Shown here: one piece after another, positions 1 to 64,000 of the stretch | Layout: each line of letters starts with the position of its first letter | How positions within the stretch are numbered: position 1 is the stretch's first letter | NCBI RefSeq assembly: GCF_028882255.1 | Contig: NZ_JARBUY010000004.1 | Span: forward strand, 570,328-634,327 | DNA: 64,000 nucleotides | From: Maribacter polysaccharolyticus | Lineage (GTDB): Bacteria > Bacteroidota > Bacteroidia > Flavobacteriales > Flavobacteriaceae | Reading direction: 5' to 3' | Translations under genes and position numbers: made by a program | Notes under the pieces: generated by a model | The model's input: only the letters and a program-made list of their open reading frames with translations | Told to the model about the DNA's origin: nothing | The model's database searches: none

Positions 1-1
1 T

Positions 2-634
2 CCTAAGACGGAGTCTTACCATACGATCGATTCAGAGGAAATACTGATCAATGTACTTGAAGGGCCCACCAATTCATCCAACGTCACCAACAATTCCCCC
101 GTAAATTCGAAACAGACGGTAACAACAACGGGAAATCAATTCAATTTCATCAAGTTAAACCCAAATCTTACGGCCATTGACAGCAACTACTTCTTTGGGT
201 CCAAATCATTCTATCTTTGGTTGACGCTTCCCTTATTGCTGATTCCATTGTCCATTGTGTTCCGTAAAAAACGTGATGCCATCGCCGGTGATGTGCAAGG
301 CAATAAAATCAAAAGGGCCAATAGGTTAGCGCGAAAATATCTGTCTGAAGCCAAAAAAACCCTCGGCCAAAAGGATGCTTTCTTTATCGCGATGGAAAAA
401 GCCTTACACAATTACCTTAAGGCCAAATTAAAGATTGAAACTTCAGAATTCAGCAAGGATAAAATCACGAGCTTATTGACCCAAAAAGAAGTCGATACAG
501 ACACCATAGAAGGCTTTATCTCATTATTGAAAAATTGTGAAATGGCCAGATACAGTCCATTTTCAGATGTACAAATGCAAGAGGATTACGACCGGGCAAG
601 TAAAATCATCTCAAATCTCGACAAACAATTATAG
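2..634 (+). CDS. batD: BatD family protein, C-terminal part (5' end outside window)
   Basis: Open frame entering from the left edge; about 210 residues are visible. A low-complexity Asn/Thr/Ser stretch is followed by one hydrophobic segment (about codons 67-80) and a basic stop-transfer run RKKRD. The remainder is a cytoplasmic helical tail of about 120 residues. This arrangement of periplasmic beta domains, one TM helix and a soluble tail is typical of BatD ('oxygen tolerance') proteins, which act in the envelope with the MoxR/BatA/BatB system. Only 3 bp separate it from the downstream BatE gene, which supports the call. A methionine at 221 is internal and is not the start. The identification rests on context plus topology, since the diagnostic N-terminal domain is missing. 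Confidence 0.8.
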   Translation, partial: PKTESYHTIDSEEILINVLEGPTNSSNVTNNSPVNSKQTVTTTGNQFNFIKLNPNLTAIDSNYFFGSKSFYLWLTLPLLLIPLSIVFRKKRDAIAGDVQGNKIKRANRLARKYLSEAKKTLGQKDAFFIAMEKALHNYLKAKLKIETSEFSKDKITSLLTQKEVDTDTIEGFISLLKNCEMARYSPFSDVQMQEDYDRASKIISNLDKQL

Positions 635-637
635 ACA

Positions 638-1396
638 ATGAAAAAGGTACTTTACATCATTGTAGTATTCATAGGCTTCATCGGGACTGCCCAAAATGAT
701 GAACTCTTCAATAATGCGACGGAAGCCTATAATAAAGGTGAATACGATAAAGCGATCGAACTTTATACCCAAATTTTGGATAATGGACAACATTCCGCTT
801 CGGTCTATTACAATTTGGGAAATGCCTATTATAAATTAAACCATATTGCCCCAAGCATTTACAACTATGAAAAGGCGTTATTGCTTGCCCCAAATGACCC
901 GGAAATAAAGCACAATCTTTCTTTTGCACAAAATATGACCCTCGATGCCATCGAAGTAATGCCCAAAACGGGACTTGGGAGAATTTACAAATCCGTAACG
1001 GGATTATTTACCTTTGATCAATGGAGCTATATTGCCGTAATTTCCTTGCTTTTATTTGTACTATTATATATCGCTTTCTATTATTTCAGGTACTCCCTGT
1101 ACAAACGTATTGCATTCATATCGAGTATCGTGGCCTTATTCATAATGGCTACTTCACTCGTTTTCGCTTTTGTGCAATACAACGATTTTATGGCCGACCA
1201 ACCTGCCATCGTATTCGATAGTGAAGTGCAGATAAAGGCCGAACCCAATATGGGGAGCCAAGCGATATTCCTATTGCACGAAGGAACCAAAGTCAATGTC
1301 CTCGATGAGTTGAACGAATGGAAAAAAATCAGGATCGCCGATGGTAAATCGGGATGGCTTACCTCAAAAAGTATCAAATTATTGAAAAATTTTTAG
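638..1396 (+). CDS. batE: BatE-type TPR and SH3-like domain protein
   Basis: 252 residues. An N-terminal signal peptide (residues 1-18) is followed by TPR repeats (about 20-100; motifs YNKGEYDKAIELY and VYYNLGNAYYKLN are visible), then two TM helices (about 130-150 and 157-180), then a bacterial SH3 domain at 190-250 ending in a WLTSKSI-like strand. TPR, two TM and SH3 is the standard BatE layout of Bacteroidota aerotolerance operons, where the protein is thought to scaffold an envelope complex. It starts 3 bp after batD, so the two are co-transcribed. Start ATG is the first possible after the batD stop. Confidence 0.88.
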   Translation: MKKVLYIIVVFIGFIGTAQNDELFNNATEAYNKGEYDKAIELYTQILDNGQHSASVYYNLGNAYYKLNHIAPSIYNYEKALLLAPNDPEIKHNLSFAQNMTLDAIEVMPKTGLGRIYKSVTGLFTFDQWSYIAVISLLLFVLLYIAFYYFRYSLYKRIAFISSIVALFIMATSLVFAFVQYNDFMADQPAIVFDSEVQIKAEPNMGSQAIFLLHEGTKVNVLDELNEWKKIRIADGKSGWLTSKSIKLLKNF

Positions 1397-1429
1397 TACT
1401 TCCTTAACAATCCACAATAGTAATACTAT

Positions 1430-1437
1430 TATATTTG
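1430..1437 (+). promoter_or_regulatory. Candidate -7 box TATATTTG
   Basis: Perfect match to the Bacteroidota TAnnTTTG -7 element, 18 bp before the ATG of the following small gene. No clear TTG at the -33 position. It suggests the small gene has its own promoter after batE. Confidence 0.5.
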
Positions 1438-1454
1438 TGATAAATCACTATTGA

Positions 1455-1757
1455 ATGGATAGGTCATACCTGCTTTTTGCATTACTTGTTGTTTGGGTAA
1501 TGGCCATACTGGCCCCTCCTATCATTACACTTATGAATGATGATGGCAATACCGTGATTTCAATGAATCTAAACGAAGAAGAACAACAGGAACTGGGCAA
1601 AAAGAACGTTGGCGATAAACCGATTCTTGATAACGATACTTCGGGGGCCTATCTCCTTGCCCTCTTTCACCCATTAAAAGCATATGATTCCTACCTTTTA
1701 GGGAAGTACGACCTACAATCGGAAATTGTGCTGCCCCCACCGAAACTTACCCTTTAA
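1455..1757 (+). CDS. Small membrane-anchored protein of unknown function
   Basis: 100 residues. The first 26 residues form one hydrophobic segment (YLLFALLVVWVMAILAPPII) that reads as an uncleaved anchor or signal, followed by an acidic, soluble tail. No family is recognised. It follows the Bat operon by 58 bp and has its own TAnnTTTG box, so it could be independently expressed. Codon use resembles its neighbours. I cannot assign a function. Confidence 0.6.
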   Translation: MDRSYLLFALLVVWVMAILAPPIITLMNDDGNTVISMNLNEEEQQELGKKNVGDKPILDNDTSGAYLLALFHPLKAYDSYLLGKYDLQSEIVLPPPKLTL

Positions 1758-1932
1758 TTTTTTTCTTCTTAACACGCGGTTTATATTACCTCCAAAAATA
1801 ATATTAGAGAGGTCCTCTATATATGTTTATAGGGCAAAACCCCGTATTAATTCAATAAAAAAACCTAATTTTATTAGGAATATTACTGATTTTACACCTA
1901 AATAATTTACACATTATCAAAATAAAACGAAA

Positions 1933-2559
1933 ATGCAAATAAAAAACGTATTTAAAAACAACGAGAAATGGATTAAGGAAAAATTAGCTGTTGATTCCAA
2001 TTTCTTTGATGAATTGGGCAAAGGCCAAAAGCCCGAGTTGCTGTATATCGGCTGTTCAGACAGTAGGGTAACCGCCGAAGATCTAATGGGTATGGGCCCA
2101 GGTGAAGTATTCGTTCACCGTAATATTGCCAATATGGTCATCAGTATCGACCTTAACGTTATGTCGGTGGTCAACTATGCCGTGGACCATCTGAAGGTAA
2201 ACCACGTTGTGGTTTGTGGCCATTATGGTTGTGGAGGTGTAAAGGCCGCGATGCAATCTGCCGATCTTGGCATATTGAACCCCTGGCTGCGTAATATCCG
2301 CGATGTATACAGGATCCATAAGGATGAACTGAATAAAATTAAGGATGAGGATAAAAAATACGAACGCTTGGTCGAACTCAATGTTCAAGAGCAATGTGTA
2401 AACCTAATAAAGACGGCAGCTGTTCAGAAAGCATACCGGGACCACGGATTAAAAGTTTACGGTTGGGTGTTCGATATACATACAGGCAAACTCATAGATC
2501 TGAAAATAGATTTTGAGGGAATTCTTGAAAATATCATGGAAATATATCATTTGGATTAA
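1933..2559 (+). CDS. Beta-class carbonic anhydrase
   Basis: 208 residues, the usual beta-class length. It catalyses CO2 + H2O to bicarbonate + H+ in the cytoplasm. The zinc site is visible: Cys41 and the Asp43-Arg45 dyad in CSDSR, and His97 and Cys100 in HYGCGG. No signal peptide is present. The next gene, 140 bp downstream on the same strand, is a SulP-family anion transporter, a pairing known for bicarbonate uptake and fixation modules. The leader contains a small hairpin (CCTAAT/ATTAGG at 1864-1878). Anaplerotic carboxylation or pH balance is the likely role; there is no carboxysome context. Confidence 0.95.
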   Translation: MQIKNVFKNNEKWIKEKLAVDSNFFDELGKGQKPELLYIGCSDSRVTAEDLMGMGPGEVFVHRNIANMVISIDLNVMSVVNYAVDHLKVNHVVVCGHYGCGGVKAAMQSADLGILNPWLRNIRDVYRIHKDELNKIKDEDKKYERLVELNVQEQCVNLIKTAAVQKAYRDHGLKVYGWVFDIHTGKLIDLKIDFEGILENIMEIYHLD

Positions 2560-2699
2560 CCCGGTCCGTCCACATATAATGTAGCGATCTTTTTCACTTG
2601 GGCCTTGGTCCAAGACCAAAAACACATGTAGGGTATATGGGAGGCTACCTTATCGTAGGACTGCACCCTATACCCTTATAACCATACAAAATATTCTTT

Positions 2700-4565
2700 A
2701 TGAAAAACTTTTTTTCAAATTTTAAAGGCGACCTATTAGGCGGTATCACTGCAGGGATCGTAGCTTTGCCCTTAGCCCTGGCTTTTGGGGTAAGTTCGGG
2801 TTTAGGTCCCAGTGCCGGACTTTACGGAGCTATCTTCATTAGTTTTTTTGCCGCACTTTTCGGAGGTACCAATACACAAATATCTGGCCCAACCGCACCG
2901 ATGACCGCCGTCAGTATGGTCGTCATAGCCGGTATCATCGCCATCTATGACGGTAGTGTGGAAAAAGCGCTTCCCGCCATTTTAACGATTTTTCTATTGG
3001 CAGGTCTAATGCAAATAGGATTGGGGTTTCTGGGTATAGGTAAATATATCCGATACATTCCATACCCCGTCGTATCAGGATTCATGACCGCCATTGGGGT
3101 CATTATATTGATCACACAGATTTTGCCTGCTATTGGTTATTACCCTAAGGAAGATGAATCATGGGTAACCCCTTTTAAACCACAGGCAGAGGAATTGATC
3201 CTGGAAAACATCCTTAGGGAGGAAGCCGGAGAAGGTATTCTCGTATTGGAAAATTTCAAGGAGACCATAAGACGTTCCAATGAAGTAACCGATGAAACCA
3301 TCCTTGAAGAAGCAAAAACCCTAGCGGCCAAGAATGCTTCGGGCGTCATGGGTGCCTTAAAAGTCATGCCGAATGCCTTAAGGCAAATAGATTGGTTGGA
3401 ACTTGGCCTTGCCCTAGCCACGATTTTCATCATCTATGGATTTAAACGTATTACCACCGCCGTACCCAGTACATTGGTCGCGCTGCTGTTGGTGTCCGGT
3501 GTGGCCTATGCCTTTGGCCTTGATTATAGGACGATTGAAAAAATCCCGGAAGGGTTTCCCATGCCCAACCTTGAGATTTTCACCGAATTTAAAATGGGGG
3601 CGATATCCCCGTATATTTTCACGGCCTTGACCTTGGCCTTATTGGGCGCCATCGATTCCTTATTGACTTCCGTCGTTGCGGATAACATGACAAAGACCAA
3701 ACACAAACCGAACAAGGAACTGGTTGGACAGGGAATCGGAAATACGATAGCGGCCATTTTCGGGGGTATCCCCGGTGCAGGAGCAACTATCCGTACGGTT
3801 GTGAATATCAATTCAGGGGGGAAAACAAAATTGTCCGGGATGATCGCCGGTATATTACTCTTGGTCATTTTATTGGCCATGGGACCCATTGCCTCCCAAA
3901 TACCGGCAGCGGTCTTGGCAGGTATCCTGATAACGGTTGGCATCGCGGTTATGGATTATAAAGGATTGAAAGCCATCCCCAACCTTCCTAGAGACATCAG
4001 TGTCGGCCCAATAAATTTGAGTTCCGAGGTTTTGGTGATGCTTGTTGTATTGGTGTTATCCACCGTTTGGAATTTGGTATACGCCGTTGGTATCGGTTTG
4101 ATCATCGCTTCTTTGATGTTCATGAAAAAAATCGGTGATCTAACCGCCGAACGTTCCGATGTTAAATCCTTGAACGATGAAAAAGCATGGGCCGATGAGG
4201 CCATTTTTCCCAAAGAACTTAAAGAAGAAGTATTCATTAAACATATTAAAGGACCGTTATTTTTTGGGACAACCAGCGATTTTCAAGCACTGGCGGACCA
4301 AATACCGAAAACGGCCTCCTATGTCATTATCCGTTTGGATCGTATGCAGTACATGGACCAATCGGGTCTTTATGCCATGGAAGATGTACTACAGGAACTG
4401 AACAAAAACAATGTTACCGTGCTCTTTACTGATTTACAAAGGCAGCCGAGATATATGATGGAACGCATCGACATTATCCCGGATTTCATTCCCGAGGAAC
4501 ATATTTTTGAGGATTTCAACCAATGCACCAACTGGATCAAGGAACATGTAGAGGATCGGTATTAG
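2700..4565 (+). CDS. SulP family inorganic anion transporter (probable bicarbonate transporter)
   Basis: 621 residues. The N-terminal Sulfate_transp domain has about 12-14 hydrophobic segments with the signature-like stretch GGTNTQISGPTAPMT near residues 60-75. A C-terminal cytoplasmic STAS domain spans about 510-615. A hydrophilic insertion of roughly 70 residues (about 155-225, rich in Glu) splits the membrane domain; similar insertions occur in Bacteroidota SulP proteins. The adjacent carbonic anhydrase suggests bicarbonate rather than sulfate as substrate, but SulP specificity cannot be read from sequence alone. It ends at a clear intrinsic terminator. Confidence 0.93.
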   Translation: MKNFFSNFKGDLLGGITAGIVALPLALAFGVSSGLGPSAGLYGAIFISFFAALFGGTNTQISGPTAPMTAVSMVVIAGIIAIYDGSVEKALPAILTIFLLAGLMQIGLGFLGIGKYIRYIPYPVVSGFMTAIGVIILITQILPAIGYYPKEDESWVTPFKPQAEELILENILREEAGEGILVLENFKETIRRSNEVTDETILEEAKTLAAKNASGVMGALKVMPNALRQIDWLELGLALATIFIIYGFKRITTAVPSTLVALLLVSGVAYAFGLDYRTIEKIPEGFPMPNLEIFTEFKMGAISPYIFTALTLALLGAIDSLLTSVVADNMTKTKHKPNKELVGQGIGNTIAAIFGGIPGAGATIRTVVNINSGGKTKLSGMIAGILLLVILLAMGPIASQIPAAVLAGILITVGIAVMDYKGLKAIPNLPRDISVGPINLSSEVLVMLVVLVLSTVWNLVYAVGIGLIIASLMFMKKIGDLTAERSDVKSLNDEKAWADEAIFPKELKEEVFIKHIKGPLFFGTTSDFQALADQIPKTASYVIIRLDRMQYMDQSGLYAMEDVLQELNKNNVTVLFTDLQRQPRYMMERIDIIPDFIPEEHIFEDFNQCTNWIKEHVEDRY

Positions 4566-4588
4566 GATATGTAAACGCTTTATACAAT

Positions 4589-4618
4589 CGTGCCTTGGGT
4601 AAAGGCACGGTTTTTTTT
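4589..4618 (+). terminator. Intrinsic terminator after the SulP gene
   Basis: Stem CGTGCCTT/AAGGCACG with a short loop, followed by a run of eight T. It closes the carbonic anhydrase-SulP unit 23 bp after the stop codon. Confidence 0.9.
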
Positions 4619-4654
4619 ATTGATGAAATGCATACTCCAAACCGTATAATATTT

Positions 4655-4662
4655 TAAATTTG
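4655..4662 (+). promoter_or_regulatory. -7 box TAAATTTG of pheS
   Basis: Perfect TAnnTTTG element 17 bp before the pheS ATG and downstream of the SulP terminator, so it is probably the pheS promoter. No TTG is seen at the expected -33 distance. Confidence 0.65.
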
Positions 4663-4679
4663 CCCCTTACTTATAGATT

Positions 4680-5699
4680 ATGATCGATAAAATAAAGGAA
4701 CATATTTCAGAAGTTGAAAAATTCACCGCTGACACCAAGGAAGCCATTGAAGCCTTTCGAATAAAGTATTTAGGGAAAAAAGGATTGTTGAATGAATTTT
4801 TCGCAGAGTTTAAAAATGTACCCAACGATCAGAAGAAGGAGTTTGGGCAAACCATCAACACCCTTAAGCTCAATGCCACCGAAAAAGTGAACCTACTTAA
4901 GGAGGCCTTGGAAAGCAAAACCGATGAAGCTGGTAAGTATGGCGATTTGACCCGCCCTGGAGAAGCCATGGCCTTAGGCGCCAGGCACCCCATTTCCATC
5001 GTTAAAAACCAAATTATCGATATATTTTCGAGAATTGGTTTCAACGTTTCCGAAGGCCCTGAGGTAGAGGATGACTGGCACAATTTCACGGCTCTGAACC
5101 TGCCGGAATATCATCCTGCCAGGGATATGCAGGACACTTTTTTTATACAAACCGATCCCGATATCCTATTACGTACCCACACCTCATCGGTACAAGTACG
5201 TTATATGGAGAACAACAAACCCCCCATTAGAACCATATCACCGGGCCGTGTATACCGTAACGAGGCCATTTCCGCTCGCTCCCATTGCTTTTTCCATCAG
5301 GTGGAAGGATTGTATATTGATAAGGACGTTTCTTTTGCCGACTTAAAGCAAACCCTGCAATTCTTTACTACGGAGCTTTTTGGAAAATCGAAGATACGAT
5401 TACGCCCCTCTTACTTCCCATTTACCGAACCCAGTGCCGAAGTTGATGTTTATTGGGGGCTTGAAACCGAGACCGATTATAAGATGACCAAGGGTACCGG
5501 ATGGTTAGAGATCATGGGTTGCGGAATGGTAGATCCCAATGTTCTTGAAAATTGTGGAATCGACTCTAAAGAATACTCCGGTTTTGCCTTTGGAATGGGT
5601 ATTGACCGAATTGCTTTATTACTACATCAAATTTCCGATATCCGATTATTGAGTGAAAATGATGTCCGGTTTTTGGAACAGTTCAAAAGCACGCTTTAA
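4680..5699 (+). CDS. pheS: Phenylalanine-tRNA ligase alpha subunit
   Basis: 339 residues, the normal length. It is the catalytic subunit of the alpha2-beta2 class II synthetase that charges tRNA-Phe. An N-terminal coiled-coil tRNA-binding arm (about 1-85) is followed by the class II core: motif 2 around GRVYRNEAIS (about 187) and motif 3 GFAFGMGIDRIALL at 301-314. pheT is not in the window, as is common in Bacteroidota where the two genes are unlinked. The start at 4680 is the first ATG after the -7 box. Confidence 0.98.
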   Translation: MIDKIKEHISEVEKFTADTKEAIEAFRIKYLGKKGLLNEFFAEFKNVPNDQKKEFGQTINTLKLNATEKVNLLKEALESKTDEAGKYGDLTRPGEAMALGARHPISIVKNQIIDIFSRIGFNVSEGPEVEDDWHNFTALNLPEYHPARDMQDTFFIQTDPDILLRTHTSSVQVRYMENNKPPIRTISPGRVYRNEAISARSHCFFHQVEGLYIDKDVSFADLKQTLQFFTTELFGKSKIRLRPSYFPFTEPSAEVDVYWGLETETDYKMTKGTGWLEIMGCGMVDPNVLENCGIDSKEYSGFAFGMGIDRIALLLHQISDIRLLSENDVRFLEQFKSTL

Positions 5700-5707
5700 A
5701 TTACCTT

Positions 5708-6103
5708 TTGAAAAAGGATATTGAAATACCGGTTGCAAAAGACGTGTTTATAGCGTTGATCCATGAATGGAACGATGACTTCATGGCCAAAAAATGGAAT
5801 GCTTATATCCTTAATGATCGCGCTACACCGATAGAGATGGTCCTAGTGGTATCCAAAGGATATGATCAAGATCGTAAAACCTCGACCATGAGGCGTTCGA
5901 TTACCATGATGGCTGCCAAATCATATGCCAAAATAGAACTTGTACAGGACGATGTACTTGAATTGAACAACGAATTTTTTGTCACCTTCTTTGCCGACGG
6001 AAAATTATTTGAGAGAAAATTCCTTTTCGGGAAAAATACCGTTGACGAAAGTCTTTCGGTGGACATTCCCATAATCCACAAACCCGGAATATTGGGGCAA
6101 TAG
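5708..6103 (+). CDS. Conserved-looking protein of unknown function, TTG start
   Basis: 131 residues starting with TTG 8 bp after the pheS stop, so it is probably co-transcribed with pheS. It is predicted soluble with alternating beta strands (for example NEFFVTFFADGKLFERKFLF) and no signal or membrane segment. No catalytic motif is recognised. The TTG is preferred because translation from it gives a contiguous hydrophilic N-terminus (MKKDIEIPVAKD) right behind pheS, and the next in-frame Met lies well inside. I do not recognise the family. Confidence 0.65.
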   Translation: MKKDIEIPVAKDVFIALIHEWNDDFMAKKWNAYILNDRATPIEMVLVVSKGYDQDRKTSTMRRSITMMAAKSYAKIELVQDDVLELNNEFFVTFFADGKLFERKFLFGKNTVDESLSVDIPIIHKPGILGQ

Positions 6104-6226
6104 TTTCCGTTTTCGGAGCCATACCTTATACCCGCTTCCTGATTTTCCCATTATGGGATAAAGTAACTCCCCAGTTCCAATGATGAACTTTATGCTTTTC
6201 CTCGCTTTAACAAAAAATTAATTTCG

Positions 6227-6262
6227 TTTGGTTTGGTTAGTTCCGAACTAACTGTATATTTG
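6227..6262 (+). promoter_or_regulatory. Promoter and overlapping palindromic operator of the GbsR/MarR-type gene
   Basis: TTG at 6233-6235, 19 bp, then TATATTTG at 6255-6262, 21 bp before the ATG. The perfect palindrome GTTAGTTCCGAACTAAC (6236-6252; 7-bp arms, 3-bp centre) fills the spacer between the two promoter boxes, where a bound dimer would block RNA polymerase. This position argues for autorepression by the downstream regulator. Confidence 0.75.
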
Positions 6263-6282
6263 CATCCTTAAATCTTGACATC

Positions 6283-6765
6283 ATGGACAAGGAAACACAT
6301 AGAAGGGAACTTATAGAGGATTTAGGTATTCATTTTGAAAATGAATATTCCTTAGCCCCTCTATCTGCCCGCATTTTTGCCTCGTTGGTTATGACGGAAG
6401 AAGACGGGTTGACTTTTGACGATTGTTTAACAAGACGAGGAGCAAGTAAAAGTTCAATATCAACCTCGCTCAATCTTTTATTACAGATGGGCTTTATTAA
6501 ATATTTTACGAAATCGAAGGATAGAAAACGATACTATACGTTAGCCGAAAAGGATTCCTTTATGGTTAAAAAATTAACCAGAGCACTCAAACAGCTGGAG
6601 AATGAAGAGAAAATAATGGCTAAAGTAACGGCCTACAACGAGAAATTCAATCCTGAAAAATTCAAATCGACCCAAAAAATGAAAAACATATATCTGACCT
6701 GTTTAAAGGAAAATAAAGATATTTTCCAAAAGACCATAGATCAACTCAACGCTTTAAAGGAATAA
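6283..6765 (+). CDS. GbsR/MarR-type transcriptional regulator of the efflux operon
   Basis: 160 residues. A winged helix-turn-helix covers about 20-100; the recognition helix region reads GASKSSISTSLNLLLQMGFI and the wing reads KDRKRYYTL. It ends in a helical dimerisation tail (110-160). Size and motif order match GbsR/MarR-type repressors that Bacteroidota place upstream of RND efflux operons. Its own promoter carries a palindrome whose half-sites recur ahead of the efflux genes 83 bp downstream, so it probably represses both. The inducer is unknown. Confidence 0.85.
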   Translation: MDKETHRRELIEDLGIHFENEYSLAPLSARIFASLVMTEEDGLTFDDCLTRRGASKSSISTSLNLLLQMGFIKYFTKSKDRKRYYTLAEKDSFMVKKLTRALKQLENEEKIMAKVTAYNEKFNPEKFKSTQKMKNIYLTCLKENKDIFQKTIDQLNALKE

Positions 6766-6779
6766 TTTTTTTAACCAAT

Positions 6780-6812
6780 AAGTTCGTTTTGTACCGAACT
6801 TTCCGAATTAAC
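6780..6812 (+). promoter_or_regulatory. Second candidate operator, upstream of the RND efflux operon
   Basis: Inverted repeat AAGTTCG-N8-CGAACTT (6780-6801) overlaps CTTTCCGAATTAAC (6799-6812). The latter matches 11 of 14 positions of the operator half AGTTCCGAACTAAC found in the regulator promoter. This supports control of the efflux operon by the same regulator. Confidence 0.55.
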
Positions 6813-6847
6813 AAAAACATCAGTATAAATATCACATCCATTTCAAT

Positions 6848-7930
6848 ATGAAAAAAATTGCAACAATCGGTTCACTTAGTCTATTGGCACTTTTAAGCTC
6901 CTGTTTCGGAAAAGTACCCAGTACGCAAGCAGCTTCCACAATACCGGCCCCCAGTTTAAAGGTTACCGCGTTGAATAAGAAAGATATCACCGTTTTCAAC
7001 GAATTCTCAACCACTCTTGAAGGCAAACAGAATGTGGAAATTTGGCCAAAAGTTTCTGGTTTTATACAAGACATATATGTAGAAGAAGGACAGAAAATAA
7101 AAAAAGGGCAATTATTGTTCAAACTGGAGACACAAACCTTGAACCAAGATGCGAATGCGGCCAAAGCTGCCGTAAATGTGGCCCAAGTGGAGGTAAATAA
7201 ATTACGCCCTTTGGTTGAAAAGGATATTATAAGTCCGGTACAGCTGCAAACTGCCGAGGCACAGCTCAATCAAGCCAAAAGTAATTACGACCGCGTACTA
7301 TCGGATATCAATTACTCCAAAATCACAAGTCCGGTAGACGGTTTTATTGGAGAAATACCCTATAAAACAGGGGCTTTGGTAAGCTCTTCCATGCCCAATC
7401 CGTTAACTACGGTTTCCGATATCAGCGAGGTACGGGCATACTTCTCCTTAAGTGAAAAAGAATTGTTGAAGTTTAAGGAATCCATTCCTGCAAACAGCAA
7501 TAACCGATTCAATTTTGAAAATGCCAATGACGTTAAATTGGTCATGATCAATGGGGAAGAATATCCTGAGCCCGGTAAAATTGCCATGATAAACACCATT
7601 ATCAACAGTACGACCGGAAGTGCCACTGCCCGTGTGGATTTTAAGAACCCAAACCATCTATTGACAAGCGGTAGTACGGGTAAAATAAAAATACCTTATC
7701 TGTATAAAGACGCTTATGAAATTCCACAGGCGGCAACCATTGACCTGCAGGGTACTAAATTGATATTTATTGTAAAAGAGGACAATACCATCACTACGAA
7801 ACCCATAAACATCCTTGCCAACACCCAAAAGGGATTTATCGTTAAGGGTGGTCTGGAACCGGGAACGACCATAGTAACCGAAGGTGTCTCAAAATTAAGG
7901 GATGGAATGACCATCAATCCCATCAAATAA
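6848..7930 (+). CDS. RND efflux periplasmic adaptor subunit (membrane fusion protein)
   Basis: 360 residues. The lipoprotein signal has lipobox LSSC at about residues 15-18, so the protein is probably anchored in the inner membrane. The AcrA/MexA order is visible: beta-barrel strands, lipoyl half (VSGFIQDIYVEEGQKIKKGQ), an alpha-hairpin at about 100-140, the second lipoyl half (ITSPVDGFIGEIPYKTGALV), then beta-barrel and membrane-proximal domains. It links the RND pump to the outer-membrane channel. It is first in a three-gene operon and is followed 33 bp later by the pump gene. Confidence 0.96.
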   Translation: MKKIATIGSLSLLALLSSCFGKVPSTQAASTIPAPSLKVTALNKKDITVFNEFSTTLEGKQNVEIWPKVSGFIQDIYVEEGQKIKKGQLLFKLETQTLNQDANAAKAAVNVAQVEVNKLRPLVEKDIISPVQLQTAEAQLNQAKSNYDRVLSDINYSKITSPVDGFIGEIPYKTGALVSSSMPNPLTTVSDISEVRAYFSLSEKELLKFKESIPANSNNRFNFENANDVKLVMINGEEYPEPGKIAMINTIINSTTGSATARVDFKNPNHLLTSGSTGKIKIPYLYKDAYEIPQAATIDLQGTKLIFIVKEDNTITTKPINILANTQKGFIVKGGLEPGTTIVTEGVSKLRDGMTINPIK

Positions 7931-7963
7931 AATAGTTGATCAACAACCTATAAACATCATAAC

Positions 7964-10900
7964 ATGTTTCAAAGATTTATAGATCGTCCCGTACTATCTA
8001 CGGTGATATCGATTATTATTGTCATACTCGGTATTTTAGGGTTAACCTCCCTGCCCATTGAACAATATCCTGAAATTGCACCCCCGACGGTACAGGTGAC
8101 CACCACCTACACAGGGGCCAATGCCGAAACCGTATTGAACAGTGTCGTAATTCCTTTGGAAGAACAGATCAACGGTGTTGAAGGCATGACCTATATGACA
8201 TCGAATGCCAGTAATGATGGTGCTGCAACCATCAACGTCTATTTTAAATTGGGTACAGACCCTGATATAGCCGCGGTCAACGTACAAAACAGGGTGGCAA
8301 GGGCAAACAGTGTCCTTCCTGAAGCTGTTATTAAGACCGGCGTGGTTACACAAAAGTCCCAAACCAGTGCATTGATGTTCTTCTCCCTGTTTTCCGACAA
8401 CGAGGATTATGATGCCACTTTCGTTGAAAACTATGCGCGTATAAACTTAGTGCCAAAACTTCAACGTATTGAAGGTGTCGGTAACGTAACCGTGTTCGGT
8501 TCGAAGGATTACTCCATGCGTATTTGGTTGAAACCCGATAAGATGGCCGCATATAACCTTATGCCTTCCGATATCCAAAATGCCTTGGTTGAACAAAACC
8601 TTGAAGCGGCGACAGGTAAAATCGGGGAAAATGCCGATGGGGTATTTGAATATGTGTTAAAATATAAAGGTCGATTATCGGAAGTGTCGGAATATGAGGA
8701 CATTATCATCAAAGCCCAAGATAATGGACAGTTCTTACGCTTGAAAGATGTTGCCGAAGTCGAATTGGGCGCCTTTAATTATGGCACCAAGAATGAAGGT
8801 ATGGGCAAACCGGGAACAGCGGTAGGTATATTCCAAACCTCGGGTTCCAATGCCAATGACATCATTACCCAAATCCAAGACATATTGGAAGAAAGCAAAG
8901 CCGATTTCCCTAAGGGATTGGATTATGTAATTCCGTATAATACCAAGGATTTCCTTGATGCCTCCATTTCGCACGTAATCCAAACTTTGATTGAAGCGTT
9001 TTTATTGGTATTCATCGTTGTATTCCTATTCCTGCAAGATTTTAGGTCAACATTGATTCCCGCAATTGCGGTCCCGGTAGCGATTATCGGTACCTTCTTT
9101 TTTCTTTCCCTATTTGGGTATTCCATCAATATGTTGACCCTTTTTGCCATGATATTGGCCATTGGTATTGTGGTCGATGATGCCATAGTTGTGGTAGAAG
9201 CCGTACACGCCAAGATGGAAGAAGGGGCGACCGATGCCAAGACTGCCACTAAAACGGCCATGTCTGAAATATCCGGAGCGATCATATCGATTACCTTGGT
9301 AATGTCGGCGGTATTTATCCCGGTTTCCTTTATCAGTGGATCTTCAGGGGTGTTCTATCAACAATTCGGTATTACCTTGGCAATTGCCATTGTAATTTCC
9401 GCAGTAAACGCCTTGACCCTGAGTCCGGCTTTGGCTGCCTTGTTTTTAAAACCGCATAAAGCCTCGGAATTTCATAACAAAGGTTTAAAACATCGTTTTT
9501 TCAATGCCTTCAATACCGGTTTCAATGCCCTTACGAATAAATATGTAGGATCGGTAAAGTTCATTGCCAAAAGAAAATGGGTAACCGTATCAATACTCGT
9601 CATCTTTACCGGAATTACCATTGCCTTGTTCAAAACCACCCCAACAGGGTTTATTCCCAATGAGGATAGGGGATTGATATTTGCCGATGTAAGTTTACCT
9701 CCCGGTACTACGTTGGAACAAACCCAAAAAACCGTGAAAAAACTGGATTCGATATATGCTTCCATGGATATCATAAAATCAAGGATGAACATTACCGGTT
9801 TCAGTTTGTTGAACAGTGTAAACGGGGGGTCTTATGCATTCTCCGTAATACGTCTCAAAGATTGGGAAGATAGAAAAGAAGCTTCACAATCCGTCAATGC
9901 CGTGGTGGGTAGTCTGTTTGCCCGTACAGCCGGTTTAAACGATGCCAAGATCTTCTTCTTTACCCCCCCGAGCGTACAAGGTTTCGGTAATTCTGCCGGT
10001 TTTGAAATGAACCTTCAAAGTAAGGATGCCGATGATTGGCAAACCGTAGGTAATACCACGAATCAATTTTTAGGGGCCTTGAACGCACGGCCAGAGGTTA
10101 AATATGCCATAACGCAATTCAACCCTAATTTTCCCCAATATGAACTACAGGTAGATGTGGAAAAGACCAAATCAGCCGGATTGGCCGTTACCGATGTCTT
10201 TAATGCCATGCAGGGATATTATGGGGGATTATATACTACGGATTTCAATAAATTCGGTAAGCAATATCGAATCATGATCCAATCGAGACCCGAAGATAGG
10301 GCAGACGAAAATTCATTGAACGATATGTTCGTTACCAACAACATGGGGGAATCCGTTCCGGTATCACAGTTTGTTTCCTTAAAGAAAATTTACGGGCCGG
10401 AAGTGGTGAGTAGGTTCAATCTACTCAGTTCGGTGAAAATCAATGGTGCCTTAAATCCGGGATATAGTACTGGGGACGCCATCAAGGCCATAGAAGAGGT
10501 AGCTGCCCAGGTATTGCCCAATAATTACACCTATGAATATTCGGGACTTACCAAGGAAGAACATAGTGCCGGTAGCCAAACAATACTCATATTTATTTTG
10601 AGTTTGGTTTTTGTGTACTTCTTATTGAGTGCGCAATATGAGTCCTACATCCTACCCTTATCCATATTATTATCCTTACCCGTAGGGATTGCCGGTGCCA
10701 TATCGTTTATCAGTTTTGCGGGATTGGAGAATAACATCTATTTCCAGATTGCCTTGATCATGCTGATCGGTCTGCTCTCCAAGAACGCCATCCTAATTGT
10801 TGAATTCGCCTTGCAACGAAGAAAACACGGAATGTCTATCATCGACTCTGCCATTGATGGTGCCAAAGCCAGGCTTCGACCTATTTTAATGACCTCGTTC

Positions 10901-11101
10901 GCCTTTATCTTCGGTTTAATGCCCTTGGCATTATCGACCGGTATCGGTGCCGTGGGTAACCGTTCCATAGGTTTGAGTGCCGTAGGCGGCATGTTGATAG
11001 GGACCCTTTTCGGGGTATTGATCATACCTGCCTTGTATGTGATATTCCAGTCACTCCAAGAAAGGATAACAGGTACTCCCGGTGAAGAAATTTCAAAATA
11101 A
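7964..11101 (+). CDS. RND efflux transporter, HAE1 (AcrB/MexF-like) permease
   Basis: 1045 residues, the normal AcrB length, with two repeats of a large periplasmic loop flanked by six-TM bundles. Proton-relay residues are present: the two Asp in TM4 (GIVVDDAIVVVE, about residue 405) and the Lys in TM10 (SKNAILIVEFA, about residue 943). This marks a hydrophobe/amphiphile (HAE1) exporter rather than a metal (HME) exporter. It forms the inner-membrane pump with the adjacent adaptor and outer-membrane genes. Substrates, such as dyes, detergents or antibiotics, cannot be inferred. Confidence 0.97.
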   Translation: MFQRFIDRPVLSTVISIIIVILGILGLTSLPIEQYPEIAPPTVQVTTTYTGANAETVLNSVVIPLEEQINGVEGMTYMTSNASNDGAATINVYFKLGTDPDIAAVNVQNRVARANSVLPEAVIKTGVVTQKSQTSALMFFSLFSDNEDYDATFVENYARINLVPKLQRIEGVGNVTVFGSKDYSMRIWLKPDKMAAYNLMPSDIQNALVEQNLEAATGKIGENADGVFEYVLKYKGRLSEVSEYEDIIIKAQDNGQFLRLKDVAEVELGAFNYGTKNEGMGKPGTAVGIFQTSGSNANDIITQIQDILEESKADFPKGLDYVIPYNTKDFLDASISHVIQTLIEAFLLVFIVVFLFLQDFRSTLIPAIAVPVAIIGTFFFLSLFGYSINMLTLFAMILAIGIVVDDAIVVVEAVHAKMEEGATDAKTATKTAMSEISGAIISITLVMSAVFIPVSFISGSSGVFYQQFGITLAIAIVISAVNALTLSPALAALFLKPHKASEFHNKGLKHRFFNAFNTGFNALTNKYVGSVKFIAKRKWVTVSILVIFTGITIALFKTTPTGFIPNEDRGLIFADVSLPPGTTLEQTQKTVKKLDSIYASMDIIKSRMNITGFSLLNSVNGGSYAFSVIRLKDWEDRKEASQSVNAVVGSLFARTAGLNDAKIFFFTPPSVQGFGNSAGFEMNLQSKDADDWQTVGNTTNQFLGALNARPEVKYAITQFNPNFPQYELQVDVEKTKSAGLAVTDVFNAMQGYYGGLYTTDFNKFGKQYRIMIQSRPEDRADENSLNDMFVTNNMGESVPVSQFVSLKKIYGPEVVSRFNLLSSVKINGALNPGYSTGDAIKAIEEVAAQVLPNNYTYEYSGLTKEEHSAGSQTILIFILSLVFVYFLLSAQYESYILPLSILLSLPVGIAGAISFISFAGLENNIYFQIALIMLIGLLSKNAILIVEFALQRRKHGMSIIDSAIDGAKARLRPILMTSFAFIFGLMPLALSTGIGAVGNRSIGLSAVGGMLIGTLFGVLIIPALYVIFQSLQERITGTPGEEISK

Positions 11102-11117
11102 ACCAAGAACAATAACG

Positions 11118-12521
11118 ATGAAAAAAATAGTTACGAATAAACTTATAGTAGTCGCTTTTCTTCCGCTTTTGCTTCAATCGTGTTTTGTGGCAAAGACCTA
11201 CGAAAGGCCAGCAATCGAAACCGAGGCGCTATTCCGTACCGATCAACTGCCCCAGGACAGCATTTCATTTGCTTCCGTTTCCTATAAAGATCTTTTTACC
11301 GATGAGTATCTAAAAGGGTATATTGAAAAAGGCTTGGAGAACAATCTGGACATCAGGATCGCGTTGCAGAACATAAATTCCGCAGCTGCGTATGTGAAAC
11401 AAGGGAAGGCAAATTACCTGCCTACACTGAACCTATCGGCAACGGGAACCCGGACTGCCCAAAATAGTGCCAACGGCCTATACGGAAGTTTGTTTACCAA
11501 CCCCTATAGCGTTTATGATCTTACCGGTACCTTATCATGGGAAGCGGATATATGGGGAAAAATAAGAAGTGGTAAAAGGGCCAATGATGCCGACTACTTA
11601 CAAACCGTAGAGGCCCATAAAGCCGTTAAAACCGATTTGGTCGCACAAATCGCGGCGACCTACTACCAACTTTTGGCCTTGGACGAACAGATCGAGGTTA
11701 CCGAAAAAACCATAATCAACCGTTCCAAAAGCTTGGAGACCATCAAGGAACTTAAAGTGGCCGGACAGGCCAATCAAGTAGGTGTTGATCAGACCGCCGC
11801 ACAACTGTATAGTGCCCAAAGTCAATTATTGGACCTCAAAAATGCCCTGTTCATTACTGAAAACACCTTAAGTCTCCTATTAGGGGAAGAACCACAGACC
11901 CATTCTCGAAGTACATTGGAAGAGCAGCGCTTGGCGAGTGAAATGCAATTGGGGGTTCCTTCCTTATTGTTGAGAAACAGACCCGACATCCTACAGGCTG
12001 AATATGCCTTGATCAACGCATTTGAACTTGCCAATGTTGCCAAAAGTAATTTTTATCCGTCGATAACCCTTAGTGCAAATGCCGGGTACAACAGTTTGGA
12101 ATTGGACAATTGGATCGATTCCGGTTCAATTTTCGCCAATTTGGTCGGTGGGCTTACACAACCCTTATTGAATGGAAGAAAGATTAGAACTGCCTATGAG
12201 GTGTCAAAGGCAAACCAAGAACAAGCCTTGCTGCAATTTAAAAAAGCACTATTGACCGCAGGTAGGGAAGTTTCAGAAGCTTTCTACGATTTCCAAATAG
12301 CCGTAGAAAAGGAAACATTCATTACCAACCAGGTCATTGCCCTGCGCAGGGCGGAAGAAAACTCCCAAGAATTGTTGAACAGCGGTTACCTTACCTATTT
12401 AGATCTGTTGACCGCAAGGGAGAATGCCCTGAATGCCGAATTGAACTTGATTGACAACAAACTCTCCCAACTGTCAGCAACCGTGGAATTGTACCGATCA
12501 TTAGGCGGCGGATGGCATTGA
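11118..12521 (+). CDS. TolC-like outer-membrane efflux lipoprotein (NodT family)
   Basis: 467 residues from the chosen ATG at 11118; an upstream in-frame Met at 11082 would overlap the pump gene and precede the signal peptide. The lipobox is LLQSC, followed by the family-typical YERP segment. Two repeated OEP domains with long alpha-helical hairpins (ALDEQIEVTEKTIINRSKS and a second near ALLTAGREVSEAFYDFQ) form the trimeric outer-membrane exit duct. It closes the efflux operon and starts 16 bp after the pump stop. Confidence 0.96.
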   Translation: MKKIVTNKLIVVAFLPLLLQSCFVAKTYERPAIETEALFRTDQLPQDSISFASVSYKDLFTDEYLKGYIEKGLENNLDIRIALQNINSAAAYVKQGKANYLPTLNLSATGTRTAQNSANGLYGSLFTNPYSVYDLTGTLSWEADIWGKIRSGKRANDADYLQTVEAHKAVKTDLVAQIAATYYQLLALDEQIEVTEKTIINRSKSLETIKELKVAGQANQVGVDQTAAQLYSAQSQLLDLKNALFITENTLSLLLGEEPQTHSRSTLEEQRLASEMQLGVPSLLLRNRPDILQAEYALINAFELANVAKSNFYPSITLSANAGYNSLELDNWIDSGSIFANLVGGLTQPLLNGRKIRTAYEVSKANQEQALLQFKKALLTAGREVSEAFYDFQIAVEKETFITNQVIALRRAEENSQELLNSGYLTYLDLLTARENALNAELNLIDNKLSQLSATVELYRSLGGGWH

Positions 12522-12591
12522 TACCACTACAGGGCAAACGGTGTAATACCGCACCTTGATCCTGGATTAAAATACTTGAAAAAGAAGATTA

Positions 12592-12640
12592 AACCCTTTA
12601 TCATGGATCGAATATATCCTTGGTAGAGGGTTGCTTTTTT
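12592..12640 (+). terminator. Terminator of the efflux operon
   Basis: Long imperfect stem beginning AACCCTTTATCATGG and closing CCTTGGTAGAGGGTT (two G-U pairs, one mismatch), followed by GC and a run of T. It sits 70 bp after the TolC-like gene. Confidence 0.7.
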
Positions 12641-12651
12641 TCCTAGGACAA

Positions 12652-13122
12652 CTACTTCCAGGCACTGAAGGGATTTTTACTCAACATGGAGTTATAATAC
12701 TTAAGGGCACCGGTGACTTCCTTCCCAAGCCACTCGGGACGCTCAAAAGGATCATTTTCGTTTTCCAATTCGATTTCGGCTATGACCAGACCTTGGTTCT
12801 CCCCAAGAAATTCATCCACTTCAAACAAATGATTTCCATTCGGGATCACATACCTTATTTTTTCGATTATCGTTGGTTCGCATAATTGAAGTAAGGCCTC
12901 CGCTTCTTCGACACCGATACCGGTTTCCCATTCGAAACGCATGGTACCGCTATCATTGGAAATGCCCTTTACGGTCAAAAATGCCTCTTGACCCTTTATC
13001 CGGACTCGAACGGTTCTTTCCGGGTCTGTGTTCAAAAAACCTTGGACTATTCTTGTTCTGGAGGTGGCTTCTGTCCTATAACCACTGCCTTTCATTAAAA
13101 ATTTCCGTTCTATTTCTACCAT
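12652..13122 (-). CDS. CYTH domain protein (class IV adenylate cyclase / triphosphatase-like)
   Basis: 156 residues. The signature EIERKF is at residues 3-8, followed by the strand-rich tunnel fold with basic residues (TVRVRIKG) and acidic metal-binding pairs (MRFEWE, LFEVDEF, AEIELE). Small stand-alone CYTH proteins of this type hydrolyse inorganic triphosphate; cyclase activity is less likely. It is convergent with the efflux operon. No partner gene is evident. Confidence 0.9.
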   Translation of the reverse strand: MVEIERKFLMKGSGYRTEATSRTRIVQGFLNTDPERTVRVRIKGQEAFLTVKGISNDSGTMRFEWETGIGVEEAEALLQLCEPTIIEKIRYVIPNGNHLFEVDEFLGENQGLVIAEIELENENDPFERPEWLGKEVTGALKYYNSMLSKNPFSAWK

Positions 13123-13159
13123 AATGCATTTGTATTAAACTAAAAGTAAGTAAATGAAA

Positions 13160-13195
13160 CCAAAAAAATCCCCAAGAATCACTTGGGGATTTTTC
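13160..13195 (-). terminator. Intrinsic terminator after the MFS transporter gene
   Basis: Stem AATCCCCAAG/CTTGGGGATT with loop AATCA. On the minus strand it is followed by a T run, 28 bp after the stop of the MFS gene. T-rich flanks on both sides could make it bidirectional. Confidence 0.85.
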
Positions 13196-13222
13196 AATAC
13201 GCTGGTACAATTAGGCGATAAT

Positions 13223-14377
13223 TTAAACTTTACTCTTTGCCGTAAAGGGTATGATCAACATATATGCAAAGCACGCCACGAGCACAATAAGACTTCCCAT
13301 AATCCCAAAACTGGAACTAACAAAGCCCATGATCGGGGGAATGACGGCTCCACCTACGATCGCCATGATCAACAACCCGGAAATTTCATTGGATCTTGAA
13401 GGCATTTTATTTATGGCAATCGAGAAGATCAATGGAAATAGATTACCTGCCCCAAGGCCTACAATGAATATACCGATATAGGCCATCATTTCGGTAGCGG
13501 AGAGCATAATCATCAAGGTACCCACAAGGGCCAAAACCGTAGTGGTCACCAAGAAGAACACCGGTTTTAGGAATTGCAGTAAAATGGCCCCAACAAACCT
13601 ACTGATCATAAGGGCCGTAAAATAAACACTTATACCGTAAGAGGCATTTTCGAGCGTGAGTCCGTGAAGCTTCATAAGGAATCCTTGAATGTTGGAATTC
13701 ATCCCGACATCGGCCCCGACAATAAGAAAAATAGCGATTACCATGGCAAGCACAAACTTATTGGTAAGCAACTTCATACACGATGCAAAAGTGGCCGGGG
13801 TTTCCGATTTTATACTTTCGTCGATCTTGGTAGCGGAAAGCCATAGCACATTGACCAATGATATTATGGCATAAACCGCGAAAACAAGGATCCACTTGTC
13901 ATAGGTTATGGCCATATAGGTGGCAATGATCGGTCCTGTTAAGGAAGTAATGGCCTTCATGAACTGGGAAAGGCTTAAAAAACTTGAGAGTTTCTCCTTT
14001 GGGGTCACTTCCTGTAACAATGGACTTGCTGCGACCTGCACTATGGTATTACCGATTCCCATAAAGACAAAGGCGATCAAAATAACCGCAAATGAGTAAT
14101 AAATGAACGGGATTAACAGTCCTAAAATAGTGATGATAATACCCAGGTTCATCATTTTCTTTTTCCCTATTTTATCTTGGAGTACACCTACGGGAATGGA
14201 GAAAACGAAAAACCATATGAACACCATGGATGGGATAAACTGTGCCATGGAATCTGAAAGACCGAAATCTTTCTGCACATAACCGGTTGAAACACCCACG
14301 ATATCTACAAACCCCATAATAATGAAGGTTAGGAATACTGGAAAAAATTTGTTTAGTTGTATTTTATTGGTTGCCAT
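13223..14377 (-). CDS. MFS transporter, FucP-like (sugar:H+ symporter type)
   Basis: 384 residues with 12 predicted TM helices and no signal peptide. The cytoplasmic loop after TM2 reads GVLQDKIGKKK, the degenerate MFS motif seen in FucP/NagP-type sugar porters of Bacteroidota. It lies 10 bp downstream of a ROK-family sugar kinase on the same strand, so uptake followed by phosphorylation of a hexose or amino sugar is a reasonable reading. The substrate cannot be told from sequence. Confidence 0.85.
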   Translation of the reverse strand: MATNKIQLNKFFPVFLTFIIMGFVDIVGVSTGYVQKDFGLSDSMAQFIPSMVFIWFFVFSIPVGVLQDKIGKKKMMNLGIIITILGLLIPFIYYSFAVILIAFVFMGIGNTIVQVAASPLLQEVTPKEKLSSFLSLSQFMKAITSLTGPIIATYMAITYDKWILVFAVYAIISLVNVLWLSATKIDESIKSETPATFASCMKLLTNKFVLAMVIAIFLIVGADVGMNSNIQGFLMKLHGLTLENASYGISVYFTALMISRFVGAILLQFLKPVFFLVTTTVLALVGTLMIMLSATEMMAYIGIFIVGLGAGNLFPLIFSIAINKMPSRSNEISGLLIMAIVGGAVIPPIMGFVSSSFGIMGSLIVLVACFAYMLIIPFTAKSKV

Positions 14378-14387
14378 ATATTATTTT

Positions 14388-15317
14388 TTAAATTTCAGGG
14401 AGTTCATTTTTTACTACGTTCCAAAAGTCGTTTACGAAAAGTTTGGCACTTCCGATTATCGCCGCATCTTCCAGCAATGTGGACACCTCAAATTCCAAGG
14501 GTGCCCCGGCTTTTTCCAATTCTTTTTTCAATACCGGTAAAAATAGGTCACTTGCTTTTGATACGTTCCCGCCCATGACCAGGATTTCCGCTTTGAAATC
14601 CTTGATAAAAGGAATCATGAATTCTGCCATATTGCTTCCGAATTCATCAAAAACCTTCCTAGAGTCCTCCGTATTCGCTTCGGCGATTTCCTTTACTCCC
14701 TTAACACGTTGTGAAGTAAGTTCAAAATACCTTTCGATACACCATCGGGTAGAGAAATAATCGTCACTTATTCCCGACTTATAGGGTTTGTCCCATAAAC
14801 ATCCATCTTGGGGCACGTCATCGGAATTTACTTGGGGCACACCATTGCTGATAAAGGCAGAACCAAAACCGGTGCCCAAGGTTACGACAATAACCTTTTT
14901 ACATGTTTTGGCCTTTCCCTGGGTAGATACCCCAACACCAAATGCCGTTGCATCATTTAAATACCTGAGGCTAACATTTTCACTATTGAGGTACTTAGGG
15001 AATTCTTTGGTCACCGAAACATTACGCAGATTTTCATATTTATCGTTTTCCCCTTCAAAAAGGGCAACTCCTGTCTTGTAATTGAATGGACCGGGAATCG
15101 CAAATCCGATTTCTGCTTTGGTCTGCATTGAAGCACTCTCAATGGTTTTGTTTATAGCTTTACTCCAGTCCTTGAAAATAAGCTCCTTGGATGCCTTATT
15201 GTCAATTCTTGCAGAAAACGTGGTATTCCCAAGTATTTCAAAAGTTTTTAAATTCACAGCCGCACTGGTAATATGGCTTCCGCCAATATCTACCCCTATT
15301 GCTATTTGATCAGTCAT
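14388..15317 (-). CDS. ROK family protein (probable sugar kinase)
   Basis: 309 residues. The N-terminal ATP-binding motif is GVDIGGSHI (about 8-16), the phosphate-2 region is VVTLGTGFGSAFI (about 144-156), and MGGNVS near residue 250 is the adenosine motif. There is no DNA-binding N-terminal domain, so it is a kinase rather than a ROK repressor. The usual CxCGxxGC-type zinc motif is absent (PQDGCLWDKPYKSG at that place), as in several divergent Bacteroidota ROK proteins. It is adjacent to a FucP-like transporter. Substrate unknown. Confidence 0.87.
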   Translation of the reverse strand: MTDQIAIGVDIGGSHITSAAVNLKTFEILGNTTFSARIDNKASKELIFKDWSKAINKTIESASMQTKAEIGFAIPGPFNYKTGVALFEGENDKYENLRNVSVTKEFPKYLNSENVSLRYLNDATAFGVGVSTQGKAKTCKKVIVVTLGTGFGSAFISNGVPQVNSDDVPQDGCLWDKPYKSGISDDYFSTRWCIERYFELTSQRVKGVKEIAEANTEDSRKVFDEFGSNMAEFMIPFIKDFKAEILVMGGNVSKASDLFLPVLKKELEKAGAPLEFEVSTLLEDAAIIGSAKLFVNDFWNVVKNELPEI

Positions 15318-15350
15318 ATTATATTAATTTTATTTAGGATTCTCTTTTAT

Positions 15351-15817
15351 TCAGGATATTCTTTTCAATTCAATATCATAGGTGAAATCATAAGTAATAT
15401 GGAATGCAACGGGTCTGTCTTCTAGATTACAACCCCGTTGGGCTATGGGGAACGCAACGATGGTTTCCTGTTCGGCACCTAACAATTCGTAAAGCGGGGG
15501 GTTAGTATTCCCTTCTCCTCCTATGCCAGCCATAAGAGAAAAAAACCTACGGCTTTGGTGTTCTTCTTGAACGACCATAGACCTCGTGATTTTTTCAATC
15601 CCTGTATAAAGAAGTACAGGGCTTTTTCGGTCTAATTTCAAGTCAATACAAACTTTTTCCATATCCCTTCGTTAATCAACATCATATATTCAATATTGGA
15701 ATTTGCCCAAACTTCAAAGTTAATCATTGCTGTGCAAAATACATCGGTAGAATCCCGAAAAGTGACTGTCCCTTTTAGCTTGTTGTCAACAGTGTACCAT
15801 TTATATAAGCCATTGTT
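15351..15817 (-). pseudogene. 3' remnant of a larger, frameshifted gene (family not recognised)
   Basis: A 103-codon frame (15351-15662) looks like a gene but is only the end of a longer one. Upstream on the same strand a different frame encodes protein-like sequence without a stop for about 50 codons (15665-15817; for example VWANSNIEYMMLINEGIW). The two join across an A-rich run near 15655-15660, which indicates a +1/-1 frameshift. Before 15817 the second frame hits a stop as well. The predicted product is strand-rich and ends in RPVAFHITYDFTYDIEL; I do not recognise the family. It precedes the ROK kinase by 33 bp, so it may once have been a carbohydrate-related gene of that cluster. Confidence 0.65.
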
Positions 15818-16037
15818 TTATACAAGCCTAGCAGTTGTAGGTATAAAAAGCCGACAAGCCATTTATACGACACCATTATTTATGATTAGGTCGATTCTTC
15901 CTCTCCCAAACGATGTTCAGGAAAAAAACTTTGGTTACCATAATCCAGCTTTAAGGAATGACCAGCCAAGTCCCTGATTACAGTAATCTGCATGTAGATA
16001 CAGCTAGCAACGCCCAATAAGATAATTACCTTGGAAT
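15818..16037. other. Degenerate intergenic stretch
   Basis: No intact gene. On the minus strand a 35-codon frame (about 15894-15998, starting MQITVIRDLAGH) is open and might be an earlier fragment of the decayed gene described at 15351-15817. A plus-strand frame at 15696-15977 runs antisense to the remnant and is judged spurious. No terminator or promoter is convincing here. Confidence 0.5.
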
Positions 16038-16697
16038 TTAGTATTGACGTCCGAGATCCCGGATAACATTGGAAGGAATCCTAGGGCCGTCGTAATCGTT
16101 CTTAGCCAACCACACCATGGCCTTTACAATGGTTTCGGGACGAACTGACTTAAACTTTTTCAAAGGTCCGGCCAAAACGAAATTGGCGGCCCGCATCAAT
16201 TGTTTAAAGATCCATTCCCCGATTCTTTTTTCTTCCCGTTTACCTCCGATCAAAGAGGGTTGTAGAATATAGGTTCTCGGAATCTTCGCCTTTAAAACGG
16301 CCTCTTCCATCTCGCCTTTTATCCGATTATAAAAAAGGGGGCTTTTGGCATTGGCTCCCAATGCAGAAATTACGATAAAGGTATTTATCCCATTTTCTTT
16401 TGCCAACATGGCCGCATTTTTGGGAATGCCAAAATCGATCTTTTTATAAAACTCCTTATTGGGGGTCTTTGACTTTGTAGTTCCAATACAACAGAAGACC
16501 TCATCGCCGGTAAAATGTTCTTTAAAGTCATCCAAACTGAACATATCGCCAAGATATTCCTCAATTTTAGGATCGGAAATGCCTACGGAACTCCTTGAGA
16601 ATAGTTTAATGCGTCCGTAATTCGGATCGTTCAACAGGTGTTCCAATAATTTACCCCCTGTCAATCCCGTTGCCCCAAGTATTATAGCCGTCTTCAC
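16038..16697 (-). CDS. NAD(P)H-binding protein, atypical SDR (HTATIP2/YwnB-like)
   Basis: 219 residues with GTG start. A Rossmann nucleotide-binding motif GATGLTGGKLL lies at residues 8-18, CCIGTTKSKTP at about 69 and VISALGANAKSP at about 110 resembling the catalytic-site region of the oxidoreductase HTATIP2 group. No membrane segment. It is divergent from dinB with a 39-bp gap. Likely a small NADPH-dependent oxidoreductase; substrate unknown. Confidence 0.85.
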   Translation of the reverse strand: MKTAIILGATGLTGGKLLEHLLNDPNYGRIKLFSRSSVGISDPKIEEYLGDMFSLDDFKEHFTGDEVFCCIGTTKSKTPNKEFYKKIDFGIPKNAAMLAKENGINTFIVISALGANAKSPLFYNRIKGEMEEAVLKAKIPRTYILQPSLIGGKREEKRIGEWIFKQLMRAANFVLAGPLKKFKSVRPETIVKAMVWLAKNDYDGPRIPSNVIRDLGRQY

Positions 16698-16736
16698 TTA
16701 TGCCGTTTTCGTTAAAAGTTGTTATAAATTTACAAC

Positions 16737-17837
16737 ATGGATACGGATTTCCCATTGCGAAAAATCATACATGTCGATATGGATGCCTTTTATGCGTCTG
16801 TAGAAGAGCTTGATTATCCGGAATTAATCGGGAAACCCCTTGCCGTTGGCGGCAATGAGGTAAGGGGTGTCGTATCCGCAGCAAATTACGAGGCCCGAAA
16901 ATATGGTGTACGCAGCGCCATGAGCGGTTATTTGGCCAAAAAGAACTGTCCGCACCTGACTTTCGTTAAACCCCGTTTTACACGTTATAAGGAACTATCG
17001 CAGCGCATTCGTACGATCTTTTTTGATTATACCGATTTGGTAGAGCCCCTTTCCTTGGATGAGGCCTATTTGGATGTGACCATCAACAAAAAGGGGAATC
17101 CGTCCGCTACCTTGATCGCCCAGGAGATAAGACAACGAATATATGACGAAATAGGTCTAAGGGCCTCGGCCGGAATATCCATTAATAAATTCATCGCCAA
17201 AATCGCCAGTGATTTCAACAAACCCAATGGACAAAAAACCGTAAACCCTGAAGAGGTACTGCAATTTCTGGAGGATTTGGAAATTCGGAAATTCCATGGT
17301 GTCGGTAAGGTAACCACCGAAAAGATGTACCGCTTGGGAATTTTCACCGGGAAGGACTTAAAAAGCAAATCCCTTGAATTTCTCGAAGAACATTTCGGCA
17401 AAAGCGGTAATCATTATTTCAACGTGGTCAGGGGAATACACCTTAGCCCCGTTAAACCCCATCGCATCCCCAAGTCTGTTGGGGCTGAGCGTACTTTCAA
17501 CGAAAACCTGAGCAGCGAGATCTTTATGTTAGAGCGCTTGGAACATATCGCGACCGAACTCGAAAAACGATTGAAAAAATCCAAAATAGCCGGGAAGACC
17601 ATCACCTTAAAGATCAAGTATAGCGACTTCACCCTTCAGACCCGAAGTAAAACATTGCCCTATTTCGTAACCGACAAATCGTTGCTATTGGAGACGGCCA
17701 AAGAACTGCTCTATCAAGAGAAAATGGAAAATTCGGTACGTCTTTTGGGCATTTCGCTTCATAATCTGAATACGGACAAAAAGAAAACCGAAGCTGAAAA
17801 AGACTCGGTTTCACTACAATTGCAGTTCGATTTTTAA
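16737..17837 (+). CDS. dinB: DNA polymerase IV (Y-family)
   Basis: 366 residues. It performs translesion synthesis in the cytoplasm. Catalytic acidic residues are visible in HVDMDAFYASVE (Asp14, Asp16) and SLDEAYLD (Asp108, Glu109). The helix-hairpin-helix region FHGVGKVT and the little-finger domain follow. The C-terminus ends in QLQFDF, a plausible beta-clamp-binding motif. No obvious LexA-type operator is seen in the short divergent promoter region. Confidence 0.97.
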   Translation: MDTDFPLRKIIHVDMDAFYASVEELDYPELIGKPLAVGGNEVRGVVSAANYEARKYGVRSAMSGYLAKKNCPHLTFVKPRFTRYKELSQRIRTIFFDYTDLVEPLSLDEAYLDVTINKKGNPSATLIAQEIRQRIYDEIGLRASAGISINKFIAKIASDFNKPNGQKTVNPEEVLQFLEDLEIRKFHGVGKVTTEKMYRLGIFTGKDLKSKSLEFLEEHFGKSGNHYFNVVRGIHLSPVKPHRIPKSVGAERTFNENLSSEIFMLERLEHIATELEKRLKKSKIAGKTITLKIKYSDFTLQTRSKTLPYFVTDKSLLLETAKELLYQEKMENSVRLLGISLHNLNTDKKKTEAEKDSVSLQLQFDF

Positions 17838-17883
17838 AAGCATTCACCAGAAAGGAAAAAACGGGGGATGTTTTTTTCAAATC

Positions 17884-18378
17884 CTATTCCTCATCCTTTC
17901 TTTCTTGATTATTGAAATCGGCCCCATAACGCTCCAAGAATTTCCGTTGCATACCTTCCATTCGCTTACGTATTTGGTCAATATCCATAAAATCATGGCC
18001 GAAATCACTATCGAAAAAATCATCATTGAAAAACTGTTTGGTGAACAGTGAATCCTCACCGAATATATCGGAAAATCCTTCATGGTCAAAGCCTGAGAAG
18101 TTGCGATAAAATCTTGAACGCATTGATTTCAATATGCTATCCCTGTCCATAGCGGCAAGCTCATTAAGATCTGTGCCCGATGACCATGAATAAATGGAAT
18201 CGTAGCGGATCAAGTTACCGTCCTCATCAAACTCCCTATTCACTTTCCAACTGCCTTTGGGCGCTTCGGTACTATGGGCCTTAGTTCCTTCTTGGGCATC
18301 CTCCTTAGCTTTCTTTTCTTGGCTATTGCAACTTAATGTCAAAAGTGCCGAAATAGCCAATGCAACATACTTCTTCAT
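17884..18378 (-). CDS. Putative lipoprotein of unknown function
   Basis: 164 residues with lipoprotein signal MKKYVALAISALLTLSC, followed by a charged, Lys/Glu-rich linker and an Asp/Phe-rich region (FFNDDFFDSDFGHDFMD). Predicted helical C-terminus (IDQIRKRMEGMQRKFLERYG). No known domain is recognised. It lies downstream of the Hsp20 gene on the same strand but behind a terminator-like hairpin, so co-regulation is uncertain. Confidence 0.75.
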   Translation of the reverse strand: MKKYVALAISALLTLSCNSQEKKAKEDAQEGTKAHSTEAPKGSWKVNREFDEDGNLIRYDSIYSWSSGTDLNELAAMDRDSILKSMRSRFYRNFSGFDHEGFSDIFGEDSLFTKQFFNDDFFDSDFGHDFMDIDQIRKRMEGMQRKFLERYGADFNNQERKDEE

Positions 18379-18450
18379 GATACTCTATTTTTAGTTGATA
18401 CTATTTTATAAAAGGGATGGTCATGATCCCTAGGTATACAATCGATGTAT

Positions 18451-18484
18451 AAACAGGGAGGTCGACGAATGCGACCTCCCGTTT
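18451..18484 (-). terminator. Terminator after the Hsp20 gene
   Basis: Nine-bp perfect stem GGGAGGTCG/CGACCTCCC with a 7-nt loop directly after the Hsp20 stop. The T tract on the minus strand is short (TGTTT), so termination may be partial. Confidence 0.65.
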
Positions 18485-18488
18485 GATC

Positions 18489-18965
18489 TTATGTAATGTT
18501 GATTTTACGGGGTGCCTGTCGTATCGCCTCTTCTTTTTTGGGAAGATGTATACTTAGGATACCCTCCAAATAGGAAGCTTTGATTTTTTCTTCCTGAATG
18601 GTTTCCGGTAATGAAAACGAACGTTTAAAAGCATCATATCCGAATTCCCTACGGGTGTAGTTTTCTTCCTCTTCCTTATTCGACTGTACCTCATTCGAAA
18701 TGGACAGCACGTTATTGTCCAAATCAATCCGGAAATCGGATTTTTTCATTCCCGGTACGGCCATGTCCACAAAATAAGCGTCCTTGGTTTCCCGAATATT
18801 GACTTTCGGAAGCGTTATACCGGTGTTGAAATTTGGAGTGAAGATGGAAGGTAAATCCCGGTTGAACATTTCATCGATCCAAGCGGACCAAGTTGGGAAA
18901 GTCAGGCCATTGGTTTTTGTTTTTTCTGCCAAACTTCCGTTTCCTGTTGTTACCAAATTACTCAT
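18489..18965 (-). CDS. Small heat shock protein, Hsp20 family
   Basis: 158 residues. A variable N-terminal arm with a WSAWIDEMFNRDLPS stretch precedes the alpha-crystallin domain (about 48-145). The domain ends in the G-L strand typical of ACD proteins (GILSIHLPKKEE), followed by a short tail. It is an ATP-independent holdase in the cytoplasm. The upstream region contains a 13-bp palindrome and an overlapping second inverted repeat that may be a heat or stress operator. Confidence 0.95.
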   Translation of the reverse strand: MSNLVTTGNGSLAEKTKTNGLTFPTWSAWIDEMFNRDLPSIFTPNFNTGITLPKVNIRETKDAYFVDMAVPGMKKSDFRIDLDNNVLSISNEVQSNKEEEENYTRREFGYDAFKRSFSLPETIQEEKIKASYLEGILSIHLPKKEEAIRQAPRKINIT

Positions 18966-19117
18966 AACGACAAAAATTTTAAGTTAGACAATCATTTAAA
19001 TATCAACCGAATAGCAGCAAATAAAGTGCCGAAATCGAAAGGAAGGCCGTAATGAAAAAAGTTTTAAAACTATTTAAGAAAGTCAATCCCCAATTATTAA
19101 ATAAATTTTAAAAAAAA

Positions 19118-19143
19118 TGTCATTATGACATTCGAAAGTGTCA
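19118..19143. promoter_or_regulatory. Overlapping palindromes upstream of Hsp20
   Basis: TGTCATTATGACA is a perfect 13-bp palindrome (19118-19130). Its right half also forms TGACA-N8-TGTCA with the next segment (19126-19143). It lies about 155 bp before the Hsp20 start in a 290-bp non-coding gap. It resembles no CIRCE or HAIR element that I know; operator function is an inference. Confidence 0.4.
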
Positions 19144-19211
19144 CTTTTTCAACCTTACCCCATATAAATCCGTATATGATATGCCAATTTGTATGACCGA
19201 TTAGGAGGTAC

Positions 19212-19240
19212 AAAAAAGCCCCGATAAAATCGAGGCTTTA
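19212..19240 (-). terminator. Intrinsic terminator after the cupredoxin-domain gene
   Basis: Imperfect stem AAGCCTCGAT/ATCGGGGCTT on the minus strand followed by TTTT, 17 bp after the stop codon. Confidence 0.85.
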
Positions 19241-19256
19241 AATGTTTAGTGGGCAA

Positions 19257-19646
19257 CTACTGTACTACTAGGGTATTGTCGGTTGCCGTTGGGTTCAAAG
19301 GGCAGAAATAGACATACTCCCCTTTGGTCAATTCAGTAGGATGAGACCTTTGGGTCATCCCAGTCGCCACCGCTTCTGTAACGTATGCCGTTTGAATATG
19401 GTTTTCAGGCTTGCTAATGTCTTTACCCTTTTCGACCAATACAAAACCAACATCATGGCCCACACCTTTATTTACAATTTCAAAAAAGTATGTTCCCTCG
19501 GAAACGGCAATCTTTTTTTGGGTGAATTCCCCTGGGGTTTGCTCTAAGCTGATTGTCTTAGGTGTCTTCCCTTGCATTTTATCTTGGGCGTTTGCCGAAA
19601 ACACTGCCCCAACTACCCATACCAATACTATAATTACTTTTTTCAT
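19257..19646 (-). CDS. Secreted cupredoxin-like protein
   Basis: 129 residues with a cleavable signal peptide (1-20, ending SANAQ). The rest is a beta-sandwich with the plastocyanin-like pattern: VNKGVGHDVGF carries a His near residue 64 and YVYFCPLNPTA supplies a Cys near residue 114. The classic downstream His-x-x-x-Met of blue copper proteins is not evident (CPLNPTATDN), so copper binding is uncertain. It lies 26 bp downstream of the AhpD-like gene on the same strand and is probably in one operon with it. Confidence 0.75.
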   Translation of the reverse strand: MKKVIIVLVWVVGAVFSANAQDKMQGKTPKTISLEQTPGEFTQKKIAVSEGTYFFEIVNKGVGHDVGFVLVEKGKDISKPENHIQTAYVTEAVATGMTQRSHPTELTKGEYVYFCPLNPTATDNTLVVQ

Positions 19647-19672
19647 GACTTAAAATTTTATGTTTGAATATC

Positions 19673-20221
19673 TTATTCCACTACTGCTTCCAAAACCGGT
19701 GCAACAGGAAAGTCGATGGGTACATCCGTAGTTTTATGTAAATAGTTCGAAATTGTTTTGTCCCCGACCAAAACGATGGTGTCTACCAAATTTTCTTTGC
19801 TCCATCCGGCATTGAAGAATTCCTCAATAACCCCTTGATCGGTAGCACCACGATGCTCCGTAATGTTTTTGGCCAAGGCTGCCAAAGCGTTTAATTTTGT
19901 ATCGAAACTGGACTTTCCTGAACGTAATTCCAAAATTTGATCGTCGTTAAAGCCGTTCATTTTTCCTATTGCGGTATGGGCCGCTAAACAATAAGCACAG
20001 TTATTGACCTGGCTCACGGCCAAATTCACCACTTCCTTCTCTTTAGCGCTTAAGGATGTTTTAACATTGGACAATGCCAAATAATTACCGAGTGCATTTT
20101 CAGAATACGCATAGGTCGCATACAAATTAGGAACAAAACCAACTGCTTTCTCCAGATTATCGAAAATTGCTTGGTTGGCCGCACTTACTTCTTCTCTTTT
20201 AGGTACATTAAAATTACTCAT
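19673..20221 (-). CDS. AhpD-like / carboxymuconolactone decarboxylase family protein
   Basis: 182 residues, all helical. The peroxidatic CxxC with nearby His reads NNCAYCLAAHTAIGK at about residues 76-90. This family acts as a peroxidase or alkylhydroperoxide reductase partner. The C-terminal STLH-like part (TISNYLHKTTDVPID) matches the uncharacterised peroxidase-related (YciW/PA-like) subgroup. It lies between a cupredoxin gene and a 51-codon Cys/His-rich gene, with an AraC regulator upstream. Confidence 0.9.
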   Translation of the reverse strand: MSNFNVPKREEVSAANQAIFDNLEKAVGFVPNLYATYAYSENALGNYLALSNVKTSLSAKEKEVVNLAVSQVNNCAYCLAAHTAIGKMNGFNDDQILELRSGKSSFDTKLNALAALAKNITEHRGATDQGVIEEFFNAGWSKENLVDTIVLVGDKTISNYLHKTTDVPIDFPVAPVLEAVVE

Positions 20222-20272
20222 GTCTGTTTTTTTGTTTAATGGGAATCATGGATTCCCGGTTTGTTGTAGGTT

Positions 20273-20428
20273 TTAAATGGATACAAAAGGTTCTTCCGCA
20301 TCACAATAGAAATCGTGGTGGAGTTTTTGTTCACAATGATTTTCCAGATTAAGCGATTGGGGTTTCGACCTCTTGGTCTTACCAAAGATCTCGATAAGGT
20401 TGAAAATTGATGTGGTATTTACTTTCAT
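20273..20428 (-). CDS. Small Cys/His-containing protein, 51 residues
   Basis: Frame starting at ATG (20426-20428) and ending at 20273. The middle carries NHCEQKLHHDFYCDAEE, with two Cys and three His, suggestive of metal binding but not diagnostic. It fills the gap between the AhpD-like gene (51 bp downstream) and the AraC regulator (91 bp upstream), same strand. Placement and composition make it a plausible gene. No homologue is recognised. Confidence 0.45.
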   Translation of the reverse strand: MKVNTTSIFNLIEIFGKTKRSKPQSLNLENHCEQKLHHDFYCDAEEPFVSI

Positions 20429-20519
20429 CTTGCTTTGTTTTATTATTACAGTGCAAAGATGGGGTAGAGAAACACCTTTTTGTTATTACGTATTTCCCGA
20501 CTGCTTGTAAAAATTTCCC

Positions 20520-21395
20520 TTAGTGAAGTATATTGTGGGTTTCTCGGTATTCGGTAGGGGATAAAGAGGTTACCTTCTTAAAAAAACGGCTAAAATGTGC
20601 GGGATCATTAAAACCCAACTCATAGGCTATTTCCTGATTTTGCTTATCCGTATAATTGATTAATCGCTTTGCCTCCAAAGCGACACGGTCCAAAATAATT
20701 TGCTGGGGCGATTTTTGGTTATAAATGGAAAAAAGGTTGGATAGGGTTTTTGGACTCTTAAAAAGTAATTCGGCATATTCACTTACTTTTCTTTTTGATC
20801 GGTAATGCTCATCGACCAATACATTGAACTTGCGTATTACGTCTATTTGGTCATTATCCAGTTTTTTAATGATCAACTGTTCTTTGGCCAATCTTGTAGC
20901 CATTATGATCAATCTTTTCAATAGCATTTGAAGCATATCCCCCTGGATTTTATCCGAGGTGGAAAACTCGTCTTGGAAAATTTCATAGAGTGTATTGAAC
21001 TTACGCTCCTGATCTTTAGGTATGGTTATAATCGGTAAGTCCTGTGTCCCAAAAAACAATATACCGTTACAAGAAACCTCAGCGTCGTGATCGGCTATAC
21101 AATAAAACTCCCTATTGAATAAAAAAGCAGTTAATGGCAATGTTGTGTTCTCAAAGGAAATATGTTGTAGATAGGTCGTTGTAGTTAATTGGTTAGGCCC
21201 TAAAACAACGGGGAAACCATCAATCAGGATTTCTATATTTTCGGAATTCCTATTCCATAGGAAATTAATGGTCCCGGAGGTAATGGAAAAACTTCGTCCA
21301 TCTTTCTTAATATCATCGGATAACCCAAAAATAGACCCTAATTTACCGTCGTAAAATTCAAATTTCATTCGTTGTTCCCCATTTGTCCAAAACAT
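20520..21395 (-). CDS. AraC family transcriptional regulator
   Basis: 291 residues. The N-terminal sensor part (1-180) is a cupin-like beta-rich region. The C-terminal AraC domain has two helix-turn-helix units, ending in the signature region NQEIAYELGFNDPAHFSRFFKKVTSL-like (about 255-280; the part after FNDPAHFSRFFKK is the conserved second HTH). An alternative start is Met10 (21368). It probably regulates the adjacent peroxidase-cupredoxin genes. No ligand can be inferred. Confidence 0.93.
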   Translation of the reverse strand: MFWTNGEQRMKFEFYDGKLGSIFGLSDDIKKDGRSFSITSGTINFLWNRNSENIEILIDGFPVVLGPNQLTTTTYLQHISFENTTLPLTAFLFNREFYCIADHDAEVSCNGILFFGTQDLPIITIPKDQERKFNTLYEIFQDEFSTSDKIQGDMLQMLLKRLIIMATRLAKEQLIIKKLDNDQIDVIRKFNVLVDEHYRSKRKVSEYAELLFKSPKTLSNLFSIYNQKSPQQIILDRVALEAKRLINYTDKQNQEIAYELGFNDPAHFSRFFKKVTSLSPTEYRETHNILH

Positions 21396-21438
21396 TAGTC
21401 TTCCCCGATGTATAAAACTTACCTGACCCTTTTAAAAC

Positions 21439-21468
21439 AAAAAGCCCAAACACAACTGTGTTTGGGCC
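21439..21468 (-). terminator. Intrinsic terminator after pyk
   Basis: Perfect stem GCCCAAACACA/TGTGTTTGGGC with a 2-4 nt loop. On the minus strand it is followed by TTTTTG, 23 bp after the pyk stop. Confidence 0.92.
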
Positions 21469-21490
21469 AAATTTATGAGGTAAGGTGTAT

Positions 21491-22933
21491 TTAAAAATTA
21501 CACGTCTTGATCTCGGTTACCCTTAAGGTATTCACCATACCTTTATCTTTTATGGGCATAGCTGCCAAACTGATGAGCATATCCCCTTCTTCCAAAAAGC
21601 CTTTTTTACAGGCGATTGAATTGACATCCTCTATCGTCTCATCGGTAGAAACATATTTGTCATAGTAAAAGGCCTTTACACCCCAAAGTAGGTTCAACTG
21701 CGTCAAAATCCTTTTATTGGAGGTGAAAACCAAAATATGGGCGCTTGGCCTCCAGGCTGAAATCTGAAAAGCGGTATACCCACTATTGGTCAAAGTGGAA
21801 ATGGCTTTTGCCTTTATTTCATTCGCCATGATCGCAGCATGGTAACATACGGATTTGGTGATGTATCTATTGGTCCTGATATGAGGTGGTTCTTGTGGAA
21901 CGACGATCAGTTCCGAATTCTCAACACTTGATAAGATACTCGCCATTTTTTGGATGACCTCAACAGGGTAATTACCTACAGAGGTCTCCCCGGATAGCAT
22001 TACCGCATCTGCCCCATCCATTACCGAATTCGCCACATCATTTACCTCTGCCCTTGTAGGGGTAAGGCTTGTGATCATGGTTTCCATCATCTGGGTAGCG
22101 ATAATAACGGGAATCCTGGCTTTTTTAGCCCTTAATACCAGTTTTTTCTGGATCAATGGCACCTCATGGGCAGGAACTTCCACACCCAGATCACCACGGG
22201 CAACCATTAAACCGTCGCAATAGGATACGATTTTATCGATATTCTCGACAGCCTCCGGTTTTTCGATCTTGGCAATGATCGGAATCTTATTCTCTGAATG
22301 TTCCTTGATGATATTCTGTAGATCAACGATATCCTGACTATGTCTAACGAAGGACAATGCAATCCAATCCACGTTCAAGGAAATGGCGAAAATAGCATCT
22401 TTGACATCCTTTTCGGTAAGAGCGGGCAAGGAGATATTCGTATTCGGTAGGTTGACCCCTTTTTTGGATTTTAAGGGCCCTCCTTGAATAACCTTGGCCT
22501 TTACCTTATCTTTCTTATTGGTCGAAACGACTTCGAACATCAATTTACCATCGTCCAATAAAATACGTTCCCCTGGATTCACGTCTTTTGGAAAAGCCGC
22601 ATAGTTCATATATACCTTCTCCGAATCCCCTTCAAAAGGTTTTCCGGTCACAAAGGTAATCTCATCTCCAGGTGCCACCACGACTTCCTCGGCCATAACG
22701 CCGACCCTTAGCTTGGGGCCTTGTAAATCGCCTAGGATGGCGATATTGGTTTCCATTTCGGCATTGACCTCACGAATCATGGCCACACGCTCCTTAACAT
22801 CCTCATAGTCGGCATGTGAAAAATTAATTCGAAAGACATCAACCCCGGCCTTTATCATATCCATAATCACTTCCTTCTTACTGGTAGCAGGACCTAAGGT
22901 TGCGACTATTTTCGTCTTTTTTATTTTTGACAT
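21491..22933 (-). CDS. pyk: Pyruvate kinase
   Basis: 480 residues from the ATG at 22933; a TTG just before it overlaps the preceding gene region and is less likely. It converts PEP + ADP to pyruvate + ATP. The TIM barrel shows IAKIEKPEAVENID (catalytic Lys), GDLGVEVP (metal site) and AVMLSGETSVGNYPVE. The B domain lies at about 75-165 and the allosteric C domain follows. It lies 3 bp after the IPExxxVDY gene, an arrangement common in Flavobacteriia. Confidence 0.98.
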   Translation of the reverse strand: MSKIKKTKIVATLGPATSKKEVIMDMIKAGVDVFRINFSHADYEDVKERVAMIREVNAEMETNIAILGDLQGPKLRVGVMAEEVVVAPGDEITFVTGKPFEGDSEKVYMNYAAFPKDVNPGERILLDDGKLMFEVVSTNKKDKVKAKVIQGGPLKSKKGVNLPNTNISLPALTEKDVKDAIFAISLNVDWIALSFVRHSQDIVDLQNIIKEHSENKIPIIAKIEKPEAVENIDKIVSYCDGLMVARGDLGVEVPAHEVPLIQKKLVLRAKKARIPVIIATQMMETMITSLTPTRAEVNDVANSVMDGADAVMLSGETSVGNYPVEVIQKMASILSSVENSELIVVPQEPPHIRTNRYITKSVCYHAAIMANEIKAKAISTLTNSGYTAFQISAWRPSAHILVFTSNKRILTQLNLLWGVKAFYYDKYVSTDETIEDVNSIACKKGFLEEGDMLISLAAMPIKDKGMVNTLRVTEIKTCNF

Positions 22934-22936
22934 CAA

Positions 22937-23401
22937 TTAAAAAATTAAATTATTTTTTGATTTCAACATAGCTGCATCCAAACTATATGCAGTTATTATT
23001 TTAGGTATGGTCAATATCTTTTTTACCAGTTCCGATGTCTCCAAATCATCGTCATGTTCAATTTTAATAAAATAATCGACCTCCTTTTGCTCTGGTACCA
23101 AATGGTGTTTCGCGAACGATGGCTCATCCTGAAAAAGTCCATCCCGAACCAAAAGCTCTTTTTTCGTACTCTTATTGGCAAGCACCACCCAATACCTATC
23201 GTGTTGGTCGTCTTGCCATTCAAAAAACGGAAATGACATATGCTCCGACAATTCCAAATCTTTCGGTGCCCTAACGAATGATGACTTAAGCACATTGTTC
23301 AAGGCATATACGACCGAATAATCATTCATGGTACTATGCAATGCGATCAGGGCGAAGTTTTCTTCGTATAAATCACCACTAATTTTATACACTGCCGTCA
23401 T
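22937..23401 (-). CDS. IPExxxVDY family protein
   Basis: 154 residues from Met at 23401. An upstream in-frame ATG at 23419 is rejected because it lies inside the -7 box at 23417-23424. The family-defining segment is present as VPEQKEVDYF (about residue 112), followed by an acidic stretch HDDDLETSE. It is a short Bacteroidota-specific protein usually located beside pyk and rnc, as here. Function unknown. Confidence 0.85.
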   Translation of the reverse strand: MTAVYKISGDLYEENFALIALHSTMNDYSVVYALNNVLKSSFVRAPKDLELSEHMSFPFFEWQDDQHDRYWVVLANKSTKKELLVRDGLFQDEPSFAKHHLVPEQKEVDYFIKIEHDDDLETSELVKKILTIPKIITAYSLDAAMLKSKNNLIF

Positions 23402-23416
23402 TTGCGTACAAAAGCG

Positions 23417-23424
23417 CAAATATA
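23417..23424 (-). promoter_or_regulatory. -7 box TATATTTG (minus strand) of the IPExxxVDY-pyk operon
   Basis: Perfect TAnnTTTG element 16 bp before the ATG at 23401. It decides that start, since the upstream ATG overlaps the box. It probably drives both the IPExxxVDY gene and pyk. Confidence 0.65.
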
Positions 23425-23515
23425 TGATTAATAAAATATATTGCCTAAGGCACTATAGACTAAAGCAATTTTTATTTCAATAATAACGCTAACTTTCCAA
23501 TTTTATGGCATCGGT

Positions 23516-24247
23516 TTAACCTATACGATCCTGTAGCGCGAAAAATGCGCGTTTAGAGGCCCGTTCCTCGGCTTTCTTTTTCGATGTTCCCCGGGCTTTG
23601 GCCACCACTTTGTTTCCAATAATGAGTTTTACGGCAAAATGTTTCAACTCATCGTTACCGGTATCTTCATAAATGTTGAAATTGAATGTTTTTTTCTGTT
23701 TTTGGCACCATTCAATGATCAAACTCTTATAGCTGATAACCTTACCTTCCAACTGTTCAATATCCACATAAGGTACGATAACCCTAGCGTGAATGAATTT
23801 CTCACAATATTTGTACCCCCGATCCAAGTAGATGGCCCCAACCAATGCTTCGAACACATTGCCATGTATATTATCCCCAAAATGGGTTTTAGGAATCCTG
23901 CTTTCCACAAATTTTATCAGGTTCAGGTCTTTTCCCAATTCATTCAAATGGTCCCTACTTACGATTTTGGACCTCATTTTGGTCAAATAACCTTCGTCCC
24001 CTTCAGGCACTTGATCATAAAGGTGTTTGGAAATTATGGTCCCCAACATTGAATCGCCCAAAAATTCAAGTCGCTCATAATTCATGGGATTCCCCTTTTT
24101 GTCTTTTCGATTTACCGATCGATGCAAAAAGGCTTTCTTATAAATTTCCAGTTTTTTGGGCTTAAAACCCAAAATATCGGTGATTCCCAAAAAAAAATCC
24201 CCATCCTGTTTGGAATGGGAATTGAATATATTGGATGGGAAATTCAT
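23516..24247 (-). CDS. rnc: Ribonuclease III
   Basis: 243 residues. It cleaves double-stranded RNA for rRNA maturation. The signature NYERLEFLGDSML (about 61-73) holds the catalytic acidic residues, with the second acidic site in GNVFEALVGAIYLD. A double-stranded RNA-binding domain occupies about 165-240. Gene order acpP-fabF-rnc is conserved in Bacteroidota and is complete here (minus strand). Confidence 0.97.
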   Translation of the reverse strand: MNFPSNIFNSHSKQDGDFFLGITDILGFKPKKLEIYKKAFLHRSVNRKDKKGNPMNYERLEFLGDSMLGTIISKHLYDQVPEGDEGYLTKMRSKIVSRDHLNELGKDLNLIKFVESRIPKTHFGDNIHGNVFEALVGAIYLDRGYKYCEKFIHARVIVPYVDIEQLEGKVISYKSLIIEWCQKQKKTFNFNIYEDTGNDELKHFAVKLIIGNKVVAKARGTSKKKAEERASKRAFFALQDRIG

Positions 24248-24254
24248 GACTCGA

Positions 24255-25505
24255 TTAACTGATTTTCTTAAAAACTACACATGCATTATGGCCACCAAAT
24301 CCGAAGGTATTGCTCATGGCAACATTCACTTCCCTTTTTTGTGCCTTATTTAAGGTAAGGTTCAGTTTTGGGTCAATTTTTTCATCCACGGTCGTGTGGT
24401 TTATGGTCGGGGGGATCATACCGTATTTAATGGACAATATGGAAGCTATGGCTTCGATCGCCCCGGCAGCACCCAACAAATGTCCGGTCATGGATTTTGT
24501 TGAATTGATGTTTATTTCAGGTGCATGTGCTCCAAAAACCTCCGATATGGCCTTTAATTCAGCAACATCCCCTAAAGGTGTGGAAGTACCATGGGTATTG
24601 ATCGCATCGATATCCTCCGGTTTTAATCCCGCATCCCTTAAACAATTCTTCATTACCTGTACCACTCCTATCCCATCAGGATGTGGGGCGGTCATATGGT
24701 AAGCATCACTCGACATTCCCCCACCAAGGAGTTCCGCATATATTTTGGCACCTCTCGCCTTGGCGTGTTCATATTCCTCCAAGACAAGTGCCCCTGCTCC
24801 TTCACCCAATACAAAACCATCCCTGGTAGCATCAAAGGGTCTCGAAGCTGTTTCAGGACTATCATTTCTTGTCGAAAGGGCATGCATGGCATTGAATCCT
24901 CCCATACCCGCAATGGTCACGGCTGCTTCGCTACCACCGGTAACAATAACATCGCAATGTCCCAAACGAATATAGTTAAGTGCATCGATCATGGCATTTG
25001 CAGATGAGGCACAAGCGGAAACCGTTGTATAGTTCGGCCCCATAAAACCATGTTTGATCGAAATATTGCCCGGGGCGATATCTGCGATCATTTTAGGTAT
25101 AAAGAATGGATTGAACCTTGGAGTGCCATCGCCATTGGCATAATTGATCACTTCGTTTTGGAAAGTTTCCAATCCGCCGATACCTGCTCCCCAAATTACA
25201 CCTACCCGGAATTTATCGACCACATCCAAATCCAATTTGGAATCAAGTATGGCCTCATCGGACGAAACCAGGGCATATTGTGCAAATCGGTCCAGTTTAC
25301 GCGCTTCCTTACGATCGAAATGATCTTCGGCCTTGAAGTTTTTAAGTTCGCAGGCAAACTTGGTTTTGAACTTTTCAGCATCATAATAGGTAACGGGGGC
25401 AGAACCACTTTTACCGTTCACCAATCCTTCCCAGTATTCCTCAATATTATTACCAATAGGTGTCAAAGCACCCAATCCTGTAACTACAACTCGCTTTAAC
25501 TGCAT
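24255..25505 (-). CDS. fabF: Beta-ketoacyl-ACP synthase II
   Basis: 416 residues. Elongating condensing enzyme of fatty-acid synthesis. The catalytic triad is visible: Cys165 in VSACASSANAM, His in NTHGTSTPLGD (about 306) and His in STKSMTGHLLGAAG (about 342). The start ATG is 103 bp downstream of acpP and the stop is 7 bp before rnc, consistent with one operon. Confidence 0.98.
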   Translation of the reverse strand: MQLKRVVVTGLGALTPIGNNIEEYWEGLVNGKSGSAPVTYYDAEKFKTKFACELKNFKAEDHFDRKEARKLDRFAQYALVSSDEAILDSKLDLDVVDKFRVGVIWGAGIGGLETFQNEVINYANGDGTPRFNPFFIPKMIADIAPGNISIKHGFMGPNYTTVSACASSANAMIDALNYIRLGHCDVIVTGGSEAAVTIAGMGGFNAMHALSTRNDSPETASRPFDATRDGFVLGEGAGALVLEEYEHAKARGAKIYAELLGGGMSSDAYHMTAPHPDGIGVVQVMKNCLRDAGLKPEDIDAINTHGTSTPLGDVAELKAISEVFGAHAPEININSTKSMTGHLLGAAGAIEAIASILSIKYGMIPPTINHTTVDEKIDPKLNLTLNKAQKREVNVAMSNTFGFGGHNACVVFKKIS

Positions 25506-25608
25506 TGAACTAACTTTATTTTATTTAAGCCAAGTGAAAATAAATAAAAATATCCATGCGACATGTTTACCGCATGGATAATTATTAACTATTCAAGAAA
25601 TCATATGA

Positions 25609-25842
25609 TTACTTAGCTTCTTCTATATAGCTTATGGCTTGACCAACTGTTGCGATATTTTCAGCTTGATCATCAGGGATTTGAATATCGAATTCTTTTT
25701 CGAACTCCATAATCAACTCAACCGTATCCAGTGAATCCGCCCCTAAGTCGTTGGTAAAGCTAGCTTCTGATACTACCTCGTTTTCATCAACTCCTAACTT
25801 ATCAACTATGATAGCCTTAACTCTTGATGCAATGTCTGACAT
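25609..25842 (-). CDS. acpP: Acyl carrier protein
   Basis: 77 residues, acidic. The phosphopantetheine attachment Ser37 lies in [10 protein letters not shown]. It is the first gene of the acpP-fabF-rnc operon. It carries the growing acyl chain in the cytoplasm. Confidence 0.98.
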
Positions 25843-25874
25843 AATAATTTTGGTTTTTAAAATTTAAATTTTGG

Positions 25875-25882
25875 CAAAAATA
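25875..25882 (-). promoter_or_regulatory. -7 box TATTTTTG (minus strand) of acpP
   Basis: TAnnTTTG on the minus strand, 32 bp before the acpP ATG. No clear TTG at -33 was seen. Confidence 0.55.
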
Positions 25883-26128
25883 AAAAACTTTGGTGTTAAT
25901 AATGCCATTTGTGGTTAAAATGTCCAGTAATTTAAGAAATTTAAGCTCAAGTGTATTATTTTAGCCCAAATAATTTTCATCGGTAACGTAATGGGAAAAG
26001 ATTGCAAAGGTTAAAATCAGCACCCCTTTATAGTATATAAAGTGTTCTTGCTCAAATTTTTAACCCAAATTCTCTTCCTCTTTCCTTACAAGAAGAACAA
26101 ACCATATTTTTTTTAAAATCCCACTCTT
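25883..26128. other. Divergent intergenic region between acpP and purN
   Basis: About 245 bp of AT-rich sequence without a frame or repeat that I would call. It must hold the promoter of purN, but no TAnnTTTG box is convincing on the plus strand. Confidence 0.5.
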
Positions 26129-26704
26129 TTGAAAACCAAACAAATCATCCTGTTCGCCTCTGGTTCTGGCTCCAATGTTGAAAATATTATCCATTATTTC
26201 CAGGATAACCCAAACATCAACGTTTCCATGGTCTTGACCAACAAAAGCGACGCCAAAGTCCTGGAACGTTGCAAAAGACTGAGTGTTAGTGCTTTATATT
26301 TCAACAAAACCGCTTTTAAGGATACCGATTGCGTTTTGGACATCCTTAAAGGATCCCATCCCGATCTTATTGTATTGGCCGGTTTTTTATGGAAAGTCCC
26401 AGACCACATCATAAAAGCCTTCCCAAATAAAATCATAAACATACACCCGGCCCTATTGCCGAAATATGGTGGTAAAGGCATGTACGGGGACCATGTACAT
26501 AAGGCCGTAAAAGAGAACGGGGATGATGAATCGGGCATTACCATACACTATGTGAACGAACATTATGATGAAGGCGCCATCATACATCAAGAACGTACAA
26601 AAATAAGTCCCGAAGACCGGGTTGAGGATATTGCCGCGAAGGTACATGCCTTGGAGTATGAGTTTTTCCCAAAAATCATTGAACAATTGTTATTGGCCCA
26701 ATAA
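26129..26704 (+). CDS. purN: Phosphoribosylglycinamide formyltransferase
   Basis: 191 residues starting with TTG. It transfers a formyl group to GAR in purine synthesis. Key features: the N-terminal GSGSNVENI phosphate-binding loop (about 11-19) and NIHPALLPKYGGKGMYG (about 107-123) with the catalytic Asn-His pair. DDESGITIHYVNEHYDEG supplies the conserved Asp. The stop overlaps the start of the RNase H gene (TAATG). Confidence 0.96.
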   Translation: MKTKQIILFASGSGSNVENIIHYFQDNPNINVSMVLTNKSDAKVLERCKRLSVSALYFNKTAFKDTDCVLDILKGSHPDLIVLAGFLWKVPDHIIKAFPNKIINIHPALLPKYGGKGMYGDHVHKAVKENGDDESGITIHYVNEHYDEGAIIHQERTKISPEDRVEDIAAKVHALEYEFFPKIIEQLLLAQ

Positions 26705-27339
26705 TGTCAAAAAAGTCGAAATTTTATGTGGTTTGGAAAGGCAAGCGACCCGGCGTCTATACGACCTGGGACGATTGCAAGGCCGCTATAACCGGTTATA
26801 AAGGCGCCCAATACAAGTCATTTGCCACTTTTGACATGGCCAAGAAAGCATATAACTCCGATTATGCGTCCTACAAGGGTAAAAAAAGTCCTTCCTCGGG
26901 ATTAACCTCGGAGCAACTTCAGAAAATAGGGAACCCGAATTACCACTCCATTGCAGTGGATGCCGCCTCGAGTGGCAATCCCGGTATTATGGAATACCAA
27001 GGGGTAGACACCAAAACGGGTAAAAAACTATTCAGACAAGGGCCATTTCAACAGGGCACGAACAACATTGGTGAATTTTTGGCCATTGTACATGGCTTGG
27101 CCTTTTTGAAACAGCGCAATAGCGATCGTATAATTTATACCGATTCACGGACCGCCATGAGTTGGGTCCGTAAAAAGACCTGCAATACCAAATTGGAAGA
27201 AACCCCGAAGAACAAAGAACTGTTCGATTTGGTCCGAAGGGCCATAGATTGGTTGAACAAAAACACCTACACCACTAAGGTCGTTAAATGGGAAACAAAA
27301 GCTTGGGGGGAAATTCCCGCAGATTTTGGGAGAAAATAA
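26704..27339 (+). CDS. Ribonuclease H1 with N-terminal viroplasmin domain
   Basis: 211 residues. The first 45 residues form the viroplasmin/HBD fold (KFYVVWKGKRPGVYTTWDDC), known from eukaryotic RNase H1 and caulimoviruses to bind RNA-DNA hybrids. The RNase H domain follows with carboxylates in AVDAASSGNPG (Asp), NNIGEFLAI (Glu) and IIYTDSRTAM (Asp). It removes RNA from hybrids. Translationally coupled to purN by a 1-nt overlap. Confidence 0.93.
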   Translation: MSKKSKFYVVWKGKRPGVYTTWDDCKAAITGYKGAQYKSFATFDMAKKAYNSDYASYKGKKSPSSGLTSEQLQKIGNPNYHSIAVDAASSGNPGIMEYQGVDTKTGKKLFRQGPFQQGTNNIGEFLAIVHGLAFLKQRNSDRIIYTDSRTAMSWVRKKTCNTKLEETPKNKELFDLVRRAIDWLNKNTYTTKVVKWETKAWGEIPADFGRK

Positions 27340-27375
27340 GTCCTTTGACAACTTTTTGCAATGAAGGACATATCC

Positions 27376-27409
27376 TTGTGGATTTTAGCCCATCATTAAT
27401 GTATATTTG
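27376..27409 (+). promoter_or_regulatory. Promoter of the PfkB kinase gene: TTG-N23-TATATTTG
   Basis: TTG at 27376-27378 and TATATTTG at 27402-27409, 18 bp before the ATG at 27427. It matches the Flavobacterium-type -33/-7 consensus. Confidence 0.7.
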
Positions 27410-27426
27410 CAGCAAAATTCTAATTC

Positions 27427-28353
27427 ATGGGCAAATTACTGATTGTCGGCACTGTCGCTTTTGATGCAATTGAAACCCCTTTTGGCAAAACGGATAAGAT
27501 TTTGGGCGGCGCAGCGACCTTTATAGGACTTTCTGCTTCCCAATTTGATGTGCAATCTGCCATAGTATCCGTTGTTGGGGATGATTTTCCCCAAGAATAT
27601 ATCGATCTACTTAAAAAAAAGAACATCGATACCTCGTCTTTGGAAGTGGTGAAGGGAGGCAAAACCTTTTTTTGGAAAGGTAAATACCATAACGATTTGA
27701 ATTCCAGGGATACCTTAGTCACCGAATTGAACACGCTGGCCGATTTCAAACCTTTGGTACCCAATGATTTTAAGGATGCCGATGTCGTCATGTTGGGCAA
27801 TTTGCACCCTAGCGTTCAAATGAGTGTCATCGTTCAAATGACGAAAAGACCCAAATTGGTTGTTTTGGATACTATGAATTTTTGGATGGACAACACCCTT
27901 GATGAGCTGATGCAAGTCATAAAACATACCGACGTAATTACCATCAATGATGAAGAAGCTCGGCAATTGACCAATGAATATTCCTTGGTCAAGGCGGCAG
28001 AGAAAATACACGCCATGGGACCTAAATATGTAGTGATCAAAAAAGGGGAGCATGGGGCGCTCTTGTTCAACCAGGACAATATATTCTTTGCACCGGCCTT
28101 ACCCTTGGAAGAGGTATTTGACCCGACAGGGGCCGGGGATACCTTCGCCGGTGGTTTTTCAGGGTATTTGGCGGCAACGGGCAATACCTCGTTCAACAAC
28201 CTAAAGAATGCGGTCATACATGGGTCGAATCTCGCTTCTTTTTGCGTAGAAAAGTTCGGCACCGAAAGAATGGTAGATCTTGGTGAGGATGAAATATATA
28301 AAAGGCTACATCAATTCAAGGCTTTGACACAATTTGATATTGAATTACAATAA
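27427..28353 (+). CDS. PfkB family sugar/nucleoside kinase
   Basis: 308 residues. The N-terminal GG motif region is DKILGGAATFIGLSAS (about 20-35) and the catalytic signature is DPTGAGDTFAGGFSGY (about 232-247) with the base Asp. It is a ribokinase-fold kinase. Substrate is not clear: length and the MLGNLHP motif suggest the cytidine/adenosine kinase-like subgroup found next to purine genes. Context between purN/RNase H and a PurF-like gene favours a nucleoside substrate. Confidence 0.88.
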   Translation: MGKLLIVGTVAFDAIETPFGKTDKILGGAATFIGLSASQFDVQSAIVSVVGDDFPQEYIDLLKKKNIDTSSLEVVKGGKTFFWKGKYHNDLNSRDTLVTELNTLADFKPLVPNDFKDADVVMLGNLHPSVQMSVIVQMTKRPKLVVLDTMNFWMDNTLDELMQVIKHTDVITINDEEARQLTNEYSLVKAAEKIHAMGPKYVVIKKGEHGALLFNQDNIFFAPALPLEEVFDPTGAGDTFAGGFSGYLAATGNTSFNNLKNAVIHGSNLASFCVEKFGTERMVDLGEDEIYKRLHQFKALTQFDIELQ

Positions 28354-28359
28354 TAACAC

Positions 28360-28387
28360 GCCCTAACAGAAAAGTTAGGGCTTTTTT
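28360..28387 (+). terminator. Intrinsic terminator after the PfkB gene
   Basis: Perfect stem GCCCTAAC/GTTAGGGC, loop AGAAAA, then six T, 6 bp after the stop codon. Confidence 0.93.
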
Positions 28388-28512
28388 AATACGTAAAATC
28401 CATAACCGGGACATTGGGTTATGACCCTTCAAGAAGTGGGGATGATAATGATACTAGTAATAAATTGAAGTTCCCCTATTAGGGGTATTGGGTAAAATTT
28501 TAGAGGAAAAAA

Positions 28513-30411
28513 ATGAGCGACGCAATAAAACATGAATGTGGAATTTCGGTAATTCGTTTACTTAAACCGCTATCCTATTACAAAGAAAAATACGGTACGG
28601 CATTTTATGGGGTAAACAAAATGTACCTAATGATGGAGAAACAGCACAATCGGGGACAGGATGGTGCAGGTTTTGCGAGTATTAAATTGGATATGAACCC
28701 CGGGGTTCGCTATATGAGCCGGGTACGTTCTGCAGAACAACAGCCCATACAGGACATCTTTGACCAAATCAATAACCGTATAAACAAGGAATTTGCGGAA
28801 CATCCCGAATATAAAGAAGATGTAACCGCCCAGAAAAACAACATTCCCTATATCGGGGAAGTTTTATTGGGACATGTGCGATATGGTACATTTGGCAAGA
28901 ACAGTATTGAAAGTGTCCATCCATTCCTTAGACAGAATAACTGGATGCACCGTAACCTCATTGTCGCGGGTAATTTCAATATGACCAATGTAAATGAGCT
29001 CTTTGATAATCTGGTACAAATTGGACAGCACCCCAAGGAGATGGCCGATACGGTAACCGTTATGGAAAAGATAGGACATTTTCTTGATGATGCCGTGGCC
29101 AAATTATACAAGCAGATCAAAAAAGAAGGGTATAACAAAATGGAGGCTTCCCCTTTGATCGCCAAAAGATTGAAACTGACGAAGATCCTTCGAAAAGCAG
29201 CCAAGAACTGGGACGGTGGTTATGCCATGGCCGGAATGTTGGGCCATGGAGACGCTTTTGTCCTTAGGGATCCATCGGGAATCAGACCTGCCTATTATTA
29301 CAAGGATGATGAGGTCGTTGTGGTCGCTTCGGAAAGGCCTGCCATACAGACCGTTTTCAACGTGCCGTTCGAAGAAGTAAAGGAATTGGATCCAGGTCAT
29401 GCCATTATCGTAAAGAAAGATGGCACCTCAGGAATCAGTGAGATCTTGAAACCCAGGGAAAGAAAGGCCTGTTCCTTTGAACGTATTTATTTTTCGCGGG
29501 GAAGCGATAAGGAAATCTACCAAGAACGCAAGAACTTAGGAAAATTCCTTTTCCCCCAAATCCTAAAGGCCATTGACAATGATATTGAGCGCACCGTGTT
29601 CTCATACATCCCCAATACGGCGGAGACTTCATTTTTCGGCATGGTCAAAGAGGCCCAGAATTATTTGAACAAAAAGAAAGAGGAACAAATTTTATCCATC
29701 GGTTCCAATATCACCCAAAAAGAACTGCACGACATCTTAGGGGTCAGGCCCAGAATCGAAAAAGTCGCCATAAAGGATGCAAAATTAAGGACCTTTATCA
29801 CCCAAGATAGCAGTAGGGACGATTTGGTCGCCCATGTTTACGATATATCGTACGGTTCGGTGAATAAGGACGACAACCTTGTTATCATCGATGATAGTAT
29901 TGTACGTGGAACGACCCTTAAAAAAAGTATCCTGCGCATATTGGATCGTTTATCCCCTAAAAAGATAATCGTAGTCTCTTCGGCACCTCAGATACGCTAC
30001 CCGGATTGTTATGGAATAGATATGGCCAAATTGGAGGATTTCATCGCTTTCAAAGCGGCCTTGGCATTGCATAAAGACTACGATACCATGGATCAGGTCG
30101 AGGCCATCTACAAGAAGTGTGTAGCCCAAGTGAATTCCAAAGACAATGAAATAATCAATTATGTGAAGGAATTCTACGCGCCCTTTACCGCACATCAAAT
30201 TTCAGATAAAATAGGGGAACTATTGAGCCCTCCTGAGATAAAAGCCGAAGTCAAAATCATCTATCAAACCATTGAAAGCCTTCATAAGGCTTGCCCCCAA
30301 AACCTTGGGGATTGGTACTTTACAGGCAACTATCCTACAAATGGGGGAAACAAGGTAGTCAACAAGGCATTCATCAACTTTTACGAAGGTAAAAACGAAA
30401 GAGCTTATTAA
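28513..30411 (+). CDS. Amidophosphoribosyltransferase-like protein, long Bacteroidota form
   Basis: 632 residues, about 130 more than E. coli PurF. The Ntn glutaminase domain has a Cys at position 9 (HECGI), which would be N-terminal only after removal of an 8-residue leader, plus NRGQDGAGF and GHVRYGTFGKNS. The phosphoribosyltransferase domain has the PRPP loop VIIDDSIVRGTT (about 456-467). Extra segments lie around 90-110 and in the last 90 residues. It probably makes phosphoribosylamine or is a divergent paralogue; a classical purF may exist elsewhere in the genome. Confidence 0.85.
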   Translation: MSDAIKHECGISVIRLLKPLSYYKEKYGTAFYGVNKMYLMMEKQHNRGQDGAGFASIKLDMNPGVRYMSRVRSAEQQPIQDIFDQINNRINKEFAEHPEYKEDVTAQKNNIPYIGEVLLGHVRYGTFGKNSIESVHPFLRQNNWMHRNLIVAGNFNMTNVNELFDNLVQIGQHPKEMADTVTVMEKIGHFLDDAVAKLYKQIKKEGYNKMEASPLIAKRLKLTKILRKAAKNWDGGYAMAGMLGHGDAFVLRDPSGIRPAYYYKDDEVVVVASERPAIQTVFNVPFEEVKELDPGHAIIVKKDGTSGISEILKPRERKACSFERIYFSRGSDKEIYQERKNLGKFLFPQILKAIDNDIERTVFSYIPNTAETSFFGMVKEAQNYLNKKKEEQILSIGSNITQKELHDILGVRPRIEKVAIKDAKLRTFITQDSSRDDLVAHVYDISYGSVNKDDNLVIIDDSIVRGTTLKKSILRILDRLSPKKIIVVSSAPQIRYPDCYGIDMAKLEDFIAFKAALALHKDYDTMDQVEAIYKKCVAQVNSKDNEIINYVKEFYAPFTAHQISDKIGELLSPPEIKAEVKIIYQTIESLHKACPQNLGDWYFTGNYPTNGGNKVVNKAFINFYEGKNERAY

Positions 30412-30413
30412 TA

Positions 30414-30455
30414 TTTATCGATGAAATGCATCAGATTGTGCATTTCATCGATAAA
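30414..30455. terminator. Very long perfect hairpin behind the PurF-like gene
   Basis: Two perfect 17-bp arms (30414-30430 and 30439-30455; left arm TTTATCGATGAAATGCA) enclose an 8-nt loop, starting 3 bp after the stop codon. There is no strong T run behind it, so it may act as a 3' mRNA stabiliser or a weak terminator in either direction. Confidence 0.65.
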
Positions 30456-30514
30456 ATAGGTGTTTTAACGTCTTTTTACGCCAGAAGGAAGTCCACCCAC
30501 CTACTTTAGACCCG

Positions 30515-30585
30515 CCATAGCATAAGTAGGTTAAGTTCATGGTAAGATTTGGGGCAAAAAAGGTGGAGATTTCTCCACCTTTTTT
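30515..30585 (+). ncRNA. Candidate small RNA, array unit 1
   Basis: A -7-like box TACTTTAG (30502-30509) ends 5 nt before the core. The core begins CCATAGCATAAGTAGG and can fold into a hairpin: CCATAGC pairs with GTTCATGG with one bulged C, then TAA/TTA encloses loop GTAGG. A linker TAAGATTTGGGG follows, then a terminator stem GGTGGAG/CTCCACC and TTTTTT. A transcript of about 71 nt is inferred. It also has an extra possible pairing between ACCTACTT upstream and AAGTAGGT in the core. Confidence 0.75.
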
Positions 30586-30778
30586 ATTTCTACCCAATGC
30601 TTTCCGTTTATAAGCTTTATGAACTCCCCTTAAACCCCGTACGCCAGGTAGAGGTCATATGCCCCCTAACCCTTACGACACATTTTGCCCAACATCCCAT
30701 ACTTACACTTTACCGCTTTTATAGACGCTTCAACCAAGAATTTTCGAAGGTGCGAAATACCGACTTACATTCGTAGGA

Positions 30779-30847
30779 CCATAGCATAAGTAGGTTAAGT
30801 TCATGGTAAGATTTGGGGAAAAAGGTGGAACATTGTTCCACCTTTTT
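30779..30847 (+). ncRNA. Candidate small RNA, array unit 2
   Basis: Box TACATTCG (30766-30773), 5 nt spacer TAGGA, then a core identical to unit 1. The terminator stem reads GGTGGAAC/GTTCCACC, differing from unit 1 at paired positions so that pairing is kept. It ends in TTTTTATTTT. Inferred length about 69 nt. Confidence 0.77.
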
Positions 30848-31136
30848 ATTTTAAAATGCCTTACCCCGAAATTTCCCTCTCCGCCTTACCATTTTCGGAA
30901 TGTACGATCACTTCAACCCAATTAACGGGAAACCCCATCGGCAGCACCCTTATATGTAGAGTTACACTATACCTCTCGCTATTTATCACAGGACATTTTG
31001 CACTTTCACAAAGTAAACCATCTAGGAACATTGGATAATACCCATTTTCGCATAGGGATATTGCACTTTAACCATAGATTAGGGAGTTCATCTAAAACCT
31101 TTTATAACTAGCCGGTTACGCCTTATGTTCGTAGGA

Positions 31137-31205
31137 CCATAGCATAAGTAGGTTAAGTTCATGGTAAGATTTGGGGAAAAAGGTGGAACAATGTTCCACC
31201 TTTTT
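31137..31205 (+). ncRNA. Candidate small RNA, array unit 3
   Basis: Box TATGTTCG (31124-31131), 5 nt spacer TAGGA, core identical to units 1 and 2. Terminator stem GGTGGAAC/GTTCCACC with loop AAT (unit 2 has ATT), then TTTTTATTTT. Units 2 and 3 are the closest pair and also share the TTCGTAGGA segment upstream. Confidence 0.77.
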
Positions 31206-31341
31206 ATTTTAAAAATCCCTTCCCAATGACGGACCTTATCTTACCAAATACCACGCGAAATCCCCGTAAAGCGGATGAACGAAATCCAAAATTCATTAAA
31301 ATTCCTTTTTTATTTCCAACAAACCCAGTATTTTAGTCATG

Positions 31342-31411
31342 CCATAGCATAAGTAGGTTAAGTTTATGGTAAGATTTGGGACGAAAAGGGTGGAGACTTC
31401 TCCGCCCTTTT
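31342..31411 (+). ncRNA. Candidate small RNA, array unit 4
   Basis: Box TATTTTAG (31329-31336), 5 nt spacer TCATG. The core has one C to T change (GTTTATGG) and GGGA instead of GGGG after the linker. The terminator stem is GGGTGGAGA/TCTCCGCCC (one G-U pair), again changed with pairing kept, then TTTT. It converges with the superoxide dismutase terminator 13 bp further on. Confidence 0.72.
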
Positions 31412-31423
31412 CTATTTTTAGAC

Positions 31424-31459
31424 AAAAAAAAGCCCTTAAACCTAAAGGTCCAAGGGCTT
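31424..31459 (-). terminator. Intrinsic terminator of superoxide dismutase
   Basis: Stem AAGCCCTT/AAGGGCTT with a 14-nt loop. On the minus strand it is followed by a run of T, 20 bp after the stop codon. Confidence 0.9.
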
Positions 31460-31478
31460 CGATTCATTTGAGCGACTT

Positions 31479-32087
31479 TTATTTATTCGCACTGTATAAC
31501 GCTGCGACCTTCTCCCAATTGATTACATTGAAAAACGCATTTATGTAATCAGGTCTTCTGTTTTGGTAATTTAAGTAATAAGCGTGTTCCCACACATCCA
31601 ATCCTAGAATAGGAAAGCCCTCACAGCCGGTACCGGGCATAAGGGGATTATCTTGGTTTGGAGTTGAACAAACTTCCACTTTACCTCCTTTGTGCACACA
31701 AAGCCATGCCCAACCCGAACCAAATCGAGTTCCTGCAGCCTTACTGAACGCTTCTTTAAACGCTTCAAACGAACCAAAAGCGTCCGTAATGGCCTTGGCC
31801 AGTTCGCCAGTAGGTTCCCCGCCTCCTTTAGGGGACATCACCTCCCAAAACAAGGAATGGTTATAAAAACCACCACCATTGTTCCGCACAGCGGCATTGC
31901 CCATATCCAAATCGGTCAAGATAGCCTCGATGGATTTTTTTTCCAAAGGGGTCCCGGCAATGGCATTATTCAGGTTGTTCGTATAGCCATTATGATGCTT
32001 AGTGTGGTGTATTTCCATGGTCCTGGCATCAATATGTGGTTCCAATGCATCGTATGCATAAGGTAATTTTGGTAATTCAAAAGCCAT
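31479..32087 (-). CDS. Superoxide dismutase, Fe/Mn family
   Basis: 202 residues from the ATG at 32087 ([20 protein letters not shown]); a more upstream Met would add 12 residues lying across the -7 box region. Metal ligands: His in EPHIDART (about 27), His in FYNHSLFWE (about 77), and Asp/His in [19 protein letters not shown] (about 162-166). No signal peptide, so cytoplasmic. Fe versus Mn cannot be decided. It is convergent with the small-RNA array. Confidence 0.97.
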
Positions 32088-32120
32088 AATTATCGTATTT
32101 AGGTTATAAAAATAGTTCCT

Positions 32121-32128
32121 CAAATTTA
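32121..32128 (-). promoter_or_regulatory. -7 box TAAATTTG (minus strand) of superoxide dismutase
   Basis: Perfect TAnnTTTG element 33 bp before the ATG at 32087, with a TTG-type triplet about 24 bp further upstream (32153-32155). It supports the shorter start. Confidence 0.6.
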
Positions 32129-32204
32129 CATTTTTTAACAGACTAATTCAGCCAATAAATTGTTAAGAACAATTTTGGATTATGTAATTTGCAGATAAAA
32201 ATCG

Positions 32205-35200
32205 GTGTCAGATCATTCCTTTAAAATATATAATGCATCCGCAGGTTCGGGAAAAACCCATACCCTGACCAAAGAATATCTTAAGATAGCACTTTCCTCC
32301 AACCGTTCTTTTAGCCAAATCTTGGCCGTTACCTTTACCAATAAGGCCGTTAACGAGATGAAGGAACGGATCTTGAAAAGTCTTTATGAATTTTCGACGA
32401 CCCCATCGCCCAACGCGGCCTCGGTGATGTTCATAGACCTGATGGGGGAGCTTGATATCGATTTTGAAACGCTGAAAAAAAGGTCCCAAACGACCCTAAA
32501 ACTCATACTTCACAATTACGGGTTTTTTGATATTTCGACCATAGATAAGTTCAATCACAGACTCATCAGGACCTTTGCCAAGGACCTTAAGATCGCCCAA
32601 AATTTCGAGGTCGTCCTTGATACGGACCTGCTATTGAACGAGGCTATCGACAACCTTTTGGAAAAAGTAGGGCAAGACAAGGTGTTGACGCAAGTGCTAA
32701 TGGAGTTCGCCTTGGACAAGATCGACGAGGATAAAAGTTGGGATATTTCCTTTGACCTGAATAAAATCGGGAAGTTGATTTTTCATGAAACCGAAACCGA
32801 GCACCTTTCGTTGCTCAAGAAACGAAAAATAAATGATTTCATTGCCCTTAAAAAATCATTGGTGGCGAAAATCCCGTCCCTTGAGTCGGAAGCAAGGAAA
32901 CTTGCCCAAAATGTCCTTGACCTGATCGTAAAGGAAGGCATCGATTTCAAATCCTTTTCCAGGGAGACCTTGCCCAACCATTTTAAAAAAATCATTGAAA
33001 ATGAATTTTCACTTTCAAAATTATACAATAACAACCTACAACAAAATCTAAGTGACAACAAGGTCCTTAAGGCCGGGATAAACCCTCCGAACGACACCGT
33101 AATCCCGGAAATCCTCAAGGTTTATATGCACATCAAGAACATATTGACCCAAAGGGCTTTTCTTAAAAACATATTGAACAATGTCATTCCCCTTACGGTA
33201 TTGAATGCCATTCAGGCCGAAGTAAAAACCATTCAGGAAGAAAGGGGTCAACTTTCGATATCGGAATTCAACACCCTTATTTCCAACGAAATCAAAAACC
33301 AACCCACTCCGTTTATATATGAACGTTTGGGGGAAAAATATCGCCATTACCTTATTGATGAGTTCCAAGATACCTCCGAATTGCAATGGAGCAACCTGGT
33401 ACCATTGGTAAGCCATGCGTTGGAAGGGGAAGATATGCAAGGCAAAAGCGGTTCCTTGTTTTTGGTAGGTGATGCAAAACAGGCCATTTATCGCTGGAGG
33501 GGTGGGCATGCGGAACAGTTCCTGAATTTGGTGAATGGGCAATCCAATCCGTTTTTCATTGCCCCTAAAACCAATAACCTACCTTCAAATTACAGAAGTC
33601 ATGAAGAGATCATACATTTCAACAATGACTTTTTTACGGTTACGGGACCGTTAATGAACAATCAACTCTACCAAGAATTATTCGAACAGGGCAACCAACA
33701 AAAGGCGAACCACAAGAAAGGTGGATACGTACGGATAAACTTTTTGGAGAAACAGGAAGGACAGGATTTGGATGCGTTGAATTGCGAAGAAGTTCTTAGT
33801 ACGATCCATACGATTACGGACAAAGGCTATCCCTTACGGGATATCGCCATTTTGGTCAGGGACAACAAAAATGGTTGTACCCTGGCAGATTATTTGACCG
33901 AAAAATCGATTCCGGTGATTTCCCCAGACTCCCTGTTGATCGCCAATAACAAAAAGGTGGGGTTCCTGATCGATCTTTTACAGTGCTCTAGCCATACTGA
34001 TGACCTTGAAGCGGGTTACAATGTACTGTATTATTTAGTGGGGAATACCCCCAATGAACATACCTTGATCCATGGTAACCTGCATCGTTTGGATGATTTT
34101 CTAAAAGAAAACCATGATTTCAGTTTGTCCGACCTGAAAAGTAGGTCGGTTTATGATGGTTTGGAACTTGCCATTAAAAAGTTCGGCTTGGTCAATGGTT
34201 CGGACGCCTACCTTACTTTTCTACTGGATATTGTACTCGAGGTAGAGCAAAAAGAAGGCACCGGCATGCCTACTTTTTTAACCTATTGGGAAAAGAAAAA
34301 AGACAAGCTGAGTATTGCCGCCCCGATTAATTTGAATGCGGTAAAGATCATGAGCATCCACAAATCCAAGGGACTGGAGTTCCCTATCGTTATTTTCCCC
34401 TATGCCAATTCGGATATCTATAAAGAAATCGATCCGAAATTATGGCTTACCGTTGACCCTGACGACTATAATGGTTTTAAGGAATTGCTGATCGACAGCA
34501 AGAAAGAAGTCACGGATTATAATGACACTGCAGCAAGGGCCTATGGGGAAGAGCGGCACAAATTGGAATTGGATGCCTTCAATATATTATATGTAGCCCT
34601 TACTAGGGCCGAAAGGGCATTGTATATTATCACCCTAAAGGAAGAGCGAGCCATCAAGTCGGAAAGAAAGACCCACTACCCTGATATTTTTGTACATTAT
34701 CTAAAAGAAAAGCGGCTTTGGAACGATACGGAAACGGTCTATTCGTTTGGGAATTTGGAATACAATACCGAACCCGAAAAACACAATTCGAATGAAAGGT
34801 CTGTTCCCTATCAATATTCCACTAAGGAAAACCCCAGTTTTAAACTAATGACCAAGGCAGGAATGCTCTGGGATACGGCCCAGGAAAAAGGGATCCAACA
34901 GGGTAATTTGATCCATCATATCCTAGGGCAGATTGAAACCCAGGATGATGTCGTTCCCGTGTTCCAGGAATTGGAGCGAATTGGAATGGTACCCCATGGG
35001 GATATCCCCTATCTGAAGCAAAAGATATTGGCTGTAATCAACCATGAAGCCCTTAAGAACTACTTTTCAAAAGGGAATACAGTCAAAAATGAAAAAGAAA
35101 TCCTCACCGCGAATGGGGAAATGTTTCGACCAGACCGCTTGGTCCTGTCCAATGGCAACGCCACCATAATCGACTATAAAACAGGAAAGGAAAACGATGC

Positions 35201-35312
35201 CTACAAAAAACAATTGAACGCCTATGCCCATGTCTTGGAAGATATGGGGTATACCATAGCGAACAAGATCATTACCTATATCAATAAGGACATATCCATA
35301 GAATACGTTTAA
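32205..35312 (+). CDS. UvrD-type helicase with C-terminal nuclease domain (AddA/RecB-like)
   Basis: 1035 residues, GTG start. Helicase motifs: Walker A ASAGSGKT (11-18), motif [13 protein letters not shown] (about 385), motif [16 protein letters not shown] (about 424), motif [15 protein letters not shown] (about 720). The C-terminal PD-(D/E)XK nuclease has PDRLVL and IIDYKTGK (about 980-1005). It is the motor-nuclease half of a double-strand-break resection complex. The AddB-like partner is 2.7 kb downstream, separated by kbl and an OmpA gene. Confidence 0.92.
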
Positions 35313-35326
35313 TAAAACCCAGAACT

Positions 35327-36520
35327 ATGTACGGAAAAATAAAAGAATTCCTAACCGACGAATTGGAGTCTATAAAAAATGAAGGACTGTTTAAAAGTGA
35401 AAGGGTCATAACATCCCCCCAAGCAGCGATCATAAAACTGGCAACCGGGGAGGAAGTGATCAATTTTTGTGCGAACAATTACTTGGGACTCTCATCGCAT
35501 CCCGAGGTAATACAGGCTGCCAAGGACACCATGGACACCCATGGTTTCGGAATGTCATCCGTTCGTTTCATATGTGGCACCCAGGACATCCATAAAGCAC
35601 TTGAAAAAAAGATCGCCGACTTCTATGAAACCGAGGATACAATATTATATGCCGCCGCCTTTGATGCCAATGGAGGGGTATTCGAACCTTTATTGGGGCC
35701 TGAGGATGCCATAATTTCAGATGCACTCAACCACGCCTCCATTATCGATGGTGTCCGTTTGTGCAAGGCGAAAAGATATCGCTATGCCAATGGGGATATG
35801 GCCGATCTTGAACGACAACTGCAACAATCCCAAAAAGACAACGCCCGATTCAAGCTCATCGTTACCGATGGGGTTTTCTCAATGGATGGCCTCTTGGCCC
35901 CGTTGGATAAGATCTGTGACCTCGCCGATGCCTATGATGCCATGGTCATGGTAGATGAATGCCATGCGGCCGGTTTTATCGGCAAACACGGCAAAGGCAC
36001 TTTGGAGGAAAAAGGGGTCATGGGCCGGGTCGATATCATCACCGGTACTTTGGGAAAAGCCCTTGGGGGTGCCATGGGGGGATATACCACCGGGAAAAAA
36101 GAAATCATCGAACTCTTGAGACAACGATCTCGTCCCTATCTCTTTTCAAACTCCCTGGCCCCCTCGATCGTAGGTGCATCCATCAGGGTCTTTGACATGT
36201 TGGCGAACGACACCGGTTTACGCGACAAACTACAATCCAATACCGAATATTTTAAAAAAGGGATGAAAAAAGCCGGTTTTGATATCATCGACGGGGAATC
36301 TGCCATCGTTCCCGTTATGCTTTATGATGCCAAACTGGCCCAAAAAATGGCAGATATGCTTTTGACCCAAGGTATCTATGTAATCGGTTTCTTTTATCCG
36401 GTAGTCCCAAAAGGCAAGGCACGTATACGTGTACAACTCTCCGCCGCCCATGAAATCGAGCATTTGAATAAAGCCATAAATGCATTTATTACGGTTGGCA
36501 AAAAATTGAAAATCGTTTAA
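35327..36520 (+). CDS. kbl: Glycine C-acetyltransferase (2-amino-3-ketobutyrate CoA ligase)
   Basis: 397 residues, the normal length. PLP-dependent fold type I enzyme converting 2-amino-3-oxobutanoate + CoA to glycine + acetyl-CoA in threonine breakdown. The PLP Lys is Lys244 in [10 protein letters not shown], with VDECHAAG at 209-216 supplying the PLP-ring Asp and the His. It begins 14 bp after the AddA-like gene. tdh is not adjacent. Confidence 0.95.
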
Positions 36521-36591
36521 ATGTCACATTTTATCTATAAAAAACGTTAAAAAAAACGGGAATTTATTTTTTTTATTAATTCTTAACAACT

Positions 36592-36599
36592 TACATTTG
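36592..36599 (+). promoter_or_regulatory. -7 box TACATTTG of the OmpA-family gene
   Basis: Perfect TAnnTTTG, 34 bp before the ATG at 36634, in an AT-rich leader. It fits a strong promoter for an abundant outer-membrane protein. Confidence 0.7.
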
Positions 36600-36633
36600 T
36601 AGCTAATAAACACTTAAACTTAAAATTTTGAAC

Positions 36634-37974
36634 ATGAAACATCTTAGCAAATTAATGGTTGTTGCCCTACTTGTTGTAGGTTTTAACCACATACAAGCGC
36701 AAGACGATAATAACCCTTGGCAGATTAGCTTTGGGGTTAATGCCGTTGACGTTTATCCGACCGATGATGTAAGTTCTTTCGGTAATGAATTCTTTAATGC
36801 AACTGACCACTGGAACATTCTTCCTTCCATTTCTTATGTAGGTGTATCTAAATCCGTAGGTGACGGTTTTTCCGTTGGTGCTAGGGGTTCTTTAAATAAA
36901 ATAGACAAATACGGTGATGAGGATGTTGACGACTTATCATACTACGCTATTGATGGTACCATCAAATACAACTTCTTGAAAAATACCGTAATCGATCCTT
37001 TCGTTGAAATCGGTGGTGGTTACACATGGGTTGATGAAATCGGTGCCGGTACTGCCAACGGTGGTGTTGGTATCAACTTCTGGTTTACCGATAACATCGG
37101 TCTTACCGTTCAAACCCTATACAAGCACGCTTTCGAAGATTACGGAACTAAGCACATGCAACATTTGGCTGGTATTTCCGTTAAATTCGGTGGAACCGAT
37201 ACTGACGGTGATGGTGTCTATGATAAGGATGATGCTTGTCCTGAAGTAGTTGGTTTGGAAGCTTTCAATGGTTGTCCTGATTCTGACGGTGATGGTATCG
37301 AAGATAGCAAAGATGATTGTCCTAACGCTGCAGGTTCCAAAGAAATGAACGGTTGTCCTGATGCTGACGGTGACGGTGTTGCCGATAAAGACGATGCTTG
37401 TCCTAACGAAGCAGGTTTAGCTTCACTTGCAGGTTGTCCTGATGCTGACGGTGACGGTGTTGCCGATAAAGACGATGCTTGTCCTAACGAAGCAGGTCCT
37501 GCTGAAAACAAAGGTTGTCCTTGGACTGACAAAGATAACGACGGTGTATTGGACAAAGACGATGCTTGTCCTGACGTAGCCGGTACGGTTGCCAACAAAG
37601 GTTGTCCTGAAGTTACTGAAGAAGTTCAAAAGCAATTGAACGAGTATGCTAGAACCATCTTGTTCGATACCGGTAAATCTTCCATCAAAGCTGAATCTAC
37701 ATCGGTTATGGTTGACATTATCCAAATCTTGAAAGAGTACCCAACTGCTAAATTTACAGTAGAAGGTCACACTGACAGTGTTGGTAGTGCTAAATTGAAC
37801 CAAAGCCTTTCTGAGTCTAGAGCACTTTCTGTAAAAGACTTCTTAGTGGATAAAGGTATCGATGCGTTCAGATTATCAGCTGTTGGTTACGGTGAAGAAA
37901 AACCTATCGCCACTAACAATACAAGAGCCGGTAGAAAACAAAACAGAAGGGTTGAGATCAACTTGATCAAATAA
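36634..37974 (+). CDS. OmpA family protein with thrombospondin type 3 repeats
   Basis: 446 residues from the ATG at 36634 (a TTG lies two codons before). Signal peptide (1-22, ending IQAQ), then an eight-strand beta-barrel (about 25-185), then five calcium-binding TSP3 repeats (DxDxDGxxDxxDxCP; about 190-325), then the OmpA/MotB peptidoglycan-binding domain (about 335-446) with [10 protein letters not shown] and NRRVEINL. It anchors the outer membrane to the cell wall. Two TSP3 units are identical at DNA level over 66 bp. Codon use is strongly biased, with many GGT/GAC/TCT codons, unlike neighbours, suggesting high expression. Confidence 0.95.
37351..37497 (+). repeat. 66-bp direct repeat inside the OmpA-family gene
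   Basis: Positions 37351-37416 and 37432-37497 are identical, 81 bp (27 codons) apart. They encode two identical TSP3 calcium-binding units. Silent sites are also identical, so the copies are recent or kept alike by recombination. Confidence 0.9.
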
Positions 37975-38001
37975 TTCCTTCAACCGATAAAATTTATTTG
38001 G

Positions 38002-38034
38002 AAAGCCCTGACGATATCGTCAGGGCTTTTTTTA
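38002..38034 (+). terminator. Intrinsic terminator after the OmpA-family gene
   Basis: Perfect palindrome GCCCTGACGATATCGTCAGG (plus GC), flanked by AAA and a run of seven T, 28 bp after the stop codon. Confidence 0.95.
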
Positions 38035-38043
38035 TTTTTGGTC

Positions 38044-40800
38044 ATGAACAGTTTCCTAGAACAGGTTTTAAACACCATCGATAAAGAACATGGTTCTTTC
38101 GAAAACATGGTCTTCATCCTTCCAAGTAAAAGGGCCGGATCCTTTCTTAAAAAAGGGATTGCCAAAATTATCGGCAAACCCATATTCACCCCGGAAATAT
38201 ACAGTATAGAAGAGTTTGTAGGTGAAATTTCCGGACTTTCGACCGCAACGAACACCCAACAATTGTTCGAGCTCTACTATGCTTACCTAGAGCAAACAAC
38301 ACAAGAACAGGAGCAGGAAAATTTTGTTGATTTCTCGAAATGGGGACAAACCCTACTTCAGGATTTCAACGAAATAGACAGGTATCTTATCGATACGGGA
38401 AAAATGTTCTCGAATCTTTCGGCCATCCAAGAAATAAACCATTGGTACGTGGCTGCAGAGAAAACCGAGATGGTACAGAACTATGTGGACTTCTGGAATA
38501 AACTCGAAAAATTGTACACGGCCTTTAACCAAAGATTATCCGGCAAAGGAATGGGCCATCAAGGACTTGTATACCGTAAGGCTTACGATAACCTGGATGC
38601 ATACTCCCAGTCCCACAGCCATAAGCACCATATATTCATTGGCTTCAATGCCCTGAATACCGCCGAAAGTTCGATCATACAACATATCCTGGCGAAAAAA
38701 AATGCAGATATCTTTTGGGACTTGGATGCCTATTTTTTGAACGACCCCAATCATGATGCAGCATACTTTATCAGAAACCATCAAAAAACATGGCCCTACC
38801 TAATCCAAAATGGGCTCAAAGGCATTACTTCATCATTTATCCAAGATAAAAAAATCAAAGTGATCGGGGTTCCAAAAAATATATCCCAAGCTAAATACGT
38901 GGGGAATATATTGAAAACATTGGCGTATGAAAACAATGGAGCCTTAACAAGTACCGCCGTTGTTTTGAATGATGAAACGTTACTCAATCCCCTATTGAAT
39001 TCATTGCCCGAAGAAATTGACAGGGTCAACATTACCATGGGATTTCCACTGAACAAGACCTCTTTTGAAAATTTCTTCCACCAATTCCTGGCACTTTATG
39101 TGCACAAACAACCCCATGGTTGGTACTATAAAGACCTCTTGTCCTTTCTATCACATCCGTATATGGAGGTTTTGCTCCGGGATAACAATACCTCCCATGC
39201 ACAAACCATCAGCCAAACAATAACGACCCACAACCTTACTTTTTTAACCCGAAACCAGTTATTATCGTTTGCGCAACCCAACAATACCTACCTCGATAAG
39301 TTGTTTTTCGAACCCATACCCACCCCAAAACAGTTTATCCAATCCACCTTGGAGATCATTGCCATTTTAAAAGACAAACTACAGGCCATGGGCAATGCCT
39401 TGGCCTTGGAAGAGCTATTTCACTTTTTTGGTATTTTCAACCAGATCGCTACGATGCTCTCCGAACATACCTTTATCAACGACCTTAAATCGCTATTGAC
39501 CCTATTCACTGAACTCGTTGCGATGGAAACATTGGATTTCAAGGGCGATCCCATAGAAGGTCTACAGATAATGGGGATGTTGGAAAGTCGTAATCTCGAT
39601 TTTGAAACCGTAATACTCACTTCGGTGAATGAAGGCATCTTGCCGGCCGGTAAATCGAACAATTCTTTCATTCCCTTTGACCTGAAAAGGAATTTCGGTC
39701 TTCCGACTTTTAAGGAAAAAGATGCCGTTTACACCTATCACTTCTATCGTTTGTTACAACGGGCAAAACACATCTATCTGGTGTATAATACAGAACCGGA
39801 TGTTCTGGAAGGAGGGGAAAGAAGTCGCCTTATCACACAACTTTTGACCGATGAAACTATTAAAAACAAGATTACCGAATATATCGCTGTACCTGAGATA
39901 AAGGTAGTCCCCAAAACCGAAACCCGCATCCAAAAGGACGATGCCTTGATGCAACTCATTAAAGCGTACGCCCTAAAGGGATTTTCACCATCCTCCCTCA
40001 GTAATTACGTTAGGAATCCGTTGGATTTTTACAAGCAAAACCTGCTTCGTATCAACGAGCTGCAAGAAGTGGAAGAAACCGTTGCCGCCAATACCTTCGG
40101 CACCATCATACATGATTCTTTGGAGGACCTCTACAAACCCGTGATAGGTCAATATCTGGACAAGGATATATTGACCGAAATGAAAGGCAACATTGAGAAA
40201 TGGGTAAAACACCACTTCGACAAGTCCTATTCGGCCCTGAATCAGCTGCGGGGCAAAAACCTCATAGCCTATCAGGTCATCATAAAATATATCAGGTCAT
40301 TCATAGATTTCGAAATCCGGGAAAGTGAAACCCATCAGATCAAAATCCTGGCATTGGAAGAAAAAATGACCATAGGTCTGAATTATCCTGAAATTGGTTT
40401 TCCCATTCAACTCACGGGAAAATTGGATAGGATCGATGAAATTGATGGTACATTACGGATCATCGATTATAAATCAGGAAAGGTAGTCCCCAACCAAGTA
40501 ACATTGTTTGATTGGGAACTACTTACCCAAGAATATAAATACAGTAAGGCATTTCAATTACTTTGTTATGCACTCATGTATACGCACGAAAAAACTTCCG
40601 ATTCCCTGATAGCCGGTATTGTTTCGTTTAAGAACCTGAGTGCGGCGGTGCAGCATTTTGGTATCAAAGCAAGCCAAAACGGTCGTAAAACCGACATCGC
40701 CATCACCCCAGATACTTTATCAAGTTTCCATGCGGAATTAAAAAGACTTATCCTTGAAATCTGCCATCCGGATATCCCCTTCATCGAAAAAGAAGTCTGA
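38044..40800 (+). CDS. PD-(D/E)XK nuclease family protein (AddB-like)
   Basis: 918 residues from the ATG at 38044; a TTG two codons upstream is possible. An inactivated helicase-like N-terminal half begins FILPSKRAGSFLKKGI in place of a Walker motif. RecB-family nuclease motifs at the C-terminus include GKLDRIDEIDGTLRIIDYKSGK (about 795-816). The four-Cys iron-sulfur cluster of Bacillus AddB is not evident. It is the likely partner of the AddA-like protein at 32205. Confidence 0.87.
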   Translation: MNSFLEQVLNTIDKEHGSFENMVFILPSKRAGSFLKKGIAKIIGKPIFTPEIYSIEEFVGEISGLSTATNTQQLFELYYAYLEQTTQEQEQENFVDFSKWGQTLLQDFNEIDRYLIDTGKMFSNLSAIQEINHWYVAAEKTEMVQNYVDFWNKLEKLYTAFNQRLSGKGMGHQGLVYRKAYDNLDAYSQSHSHKHHIFIGFNALNTAESSIIQHILAKKNADIFWDLDAYFLNDPNHDAAYFIRNHQKTWPYLIQNGLKGITSSFIQDKKIKVIGVPKNISQAKYVGNILKTLAYENNGALTSTAVVLNDETLLNPLLNSLPEEIDRVNITMGFPLNKTSFENFFHQFLALYVHKQPHGWYYKDLLSFLSHPYMEVLLRDNNTSHAQTISQTITTHNLTFLTRNQLLSFAQPNNTYLDKLFFEPIPTPKQFIQSTLEIIAILKDKLQAMGNALALEELFHFFGIFNQIATMLSEHTFINDLKSLLTLFTELVAMETLDFKGDPIEGLQIMGMLESRNLDFETVILTSVNEGILPAGKSNNSFIPFDLKRNFGLPTFKEKDAVYTYHFYRLLQRAKHIYLVYNTEPDVLEGGERSRLITQLLTDETIKNKITEYIAVPEIKVVPKTETRIQKDDALMQLIKAYALKGFSPSSLSNYVRNPLDFYKQNLLRINELQEVEETVAANTFGTIIHDSLEDLYKPVIGQYLDKDILTEMKGNIEKWVKHHFDKSYSALNQLRGKNLIAYQVIIKYIRSFIDFEIRESETHQIKILALEEKMTIGLNYPEIGFPIQLTGKLDRIDEIDGTLRIIDYKSGKVVPNQVTLFDWELLTQEYKYSKAFQLLCYALMYTHEKTSDSLIAGIVSFKNLSAAVQHFGIKASQNGRKTDIAITPDTLSSFHAELKRLILEICHPDIPFIEKEV

Positions 40801-40802
40801 TC

Positions 40803-41516
40803 TTATTTTTTGTCGGGTCTTGTGGGTCTTACCTCGATCTTGCTCGGCAAGGTTCTTGGATGCATTTTCAATAGATCCAAAACCAATTCCGCAATATCCT
40901 CGGGTTGTATTTTCCAAGCATCTTTTTCCGATGGTTCGTTATTGTTGAAATGTGTAGAAACCGATCCCGGCATTATCGTTGAGACCTTGATGTCATACTG
41001 CCGTAAATCGAGCATCGCTGCCTGTGTAAAACCGACGACCCCATACTTTGTGGCGTTATAACCGGCACCTTTGGCAAAAAAATTCGTTCCTGCCAAACTC
41101 GCCAAGGTCATATAATACCCTTTTGATGCCTTCAAGGCCTCCACAGAGGCTTTTAGGGTGTGGAATACGCCCGATAAATTAGTATTGATCATACTGTTCC
41201 ATTGGTCTTCGGTAAGTTCATCTACCGGTGCGAAATGTCCGATTCCCGCATTGGCCAATACCACATCCAATTGTCCCCATTTTTTTATAATTTGCTGTAC
41301 GGCAAGTTCCTCATCGTTTAATCGGGTCACATCGGATTGCAAGGCCAAGACTTGGTCACTTTTCCCCAATGTTTCGGCTGCAGCCTTTACGGTATCAAGA
41401 CTCCTACTACTTATGGCCACTTTCATCCCCGCATTCAACAAGGTTTTTGCCACACTGTACCCAATTCCTTTTGAACCTCCTGTGATATACGCTACTTTTC
41501 CATTTAAATTTGACAT
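40803..41516 (-). CDS. Short-chain dehydrogenase/reductase
   Basis: 237 residues from MSNLNGK (41516). Cofactor motif TGGSKGIG (about 13-20), NAGIG (about 87-91) and active-site Y-x-x-x-K in YNATKYG (about 151-155). Classical SDR using NAD(P)(H). Substrate unknown. Convergent with the AddB-like gene; the two stops are 2 bp apart and share no terminator. Confidence 0.93.
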   Translation of the reverse strand: MSNLNGKVAYITGGSKGIGYSVAKTLLNAGMKVAISSRSLDTVKAAAETLGKSDQVLALQSDVTRLNDEELAVQQIIKKWGQLDVVLANAGIGHFAPVDELTEDQWNSMINTNLSGVFHTLKASVEALKASKGYYMTLASLAGTNFFAKGAGYNATKYGVVGFTQAAMLDLRQYDIKVSTIMPGSVSTHFNNNEPSEKDAWKIQPEDIAELVLDLLKMHPRTLPSKIEVRPTRPDKK

Positions 41517-41609
41517 ATTATGCATTTTTTATTAGATTCATTTAAAGAAAACGAATATACAATTTTGATACTTGAACAAAAAGTATTTCCTTTGCCGTCC
41601 AATTAGCCA

Positions 41610-41685
<76 letters not shown>

Positions 41686-41717
41686 GATCAAGTGCAAATA
41701 TTTTTGCGCTTAAAAAT

Positions 41718-41749
41718 CAAAACCGCCAAGTTTGCTTGAGCGGTTTTTG
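41718..41749 (+). terminator. Intrinsic terminator of tRNA-Ala
   Basis: Stem AAAACCGC plus CAAG, loop TTTG, CTTG plus GCGGTTTT with one bulged A, followed by a T run. Confidence 0.9.
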
Positions 41750-41832
41750 TATTTTTTAAGTGTAAAGGCCATAAGGCCTTGAATAAAATGATGTATTTGC
41801 AGGACTGAGAGATTGTCTGGAGCAACACAGTT

Positions 41833-41849
41833 ACTCCGGTATTCTCCAC
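41833..41849 (+). repeat. att-like direct repeat, distal copy
   Basis: Exact 17-bp copy of the tRNA-Ala 3' end, 164 bp downstream of the first. The bases before it (CAACACAGTT) are only loosely similar to the tRNA T-arm, so it is a fragment and not a second tRNA. No integrase gene is nearby. Confidence 0.65.
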
Positions 41850-41860
41850 TAAAGCAAAAT

Positions 41861-41887
41861 AGCCGAATGATATCGTTCGGCTTTTTT
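41861..41887 (+). terminator. Terminator downstream of the tRNA fragment
   Basis: Stem AGCCGAA/TTCGGCT with an 8-nt loop and six T. It sits 12 bp after the duplicated tRNA end, as if it once ended a transcript from this second site. Confidence 0.85.
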
Positions 41888-42148
41888 ATTGAGGAATGTG
41901 AAAATTATTCCTGAACATAAAACCTGCACCCAACCATAGGGTTTTTAGCTTATTACCCATAAACCTGGAATCTTCTACATGTTAATTCAAATTAAATAAC
42001 ATCGATTAACCTGCTGGGTTTATCTTTTTATCCCATTCAACTGACCCTACAAATACCCGTTTTACCGATCCAATATTTTGTACACTAAAATATTAATTGT
42101 AATATTGCGATGAATGGAAATTGATGGTATAACCACAACAAATATTAA
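41888..42148. other. AT-rich non-coding region with inverted repeat before the DUF6428 gene
   Basis: 260 bp without a gene. An inverted repeat CAATATT-N23-AATATTG (42071-42107), overlapping AATATTAATTGTAATATT-like symmetry, lies 40-78 bp before the start of the next gene and may be an operator. Confidence 0.45.
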
Positions 42149-42616
42149 ATGAAACTATCCGAGATAAAAAACAAACTGAGCCAATTGGAAAAGATTTCCT
42201 TTCAATTGCCCAATGGGAAATTAGTGCCAAATCACTTCCATATTACGGAAGTTGGAAAAATCACTAAACACTTTATAGATTGTGGCGGAACCGTACGCAA
42301 TGAAGAAGTCGTAAACTTTCAACTTTGGAATGCGAACGACTATGACCACAGGTTACATCCTGAAAAATTATTGCACATCATCGAACTTTCAGAGAAAGTC
42401 CTCGGAATTGAGGATTTAGAAATTGAAGTGGAATACCAAGCAGGGACCATTGGGAAATTCGGACTTGATTTCGACGGAACACATTTTCTTTTGACCTCAA
42501 AACAAACCGATTGTTTAGCGAAAGACCAATGTGGTATTCCAGCGGAAAAATCAAAAAAGAAACTATCAGAACTGCAATCAACGAACGCTTGTACGCCGGG
42601 AAGTGGTTGCTGTTGA
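42149..42616 (+). CDS. DUF6428 family protein with Cys-rich tail
   Basis: 155 residues, soluble. The body (IKNKLSQLEKISFQLPNG; ...HHITEVGKITKHFIDCGG-type segment) resembles the DUF6428 proteins that Flavobacteriaceae usually encode beside ArsR regulators and arsenate-resistance genes. The C-terminus ends ACTPGSGCC, a thiol-rich tail that could bind a metalloid. Here no arsR or arsenate reductase gene accompanies it, so it looks orphaned. It precedes a metallophosphoesterase gene by 17 bp. Confidence 0.7.
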   Translation: MKLSEIKNKLSQLEKISFQLPNGKLVPNHFHITEVGKITKHFIDCGGTVRNEEVVNFQLWNANDYDHRLHPEKLLHIIELSEKVLGIEDLEIEVEYQAGTIGKFGLDFDGTHFLLTSKQTDCLAKDQCGIPAEKSKKKLSELQSTNACTPGSGCC

Positions 42617-42633
42617 CCCCAGAAAATACCCTA

Positions 42634-43362
42634 ATGAAAATAATATTTTTCAGTGACATCCACGCGAATTTACCCGCACTACGGGCCTTTTTCGAGGATA
42701 TTGACAACACCGGATACGATGCCATCTATTGCCTTGGTGATTTGGTAGGTTACAATATTTGGCCCAATGAAGTTGTGAATGAAATTCGAAAAAGAAACAT
42801 TCCTACCATTATGGGAAATCATGATGAGGCTTTGTTATTACCTATAGCCAAAGAAGTTGAGCCCACGAACAGAGGATTGACCAGGACCTTGGTAAACGAT
42901 CGAAACAGGGCGTACCTGATTAACCTTCCAAGACATTTATCCTTATCATTTGTTACCAAAAATAAACCTTTCAATCTCTTGTTGGTGCACGGAAGTCCAA
43001 AAGCCATCAATGATTATTTGACCTTTGACTATCCCAAGGATGAAGTTTTAAACATGATGCAATCCCATAAGGCCGATGTGCTACTTTGTGGTCATACACA
43101 CAAACCTTTTCATCGGGTCATTAAGGATGGTGAAAGTTATAAACATGTCGTCAATATCGGTTCTGTCGGTAAGCCAAAAGATAGCGATCCCAGAATTTGT
43201 TATGCTATATTGGAACTTGACCAATCGTCTTCTCCCTCTAATTCAGAAACGCTTGAAGTTTCTTTCAAAAGAGTGGTGTATGATATTGAGAAAGCTGCGA
43301 CTGCCGTGGAGCAGTCCGATTTTCCCAATGCTTTTGCCGAGGCTTTAAGGATCGGGGAATAG
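42634..43362 (+). CDS. Metallophosphoesterase (YfcE/MJ0936-like)
   Basis: 242 residues from ATG 42634 (MKIIFFSDIHANLPAL); the frame is open further upstream but overlaps the DUF6428 gene. Calcineurin-like motifs: FSDIHAN (6-12), GDLVGY (about 35), GNHDEA (about 67), HGSP (about 118), GHTHKPF (about 155). Dinuclear metal phosphodiesterase or phosphatase; substrate unknown. The last 50 residues run antisense to an S41 peptidase remnant, so the C-terminus may have changed. Confidence 0.87.
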   Translation: MKIIFFSDIHANLPALRAFFEDIDNTGYDAIYCLGDLVGYNIWPNEVVNEIRKRNIPTIMGNHDEALLLPIAKEVEPTNRGLTRTLVNDRNRAYLINLPRHLSLSFVTKNKPFNLLLVHGSPKAINDYLTFDYPKDEVLNMMQSHKADVLLCGHTHKPFHRVIKDGESYKHVVNIGSVGKPKDSDPRICYAILELDQSSSPSNSETLEVSFKRVVYDIEKAATAVEQSDFPNAFAEALRIGE

Positions 43363-43853
43363 GCTATTTTACTAAGGGATTCAATTTTATATTGCTCCTT
43401 AGCTATAAGTTCCTCTTTTGGCGCCGGTTTCCTTGAATATTCCAAAACCCATTCCAGGACCCCATCAATACCTTCTTGGTGATTTTTCCATTTAGGAACA
43501 ATCAAGACATCAGGTTGAACCCTTAAGGTATCGCTTTCTTGCAAGCGAAATAAGCGTTTGGAATGGGGTATCAATAGGTTGGAATTTGGAAGATGGAACT
43601 GCCCCATCTCTTGGTATCCGTTCGAATTGGCGCCAGTGGGTTCACCGACTATTCTTGCATTGAGCAGTTGTCTGAATTGCACCACATTGACCATAACCGC
43701 AGAATAGGTAGCCCTGTTGGCCAGCACATACACACCGGATTTCCAATCGATAAAATCTGCACTGTTTAGCCAACCAACAAGTATAAGCCCTTTAAAATAA
43801 TCCCCTCTATAATTATCCCGATTTGGTGAAAAATGCCGATTTACACAAAAAGG
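43363..43853 (-). pseudogene. C-terminal fragment of an S41 family peptidase
   Basis: An open frame begins after a stop near 43854 and runs to 43200 inside the metallophosphoesterase gene; the recognisable part ends near 43420. It contains the C-terminal half of a tail-specific protease core: GVYVLANRATYSAV with the nucleophile Ser, then IVGEPTGANSNGY and LPNSNLLIPHSKRLF, both hallmarks of S41 peptidases, then PDVLIV and the terminal helix. Signal peptide, N-terminal domain and the start codon are missing. It is a truncated, probably dead gene. Confidence 0.8.
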
Positions 43854-44009
43854 TTACAAAAACCATTAAGTTTGGTATTGTAAAGCCTACCGATTCTTTT
43901 ATTAGGCCGATACACCCTCCCTTTCAATCGCTGGAGTAGGTGATGAACTATAGTTGTGATCATAAAGCAATTGAATACTTCCTATGGCCCATCAATACAT
44001 TCCCTAGGG

Positions 44010-45134
44010 TTATTTCAGGAGAGCAGCAAAGTTAAAACTGGCATTGACTAGATTTTCATAACTCTTCTCCATGGCATCCTGTAAATTGGAAATACCCCTA
44101 ACAATGGAAACCACATAATCGAGTCCGAAGGCTTGTTGCTGTGCAATGGATATCCCCACCGACCCACATAATGCGGCAACGGGAATTTGTTTTAGGTTCG
44201 CGGAGGTAATGACCCCATCGATAGTCTTCCCCGAGAGGGTTTGCTCGTCTAACCTACCTTCCCCGGTGATGATCCAGTCGGCCCCTTCGATGGCCGTATC
44301 AAAGCCTGACAGCTCTTTGATCAGATCGATTCCCGAAGTCAAATCGCCTTTCAGGAATATGAGGGCTCCACCTCCAACCCCACCGGCAGCCCCGGCACCG
44401 GCCACTTGCTGTAAATCCACAGCAAACTGCCTACTTATGACCTCAGCAAAATTGGATAACCCTTGATCCAGTAGCATGATCTCATTTTCAGATGCCCCTT
44501 TTTGTTCGGCATACACATGGGCCGCTCCATTTTTACCATAAAACGGATTGGTTACGTCACAAGCGACCTTTACCTTAACCCCATTGAGTTTAGGGTTCTT
44601 GGTTGAATCATCTATTTTACGAACCGCCGATAGGTTTCTTCCTATAGGTTTAAGTTCCTTACCTTGTGCATCCAAAAAACGATACCCCAAAGCAACTGCC
44701 ATTCCCATACCCCCATCATTGGTGGCACTACCCCCAATACCCAGGATGATTTCCTTAGCACCCCTAAATAATGCATCCAAAATCAACTCCCCGGTACCCA
44801 ATGAAGTCGTACGCATACAATTGCGCTCTTGATCTGTAAGCAATTTAAGACCTGAGGCCTCGGCCATTTCTATAAAAGCGATTTGGGTACTTTCCGAGTA
44901 CAAATAGGAGGCTTCTATGGGACGGAAAAGCGGGTCATTAACTTCCTTTTCTACTTTCTCGCCGTTTATGTAGTACTTAACAACATCAATAGTACCATCG
45001 CCCCCATCGGCTAAGGGCATTTTCAATATTTCGGCTTTATTGAATACCATTCGAAGTCCTTCTTCCACGGCATCGCAGAATTCGAAACCGGTCAAGGACC
45101 CTTTAAATTTGTCTGGAGCGATTACGAATTTCAT
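44010..45134 (-). CDS. Glycerate kinase (GlxK/GarK family)
   Basis: 374 residues, the full family length. The N-terminal MKFVIAPDKFKGSLTG is the family signature. ADGGDGTID (about 42), GIGGSATNDGGMGMA (about 136-150), CDVTNPFYGKNGAA (about 191) and GEGRLDEQTLSGK (about 291) are conserved regions. It phosphorylates D-glycerate to 2-phosphoglycerate, linking photorespiration-like or sugar-acid breakdown to glycolysis. Single gene, divergent surroundings. Confidence 0.96.
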   Translation of the reverse strand: MKFVIAPDKFKGSLTGFEFCDAVEEGLRMVFNKAEILKMPLADGGDGTIDVVKYYINGEKVEKEVNDPLFRPIEASYLYSESTQIAFIEMAEASGLKLLTDQERNCMRTTSLGTGELILDALFRGAKEIILGIGGSATNDGGMGMAVALGYRFLDAQGKELKPIGRNLSAVRKIDDSTKNPKLNGVKVKVACDVTNPFYGKNGAAHVYAEQKGASENEIMLLDQGLSNFAEVISRQFAVDLQQVAGAGAAGGVGGGALIFLKGDLTSGIDLIKELSGFDTAIEGADWIITGEGRLDEQTLSGKTIDGVITSANLKQIPVAALCGSVGISIAQQQAFGLDYVVSIVRGISNLQDAMEKSYENLVNASFNFAALLK

Positions 45135-45316
45135 AAACTAAAGTCAACTTAATAATTCCGGTAGAAAAACACCATTTGCCCCCAAAAGGTATCCACGCCA
45201 TGGTCGGAAACACCCAAAAAGAAACGATTTAAAGGGTTATTTCCAATTGATGTTATGGATTAATCAGGTAAACTTATGACCTCTAAAAAATAAATCGTCT
45301 TATCCCATCTACGGGG

Positions 45317-46114
45317 TCAGTCTTTCTTTACACTCAGGACAAGAACCGGAATCGGCACTGAAAACTCCGATTTACTGATGGTACTCTTTTCCCATAGTTT
45401 TACGAAGAAGCCCCTCTTTCTACGGAAAACACATAACAGATCGGGTTGTTTTGACCGAAAATGCTCCATGACCCCAAGATAGGTAGTCGGATTTTCCGTA
45501 ATCGTCAATTTAGAACAAAGGTCCATCAATGCCGTATTGATCCTTAGATCGTCATCGGTATACCCAGGGGTCTTCACCAAGAGCAAATTGATCACAGGGT
45601 CATGCTTCAACTTTATTTCTAACAGCGGGGCTAAAATACGTTTACGCCTTAGAACCCCCGATTTAAATGCCGTCAAAATACTTTTAAAAGGTTTATAGGT
45701 TGTCCCTTCTGGGACGATCAATGCCGGAATGTTGGTTGTTTTAATGATCTTTCCGGCGGTAACCCCTAAATAAAGATCCTCGTGTGCTTGGTTGCTTTTT
45801 GGGGATAGGATAATCAAATCAATACCCAATTCCCGGTCTATATCCCTGATCCCATCGACTATTTCCCCTTTATAGGTAGCGATGTTAATATCAACATTTT
45901 TGGAATCGACCTCTGAGATAATGGTCTTTAAACGCGCTTTTCCACTTTTTGCGAGCTTTTCGGAGATGTTGGCCAAACTCCCGGCTTTCGCACTAACGCT
46001 ATAAGCATCCATTACATAAACCTTTAATGAAAAGTCAGCGGCAAAATCAACGGCATATTGTAAAGTTTCAGTAACGTTGGGTAAGGTACCAATGGGCACA
46101 AGAATGTTCTGCAT
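45317..46114 (-). CDS. Universal stress protein family, two-domain
   Basis: 265 residues. The first UspA domain (1-140) starts with NILVPIGTLPNVTETLQYAVDFA and ends in GVTAGKIIKTTNIPALIVPEG, close to the G-x2-G-x9-GS/T ATP loop but with the second Gly/Ser part degenerate. A shorter second domain follows (150-265). Cytoplasmic stress protein; role unknown. Confidence 0.9.
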   Translation of the reverse strand: MQNILVPIGTLPNVTETLQYAVDFAADFSLKVYVMDAYSVSAKAGSLANISEKLAKSGKARLKTIISEVDSKNVDINIATYKGEIVDGIRDIDRELGIDLIILSPKSNQAHEDLYLGVTAGKIIKTTNIPALIVPEGTTYKPFKSILTAFKSGVLRRKRILAPLLEIKLKHDPVINLLLVKTPGYTDDDLRINTALMDLCSKLTITENPTTYLGVMEHFRSKQPDLLCVFRRKRGFFVKLWEKSTISKSEFSVPIPVLVLSVKKD

Positions 46115-46167
46115 AGCGGCAATTATTGATTAATACTTTAAATTTACGACTAAAATAAAACCTATTT

Positions 46168-46668
46168 GTGATTCGATTGGCAAAATTACCGGAAATTCAT
46201 GACATTTTAAATGTCACTAAATCATGTGCCGCTTTTATGGTCGAAAACGGCATTTATCAATGGAACGAACATTACCCTTCTAAAAACGCTTTTGAAAAGG
46301 ATATTGAACGATCCGAATTGTACGTTCTCGAAAACGGGGAACGCATCATCGGTACCATTGTAATTTCAACCCTGATGGATGAGGAGTATTTCCCCATTCA
46401 ATGGCTCACCCCTAATGAAAACAACCTATACGTTCACCGGTTGGCCATTCATCCCGACTACCAAGGGAAAGGATTCGCCCAAGAATTAATGGATTTTGCA
46501 GAAGACCATGCCCGAAAGAACGGCTTTGTCTCGGTTCGTTTGGATACCTTTAGCCAAAACAAACGCAACCAACGTTTTTATGAAACCCGGGGATATCGCA
46601 AGCTTGCCGATATCCACTTTCCAAAACAGAGTGAACATCCTTTTCATTGCTATGAACTGGTCTTATAA
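46168..46668 (+). CDS. GNAT family N-acetyltransferase
   Basis: 166 residues, GTG start. The acetyl-CoA motif A reads VHRLAIHPDYQGKGFAQELM (about 90-109; Q/RxxGxG/A as QGKGFA), with the C-terminal strand NQRFYETRGYRKL. Acceptor substrate unknown. It is followed 15 bp later by a MATE transporter and may be co-transcribed. Confidence 0.92.
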   Translation: MIRLAKLPEIHDILNVTKSCAAFMVENGIYQWNEHYPSKNAFEKDIERSELYVLENGERIIGTIVISTLMDEEYFPIQWLTPNENNLYVHRLAIHPDYQGKGFAQELMDFAEDHARKNGFVSVRLDTFSQNKRNQRFYETRGYRKLADIHFPKQSEHPFHCYELVL

Positions 46669-46683
46669 TCCATAATTTACCAT

Positions 46684-48018
46684 TTGAAAACAGTCGTAAA
46701 CTATAAAACCATCAATAAGCTGGCCATCCCGGCCACTATAGCGGGAATTGCCGAACCCATACTTTCGATTACCGATACGGCCATTGTTGGGAACATTCCC
46801 GTTGACGGGATCGAATCGCTCGCCGCAGCGGGGATCGTAGGTTCCTTTTTATCGATGTTGATATGGATATTGGGACAGACGCGAAGTGCAATTTCAGCTA
46901 TTATCTCCCAATATTTGGGCGCTGGCAAGCTGGAAGAGGTAAAGACCTTACCTGCCCAGGCCATTTTCCTGAATATCGTATTGAGTATCCTTATCCTGTT
47001 ATCGACCATATTCATTGTTGATGGGATTTTCCGTTTTATGAACGCCTCTGGTAAAATACTCCAATATTGCATCTCCTATTATTCCATCCGTGTGTGGGGC
47101 TTTCCGTTAACCTTGTTCGTATTTGCGGTCATGGGTATCTTCCGCGGCCTTCAAAACACCTATTACCCCATGCTGATCGCCATTGTAGGGGCGGTACTTA
47201 ATATTGGTCTCGACTTTTTATTGGTTTATGGTATCGACGGATTCATCCCCCCCATGTATCTGGAGGGTGCCGCTTGGGCCAGTCTAATTGCCCAAGCTAT
47301 AATGGCCCTGATGGCTTTTGGTTTTCTGATGACGAAAACCGACATCGGTCTTAAAATCCGTTTTCCACTTCATAAGGAATTGAATCGCTTGATCATCATG
47401 AGCCTCAATCTCTTCGTACGGGCCATAGCGCTGAATGTAGCCTTGATCTTAGCTGTTAGGGAAGCCACGGCACTGGGCGATAAATATATAGGTGCCCATA
47501 CCATTGCGATAAACCTTTGGCTGTTTTCCGCCTTCTTTATTGATGGATATGCGGCTGCGGGAAACATTATGGGAGGCCGGTTGTTAGGGGCCAAAGACTA
47601 CCATGGCCTTTGGTTGCTCGCGAAGCGGATAATGGTGTATGGTGGACTCGTAAGCTTGGCCCTTATGCTTGTTGGGTTCGTGTTCTACAAGCCCATCGGA
47701 CACATCTTCTCCAATGAGACCGCAGTGCTCCAAACCTTCTATAGTATCTTTTTTATAATCATCCTCGGTCTTCCCATGAACACTGTTGCTTTTGTTTTTG
47801 ATGGTGTTTTCAAAGGTCTGGGCGAAATGAAATACCTTAGGAATGTATTGTTGGCCGCAACCTTTTTGGGATTCGTCCCCATGCTGTTTTTGTCCAAATA
47901 CGCCCATTGGGGTTTATATGGTATTTGGATAGCACTCACCGTTTGGATGGTCATTCGCGGGGGCGCCTTGGTCTGGAAGTTTAGAAGAAAGTTTCGTCCG
48001 TTATTACAAAACACCTAA
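46684..48018 (+). CDS. MATE family efflux transporter (DinF-like)
   Basis: 444 residues with 12 TM helices in two repeats of six and a TTG start. The N-terminal conserved region LAIPATIAGIAEPILSITDTAIVG is typical of the DinF branch, which exports cationic compounds using Na+ or H+. Ion and substrate cannot be decided. It is followed 21 bp later by an enoyl-CoA hydratase gene. Confidence 0.93.
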   Translation: MKTVVNYKTINKLAIPATIAGIAEPILSITDTAIVGNIPVDGIESLAAAGIVGSFLSMLIWILGQTRSAISAIISQYLGAGKLEEVKTLPAQAIFLNIVLSILILLSTIFIVDGIFRFMNASGKILQYCISYYSIRVWGFPLTLFVFAVMGIFRGLQNTYYPMLIAIVGAVLNIGLDFLLVYGIDGFIPPMYLEGAAWASLIAQAIMALMAFGFLMTKTDIGLKIRFPLHKELNRLIIMSLNLFVRAIALNVALILAVREATALGDKYIGAHTIAINLWLFSAFFIDGYAAAGNIMGGRLLGAKDYHGLWLLAKRIMVYGGLVSLALMLVGFVFYKPIGHIFSNETAVLQTFYSIFFIIILGLPMNTVAFVFDGVFKGLGEMKYLRNVLLAATFLGFVPMLFLSKYAHWGLYGIWIALTVWMVIRGGALVWKFRRKFRPLLQNT

Positions 48019-48039
48019 TTTTGATTAAAATTAAATTTC

Positions 48040-48807
48040 ATGGCCACTACCAGGGAAAACGGAAGCCTTTATACTTCCATCGACCATAAAGTTGCTACGG
48101 TTGAATTCGGTCATCCGGCCGGTAATTCATTCGTTGCCGAGCTTTTGGACCGCCTAACCAAAGAAATCGACAAACTGTCGAATAATAAAGACATTACCGT
48201 TATCATTTTGCGTTCGGAAGGCAAAAGGGCTTTCTGCGCCGGAGCCTCCTTTGATGAATTAACGGCTTTGGAAAATCTGGAAGAAGGGAAAGTTTTCTTT
48301 AGCGGTTTTGCCCATGTCATCAATGCCATGCGTAAATGTAAAAAAGTCATTGTAGGGCGTGTTCAAGGGAAGACCGTTGGGGGTGGGGTCGGACTTGCGG
48401 CAGCATGTGACTATGTTTTTGCCACAGTGGATGCCTCGATCCGGCTATCCGAATTAACCATTGGTATTGCCCCCTTGGTGATTGCACCCGCAGTAAAACG
48501 AAAAATAGGAACGGCCGCCCTATCCGAACTCTCCTTGGCCCCTACCGAATGGCAAAATGCCTATTGGGCCAAAGAAAAAGGGTTGTTCGCTAAGGTCTTC
48601 GACTCTATCAAGGAAATGGACAAGGAGTTGGATTTTTTCACCCAACAATTATCGACGTACAATCCGGAAGCACTTTCTGAATGGAAGCAGGTACTTTGGG
48701 AAGGTACCGATCATTGGGATCGACTACTGACAGAACGGGCTTCAATTTCTGGGACATTGGCCCTATCCGATTTCACGAAAAATGCCTTATCCAAATACAA
48801 GAAATAA
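48040..48807 (+). CDS. Enoyl-CoA hydratase/isomerase family protein
   Basis: 255 residues, crotonase fold. The CoA-binding oxyanion-hole segments are CAGASFDELTAL (about 66-77) and VQGKTVGGGVGLAAACDY (about 105-122). The usual catalytic Glu of hydratases in the second segment is replaced by Val/Gly, while LSELTIGIAP supplies a Glu in the position used by the second hydratase base. Specific reaction not assignable. Confidence 0.88.
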   Translation: MATTRENGSLYTSIDHKVATVEFGHPAGNSFVAELLDRLTKEIDKLSNNKDITVIILRSEGKRAFCAGASFDELTALENLEEGKVFFSGFAHVINAMRKCKKVIVGRVQGKTVGGGVGLAAACDYVFATVDASIRLSELTIGIAPLVIAPAVKRKIGTAALSELSLAPTEWQNAYWAKEKGLFAKVFDSIKEMDKELDFFTQQLSTYNPEALSEWKQVLWEGTDHWDRLLTERASISGTLALSDFTKNALSKYKK

Positions 48808-48849
48808 TAAACTTAAAACAAGACCGTTTTAATTAGCATAAATACAGAT

Positions 48850-48963
48850 ATGGAACTATTGAACTTCTTAAATGGAAACTTTATTTTCCCCTTATTGGTA
48901 TTATTCATTGTAATTGCCTATTTCGTCAACCGCGTTCGATCTCGAAGAAAATATAAAAGGTAA
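48850..48963 (+). CDS. Small single-TM membrane protein, 37 residues
   Basis: The frame MELLNFLNGN followed by a hydrophobic helix (FIFPLLVLFIVIAYFV) and a basic tail NRVRSRRKYKR. This positive-inside topology is a strong coding sign for so short a frame. It lies 42 bp after the enoyl-CoA hydratase gene on the same strand. Function unknown. Confidence 0.6.
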   Translation: MELLNFLNGNFIFPLLVLFIVIAYFVNRVRSRRKYKR

Positions 48964-49211
48964 ACCCGCTTTAACCAACTTCAGTACAGGACCACTTCCT
49001 CCAATGCCATGTGGTTCTTTTTCTATACATTCCATTTTTCAATCGTCCTACTCCCAATGGCTGCATACCCAACAATTTTTGGCTAAAGGCACAAAACCGA
49101 TAGCTACCTTGGTCCTGTCCCTGCTCTTTATAAAGTCGTGGATATTGCATCAATTGGTTTAGATTGCTGTAATACTTCAGTATATTTGGTTTTTCCAATA
49201 AACCAACGATT

Positions 49212-50372
49212 ATGCTTTCTCCAAGCTTACTGCTAAAGACAATTCCCTATTTTATCCTTATGATCATGACCAGTTTTGGTCAACCCCATAAGAGTGCTGA
49301 ACACCCTCTAAACAATGATGAAACCAAACCACTGAAGGTGGGGATAATAGGGTTGGTCCATGATCATGTACACTGGGTATTAGGAAGGGAAAAGATCGGG
49401 GACATAGAGATTGTCGGTATTGTGGAGCCCAACACGGCATTGGCCAAAAAGTACAGCAAGCAATACGGATTTTCGATGGATTTGGTTTTTAGTTCGATGC
49501 AAGAAATGGCCAAAACCACAAAACCGGAGGCGGTGATGGCCTTCAACACGGTTTACGGACATTTGGAAGTGGTGGAGTTCTTTGCCCCTAAAGGAATCCA
49601 TATTATGGTTGAAAAACCCATGGCCGTCAATGTGGACCACGCCAAAAAAATGATCGACCTGGCAAAAAAGCACCAAATCCATTTAATGACCAATTATGAA
49701 ACCACATGGTATGGTAGTCATGCCAAGGCTTTCGATATTATTGAAGAAGGCAATACCATAGGGGACATCGGAAAAATAGTCTTTAATACCGGTCACCCGG
49801 GACCCAAAGAAATCGGCTGTAGTAAGGAATTTCTAGCGTGGCTGACCGACCCCGTATTGAACGGTGGAGGTGCCTTGCCCGATTTTGGTTGCTATGGAGC
49901 CAACCTATCCACATACCTTATGAAGGGGGAAACGCCGGAAACGGTCACCTGCGTAACCCAACAAACAAAACCTGATATATACCCTAAGGTCGAGGATGAT
50001 GCGATCATTGTTTTGACCTATCCCAAAACCCAAGTCGTTATCCAAGCCTCGTGGAACTGGACGTATGGCAGAAAGGATATGTCCGTTTACGGAAAAAATG
50101 GCTATGTGATTTGTACGAATAATGAGGATATGAAAATCATGGCAAATGGGAAAGATGAACCAATATCGATTAAAGCAGATCCCTTACCCAAAGGAATACA
50201 TGATCCTTTTGCCTATTTTTCGAAACTGGTAAGGGAAGACGTTCCTGTTAAAAGATTTGATCTGGGGTCCATGGAGAACAATATGATCGTGGTTCAAATT
50301 TTGGAAGCTGCCAAACATGCTTCCGAAACGGGGAAAACCGTGGTTTGGGATGATTTCTTTGTTGAGGAATGA
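49212..50372 (+). CDS. Gfo/Idh/MocA family oxidoreductase, exported
   Basis: 386 residues. A signal-like N-terminus (LLLKTIPYFILMIMTSFG) precedes the Rossmann domain with KVGIIGLVHDHVHWVLG (about 40-56) and the family motif VEKPMAVN (about 134-141). The C-terminal alpha/beta substrate domain follows. Exported NAD(P)-dependent or cofactor-retaining oxidoreductases of this type act on sugars in Bacteroidota. The preceding 250-bp gap holds no gene. Confidence 0.9.
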   Translation: MLSPSLLLKTIPYFILMIMTSFGQPHKSAEHPLNNDETKPLKVGIIGLVHDHVHWVLGREKIGDIEIVGIVEPNTALAKKYSKQYGFSMDLVFSSMQEMAKTTKPEAVMAFNTVYGHLEVVEFFAPKGIHIMVEKPMAVNVDHAKKMIDLAKKHQIHLMTNYETTWYGSHAKAFDIIEEGNTIGDIGKIVFNTGHPGPKEIGCSKEFLAWLTDPVLNGGGALPDFGCYGANLSTYLMKGETPETVTCVTQQTKPDIYPKVEDDAIIVLTYPKTQVVIQASWNWTYGRKDMSVYGKNGYVICTNNEDMKIMANGKDEPISIKADPLPKGIHDPFAYFSKLVREDVPVKRFDLGSMENNMIVVQILEAAKHASETGKTVVWDDFFVEE

Positions 50373-50427
50373 ATTTGAATTGGTTACATGACTGCCCTAA
50401 GAGCAAAGAGTGTCGCAATAAAATTAT

Positions 50428-51288
50428 GTGAATTTGAATAAATTATTTCGATTTCTGAACCAACCCTATCCCTTTTACTTTGAGGGAAAGACCTTTTATA
50501 CCCTTTTGGTCCTGGTATTCCTGATGTCCTTTGGTTTCAACTATTTCTTTGAGCCCTTTAATGTATATGTGCCAGAGCACAAAATGGATTATTTTTTTAT
50601 CTCTTTGGTCCATGCCCTGGTCACCATCGTCGTGTTTTTCATCCTATTCTTGGGCCTTAAACTTTTGCCCGAACTGGTTGAAAAGTGGAATGTTTGCAAA
50701 GAAATCCTGTTTTTAAGCTCCTTTTTGTTCTTGGTGGGCATAGGACAATTTTTGATCCGTGATCTTATTTACGACAACCCCAATAATTGGTCCTGGTCGT
50801 ATTTGTTGGAGGAACTACGGAATACCTTTTTGGTCGGTATCCTCTTTGTGGCCATTTTGGTTCCATCGAATTTCAACCACCTGTACCGTAAAAACCAAAA
50901 TAGGGCCAAGAAATTATCCCCGATAACCAAAAAACCGGAAAACGCCAACATCCATATCGTAACCGATGTAAAAGGCGATGATTTCAATTTGGATTTGACC
51001 CATTTCCTGTATGCCAAGGCCGATAGGAATTATGCGGAAATATTTTTGCGGACGAAAGACGGCATTGACAAAAAACTGAAGAGGATCTCCATTAAAAATT
51101 TGGAGTCCCAATTGCAACCCTATGGGAATATCTCAAGAACACATCGTTCCTATATCGTCAACCTCAACCACATTGTCAAGATAGCCGGCAATGCACAAGG
51201 GTATAAATTGTCGCTAAAAACTTCCGGAAGTACCGTTCCGGTTTCCCGATCTTACATCCCAAGACTTGAAGAAAGCCTAAAGTCCTAG
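50428..51288 (+). CDS. LytTR-family transcriptional regulator with membrane domain
   Basis: 286 residues, GTG start. Four TM helices (about 22-42, 55-80, 90-112, 128-148) are followed by a linker and a C-terminal LytTR DNA-binding domain (about 185-284) with NYAEIFLRTKDG and ISRTHRSYIVNLNHI. It lacks a receiver domain, so it is a one-component membrane-bound regulator. The adjacent acyltransferase gene, 99 bp downstream, is a possible target. Confidence 0.92.
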   Translation: MNLNKLFRFLNQPYPFYFEGKTFYTLLVLVFLMSFGFNYFFEPFNVYVPEHKMDYFFISLVHALVTIVVFFILFLGLKLLPELVEKWNVCKEILFLSSFLFLVGIGQFLIRDLIYDNPNNWSWSYLLEELRNTFLVGILFVAILVPSNFNHLYRKNQNRAKKLSPITKKPENANIHIVTDVKGDDFNLDLTHFLYAKADRNYAEIFLRTKDGIDKKLKRISIKNLESQLQPYGNISRTHRSYIVNLNHIVKIAGNAQGYKLSLKTSGSTVPVSRSYIPRLEESLKS

Positions 51289-51360
51289 GTATATACCTTG
51301 TTCTTTATACCAAAAGTTTGTCACCCGTCCCAAGTTTATGGGCTGCACATGTTTTGCCCT

Positions 51361-51368
51361 TACCTTTG
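51361..51368 (+). promoter_or_regulatory. -7 box TACCTTTG of the acyltransferase gene
   Basis: Perfect TAnnTTTG, 18 bp before ATG 51387. It supports this start over the upstream Met at 51318, whose codon would precede the box. Confidence 0.65.
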
Positions 51369-51386
51369 AGGTCAAATATTTTGATC

Positions 51387-52505
51387 ATGCGCAGACACGA
51401 TTTGGATTGGCTAAGGGTTTTCGTTTTCGGACTACTTATTTTATATCATGTAGGCATGTTCTTTGTTCCGTGGGGGTTTCATATTAAAAACAATTCCATC
51501 CATAGGGGATTGATCTATCCCATGTTGTTTGTAAACCAATGGCGCTTGCCCATCCTATTTGTGATTTCGGGTATGGGGACGTACTTTGCCCTCAATAAAA
51601 GAAGCGGGAAACAATTTGCCGTGGAACGTATTGTCAGGTTGTTCATACCCTTGGTGGTCGGGATGCTTTTGATCGTGCCGCCCCAGGTGTATATTGAACG
51701 ATTGGCCAACGGTGAATTTCTTGGGGGCTATTTTGACTTTTGGCCGTCAGAAGCGTTCCTTGGTGTTTATCCGGAAGGTAATCTGAGCTGGCACCACCTT
51801 TGGTTCTTGCCGTATTTGCTGAGTTATTCCTTGCTCTTGGTTCCCTTGTTCCTATACCTTAAAAAACATCCCGGACTAAAGTTCATCCAATGGGTCAAAA
51901 GAGTGGTATCCTCTCGATTTGGACTCTTTTGGTGCATTGTTCCCCTCTATTTGTGCGAGGCCTTTTTAGAGCCCTTTTTCAATGTTACCCATGCCCTGAT
52001 TGATGACTGGTTCAATTTTATCAGTTCAATGTTCCTTTTCTTCTTTGGCTTTTTATTGATTATGGTCAAGGAGGAATTTTGGAATACGGTACAAACCCAT
52101 CGCCATACCTATTTGATGTGCGGTGTTTTGGGTTTTGCGATTTTATTGACCCTGATCTTCGGTTTTGAGGATTCCATCCTACGGCATTTTACGGAGGCAT
52201 TTGTAAAGGTTTTCAATATCTGGGCTTGGATCTTGGCCCTTTTCGGCTATGCCGCCAAACACCTCAATAAACCGAGCTCCCTACTTTCTTATGCCAATGA
52301 GGCGGTTTACCCCTTCTATATACTCCATCAGACCATTACGATCCTTATCGGATATTATCTGATGGATCTTTCTTGGGGCTTACTACCTAAGTTCACCTTA
52401 CTGACCGTGGGTACCTTCCTCGGTTCATGGATTATTTATGAATTTGGCATAAGGAGGTGGAAATTGATCCGTCCATGCTTCGGATTGAAGTTAAAGAGGC
52501 AATAG
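51387..52505 (+). CDS. Acyltransferase 3 family membrane protein
   Basis: 372 residues from MRRHDLDWLRVFVFG. About ten TM helices; the family signature is RxxDxLR-like at the N-terminus and HHLWFLPYLLSYSLLL near residue 140 matches the OpgC/acyltransferase-3 pattern. It transfers acyl groups to exported glycans or lipids at the inner membrane. The start is chosen because of the -7 box at 51361-51368. Confidence 0.92.
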   Translation: MRRHDLDWLRVFVFGLLILYHVGMFFVPWGFHIKNNSIHRGLIYPMLFVNQWRLPILFVISGMGTYFALNKRSGKQFAVERIVRLFIPLVVGMLLIVPPQVYIERLANGEFLGGYFDFWPSEAFLGVYPEGNLSWHHLWFLPYLLSYSLLLVPLFLYLKKHPGLKFIQWVKRVVSSRFGLFWCIVPLYLCEAFLEPFFNVTHALIDDWFNFISSMFLFFFGFLLIMVKEEFWNTVQTHRHTYLMCGVLGFAILLTLIFGFEDSILRHFTEAFVKVFNIWAWILALFGYAAKHLNKPSSLLSYANEAVYPFYILHQTITILIGYYLMDLSWGLLPKFTLLTVGTFLGSWIIYEFGIRRWKLIRPCFGLKLKRQ

Positions 52506-52506
52506 T

Positions 52507-52538
52507 TTGGCGTGCAGTTTAAAGAAAAACTACCTTTG
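52507..52538 (+). promoter_or_regulatory. Promoter TTG-N21-TACCTTTG of the QueD/PTPS gene
   Basis: TTG at 52507-52509, 21 bp, TACCTTTG at 52531-52538, then 17 bp to the ATG at 52556. Very good fit to the flavobacterial consensus. The TTG begins 2 bp after the acyltransferase stop. Confidence 0.8.
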
Positions 52539-52555
52539 CACTTTAATTTAATGGA

Positions 52556-53005
52556 ATGAGTACTATTAGGATCACCAAGCAATTTACCTTTGAAACGGGC
52601 CACGCACTCTATGGGTATGATGGTAAATGCAGAAATGTACACGGACACAGTTATAAACTTTCGGTCACGGTCATCGGAACCCCGATAACGGATACTTCCC
52701 ATGTGAAATTGGGTATGGTCATCGATTTTGGGGATCTTAAGAAAATCGTTAAGGAAGAAATCGTAAATCCATTTGACCATGCGACCGTTTTCAATAAGAA
52801 CACACCCCATCTTGAATTGGCCGAGGAATTGATGCGTCGTGACCACAATGTTATCTTGGCCGATTACCAACCGACCAGTGAGAATATGGTCATCGATTTT
52901 GCTGAAAAAATCAAAGCCAGACTGCCTAAAACCATTCAACTACACTCTTTAAGGCTCCAGGAAACCGAAACTTCCTTCGCGGAGTGGTTTGCTTCCGACA
53001 ATTAA
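52556..53005 (+). CDS. 6-pyruvoyl tetrahydropterin synthase / QueD family protein
   Basis: 149 residues. Zinc His residues: His16 in ETGHALYGY, His29 and His31 in CRNVHGHSYK; catalytic Cys25 in GKCRNVHGH. MVIDFGDLK (about 57-65) and FDHATVF follow. QueD makes 6-carboxy-tetrahydropterin for queuosine; PTPS makes pyruvoyl-tetrahydropterin. Other queuosine genes are not in the window. Confidence 0.93.
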   Translation: MSTIRITKQFTFETGHALYGYDGKCRNVHGHSYKLSVTVIGTPITDTSHVKLGMVIDFGDLKKIVKEEIVNPFDHATVFNKNTPHLELAEELMRRDHNVILADYQPTSENMVIDFAEKIKARLPKTIQLHSLRLQETETSFAEWFASDN

Positions 53006-53040
53006 AGGGCCGAAGGGATTTTCCTATATTTACGACACCA

Positions 53041-53802
53041 ATGAAACCAATCAACATCCCCAAAGGCAAAAAAGTCTACTTCGCCAGTGATAACCATCTG
53101 GGAGCACCTACCATGGAGAAGAGTTTGGTCCGTGAAAAGAAATTCGTGGCTTGGTTGGATGAGGTCAAGAAAGATGCCGCAGCGATATTTTTACTCGGTG
53201 ATCTTTTTGATTTTTGGTTTGAATACAAAACGGTCGTCCCCAAAGGGTTTACCCGTACCTTGGGTAAACTTGCCGAAATTACGGATTCCGGCATCCCTGT
53301 ATTTTATTTTGTGGGCAACCATGACCTATGGATGAACGGGTATTTTGAAGAGGAATTGAATATTCCCGTTTATCACAAACCCCAGCAATTCATCATTAAT
53401 GACACTAAGGTCTTTATTGGTCATGGTGATGGTCTCGGTCCGGATGACCTCGGGTTTAAACGCATGAAAAAGGTCTTCACCAATCCGGTGGCCAAATGGT
53501 TTTTTAAATGGTTGCATCCCGATTTGGGCGTACGCTTGGGAAAATACCTTTCCGTAAGGAACAAATTGATTTCCGGTGATGACGATGTCAAATTTCTCGG
53601 GGAAGACAAAGAATGGTTGGTTCAATATTGTCACCGAAAACTGGAAGGGGATCATTATGATTATTTTGTATTCGGGCATCGCCATCTACCCTTGGAAATC
53701 GATCTGAACGAAAAATCGAAATATATAAACCTTGGGGATTGGCTTTCTTATTTCACGTATGGTGTTTTTGATGGGGAAAGTTTTTCCCTGCAAAAGTTCT
53801 AG
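53041..53802 (+). CDS. lpxH: UDP-2,3-diacylglucosamine diphosphatase
   Basis: 253 residues from ATG 53041 (MKPINIPKGKKVYFASDNHLG); the frame opens earlier but that part overlaps the preceding gene. Metallophosphoesterase motifs: SDNHLG (16-21), GDLFDFWFE (about 52), GNHDLW (about 91), HGDGLG (about 125), GHRHLPLE (about 217). The GDLFDFW and D-F-W spacing is typical of LpxH, which hydrolyses UDP-diacylglucosamine in lipid A synthesis. Confidence 0.9.
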   Translation: MKPINIPKGKKVYFASDNHLGAPTMEKSLVREKKFVAWLDEVKKDAAAIFLLGDLFDFWFEYKTVVPKGFTRTLGKLAEITDSGIPVFYFVGNHDLWMNGYFEEELNIPVYHKPQQFIINDTKVFIGHGDGLGPDDLGFKRMKKVFTNPVAKWFFKWLHPDLGVRLGKYLSVRNKLISGDDDVKFLGEDKEWLVQYCHRKLEGDHYDYFVFGHRHLPLEIDLNEKSKYINLGDWLSYFTYGVFDGESFSLQKF

Positions 53803-53803
53803 C

Positions 53804-55063
53804 TCATTCGGTCACTGCATGTGCTTCAACATCCTTTCGCAGATCCAATCTCCTGAATGAAGGTAAGGCAAAGGTGGTGATCCCTACCGTCAACAGGGTC
53901 ATACAACCGCCAAATACCACGGCAGTCACCGTGCCCATCAACTTGGCCGTAGCCCCGCTTTCAAAGGCACCAAGTTCATTGGAAGATCCCACGAACATGG
54001 AATTCACCGAAGCTACCCGTCCCCGCATATGATCAGGGGTCTTTAATTGCAGTATCGTCTGTCGTATGATCATCGAAACACCGTCAACCGCCCCACTTAC
54101 GAATAAAGCCCCTACCGACAACCAAAAAGAAGTGGATATCCCAAAAACAATGATACAGACCCCGAAAAAGAAAATGGCCAACAGCAATTTCTTACCTGCA
54201 TTCCTATACAGTGGAAACCGTGTTGAACCCACCATGGTCAATGCCGCCCCTACCGCCGGTGCCGCCCTTAGAATACCGAACCCCTCAGCACCTACATGCA
54301 GGATATCCTGGGCATAAACGGGAAGCAGTGCTATAGCCCCACCAAAAAGTACGGCAATCATATCAAGGGTAAGTGCGCCCAAAATGGCCTTGGTTTTAAA
54401 AACGAATTGAATACCTTCCTTTAAACTTTGAAAAACCGGTTCCCCGATTTTCGGATTCAAGATCGGTTTTCGCGATATACGGGAAATGGCCGTTAGGGCT
54501 ATCAACGTACAAAAGAAAATCAAGCACATCGACCAATGAACCCCGATAAGACCAATTGAAAATCCAGCGGTGGCCGGTCCCAATACCGAAGCCAGTTGCC
54601 AGGTCGTACTGCTCCAAGTAGCCGCATTCGGATATAACTTCTTGGGAACGAGCAAAGCCATTAACGAGAAAATCGTCGGACCTAAAAATGCCCTGACTAT
54701 TCCGCCGAAAAAGACCAAAACATAAATAGACCAGAGAATGGTTTTTTGGGAAACCTTCGTAGAAAGATCGGGCCAACTTAAAACAAAAAGCCCTAGACTG
54801 ATCATCGAAAAACCAAATAGACACTTGATCAATAAATTCCGCTTTTCTTTTTGATCGACGATATGGCCGGCAAACAAGGCCATGGAAACTGCGGGGATTA
54901 CCTCCATAAGTCCGATGATCCCAAGGGATAGCGGGTCTTTGGTCAGTGAATACACTTGCCACTCTATTACGATAAATTGCATGGCCCAGGCGAAAACCAT
55001 GGCAAAACGGGCTCCAAGAAATATATTGAACTCCTTAATTTTCAATGCGGCATACGGATCCAT
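53804..55063 (-). CDS. MFS transporter, DHA3/EntS-like
   Basis: 419 residues, 12 TM helices. The loop after TM2 is GHIVDQKEKRN, in place of the MFS motif A. The family of small-molecule exporters like EntS fits by length and topology. Convergent with lpxH (stop codons 1 bp apart). Substrate unknown. Confidence 0.88.
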   Translation of the reverse strand: MDPYAALKIKEFNIFLGARFAMVFAWAMQFIVIEWQVYSLTKDPLSLGIIGLMEVIPAVSMALFAGHIVDQKEKRNLLIKCLFGFSMISLGLFVLSWPDLSTKVSQKTILWSIYVLVFFGGIVRAFLGPTIFSLMALLVPKKLYPNAATWSSTTWQLASVLGPATAGFSIGLIGVHWSMCLIFFCTLIALTAISRISRKPILNPKIGEPVFQSLKEGIQFVFKTKAILGALTLDMIAVLFGGAIALLPVYAQDILHVGAEGFGILRAAPAVGAALTMVGSTRFPLYRNAGKKLLLAIFFFGVCIIVFGISTSFWLSVGALFVSGAVDGVSMIIRQTILQLKTPDHMRGRVASVNSMFVGSSNELGAFESGATAKLMGTVTAVVFGGCMTLLTVGITTFALPSFRRLDLRKDVEAHAVTE

Positions 55064-55082
55064 TCACAAAACCTATTGGGGA

Positions 55083-55469
55083 TTATATAGTGATTTCAAT
55101 TCTATTGTTTTCGGGATCCAGGACCACACTTTCATAATAACCATCACCTGTGGTCCTGGGTTCCCCTACGATTTCAAAATCGGCCTTTCTCAGCCTTTCA
55201 GTAAGCATATTTACATTTTCTTTTGACCCCACCGAGACGGCAAAATGGGCCATCCCGATCATTTCCTCCATATCATTGGATCTATGGGGGATTATAGGTC
55301 GATACATCAATTCCAATCGGGGTCCTTCTTCAAAGCTCAAAAAATAAGACGTGAAATTTTTATGGGCATTGTGGTATTTTTCACCGGGAATGGCATTAAA
55401 ATAAGTGATATAGAACTCCTTCATGGTTTCCAACCCCTTGACCCAAATGGCAAGATGTTCAATTTTCAT
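55083..55469 (-). CDS. VOC family (glyoxalase/bleomycin-resistance-like) protein
   Basis: 128 residues, two beta-alpha-beta-beta-beta units. Possible metal ligands: His5 in KIEHLAIWV, Glu53 in RLELMYRP, His in GMAHFAVSVG (about 74) and Glu in NRIEITI (about 124). Single VOC domain; likely a lyase or isomerase. It lies 7 bp downstream of recJ on the same strand. Confidence 0.88.
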   Translation of the reverse strand: MKIEHLAIWVKGLETMKEFYITYFNAIPGEKYHNAHKNFTSYFLSFEEGPRLELMYRPIIPHRSNDMEEMIGMAHFAVSVGSKENVNMLTERLRKADFEIVGEPRTTGDGYYESVVLDPENNRIEITI

Positions 55470-55476
55470 TAGCGTC

Positions 55477-57165
55477 CTATTTTATGTCTTTCAGCTTTAA
55501 TTGGATACTCACATTGCCGTTCCATTCATTTTCCTCGATGGTAAACACGGCACTGAAGGTCTTGCCGTTTTGAACATGGGGCAATTTATCCCCCAAATTA
55601 AAACCAATGGCCCCAAAAGGAAGGGATCCATTTTGGGTAATCGTCAACTTCAGGTGCTTGCCATCTTCCCCAACCCCTTTGGCATAACCCGTATCGCACA
55701 GGCCTTCGGCCATAAAAACGGGAGTCATATTCCCTGGACCGAATGGTGCGAACTGCTTAATGATGCGAAGTAGTTTGGGGGTGATGTCATTCAATGTAAT
55801 CGAAGCATCTACCTTGATCTCAGGAGTCAATAAATGGGGTGCTATGGTTTTATTGACCACTTTTTCAAACTTTTCCTTGAAAGGGATATATTGGTCCGGT
55901 AATAAAGTCAATCCCGCTGCATATTTATGTCCACCGAACTGTTCTATACAATCCGCACATTCCTGTAACGCATTATAAACATCAAAACCTTTCACCGAAC
56001 GGGCCGATGCCGCCAATTTATCCCCGCTTTTTGTGAAAACAAGGGTAGGCCTATAATAGGTCTCCGTCAATCGGGAGGCTACGATTCCGATGACCCCTTT
56101 GTGCCAAGACTCTTTATAGACCACCGAAGTAAATCTATTTTCTTCATTGTTTTCCGTAATCTGCGCCAAAGCCTCAACCGTTATTTCCTTATCCAGGTTT
56201 TTTCTTTCGAAATTGAACAATTCGATTTCCCTGGCAAATTGTTCGGCCTCTTCCAAATGATCGGCCACAAGTAAATTGACCGCATATTGCCCATGCTTCA
56301 TACGCCCTGCGGCATTTATTCTCGGAGCCAATATGAATACCACATCGGTTATGGTGAAGGTCTCCTTCTTAACCTGATCGATTATGGCCTTAAAACCGAT
56401 CCGAGGTTGTTGGTTGATAACTTTGAGGCCATAAAAAGCCAATATTCGATTCTCCCCAGTTATCGGTACAATATCCGCACCTATCGCAGTCGCCACTAAA
56501 TCAAGGTAATAGACCAAATCCTCAATTGTTTCCCCACGATGCGACCCTAAGGCCTGAATCAATTTAAAACCGACCCCGCAACCACATAATTCATCATACG
56601 GATAAGGGCAATCCTGTCTTTTTGGGTCCAAAACCGCAACCGCTTTTGGTAATTGGTCACCAGGGCGGTGATGATCGCAAATAATAAAATCGATTCCTTT
56701 CCCACGGGCATAATCGACCTTTTCAATGGCTTTAATCCCACAATCCAAAGCTATGATCAACGAGAACCCATTGTCCTCGGCAAAATCTATCCCTTGATAA
56801 GAGATTCCATAGCCTTCATCATACCTGTCGGGAATATAGGTTGCTACATTGGGATAATACGTCAACAAATAAGAAGAAACCAAAGCTACTGAAGTGGTAC
56901 CGTCCACATCATAATCCCCGTAAACCAATATATTCTCCCTATCGGCAATGGCCTTTTCGATCCGGGCTATGGCCACATCCATGTCTTTCATCAAAAAAGG
57001 GTCATGAAGATCGTTCAATTCCGGACGGAAGAATTTTTTGGCCTCCCCGTAGCTGTTGATTCCACGCTGTAACAAAAGTTCCGCCACCAACCCATCAACC
57101 TTCAATGCTTTTGAAAGCTGGGTAATCCGTTGTGGTTCAAGTTTTGGTTTTAGCGTCCAACGCAT
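55477..57165 (-). CDS. recJ: Single-stranded-DNA-specific exonuclease RecJ
   Basis: 562 residues from MRWTLKPKLEPQ (57165); a Met six codons upstream is less likely because conserved RecJ proteins begin near WxL. DHH motifs: YGDYDVDGTTS (about 83-93), DHHRPGD (about 163-169). DHHA1 has GGHKYAAGLTL (about 410-420), followed by an OB-fold C-terminus. 5'-3' exonuclease of recombination and mismatch repair. A heptamer array lies 30-90 bp upstream of its start. Confidence 0.97.
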   Translation of the reverse strand: MRWTLKPKLEPQRITQLSKALKVDGLVAELLLQRGINSYGEAKKFFRPELNDLHDPFLMKDMDVAIARIEKAIADRENILVYGDYDVDGTTSVALVSSYLLTYYPNVATYIPDRYDEGYGISYQGIDFAEDNGFSLIIALDCGIKAIEKVDYARGKGIDFIICDHHRPGDQLPKAVAVLDPKRQDCPYPYDELCGCGVGFKLIQALGSHRGETIEDLVYYLDLVATAIGADIVPITGENRILAFYGLKVINQQPRIGFKAIIDQVKKETFTITDVVFILAPRINAAGRMKHGQYAVNLLVADHLEEAEQFAREIELFNFERKNLDKEITVEALAQITENNEENRFTSVVYKESWHKGVIGIVASRLTETYYRPTLVFTKSGDKLAASARSVKGFDVYNALQECADCIEQFGGHKYAAGLTLLPDQYIPFKEKFEKVVNKTIAPHLLTPEIKVDASITLNDITPKLLRIIKQFAPFGPGNMTPVFMAEGLCDTGYAKGVGEDGKHLKLTITQNGSLPFGAIGFNLGDKLPHVQNGKTFSAVFTIEENEWNGNVSIQLKLKDIK

Positions 57166-57194
57166 AGTGTTGATTGGATTCAAATACGAAAATT

Positions 57195-57262
57195 AAGTTC
57201 AAGTGTCAAGTGTCAAGTGTCAAGTGTCAAGTGTCAAGTGTCAAGTGTCAAGTGTCAAGTTC
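57195..57262 (+). repeat. Tandem heptamer array (AAGTGTC) x8
   Basis: Eight perfect copies of AAGTGTC from 57201 to 57256, bounded on both sides by AAGTTC (57195-57200 and 57257-57262). It lies between recJ and the four-helix-bundle gene. Its right end, CAAGTGTCAAGTTCA, recurs inverted beyond the four-helix gene. Confidence 0.95.
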
Positions 57263-57291
57263 AGTAGTAATAAAAAACCCTTTTGCAATAC

Positions 57292-57645
57292 TTACTTTTT
57301 GTTTTTAATTATTGTTGCAACAATTCTAATCAATTGCTCTATTTCATCCAATATATCCGTTCGTTTTGATTCTTTGCCATAATCAACTTCATGCAAAATC
57401 TTTAAATTAACACGGGACTCCTTTAGTTCCTTCAAGCAAATACTAGCTTTATTGATATAATCCCTACTCGTATTTGTCCCCTGGGCTTCGCCAAAATTCA
57501 AAGCTGCGCTTCCACAAGAACGGAGCAATTGGTTACCATAATATTGTCCCGTTAAATCTTGAGGTAAATCTTTACAAAAGAGTATAGCATTTGCGGCTAA
57601 TTTAACCAACCTATCTTCTATGTCATACTTCTTGTTTGAAATCAC
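57292..57645 (-). CDS. Four-helix bundle protein (23S rRNA intervening-sequence protein family)
   Basis: 117 residues, all helical. The hallmark segments are LLRSCGSAALNFGEAQG-like (about 45-62), followed by KASICLKELKESRVNLKIL. This family includes proteins encoded in 23S rRNA intervening sequences and Avd of retroelements, but in Bacteroidota it is often stand-alone. Function is not known; nucleic-acid binding through a pentameric ring is known for Avd. Here the gene is enclosed by an inverted repeat made of the heptamer. Confidence 0.9.
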   Translation of the reverse strand: MISNKKYDIEDRLVKLAANAILFCKDLPQDLTGQYYGNQLLRSCGSAALNFGEAQGTNTSRDYINKASICLKELKESRVNLKILHEVDYGKESKRTDILDEIEQLIRIVATIIKNKK

Positions 57646-57658
57646 TCCAAATTTAAAT

Positions 57659-57673
57659 TGAACTTGACACTTG
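57659..57673 (-). repeat. Inverted copy of the heptamer repeat end
   Basis: TGAACTTGACACTTG at 57659-57673 is the exact reverse complement of CAAGTGTCAAGTTCA at 57249-57263. The 15-bp repeats enclose the four-helix-bundle gene in a 425-bp unit. Confidence 0.9.
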
Positions 57674-57689
57674 CTCTTGGACTTTTTAC

Positions 57690-58115
57690 TTATTGATGAA
57701 AAATGGTTTTGATCTCCAATTTTGCAAACTTCCTAAACATCTCCATAACACCACAGTATTTCTCAACGGATAGGTCAACGGCCCTTTGTAATTTCTTTTC
57801 ATCCAATTCCTTGCCGTGAAAGTGATATTCTATCGTCACCGCATCATAATACTTAGGATGCTCGTCGGTTAAATTGGCAATGGTCTCGATGTGAAAATCA
57901 TCGACTTTCAATTTCATCTTTTTTATAAGCGAAGCGACATCCAGTCCCGAACAACCGGCCAAAGCCGAAAGCATGAGGGCTTTGGGCCTGAACCCGCTAC
58001 CTTCACCCCCATCATCGGGACCTGCATCGATCCGAAGATCATGCCCTGAGGGATTATTACTTTCAAAAGCCATTCCGCCCACCCATTTAGTGGTTATATG
58101 ATTTGTGGTACCCAT
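57690..58115 (-). CDS. OsmC family protein
   Basis: 141 residues. OsmC fold with the redox Cys pair: GCSGLDVASL (about 54-63) and EKYCGVMEMF (about 117-126). GFRPKALMLSALAGC is typical. It reduces organic hydroperoxides or is a related redox enzyme (YhfA-like). It lies 45 bp upstream of the four-helix cassette on the same strand. Confidence 0.92.
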   Translation of the reverse strand: MGTTNHITTKWVGGMAFESNNPSGHDLRIDAGPDDGGEGSGFRPKALMLSALAGCSGLDVASLIKKMKLKVDDFHIETIANLTDEHPKYYDAVTIEYHFHGKELDEKKLQRAVDLSVEKYCGVMEMFRKFAKLEIKTIFHQ

Positions 58116-58164
58116 AATTTTTTGTTACTTGTGAGGTGTAAAAATACGATATTAATATAAAAAT

Positions 58165-58767
58165 ATGGCCCTTGTACCCCCTCTTGACCCGCAACATGAC
58201 CCCGAAACCAAAGAACTGGCGGCATTCTTCAACGAGACCCTGGGATTTTGCCCCAACTCGGTCTTGACCATGCAGCATAGACCGGCCATTTCAAAGGCCT
58301 TTATCAATCTCAATAAAGCCGTCATGGCCAATGAAGGTCGGGTTACCTCAGCTTTAAAACGGATGATCGCATGGGTCAGTAGCAATGCCACGGGCTGTCG
58401 TTATTGCCAAGCCCATGCCATACGGGCCGCAGAACGCTATGGGGCAGCGCAAGAACAACTGGACCATATTTGGGACTACCGCACCCATCCTGCTTTTTCC
58501 GAGGCCGAAAGGGCCGCGTTGGACTTTTCAATCGCTGCCTCCCAAGTACCCAATGCCGTGGATGCGGTCATTAAAAAGCGATTGTACGAACATTGGAATG
58601 AAGGGGAGATCGTGGAAATGTTGGGTGTTATTTCCCTCTTTGGATATCTAAACCGTTGGAACGATTCCATGGGTACCACTATTGAGGATGGTGCCGTGGA
58701 AAGTGGGGAACGGTATTTAGGTAAATACGGCTGGGAAAAAGGAAAACACGATGGATCTCAATATTGA
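58165..58767 (+). CDS. AhpD-like / carboxymuconolactone decarboxylase family protein
   Basis: 200 residues, helical. CxxC with His: ATGCRYCQAHAIRAAERYG (about 71-89). A second helix region, VEMLGVISLFGYLNRWND, is typical of peroxidase-related family members. Redox function is likely, divergent from the OsmC gene by 49 bp, and the two may share an oxidative-stress role. Confidence 0.9.
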   Translation: MALVPPLDPQHDPETKELAAFFNETLGFCPNSVLTMQHRPAISKAFINLNKAVMANEGRVTSALKRMIAWVSSNATGCRYCQAHAIRAAERYGAAQEQLDHIWDYRTHPAFSEAERAALDFSIAASQVPNAVDAVIKKRLYEHWNEGEIVEMLGVISLFGYLNRWNDSMGTTIEDGAVESGERYLGKYGWEKGKHDGSQY

Positions 58768-58784
58768 TGCCTATCCCATCGGCT

Positions 58785-59354
58785 TTACACTAATTTTGAA
58801 ATTCGCGCCTGTAACTCCGGGACAACCTTTTCCAAAAACCAAGGGTTCTTTGCCAACCAAAAGCGATTTCTTGGTGAAGGGTGGGGTAAAGGAAAGTATT
58901 GGGGAAGATAGGATTCAAAGGCAGAGACAGTCTCGGTAAGTGTTTTTTTGGCGGCGGTACCCAAATAATGATTTTGTGCATACCGCCCTATTAAAAGCAC
59001 TAATTCAACATGCTGCATTTTGGCAAGAAGCGAACCATGCCAAAGCGGTGCACATTCGGGTCGCGGTGGCAAATCGCCCGAGGTTCCTTTTCCAGGATAA
59101 CAAAACCCCATGGGAACCAACGCTATTTTAGAGGAATCATAAAAGACTTCATCCGATACCCCCATCCAATTACGCAATTGTTTTCCGCTTGGATCGTCCC
59201 AAGGTATTCCCGTTTCATGGACTTTAACCCCGGGTGCCTGGCCTATGACCACTATGCTTGAATTCCCATGGGCGGCCACGATTGGTCTGGGGCCCAAGGG
59301 CAAATAGGCCTTACAAATTTCACAAGCCCGTATTTCCGAAAGTAGTTTTTGCAT
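58785..59354 (-). CDS. Uracil-DNA glycosylase family protein
   Basis: 189 residues. Motif 1 GQAPGVKVHETGIPW (about 38-52) and the C-terminal loop LPHPSPRNRFW (about 157-167), which matches HPSPxN of UDG superfamily enzymes. The initial CEICKAYLPLG has two Cys but a full Fe-S set (four Cys, as in family 4) is not clear. It is translationally coupled to rsmI (TAATG overlap). Confidence 0.88.
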   Translation of the reverse strand: MQKLLSEIRACEICKAYLPLGPRPIVAAHGNSSIVVIGQAPGVKVHETGIPWDDPSGKQLRNWMGVSDEVFYDSSKIALVPMGFCYPGKGTSGDLPPRPECAPLWHGSLLAKMQHVELVLLIGRYAQNHYLGTAAKKTLTETVSAFESYLPQYFPLPHPSPRNRFWLAKNPWFLEKVVPELQARISKLV

Positions 59355-60028
59355 TATTTCTTGCCTGCAACCACGATTACAATCTCCCCTTTGGGAGGCT
59401 TTTCCGTGTAATGGTCAAGTACTTCCCTAACCGTACCCCTACAGGTTTCCTCGTAGAGTTTTGTCAATTCGCGCGAAACGGAAATCAATCGATCTTCCCC
59501 AAAATACTCCGCAAAATGAACTAGGGTCTTTAACAACTTATGGGGCGATTCGTAAAAGATCATGGTCCGCGATTCTTCGGCCAAAAGTTTCAATCGGGTC
59601 TGTCTTCCTTTTTTAACCGGTAGGAAACCTTCAAAAACAAATCGATCATTGGGCAAACCACTGTTCACCAAAGCCGGAACGAAGGCCGTTGCCCCGGGAA
59701 GACATTCGACTTCGATCCCGTTTTCCAAACAAGCCCTTGTCAATAAAAAACCGGGATCTGAAATCGCCGGGGTTCCCGCATCCGAAATCAAGGCGATATC
59801 TTCCATACCGTTTTTTAAACGACTTACGATATGGGCCACCGTTTTATGCTCATTATGCATATGGTGGCTTTGCATGGGGGTATGTATTTCGAAATGATGC
59901 AGCAGTTTACCACTGGTACGGGTATCCTCGGCCAAGATCAATGCCACTTCCTTTAAGACACGGATAGCCCGCAGGGTGATATCCTCTAAATTCCCGATCG
60001 GGGTTGGTACAATATATAATTTACCCAT
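59354..60028 (-). CDS. rsmI: 16S rRNA (cytidine1402-2'-O)-methyltransferase
   Basis: 224 residues, shorter than E. coli RsmI because the extended C-terminal part is absent. TP_methylase fold: GKLYIVPTPIGNLEDITLRA (residues 2-20), EDTRTSGKLLHHF (about 35-47), SDAGTPAISDPG (about 82-93) and LPNDRFVFEGFLP. It modifies C1402 in the ribosomal P site with SAM. Confidence 0.96.
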   Translation of the reverse strand: MGKLYIVPTPIGNLEDITLRAIRVLKEVALILAEDTRTSGKLLHHFEIHTPMQSHHMHNEHKTVAHIVSRLKNGMEDIALISDAGTPAISDPGFLLTRACLENGIEVECLPGATAFVPALVNSGLPNDRFVFEGFLPVKKGRQTRLKLLAEESRTMIFYESPHKLLKTLVHFAEYFGEDRLISVSRELTKLYEETCRGTVREVLDHYTEKPPKGEIVIVVAGKK

Positions 60029-60051
60029 GTACTGTATGTGAGTATAGGAAG

Positions 60052-60077
60052 CCGGAAGTCGGCAAACCGACTTCCGG
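60052..60077 (-). terminator. Hairpin between the unknown gene 60106 and rsmI
   Basis: Perfect 11-bp stem CCGGAAGTCGG/CCGACTTCCGG with loop CAAA. It lies 29 bp after the stop of the upstream minus-strand gene; T tail weak (CTTCCT), so an attenuating or processing hairpin is possible. Confidence 0.6.
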
Positions 60078-60105
60078 TTGAAATATTATGCTTTTATTGA
60101 ACGAT

Positions 60106-60795
60106 TTAAGAAAACTTACGGGAGATAAGGGCCAAAAAACGCTCCTCGTATTCTTCCTTACCTTCCCAATTACCGTAATCGGGTTTCACCATATTCTTGA
60201 TGAATGCAATGCTACGTTCTTCGGTATCGATCGTATTCAGTTGGGAAAGGACCCGGTTATAATCTTCGGTACTATCATTGAAAAGATGTTTCACAAAGGC
60301 CAACCGGTTATTCAGATCGATCTTTAATTCCTTTTCTGCCAACTTATCGTTCAAGGATTTTCCCTGTACTTCTTTTTTGGCAATGGTTTCCGAAACGGGT
60401 GAAAACAATTCCTTGTCATTTTTAATGAGATTGGGTTTCGCCATGAATTCCTGTAACACCTCATCCACCATCCCTGAATTCGGCATTTCGGAGACAATGT
60501 CCTTTATGGTCTGCATTCCGGGGATAATGATATCCTCTTCATGAGGGTTACTTTCCGGAACCGAAGAATTGGCATTCAGAATGGCATTTGCCATGGATTC
60601 GAACTTAGCGGCGATCACGCTTTTGGTAACGTCTATTTCAATATCATGCAATTCTTCTTCAATGAATCTCAATACCGCAAGTTTTTCATAGAGGTTCTTT
60701 GCGGTCTCATACATTTGGCCTATTTCATTTAAATCGTTGGAATTGATAATGTCCTTCGACATGGCGATCAATTCCGCTTTCAATTTTCTTTTCAT
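60106..60795 (-). CDS. Conserved-type protein of unknown function
   Basis: 229 residues, hydrophilic, almost all helical with heptad-like Leu/Glu/Lys patterns (for example KRKLKAELIAMSKDIINS and YETAKNLYEKLAVLRFIEEEL). No signal, TM or known catalytic motif. A flexible central region rich in Pro/Asn (SVPESNPHEEDIIIPGM) separates two helical parts. Position next to rsmI and a hairpin only. Function not recognised. Confidence 0.8.
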   Translation of the reverse strand: MKRKLKAELIAMSKDIINSNDLNEIGQMYETAKNLYEKLAVLRFIEEELHDIEIDVTKSVIAAKFESMANAILNANSSVPESNPHEEDIIIPGMQTIKDIVSEMPNSGMVDEVLQEFMAKPNLIKNDKELFSPVSETIAKKEVQGKSLNDKLAEKELKIDLNNRLAFVKHLFNDSTEDYNRVLSQLNTIDTEERSIAFIKNMVKPDYGNWEGKEEYEERFLALISRKFS

Positions 60796-60896
60796 CTTAT
60801 ATTTTCTTTTGGAAAAAGTGGGTATTTTTTAAATAACTTTATCGTTCTGTTTATGTACAACGAAAAAACACCTTATTTTCGTCTTAAAATTACAAA

Positions 60897-61550
60897 ATGT
60901 TTCTCGAAAATACCGTTAATCATAAAGAACAATTCGGCTGGATAGAGGTTATCTGCGGCTCTATGTTCTCCGGTAAAACCGAGGAATTGATCCGTAGATT
61001 GAAACGCGCCCAATTTGCCAGACAGAAGGTTGAGATCTTTAAACCCATGGTAGATACGAGGTACCATGAAGAGATGGTGGTATCCCACGATGCGAATGAA
61101 ATACGTTCCACCCCGGTACCCGCTGCGGCGAATATCCGTATTTTGGCAGATACCTGTGATGTCATCGGTATCGATGAAGCCCAGTTTTTCGATGATGAAA
61201 TCGTTTCGGTATGTAATGACCTTGCCAACAAGGGGATCCGCGTGATCGTTGCTGGTTTGGACATGGATTTCAAGGGTAACCCCTTTGGACCCATGCCCGC
61301 TTTAATGGCCACCGCCGAGTATGTGACAAAAGTACATGCCATCTGTACCAGAACCGGTAATTTGGCCAATTACAGCTATAGAAAAGCCAAAAACGAAGAT
61401 CTTGTCTTATTGGGGGAAAACGATGAATACGAACCTTTGAGCAGGGCCGCCTACTACAAGGCCATGTTAAAAGAAAGGGTAAAGGATATTGATGTGGATG
61501 CGGAGGAAATTCCGGAAATTAAAAGAAATACGAATGCCGAAGACCTCTGA
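60897..61550 (+). CDS. tdk: Thymidine kinase, type II
   Basis: 217 residues. P-loop [12 protein letters not shown] (21-32), DEAQFF (about 93-98) for Mg/base catalysis, [12 protein letters not shown] (about 121). The lasso and C-terminal domain show CTRTGN but not the full four-Cys zinc site, as in several Bacteroidota. It phosphorylates thymidine to dTMP. The 3' end overlaps alr by 17 bp. Confidence 0.95.
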
Positions 61551-62640
61551 AACCCAGCTAGAGATAGATTTAAGTGCCCTTGAACATAATTACCGCTATC
61601 TACGCTCCCTAATACCATCGAATACGAAATTTTTGGCCGTAGTCAAGGCCTTTGCCTATGGCTCGGAAGCAGTGGCCATCGCCAAAAAGTTGGAAACCTT
61701 GGGGGCCGATTATTTTGCCGTGGCCTATGTCAAAGAAGGGGTCGCCTTACGCCAAGCGGGTATCACAACGCCCATACTGGTTTTACACCCACAAACCGTC
61801 CATTTCAATGAACTCATGGAAAATTGTTTGGAGCCTAGCCTTTATTCGGTTAAGGTGCTAAAGGAGTTTCTGGAAGCCGCACAGAATAACGGACAATCGA
61901 ATTATCCCGTTCATATTAAATTCAATACCGGTTTGAATCGATTGGGCTTTTCCGGGGAGCATATCGATGAGATCATGGATCTGATAAGGAATAGGGGTGA
62001 AATCAAAATAACATCGTTCTTTTCCCATTTAGCCGCTACCGAAGATCCAAATGAAAAAGCGTTCACCCTAAAACAAATCGGGACTTTCAATAAAATAGTT
62101 CCGGAATTTGAGGAAAAATTAGGGTATAGCCCCTTGAAACATATCCTTAACACCTCCGGGATCCTTAATTATAAAGCGGCACAGTTTGATATGGTACGTA
62201 GCGGAATCGGACTTTACGGATATGGCAATGATCCCAAATTCGACCCCTATCTGAAGCCCGTAGCTACCTTGAAAACGGTAATATCCCAAATACATCGCAT
62301 CGCCCCCCATGAAAGTGTAGGGTATAACAGGGCCTTCACTTCCAAGGACTACCGGGTAACGGCAACACTACCTTTGGGCCATGCAGACGGTATCGGCCGA
62401 CAATATGGACAAGGCAAGGCCATGGTCAACGTTAAGGGTAAAATGGCACCGCTAATCGGCAATGTATGTATGGATATGATCATGATCGATGTAACCGATA
62501 TTGAATGTCAAGAAGGGGATGAAGTCATCATTTTCGGTGAAAAACCGAATGCGGACGAGTTTGCTGCCTTTGCCGATACCATTTCGTATGAACTCCTTAC
62601 CGGTATTTCACAACGGGTAACAAGGATTATCAAGGGATAA
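61534..62640 (+). CDS. alr: Alanine racemase
   Basis: 368 residues from [12 protein letters not shown] (61534), chosen because the sequence aligns with Alr N-termini and the earlier Met codons lie inside tdk. PLP Lys38 in [10 protein letters not shown]; the second catalytic Tyr in [10 protein letters not shown] (about 264); [13 protein letters not shown] near the end is diagnostic. It makes D-Ala for peptidoglycan. Overlaps tdk, so translation is coupled. Confidence 0.96.
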
Positions 62641-62723
62641 AAATTCCATTTAACATTTTGTTGTGAACTTTTTTTTTAGCTACATTGCGGAAACATTAAT
62701 TATTAACTATAAACACACGTAAA

Positions 62724-63128
62724 ATGCTAAAAGAATTCAAGAATTTCATCATGACCGGCAATGTCATTGAATTTGCCGTAGCCGTAATCATGGCAGGAGC
62801 CGTTGGCCTTGTGGTAAATGGCTTTGTTGCTGATATTATCATGCCTGTTGTCGGCCACTTTGCCGGGGGAATGGACTTTGCCAACCTAAAGATCATTTTA
62901 ACGGAGAGTACCGGCGTCCAAGGGGAACCCGGATATGTTGCTGAAAATGCCATTCGTTGGGGAGCCTGGGTCAATACCCTTGTCAACCTATTGATCGTCG
63001 GATTTGTAATGTTCGTAATCGTTAAAGCTTACAACAAAACAAAAACCCCACCGGCCCCACCAGCTCCAAAAGGACCTAGCCAGGAAGATCTGTTGGCCGA
63101 AATCAGGGATTTATTGAAAAAACAATAA
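62724..63128 (+). CDS. mscL: Large-conductance mechanosensitive channel
   Basis: 134 residues, homopentameric inner-membrane channel. N-terminal amphipathic helix and TM1 (EFKNFIMTGNVIEFAVAVIM; AVIMAGAVGLVVNGFV), periplasmic loop, TM2 (about 88-108), then a Pro-rich linker (KTPPAPPAPKGP) and a short C-terminal helix. Opens under membrane tension on osmotic downshift. Confidence 0.97.
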   Translation: MLKEFKNFIMTGNVIEFAVAVIMAGAVGLVVNGFVADIIMPVVGHFAGGMDFANLKIILTESTGVQGEPGYVAENAIRWGAWVNTLVNLLIVGFVMFVIVKAYNKTKTPPAPPAPKGPSQEDLLAEIRDLLKKQ

Positions 63129-63182
63129 ATACACTTATTTGCCCGGGTTACCCCTGGCATCCGCTACACTATAAAACCCCTT

Positions 63183-63213
63183 AACCGGCGCTCGTCAAAG
63201 CGCCGGTTTTTTT
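63183..63213 (+). terminator. Intrinsic terminator after mscL
   Basis: Perfect 10-bp stem AACCGGCGCT/AGCGCCGGTT, loop CGTCAA, then a run of T. Confidence 0.95.
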
Positions 63214-63325
63214 GTAGGCCCATCCCTTTCCAAGGCCATTTTTGGAAAGCCCAACCTCCCATGGATTGCATAATTGTTATATTTACAACTTTTTGTTATA
63301 TTTTGATTATTTGATGCGATTTATC

Positions 63326-63356
63326 TTGTTCGATCCTATTACATGAACTACATTTG
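63326..63356 (+). promoter_or_regulatory. Promoter TTG-N20-TACATTTG of asd
   Basis: TTG at 63326-63328, 20 bp, TACATTTG at 63349-63356, 20 bp before the ATG. Good fit to the flavobacterial consensus. Confidence 0.8.
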
Positions 63357-63376
63357 CCTTCTAAATCAATAGAATT

Positions 63377-64000
63377 ATGAAAGTTGCAGTTGTCGGGGCC
63401 ACCGGAATGGTTGGCGAAGTAATGCTTAAAGTATTGGCAGAACGAGATTTCCCTATTACCGAATTATTATTGGTAGCGTCAGAACGTTCTGTAGGTAAGA
63501 AATTAACTTATAAAGGGGAAGAGCATACCGTTATCGGTCTTTCGGACGCCGTTGCGGCCAAACCCGATGTGGCCATATTTTCGGCCGGGGGCGACACCTC
63601 CACGGAATGGGCCCCTAAATTTGCCGCAGTAGGTACCACCGTCGTGGACAACTCCTCTGCTTGGCGAATGGATCCCACAAAAAAATTGATCGTTCCCGAA
63701 ATCAATGCCCATGAATTGACGGCGGAAGACAAGATAATCGCCAACCCGAACTGCTCTACCATACAAATGGTGATGGCATTGGCCCCATTACATGACAAAT
63801 ACAAAATGAAGCGTGTTGTCGTATCTACGTACCAATCGGTTTCAGGAACCGGTGTAAAGGCCGTACAACAATTGGAAAATGAAATTGCCGGCGTAGAAGG
63901 TGAAATGGCCTATCCTTATCCTATAGGTAGAAATGCATTGCCGCATTGCGATGTGTTCCTTGAAAATGGGTATACCAAAGAAGAAATGAAACTGGCCAAA
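63377..64000 (+). CDS. asd: Aspartate-semialdehyde dehydrogenase, 5' part (runs off the right edge)
   Basis: 208 codons visible. NADP motif GATGMVGEVM (residues 7-16), phosphate-binding SAGGDTSTEW, and the active-site Cys126 in NPNCSTIQ. It forms aspartate semialdehyde for Lys/Met/Thr and diaminopimelate synthesis. The 3' end lies beyond the window. Confidence 0.96.
   Translation, partial: MKVAVVGATGMVGEVMLKVLAERDFPITELLLVASERSVGKKLTYKGEEHTVIGLSDAVAAKPDVAIFSAGGDTSTEWAPKFAAVGTTVVDNSSAWRMDPTKKLIVPEINAHELTAEDKIIANPNCSTIQMVMALAPLHDKYKMKRVVVSTYQSVSGTGVKAVQQLENEIAGVEGEMAYPYPIGRNALPHCDVFLENGYTKEEMKLAK

Follow-up and report, generated by a model that had tools for sequence, protein, structure and literature searches.

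The FopS (GibS) RNAs of Bacteroides thetaiotaomicron (RF04319) are a group of 14 small RNAs (sRNAs) of 65-70 nt that block the start codons of susC mRNAs (PMC11697453). Binding of RbpB is one of the features of this group. In Flavobacterium psychrophilum, one study describes the Rfp RNAs as conserved flavobacterial sRNAs, among which Rfp18 tunes metalloprotease mRNAs (PMC9723704). The computational motif Flavo-1 is also widespread in Flavobacteriaceae. To our knowledge, very few sRNAs have been described in this family. Other bacteria carry tandem multi-copy sRNAs of the Qrr and LhrC type, in which several near-identical units have their own promoters, share a seed, and produce a dosage effect.

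The locus studied here lies in a 64,000-nucleotide stretch of the Maribacter polysaccharolyticus genome (NZ_JARBUY010000004.1, positions 570,328 to 634,327), hereafter the window. Here a purF-like gene and a superoxide dismutase gene flank four units, each consisting of a TAnnTTNG box, a core, and a terminator. The array resembles the Qrr and LhrC type in having near-identical units with their own promoters, but its sequence and host phylum are unrelated. Its RNA is, like Flavo-1, widespread in Flavobacteriaceae and, like the Rfp RNAs, a conserved flavobacterial sRNA. Compared by description, Rfp18 has at least three stem-loops, the third of which pairs with protease mRNAs (PMC9723704), whereas the array RNA folds into a single hairpin followed by a terminator. 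FopS and the array RNA are both short, multi-copy, paralogous sRNAs with sigma-A promoters and a 3' terminator (PMC11697453). However, the FopS genes are scattered over 14 loci and begin with a single-stranded 5' seed followed by the terminator, whereas the array RNA belongs to a different family, occupies one fixed locus, and starts with a 5' hairpin, which every fold and the consensus show.

Organization of the purF-sodA array

The features of the locus are the following (window coordinates).

28513-30411, + strand: purF-like amidophosphoribosyltransferase gene, the constant upstream neighbour (synteny)
30414-30455, no strand: perfect 17-nt inverted repeat TTTATCGATGAAATGCA / TGCATTTCATCGATAAA upstream of unit 1, putative regulatory site
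30502-30509, + strand: -7 box of unit 1, TACTTTAG (box census of 457 units)
30514-30586, + strand: unit 1 small RNA with hairpin, linker, and terminator (30556-30585), predicted by folding and covariance model
30766-30773, + strand: -7 box of unit 2, TACATTCG (box census of 457 units)
30778-30848, + strand: unit 2 small RNA with terminator (30819-30847), predicted by folding and covariance model
31124-31131, + strand: -7 box of unit 3, TATGTTCG (box census of 457 units)
31136-31206, + strand: unit 3 small RNA with terminator (31177-31205), predicted by folding and covariance model
31329-31336, + strand: -7 box of unit 4, TATTTTAG, inside an upstream stretch of the CAATACCAGTAATTTAG type conserved between genera
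31341-31413, + strand: predicted small RNA of unit 4, which has the TTTATGG core and GGGACG linker of the last-copy type, with terminator (31383-31412)
31479-32087, - strand: Fe/Mn superoxide dismutase gene (sodA), the constant convergent downstream neighbour (synteny)

The core is a nearly invariant stretch of 40 nt that starts at a purine, with CCATAGCATAAGTAGGTTAAGTT[C/T]ATGGTAAGATTTGGG located 5 nt 3' of every box. The initial annotation had placed four boxes at 30502, 30766, 31124, and 31329, each ending 5 nt before the core, and this arrangement was confirmed, including the differences among the spacers; its 5-nt spacer corresponds to 4 nt plus the starting purine. Extending the census to 457 distinct units, we found the promoter box in 443, with 374 at a single exact spacing, ending 15 nt before AGTAGG, whereas control windows shifted along the sequence carried the box in only 14-26 of the 457 units. 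In 447 units CC is directly preceded by a purine (A or G), and conservation starts at that purine. Since the box ends 4 nt before this purine, it falls at -12 to -5, the same position at which the TAnnTTTG sigma-A box is reported in F. psychrophilum (PMC9723704). This geometry suggests that the units are separate genes of the sigma-A type.

The promoter region of the last unit (31320-31336, CAATACCAGTAATTTAG) and its equivalents in other genera show conservation extending far 5' of the -7 box, a property that is not shared by the other units.

Structure and covariation

All four units share one predicted fold, in which the single-stranded linker AAGAUUUGGGG joins a bulged hairpin, capped by the apical loop GUAGG, to a strong terminator. 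The folding z values are -3.7 to -4.4, and none of 200 shuffles folded equally well. Thus, the core hairpin with loop GTAGG proposed from the window alone could be recovered as part of a two-hairpin shape common to all four units. The paired changes that had been noticed in the terminator stems were also borne out, since 8 of the 11 pairs of this helix have changes on both sides among 42 sequences. The covariation score of the whole structure was 0.269, against 0.131 +/- 0.008 in shuffled alignments.

In this same close set of 42 sequences, the 5' hairpin shows no covariation by the count of two-sided changes, as the 3' arm and the loop do not vary and the 5' arm drifts; variants of the latter among the 457 distinct units include CCATAGCATA, CCATAACATA, and CCAGAACATA. 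Two strongly diverged members (L375 and L376) have lost the loop and changed the 5' arm, which by our reading can still pair with CAUGGU, and they retain AAGUUCAUGGUA and AUUUGGGG. The 3' part thus seems to be selected both as a linear sequence and as a pairing arm. A conserved peptide or coding frame is ruled out by the one-base indel that the core carries across the family (TAAGATTT or TAGATTT), together with the variable linkers and A-runs.

Distribution and synteny

A covariance model built from 42 units matched 345 of 395 sampled Flavobacteriaceae genomes at E<=0.01, representing 184 of 203 genera, and by our own tally of the table 332 of the 345 lie below E 1e-4. A 34-nt core pattern allowing up to 3 mismatches matched 28 of 119 relatives. 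In a public genome collection the core pattern was found in at least 119 contig stretches, and among the matches listed there are Maribacter, Zobellia, Cellulophaga, Robiginitalea, Eudoraea, Arenibacter, and Kordia. Outside the family, a class-wide sample yielded matches of about 27-40 bits, and those inspected were terminators in unrelated places, so that an extension beyond Flavobacteriaceae was dropped and the RNA is considered to belong to this family.

Synteny was counted in 131 distinct intergenic regions having both flanking genes. All the units in these purF-sod intergenic regions (341/341) lie on the purF strand in a single orientation, with one to six units per array. The unit types hold their order, the last copy being of the TTTATGG/GGGACG type in 68 of the 131 arrays. 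A few genomes also have copies away from the array, detected in some as second matches far from the first and also in the stretch L023. The initial annotation had regarded the units as dispersed paralogues in unrelated spacers, which proved to be wrong: the four share one intergenic region, that between purF and sodA, and the presence of every unit of the 131 arrays at this place indicates one ancestral tandem locus, orthologous across Flavobacteriaceae. A mobile or dispersed origin was rejected as well, given that neither plasmid records nor viral contigs contain the core and that the array copies are all syntenic.

The constant purF-sodA position in every array with both flanks might also be expected if the units acted exclusively in cis, as attenuators or terminators tied to read-through of purF or sodA rather than as independent sRNAs. 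We give this explanation hardly any weight, because almost all units are preceded by a separate promoter box at a fixed spacing, arrays reach six copies, some genomes carry copies elsewhere, and no conserved complement of the RNA was found in the leaders and start regions of sodA and purF.

Relationship to described RNA families

The initial annotation had called for the exclusion of Flavo-1 and other Rfam families. No Rfam 15 family matched the array at the gathering score, and Flavo-1 had no match in the window at that score, nor in the array at E values up to 10. At permissive thresholds the best scores in the array corresponded to STnc40, RmaA, and sraA, and these were rejected because they are driven by the terminator only. 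The sole Rfam match of the window at the gathering score is a tRNA gene (41611-41684).

In the literature covered, no such array is described and the core string appears in no relevant context. Two Flavobacterium RNA-seq studies list unnamed sRNA candidates in their supplements, and therefore the array RNA may have been detected earlier without a name (PMC9723704, PMC5395568). An unnamed Rfp RNA, for instance, could be the array RNA (PMC9723704).

The relationship to FopS deserves closer attention. The array core and FopS have UUCAUGGUA...AGAUUU in common, which in FopS pairs over start codons. When the consensus of FopS is aligned with the array core, UUCAUGGUA-n-AGAUUU is matched, with a score of 20.2 bits at unit 1. 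This alignment, added to the short, multi-copy, sigma-A-driven nature of both RNAs, could suggest that the array RNA is a diverged FopS homologue displaced to one locus. However, the score is far under the cut-off of 56 bits, other places in the source genome score above the array, and none of 60 genomes exceeded the cut-off with the FopS model, the 24.7 bits obtained in one of them (G042) being at the genome-wide noise level. The difference between the single-stranded 5' end of FopS and the 5' hairpin of the array RNA also argues against homology, which we consider very improbable.

The high-scoring matches of the FopS model outside Bacteroidaceae that we inspected (L377-L379 and L381) are mostly gene-start antisense sequences (ATGAAAAA) beside terminators. 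The Rfam model may thus pick up start regions, and a likeness in this motif is to be expected of any RNA complementary to start regions, which again speaks against common descent. By analogy, the array RNA may work like FopS, but it is not a member of the FopS family.

Taken together, comparison across genomes establishes the family, its structure, promoter, terminator, synteny, and upstream site (see below), and argues strongly that the RNA forms a real sRNA family, as yet without a name, which is nearly universal in Flavobacteriaceae and has a conserved locus. The earlier proposal of transcripts of about 70 nt is strongly favoured by the promoter position, the purine start, the terminator covariation, the conservation, and the lack of an Rfam or ORF explanation, with transcription itself being deduced from these signals.

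A conserved site upstream of the first unit

The TGCATTTCATCGATAAA site, which was absent from the initial annotation, is a new element. As an inverted repeat and as direct copies phased by 20 nt, it is present in 69 of the 131 purF-sodA intergenic regions, as compared with 2 of 131 shuffled ones. AGTAGG follows the start of the forward half-site at 85-89 nt in 82 cases and at 65-69 nt in 22. In the source genome, the copy at 30414-30455 is the only paired site within the 1.26 Mb examined. Phased repeats about two helical turns apart are typical of LytTR response regulators, and this site is probably a binding site for a response regulator, which we infer to be LytTR-like.

Search for targets

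In 1.2 Mb of the source genome, complements of the seed were not enriched at gene starts and were fewer than in most shuffled-flank controls. An anti-start-codon pattern searched in 346 genomes gave 30 matches, about twice the reversed-pattern control, mostly antisense inside genes.

The susC genes did not stand out either. Their start regions showed no significant preference, and the weak trend seen, with a z of about -2 at best, was not reproduced in three other genera. The SusC leaders of four Flavobacteriaceae genera (L387-L446, 50 nt before the start codon) share motifs of the ACTAAC/AACTTAA type. The most enriched 7-mer in SusC leaders is AACTTAA (15/59 versus 10/869 in other genes), which complements UUAAGUU of the array RNA. 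In three genomes of other families, which lack the RNA, it occurs in 1 of 29 SusC leaders, and AACCTAA-like strings are common there instead. Since the SusC motif extends as CTAACTTAAA without longer pairing, AACTTAA was not counted as evidence.

The strongest single prediction in the 1.2 Mb is a gene for a secreted protein of 111 aa whose C terminus carries a type IX-like sorting sequence; the leader of this gene (GTTGATCCCAAATCAATACC-ATG) is predicted to pair with the RNA at -24.8 kcal/mol. A second species of the genus encodes a protein 66% identical to it, with an identical leader (GTTGATCCCAAATCAATAC). Both this gene and the similar gene preceding it have sites resembling the upstream element of the sRNA. 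The candidate gene has the leader CCCAAATC; in the conserved leader GUUGAUCCCAAAUCAAUAC, a run of 8 nt (CCCAAAUC) matches the sRNA's invariant GAUUUGGG perfectly, and the upstream-element-like site is TGCATTTCATCGA. A conservation-filtered search over 136 ortholog pairs gave a best pair that was equalled in 1 of 60 shuffled seeds. The type IX gene ranked second, and 10 of the 60 shuffled seeds had a best pair at least as good, which means that this result alone does not reach significance. We therefore treat this small type IX-sorted gene as a candidate target, on the basis of the sequences of two genomes of one genus.

Outside the window, around 356050-357100 of G000:C16 in the source genome, two adjacent genes for small secreted proteins with type IX-like sorting sequences lie beside a PhoB-like regulator and have sites similar to the upstream element of the sRNA. 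The leader of the second, 18-19 nt long, is unchanged in another species of the genus.

Proposed function

The absence of an outstanding target class leads to consider that the RNA might instead be a protein-binding decoy or structural cofactor, bound by an RNA-binding protein, the polymerase, or the ribosome, made abundant by its many copies and having no antisense role. The invariance of about 30 contiguous nucleotides across the family, beyond the 7-10 nt that a typical seed needs, would fit this idea. Without being decisive, two observations point the other way: the single-stranded G-rich linker and the apical loop are conserved like the stem, and a multi-copy short RNA with a terminator end has the usual layout of pairing sRNAs. 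We consider the decoy unlikely, although deserving of consideration.

The array RNA is indeed laid out like a pairing sRNA encoded by several gene copies, and our preferred reading, with a probability of roughly 65%, is a sigma-A-transcribed small RNA that acts in trans by pairing, from tandem units kept for dosage. The first copy would probably be controlled by a DNA-binding regulator, presumably of the LytTR type, at the conserved TGCATTTCATCGATAAA sites. Each unit would yield a small RNA of about 70-72 nt, R-CCAUARCAUAAGUAGGUUAAGUUYAUGGUA(A)GAUUUGGGGC-A(n)-terminator, and gene dosage would be the reason why the tandem units between purF and sodA are maintained. In the pairing through which the RNA most likely acts in trans, the invariant AAGUAGGUUAAGUUYAUGGUA and the single-stranded GAUUUGGGG would bind mRNA leaders or start regions and, by analogy with FopS, block translation of the targets. 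The linker, already proposed as a natural pairing seed, is a plausible candidate for that role, since few parts of the RNA are as conserved.

A more specific proposal is a core Flavobacteriaceae circuit in which a LytTR-like response regulator drives the multi-copy sRNA and similar sites lie upstream of genes for small type IX-sorted surface proteins, one of them with the leader that carries the 8-nt match; we regard it as quite doubtful.

Flavobacteriaceae are major marine polysaccharide degraders. The near family-wide presence of the array at one place, together with about 30 bases identical in most of the family, implies that its function should be important and general, and the array offers a ready-made model for finding homologous arrays in genetically tractable strains. 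If the circuit were true, this RNA would tune the surface or secreted proteins of a bacterial family that is dominant in the sea.
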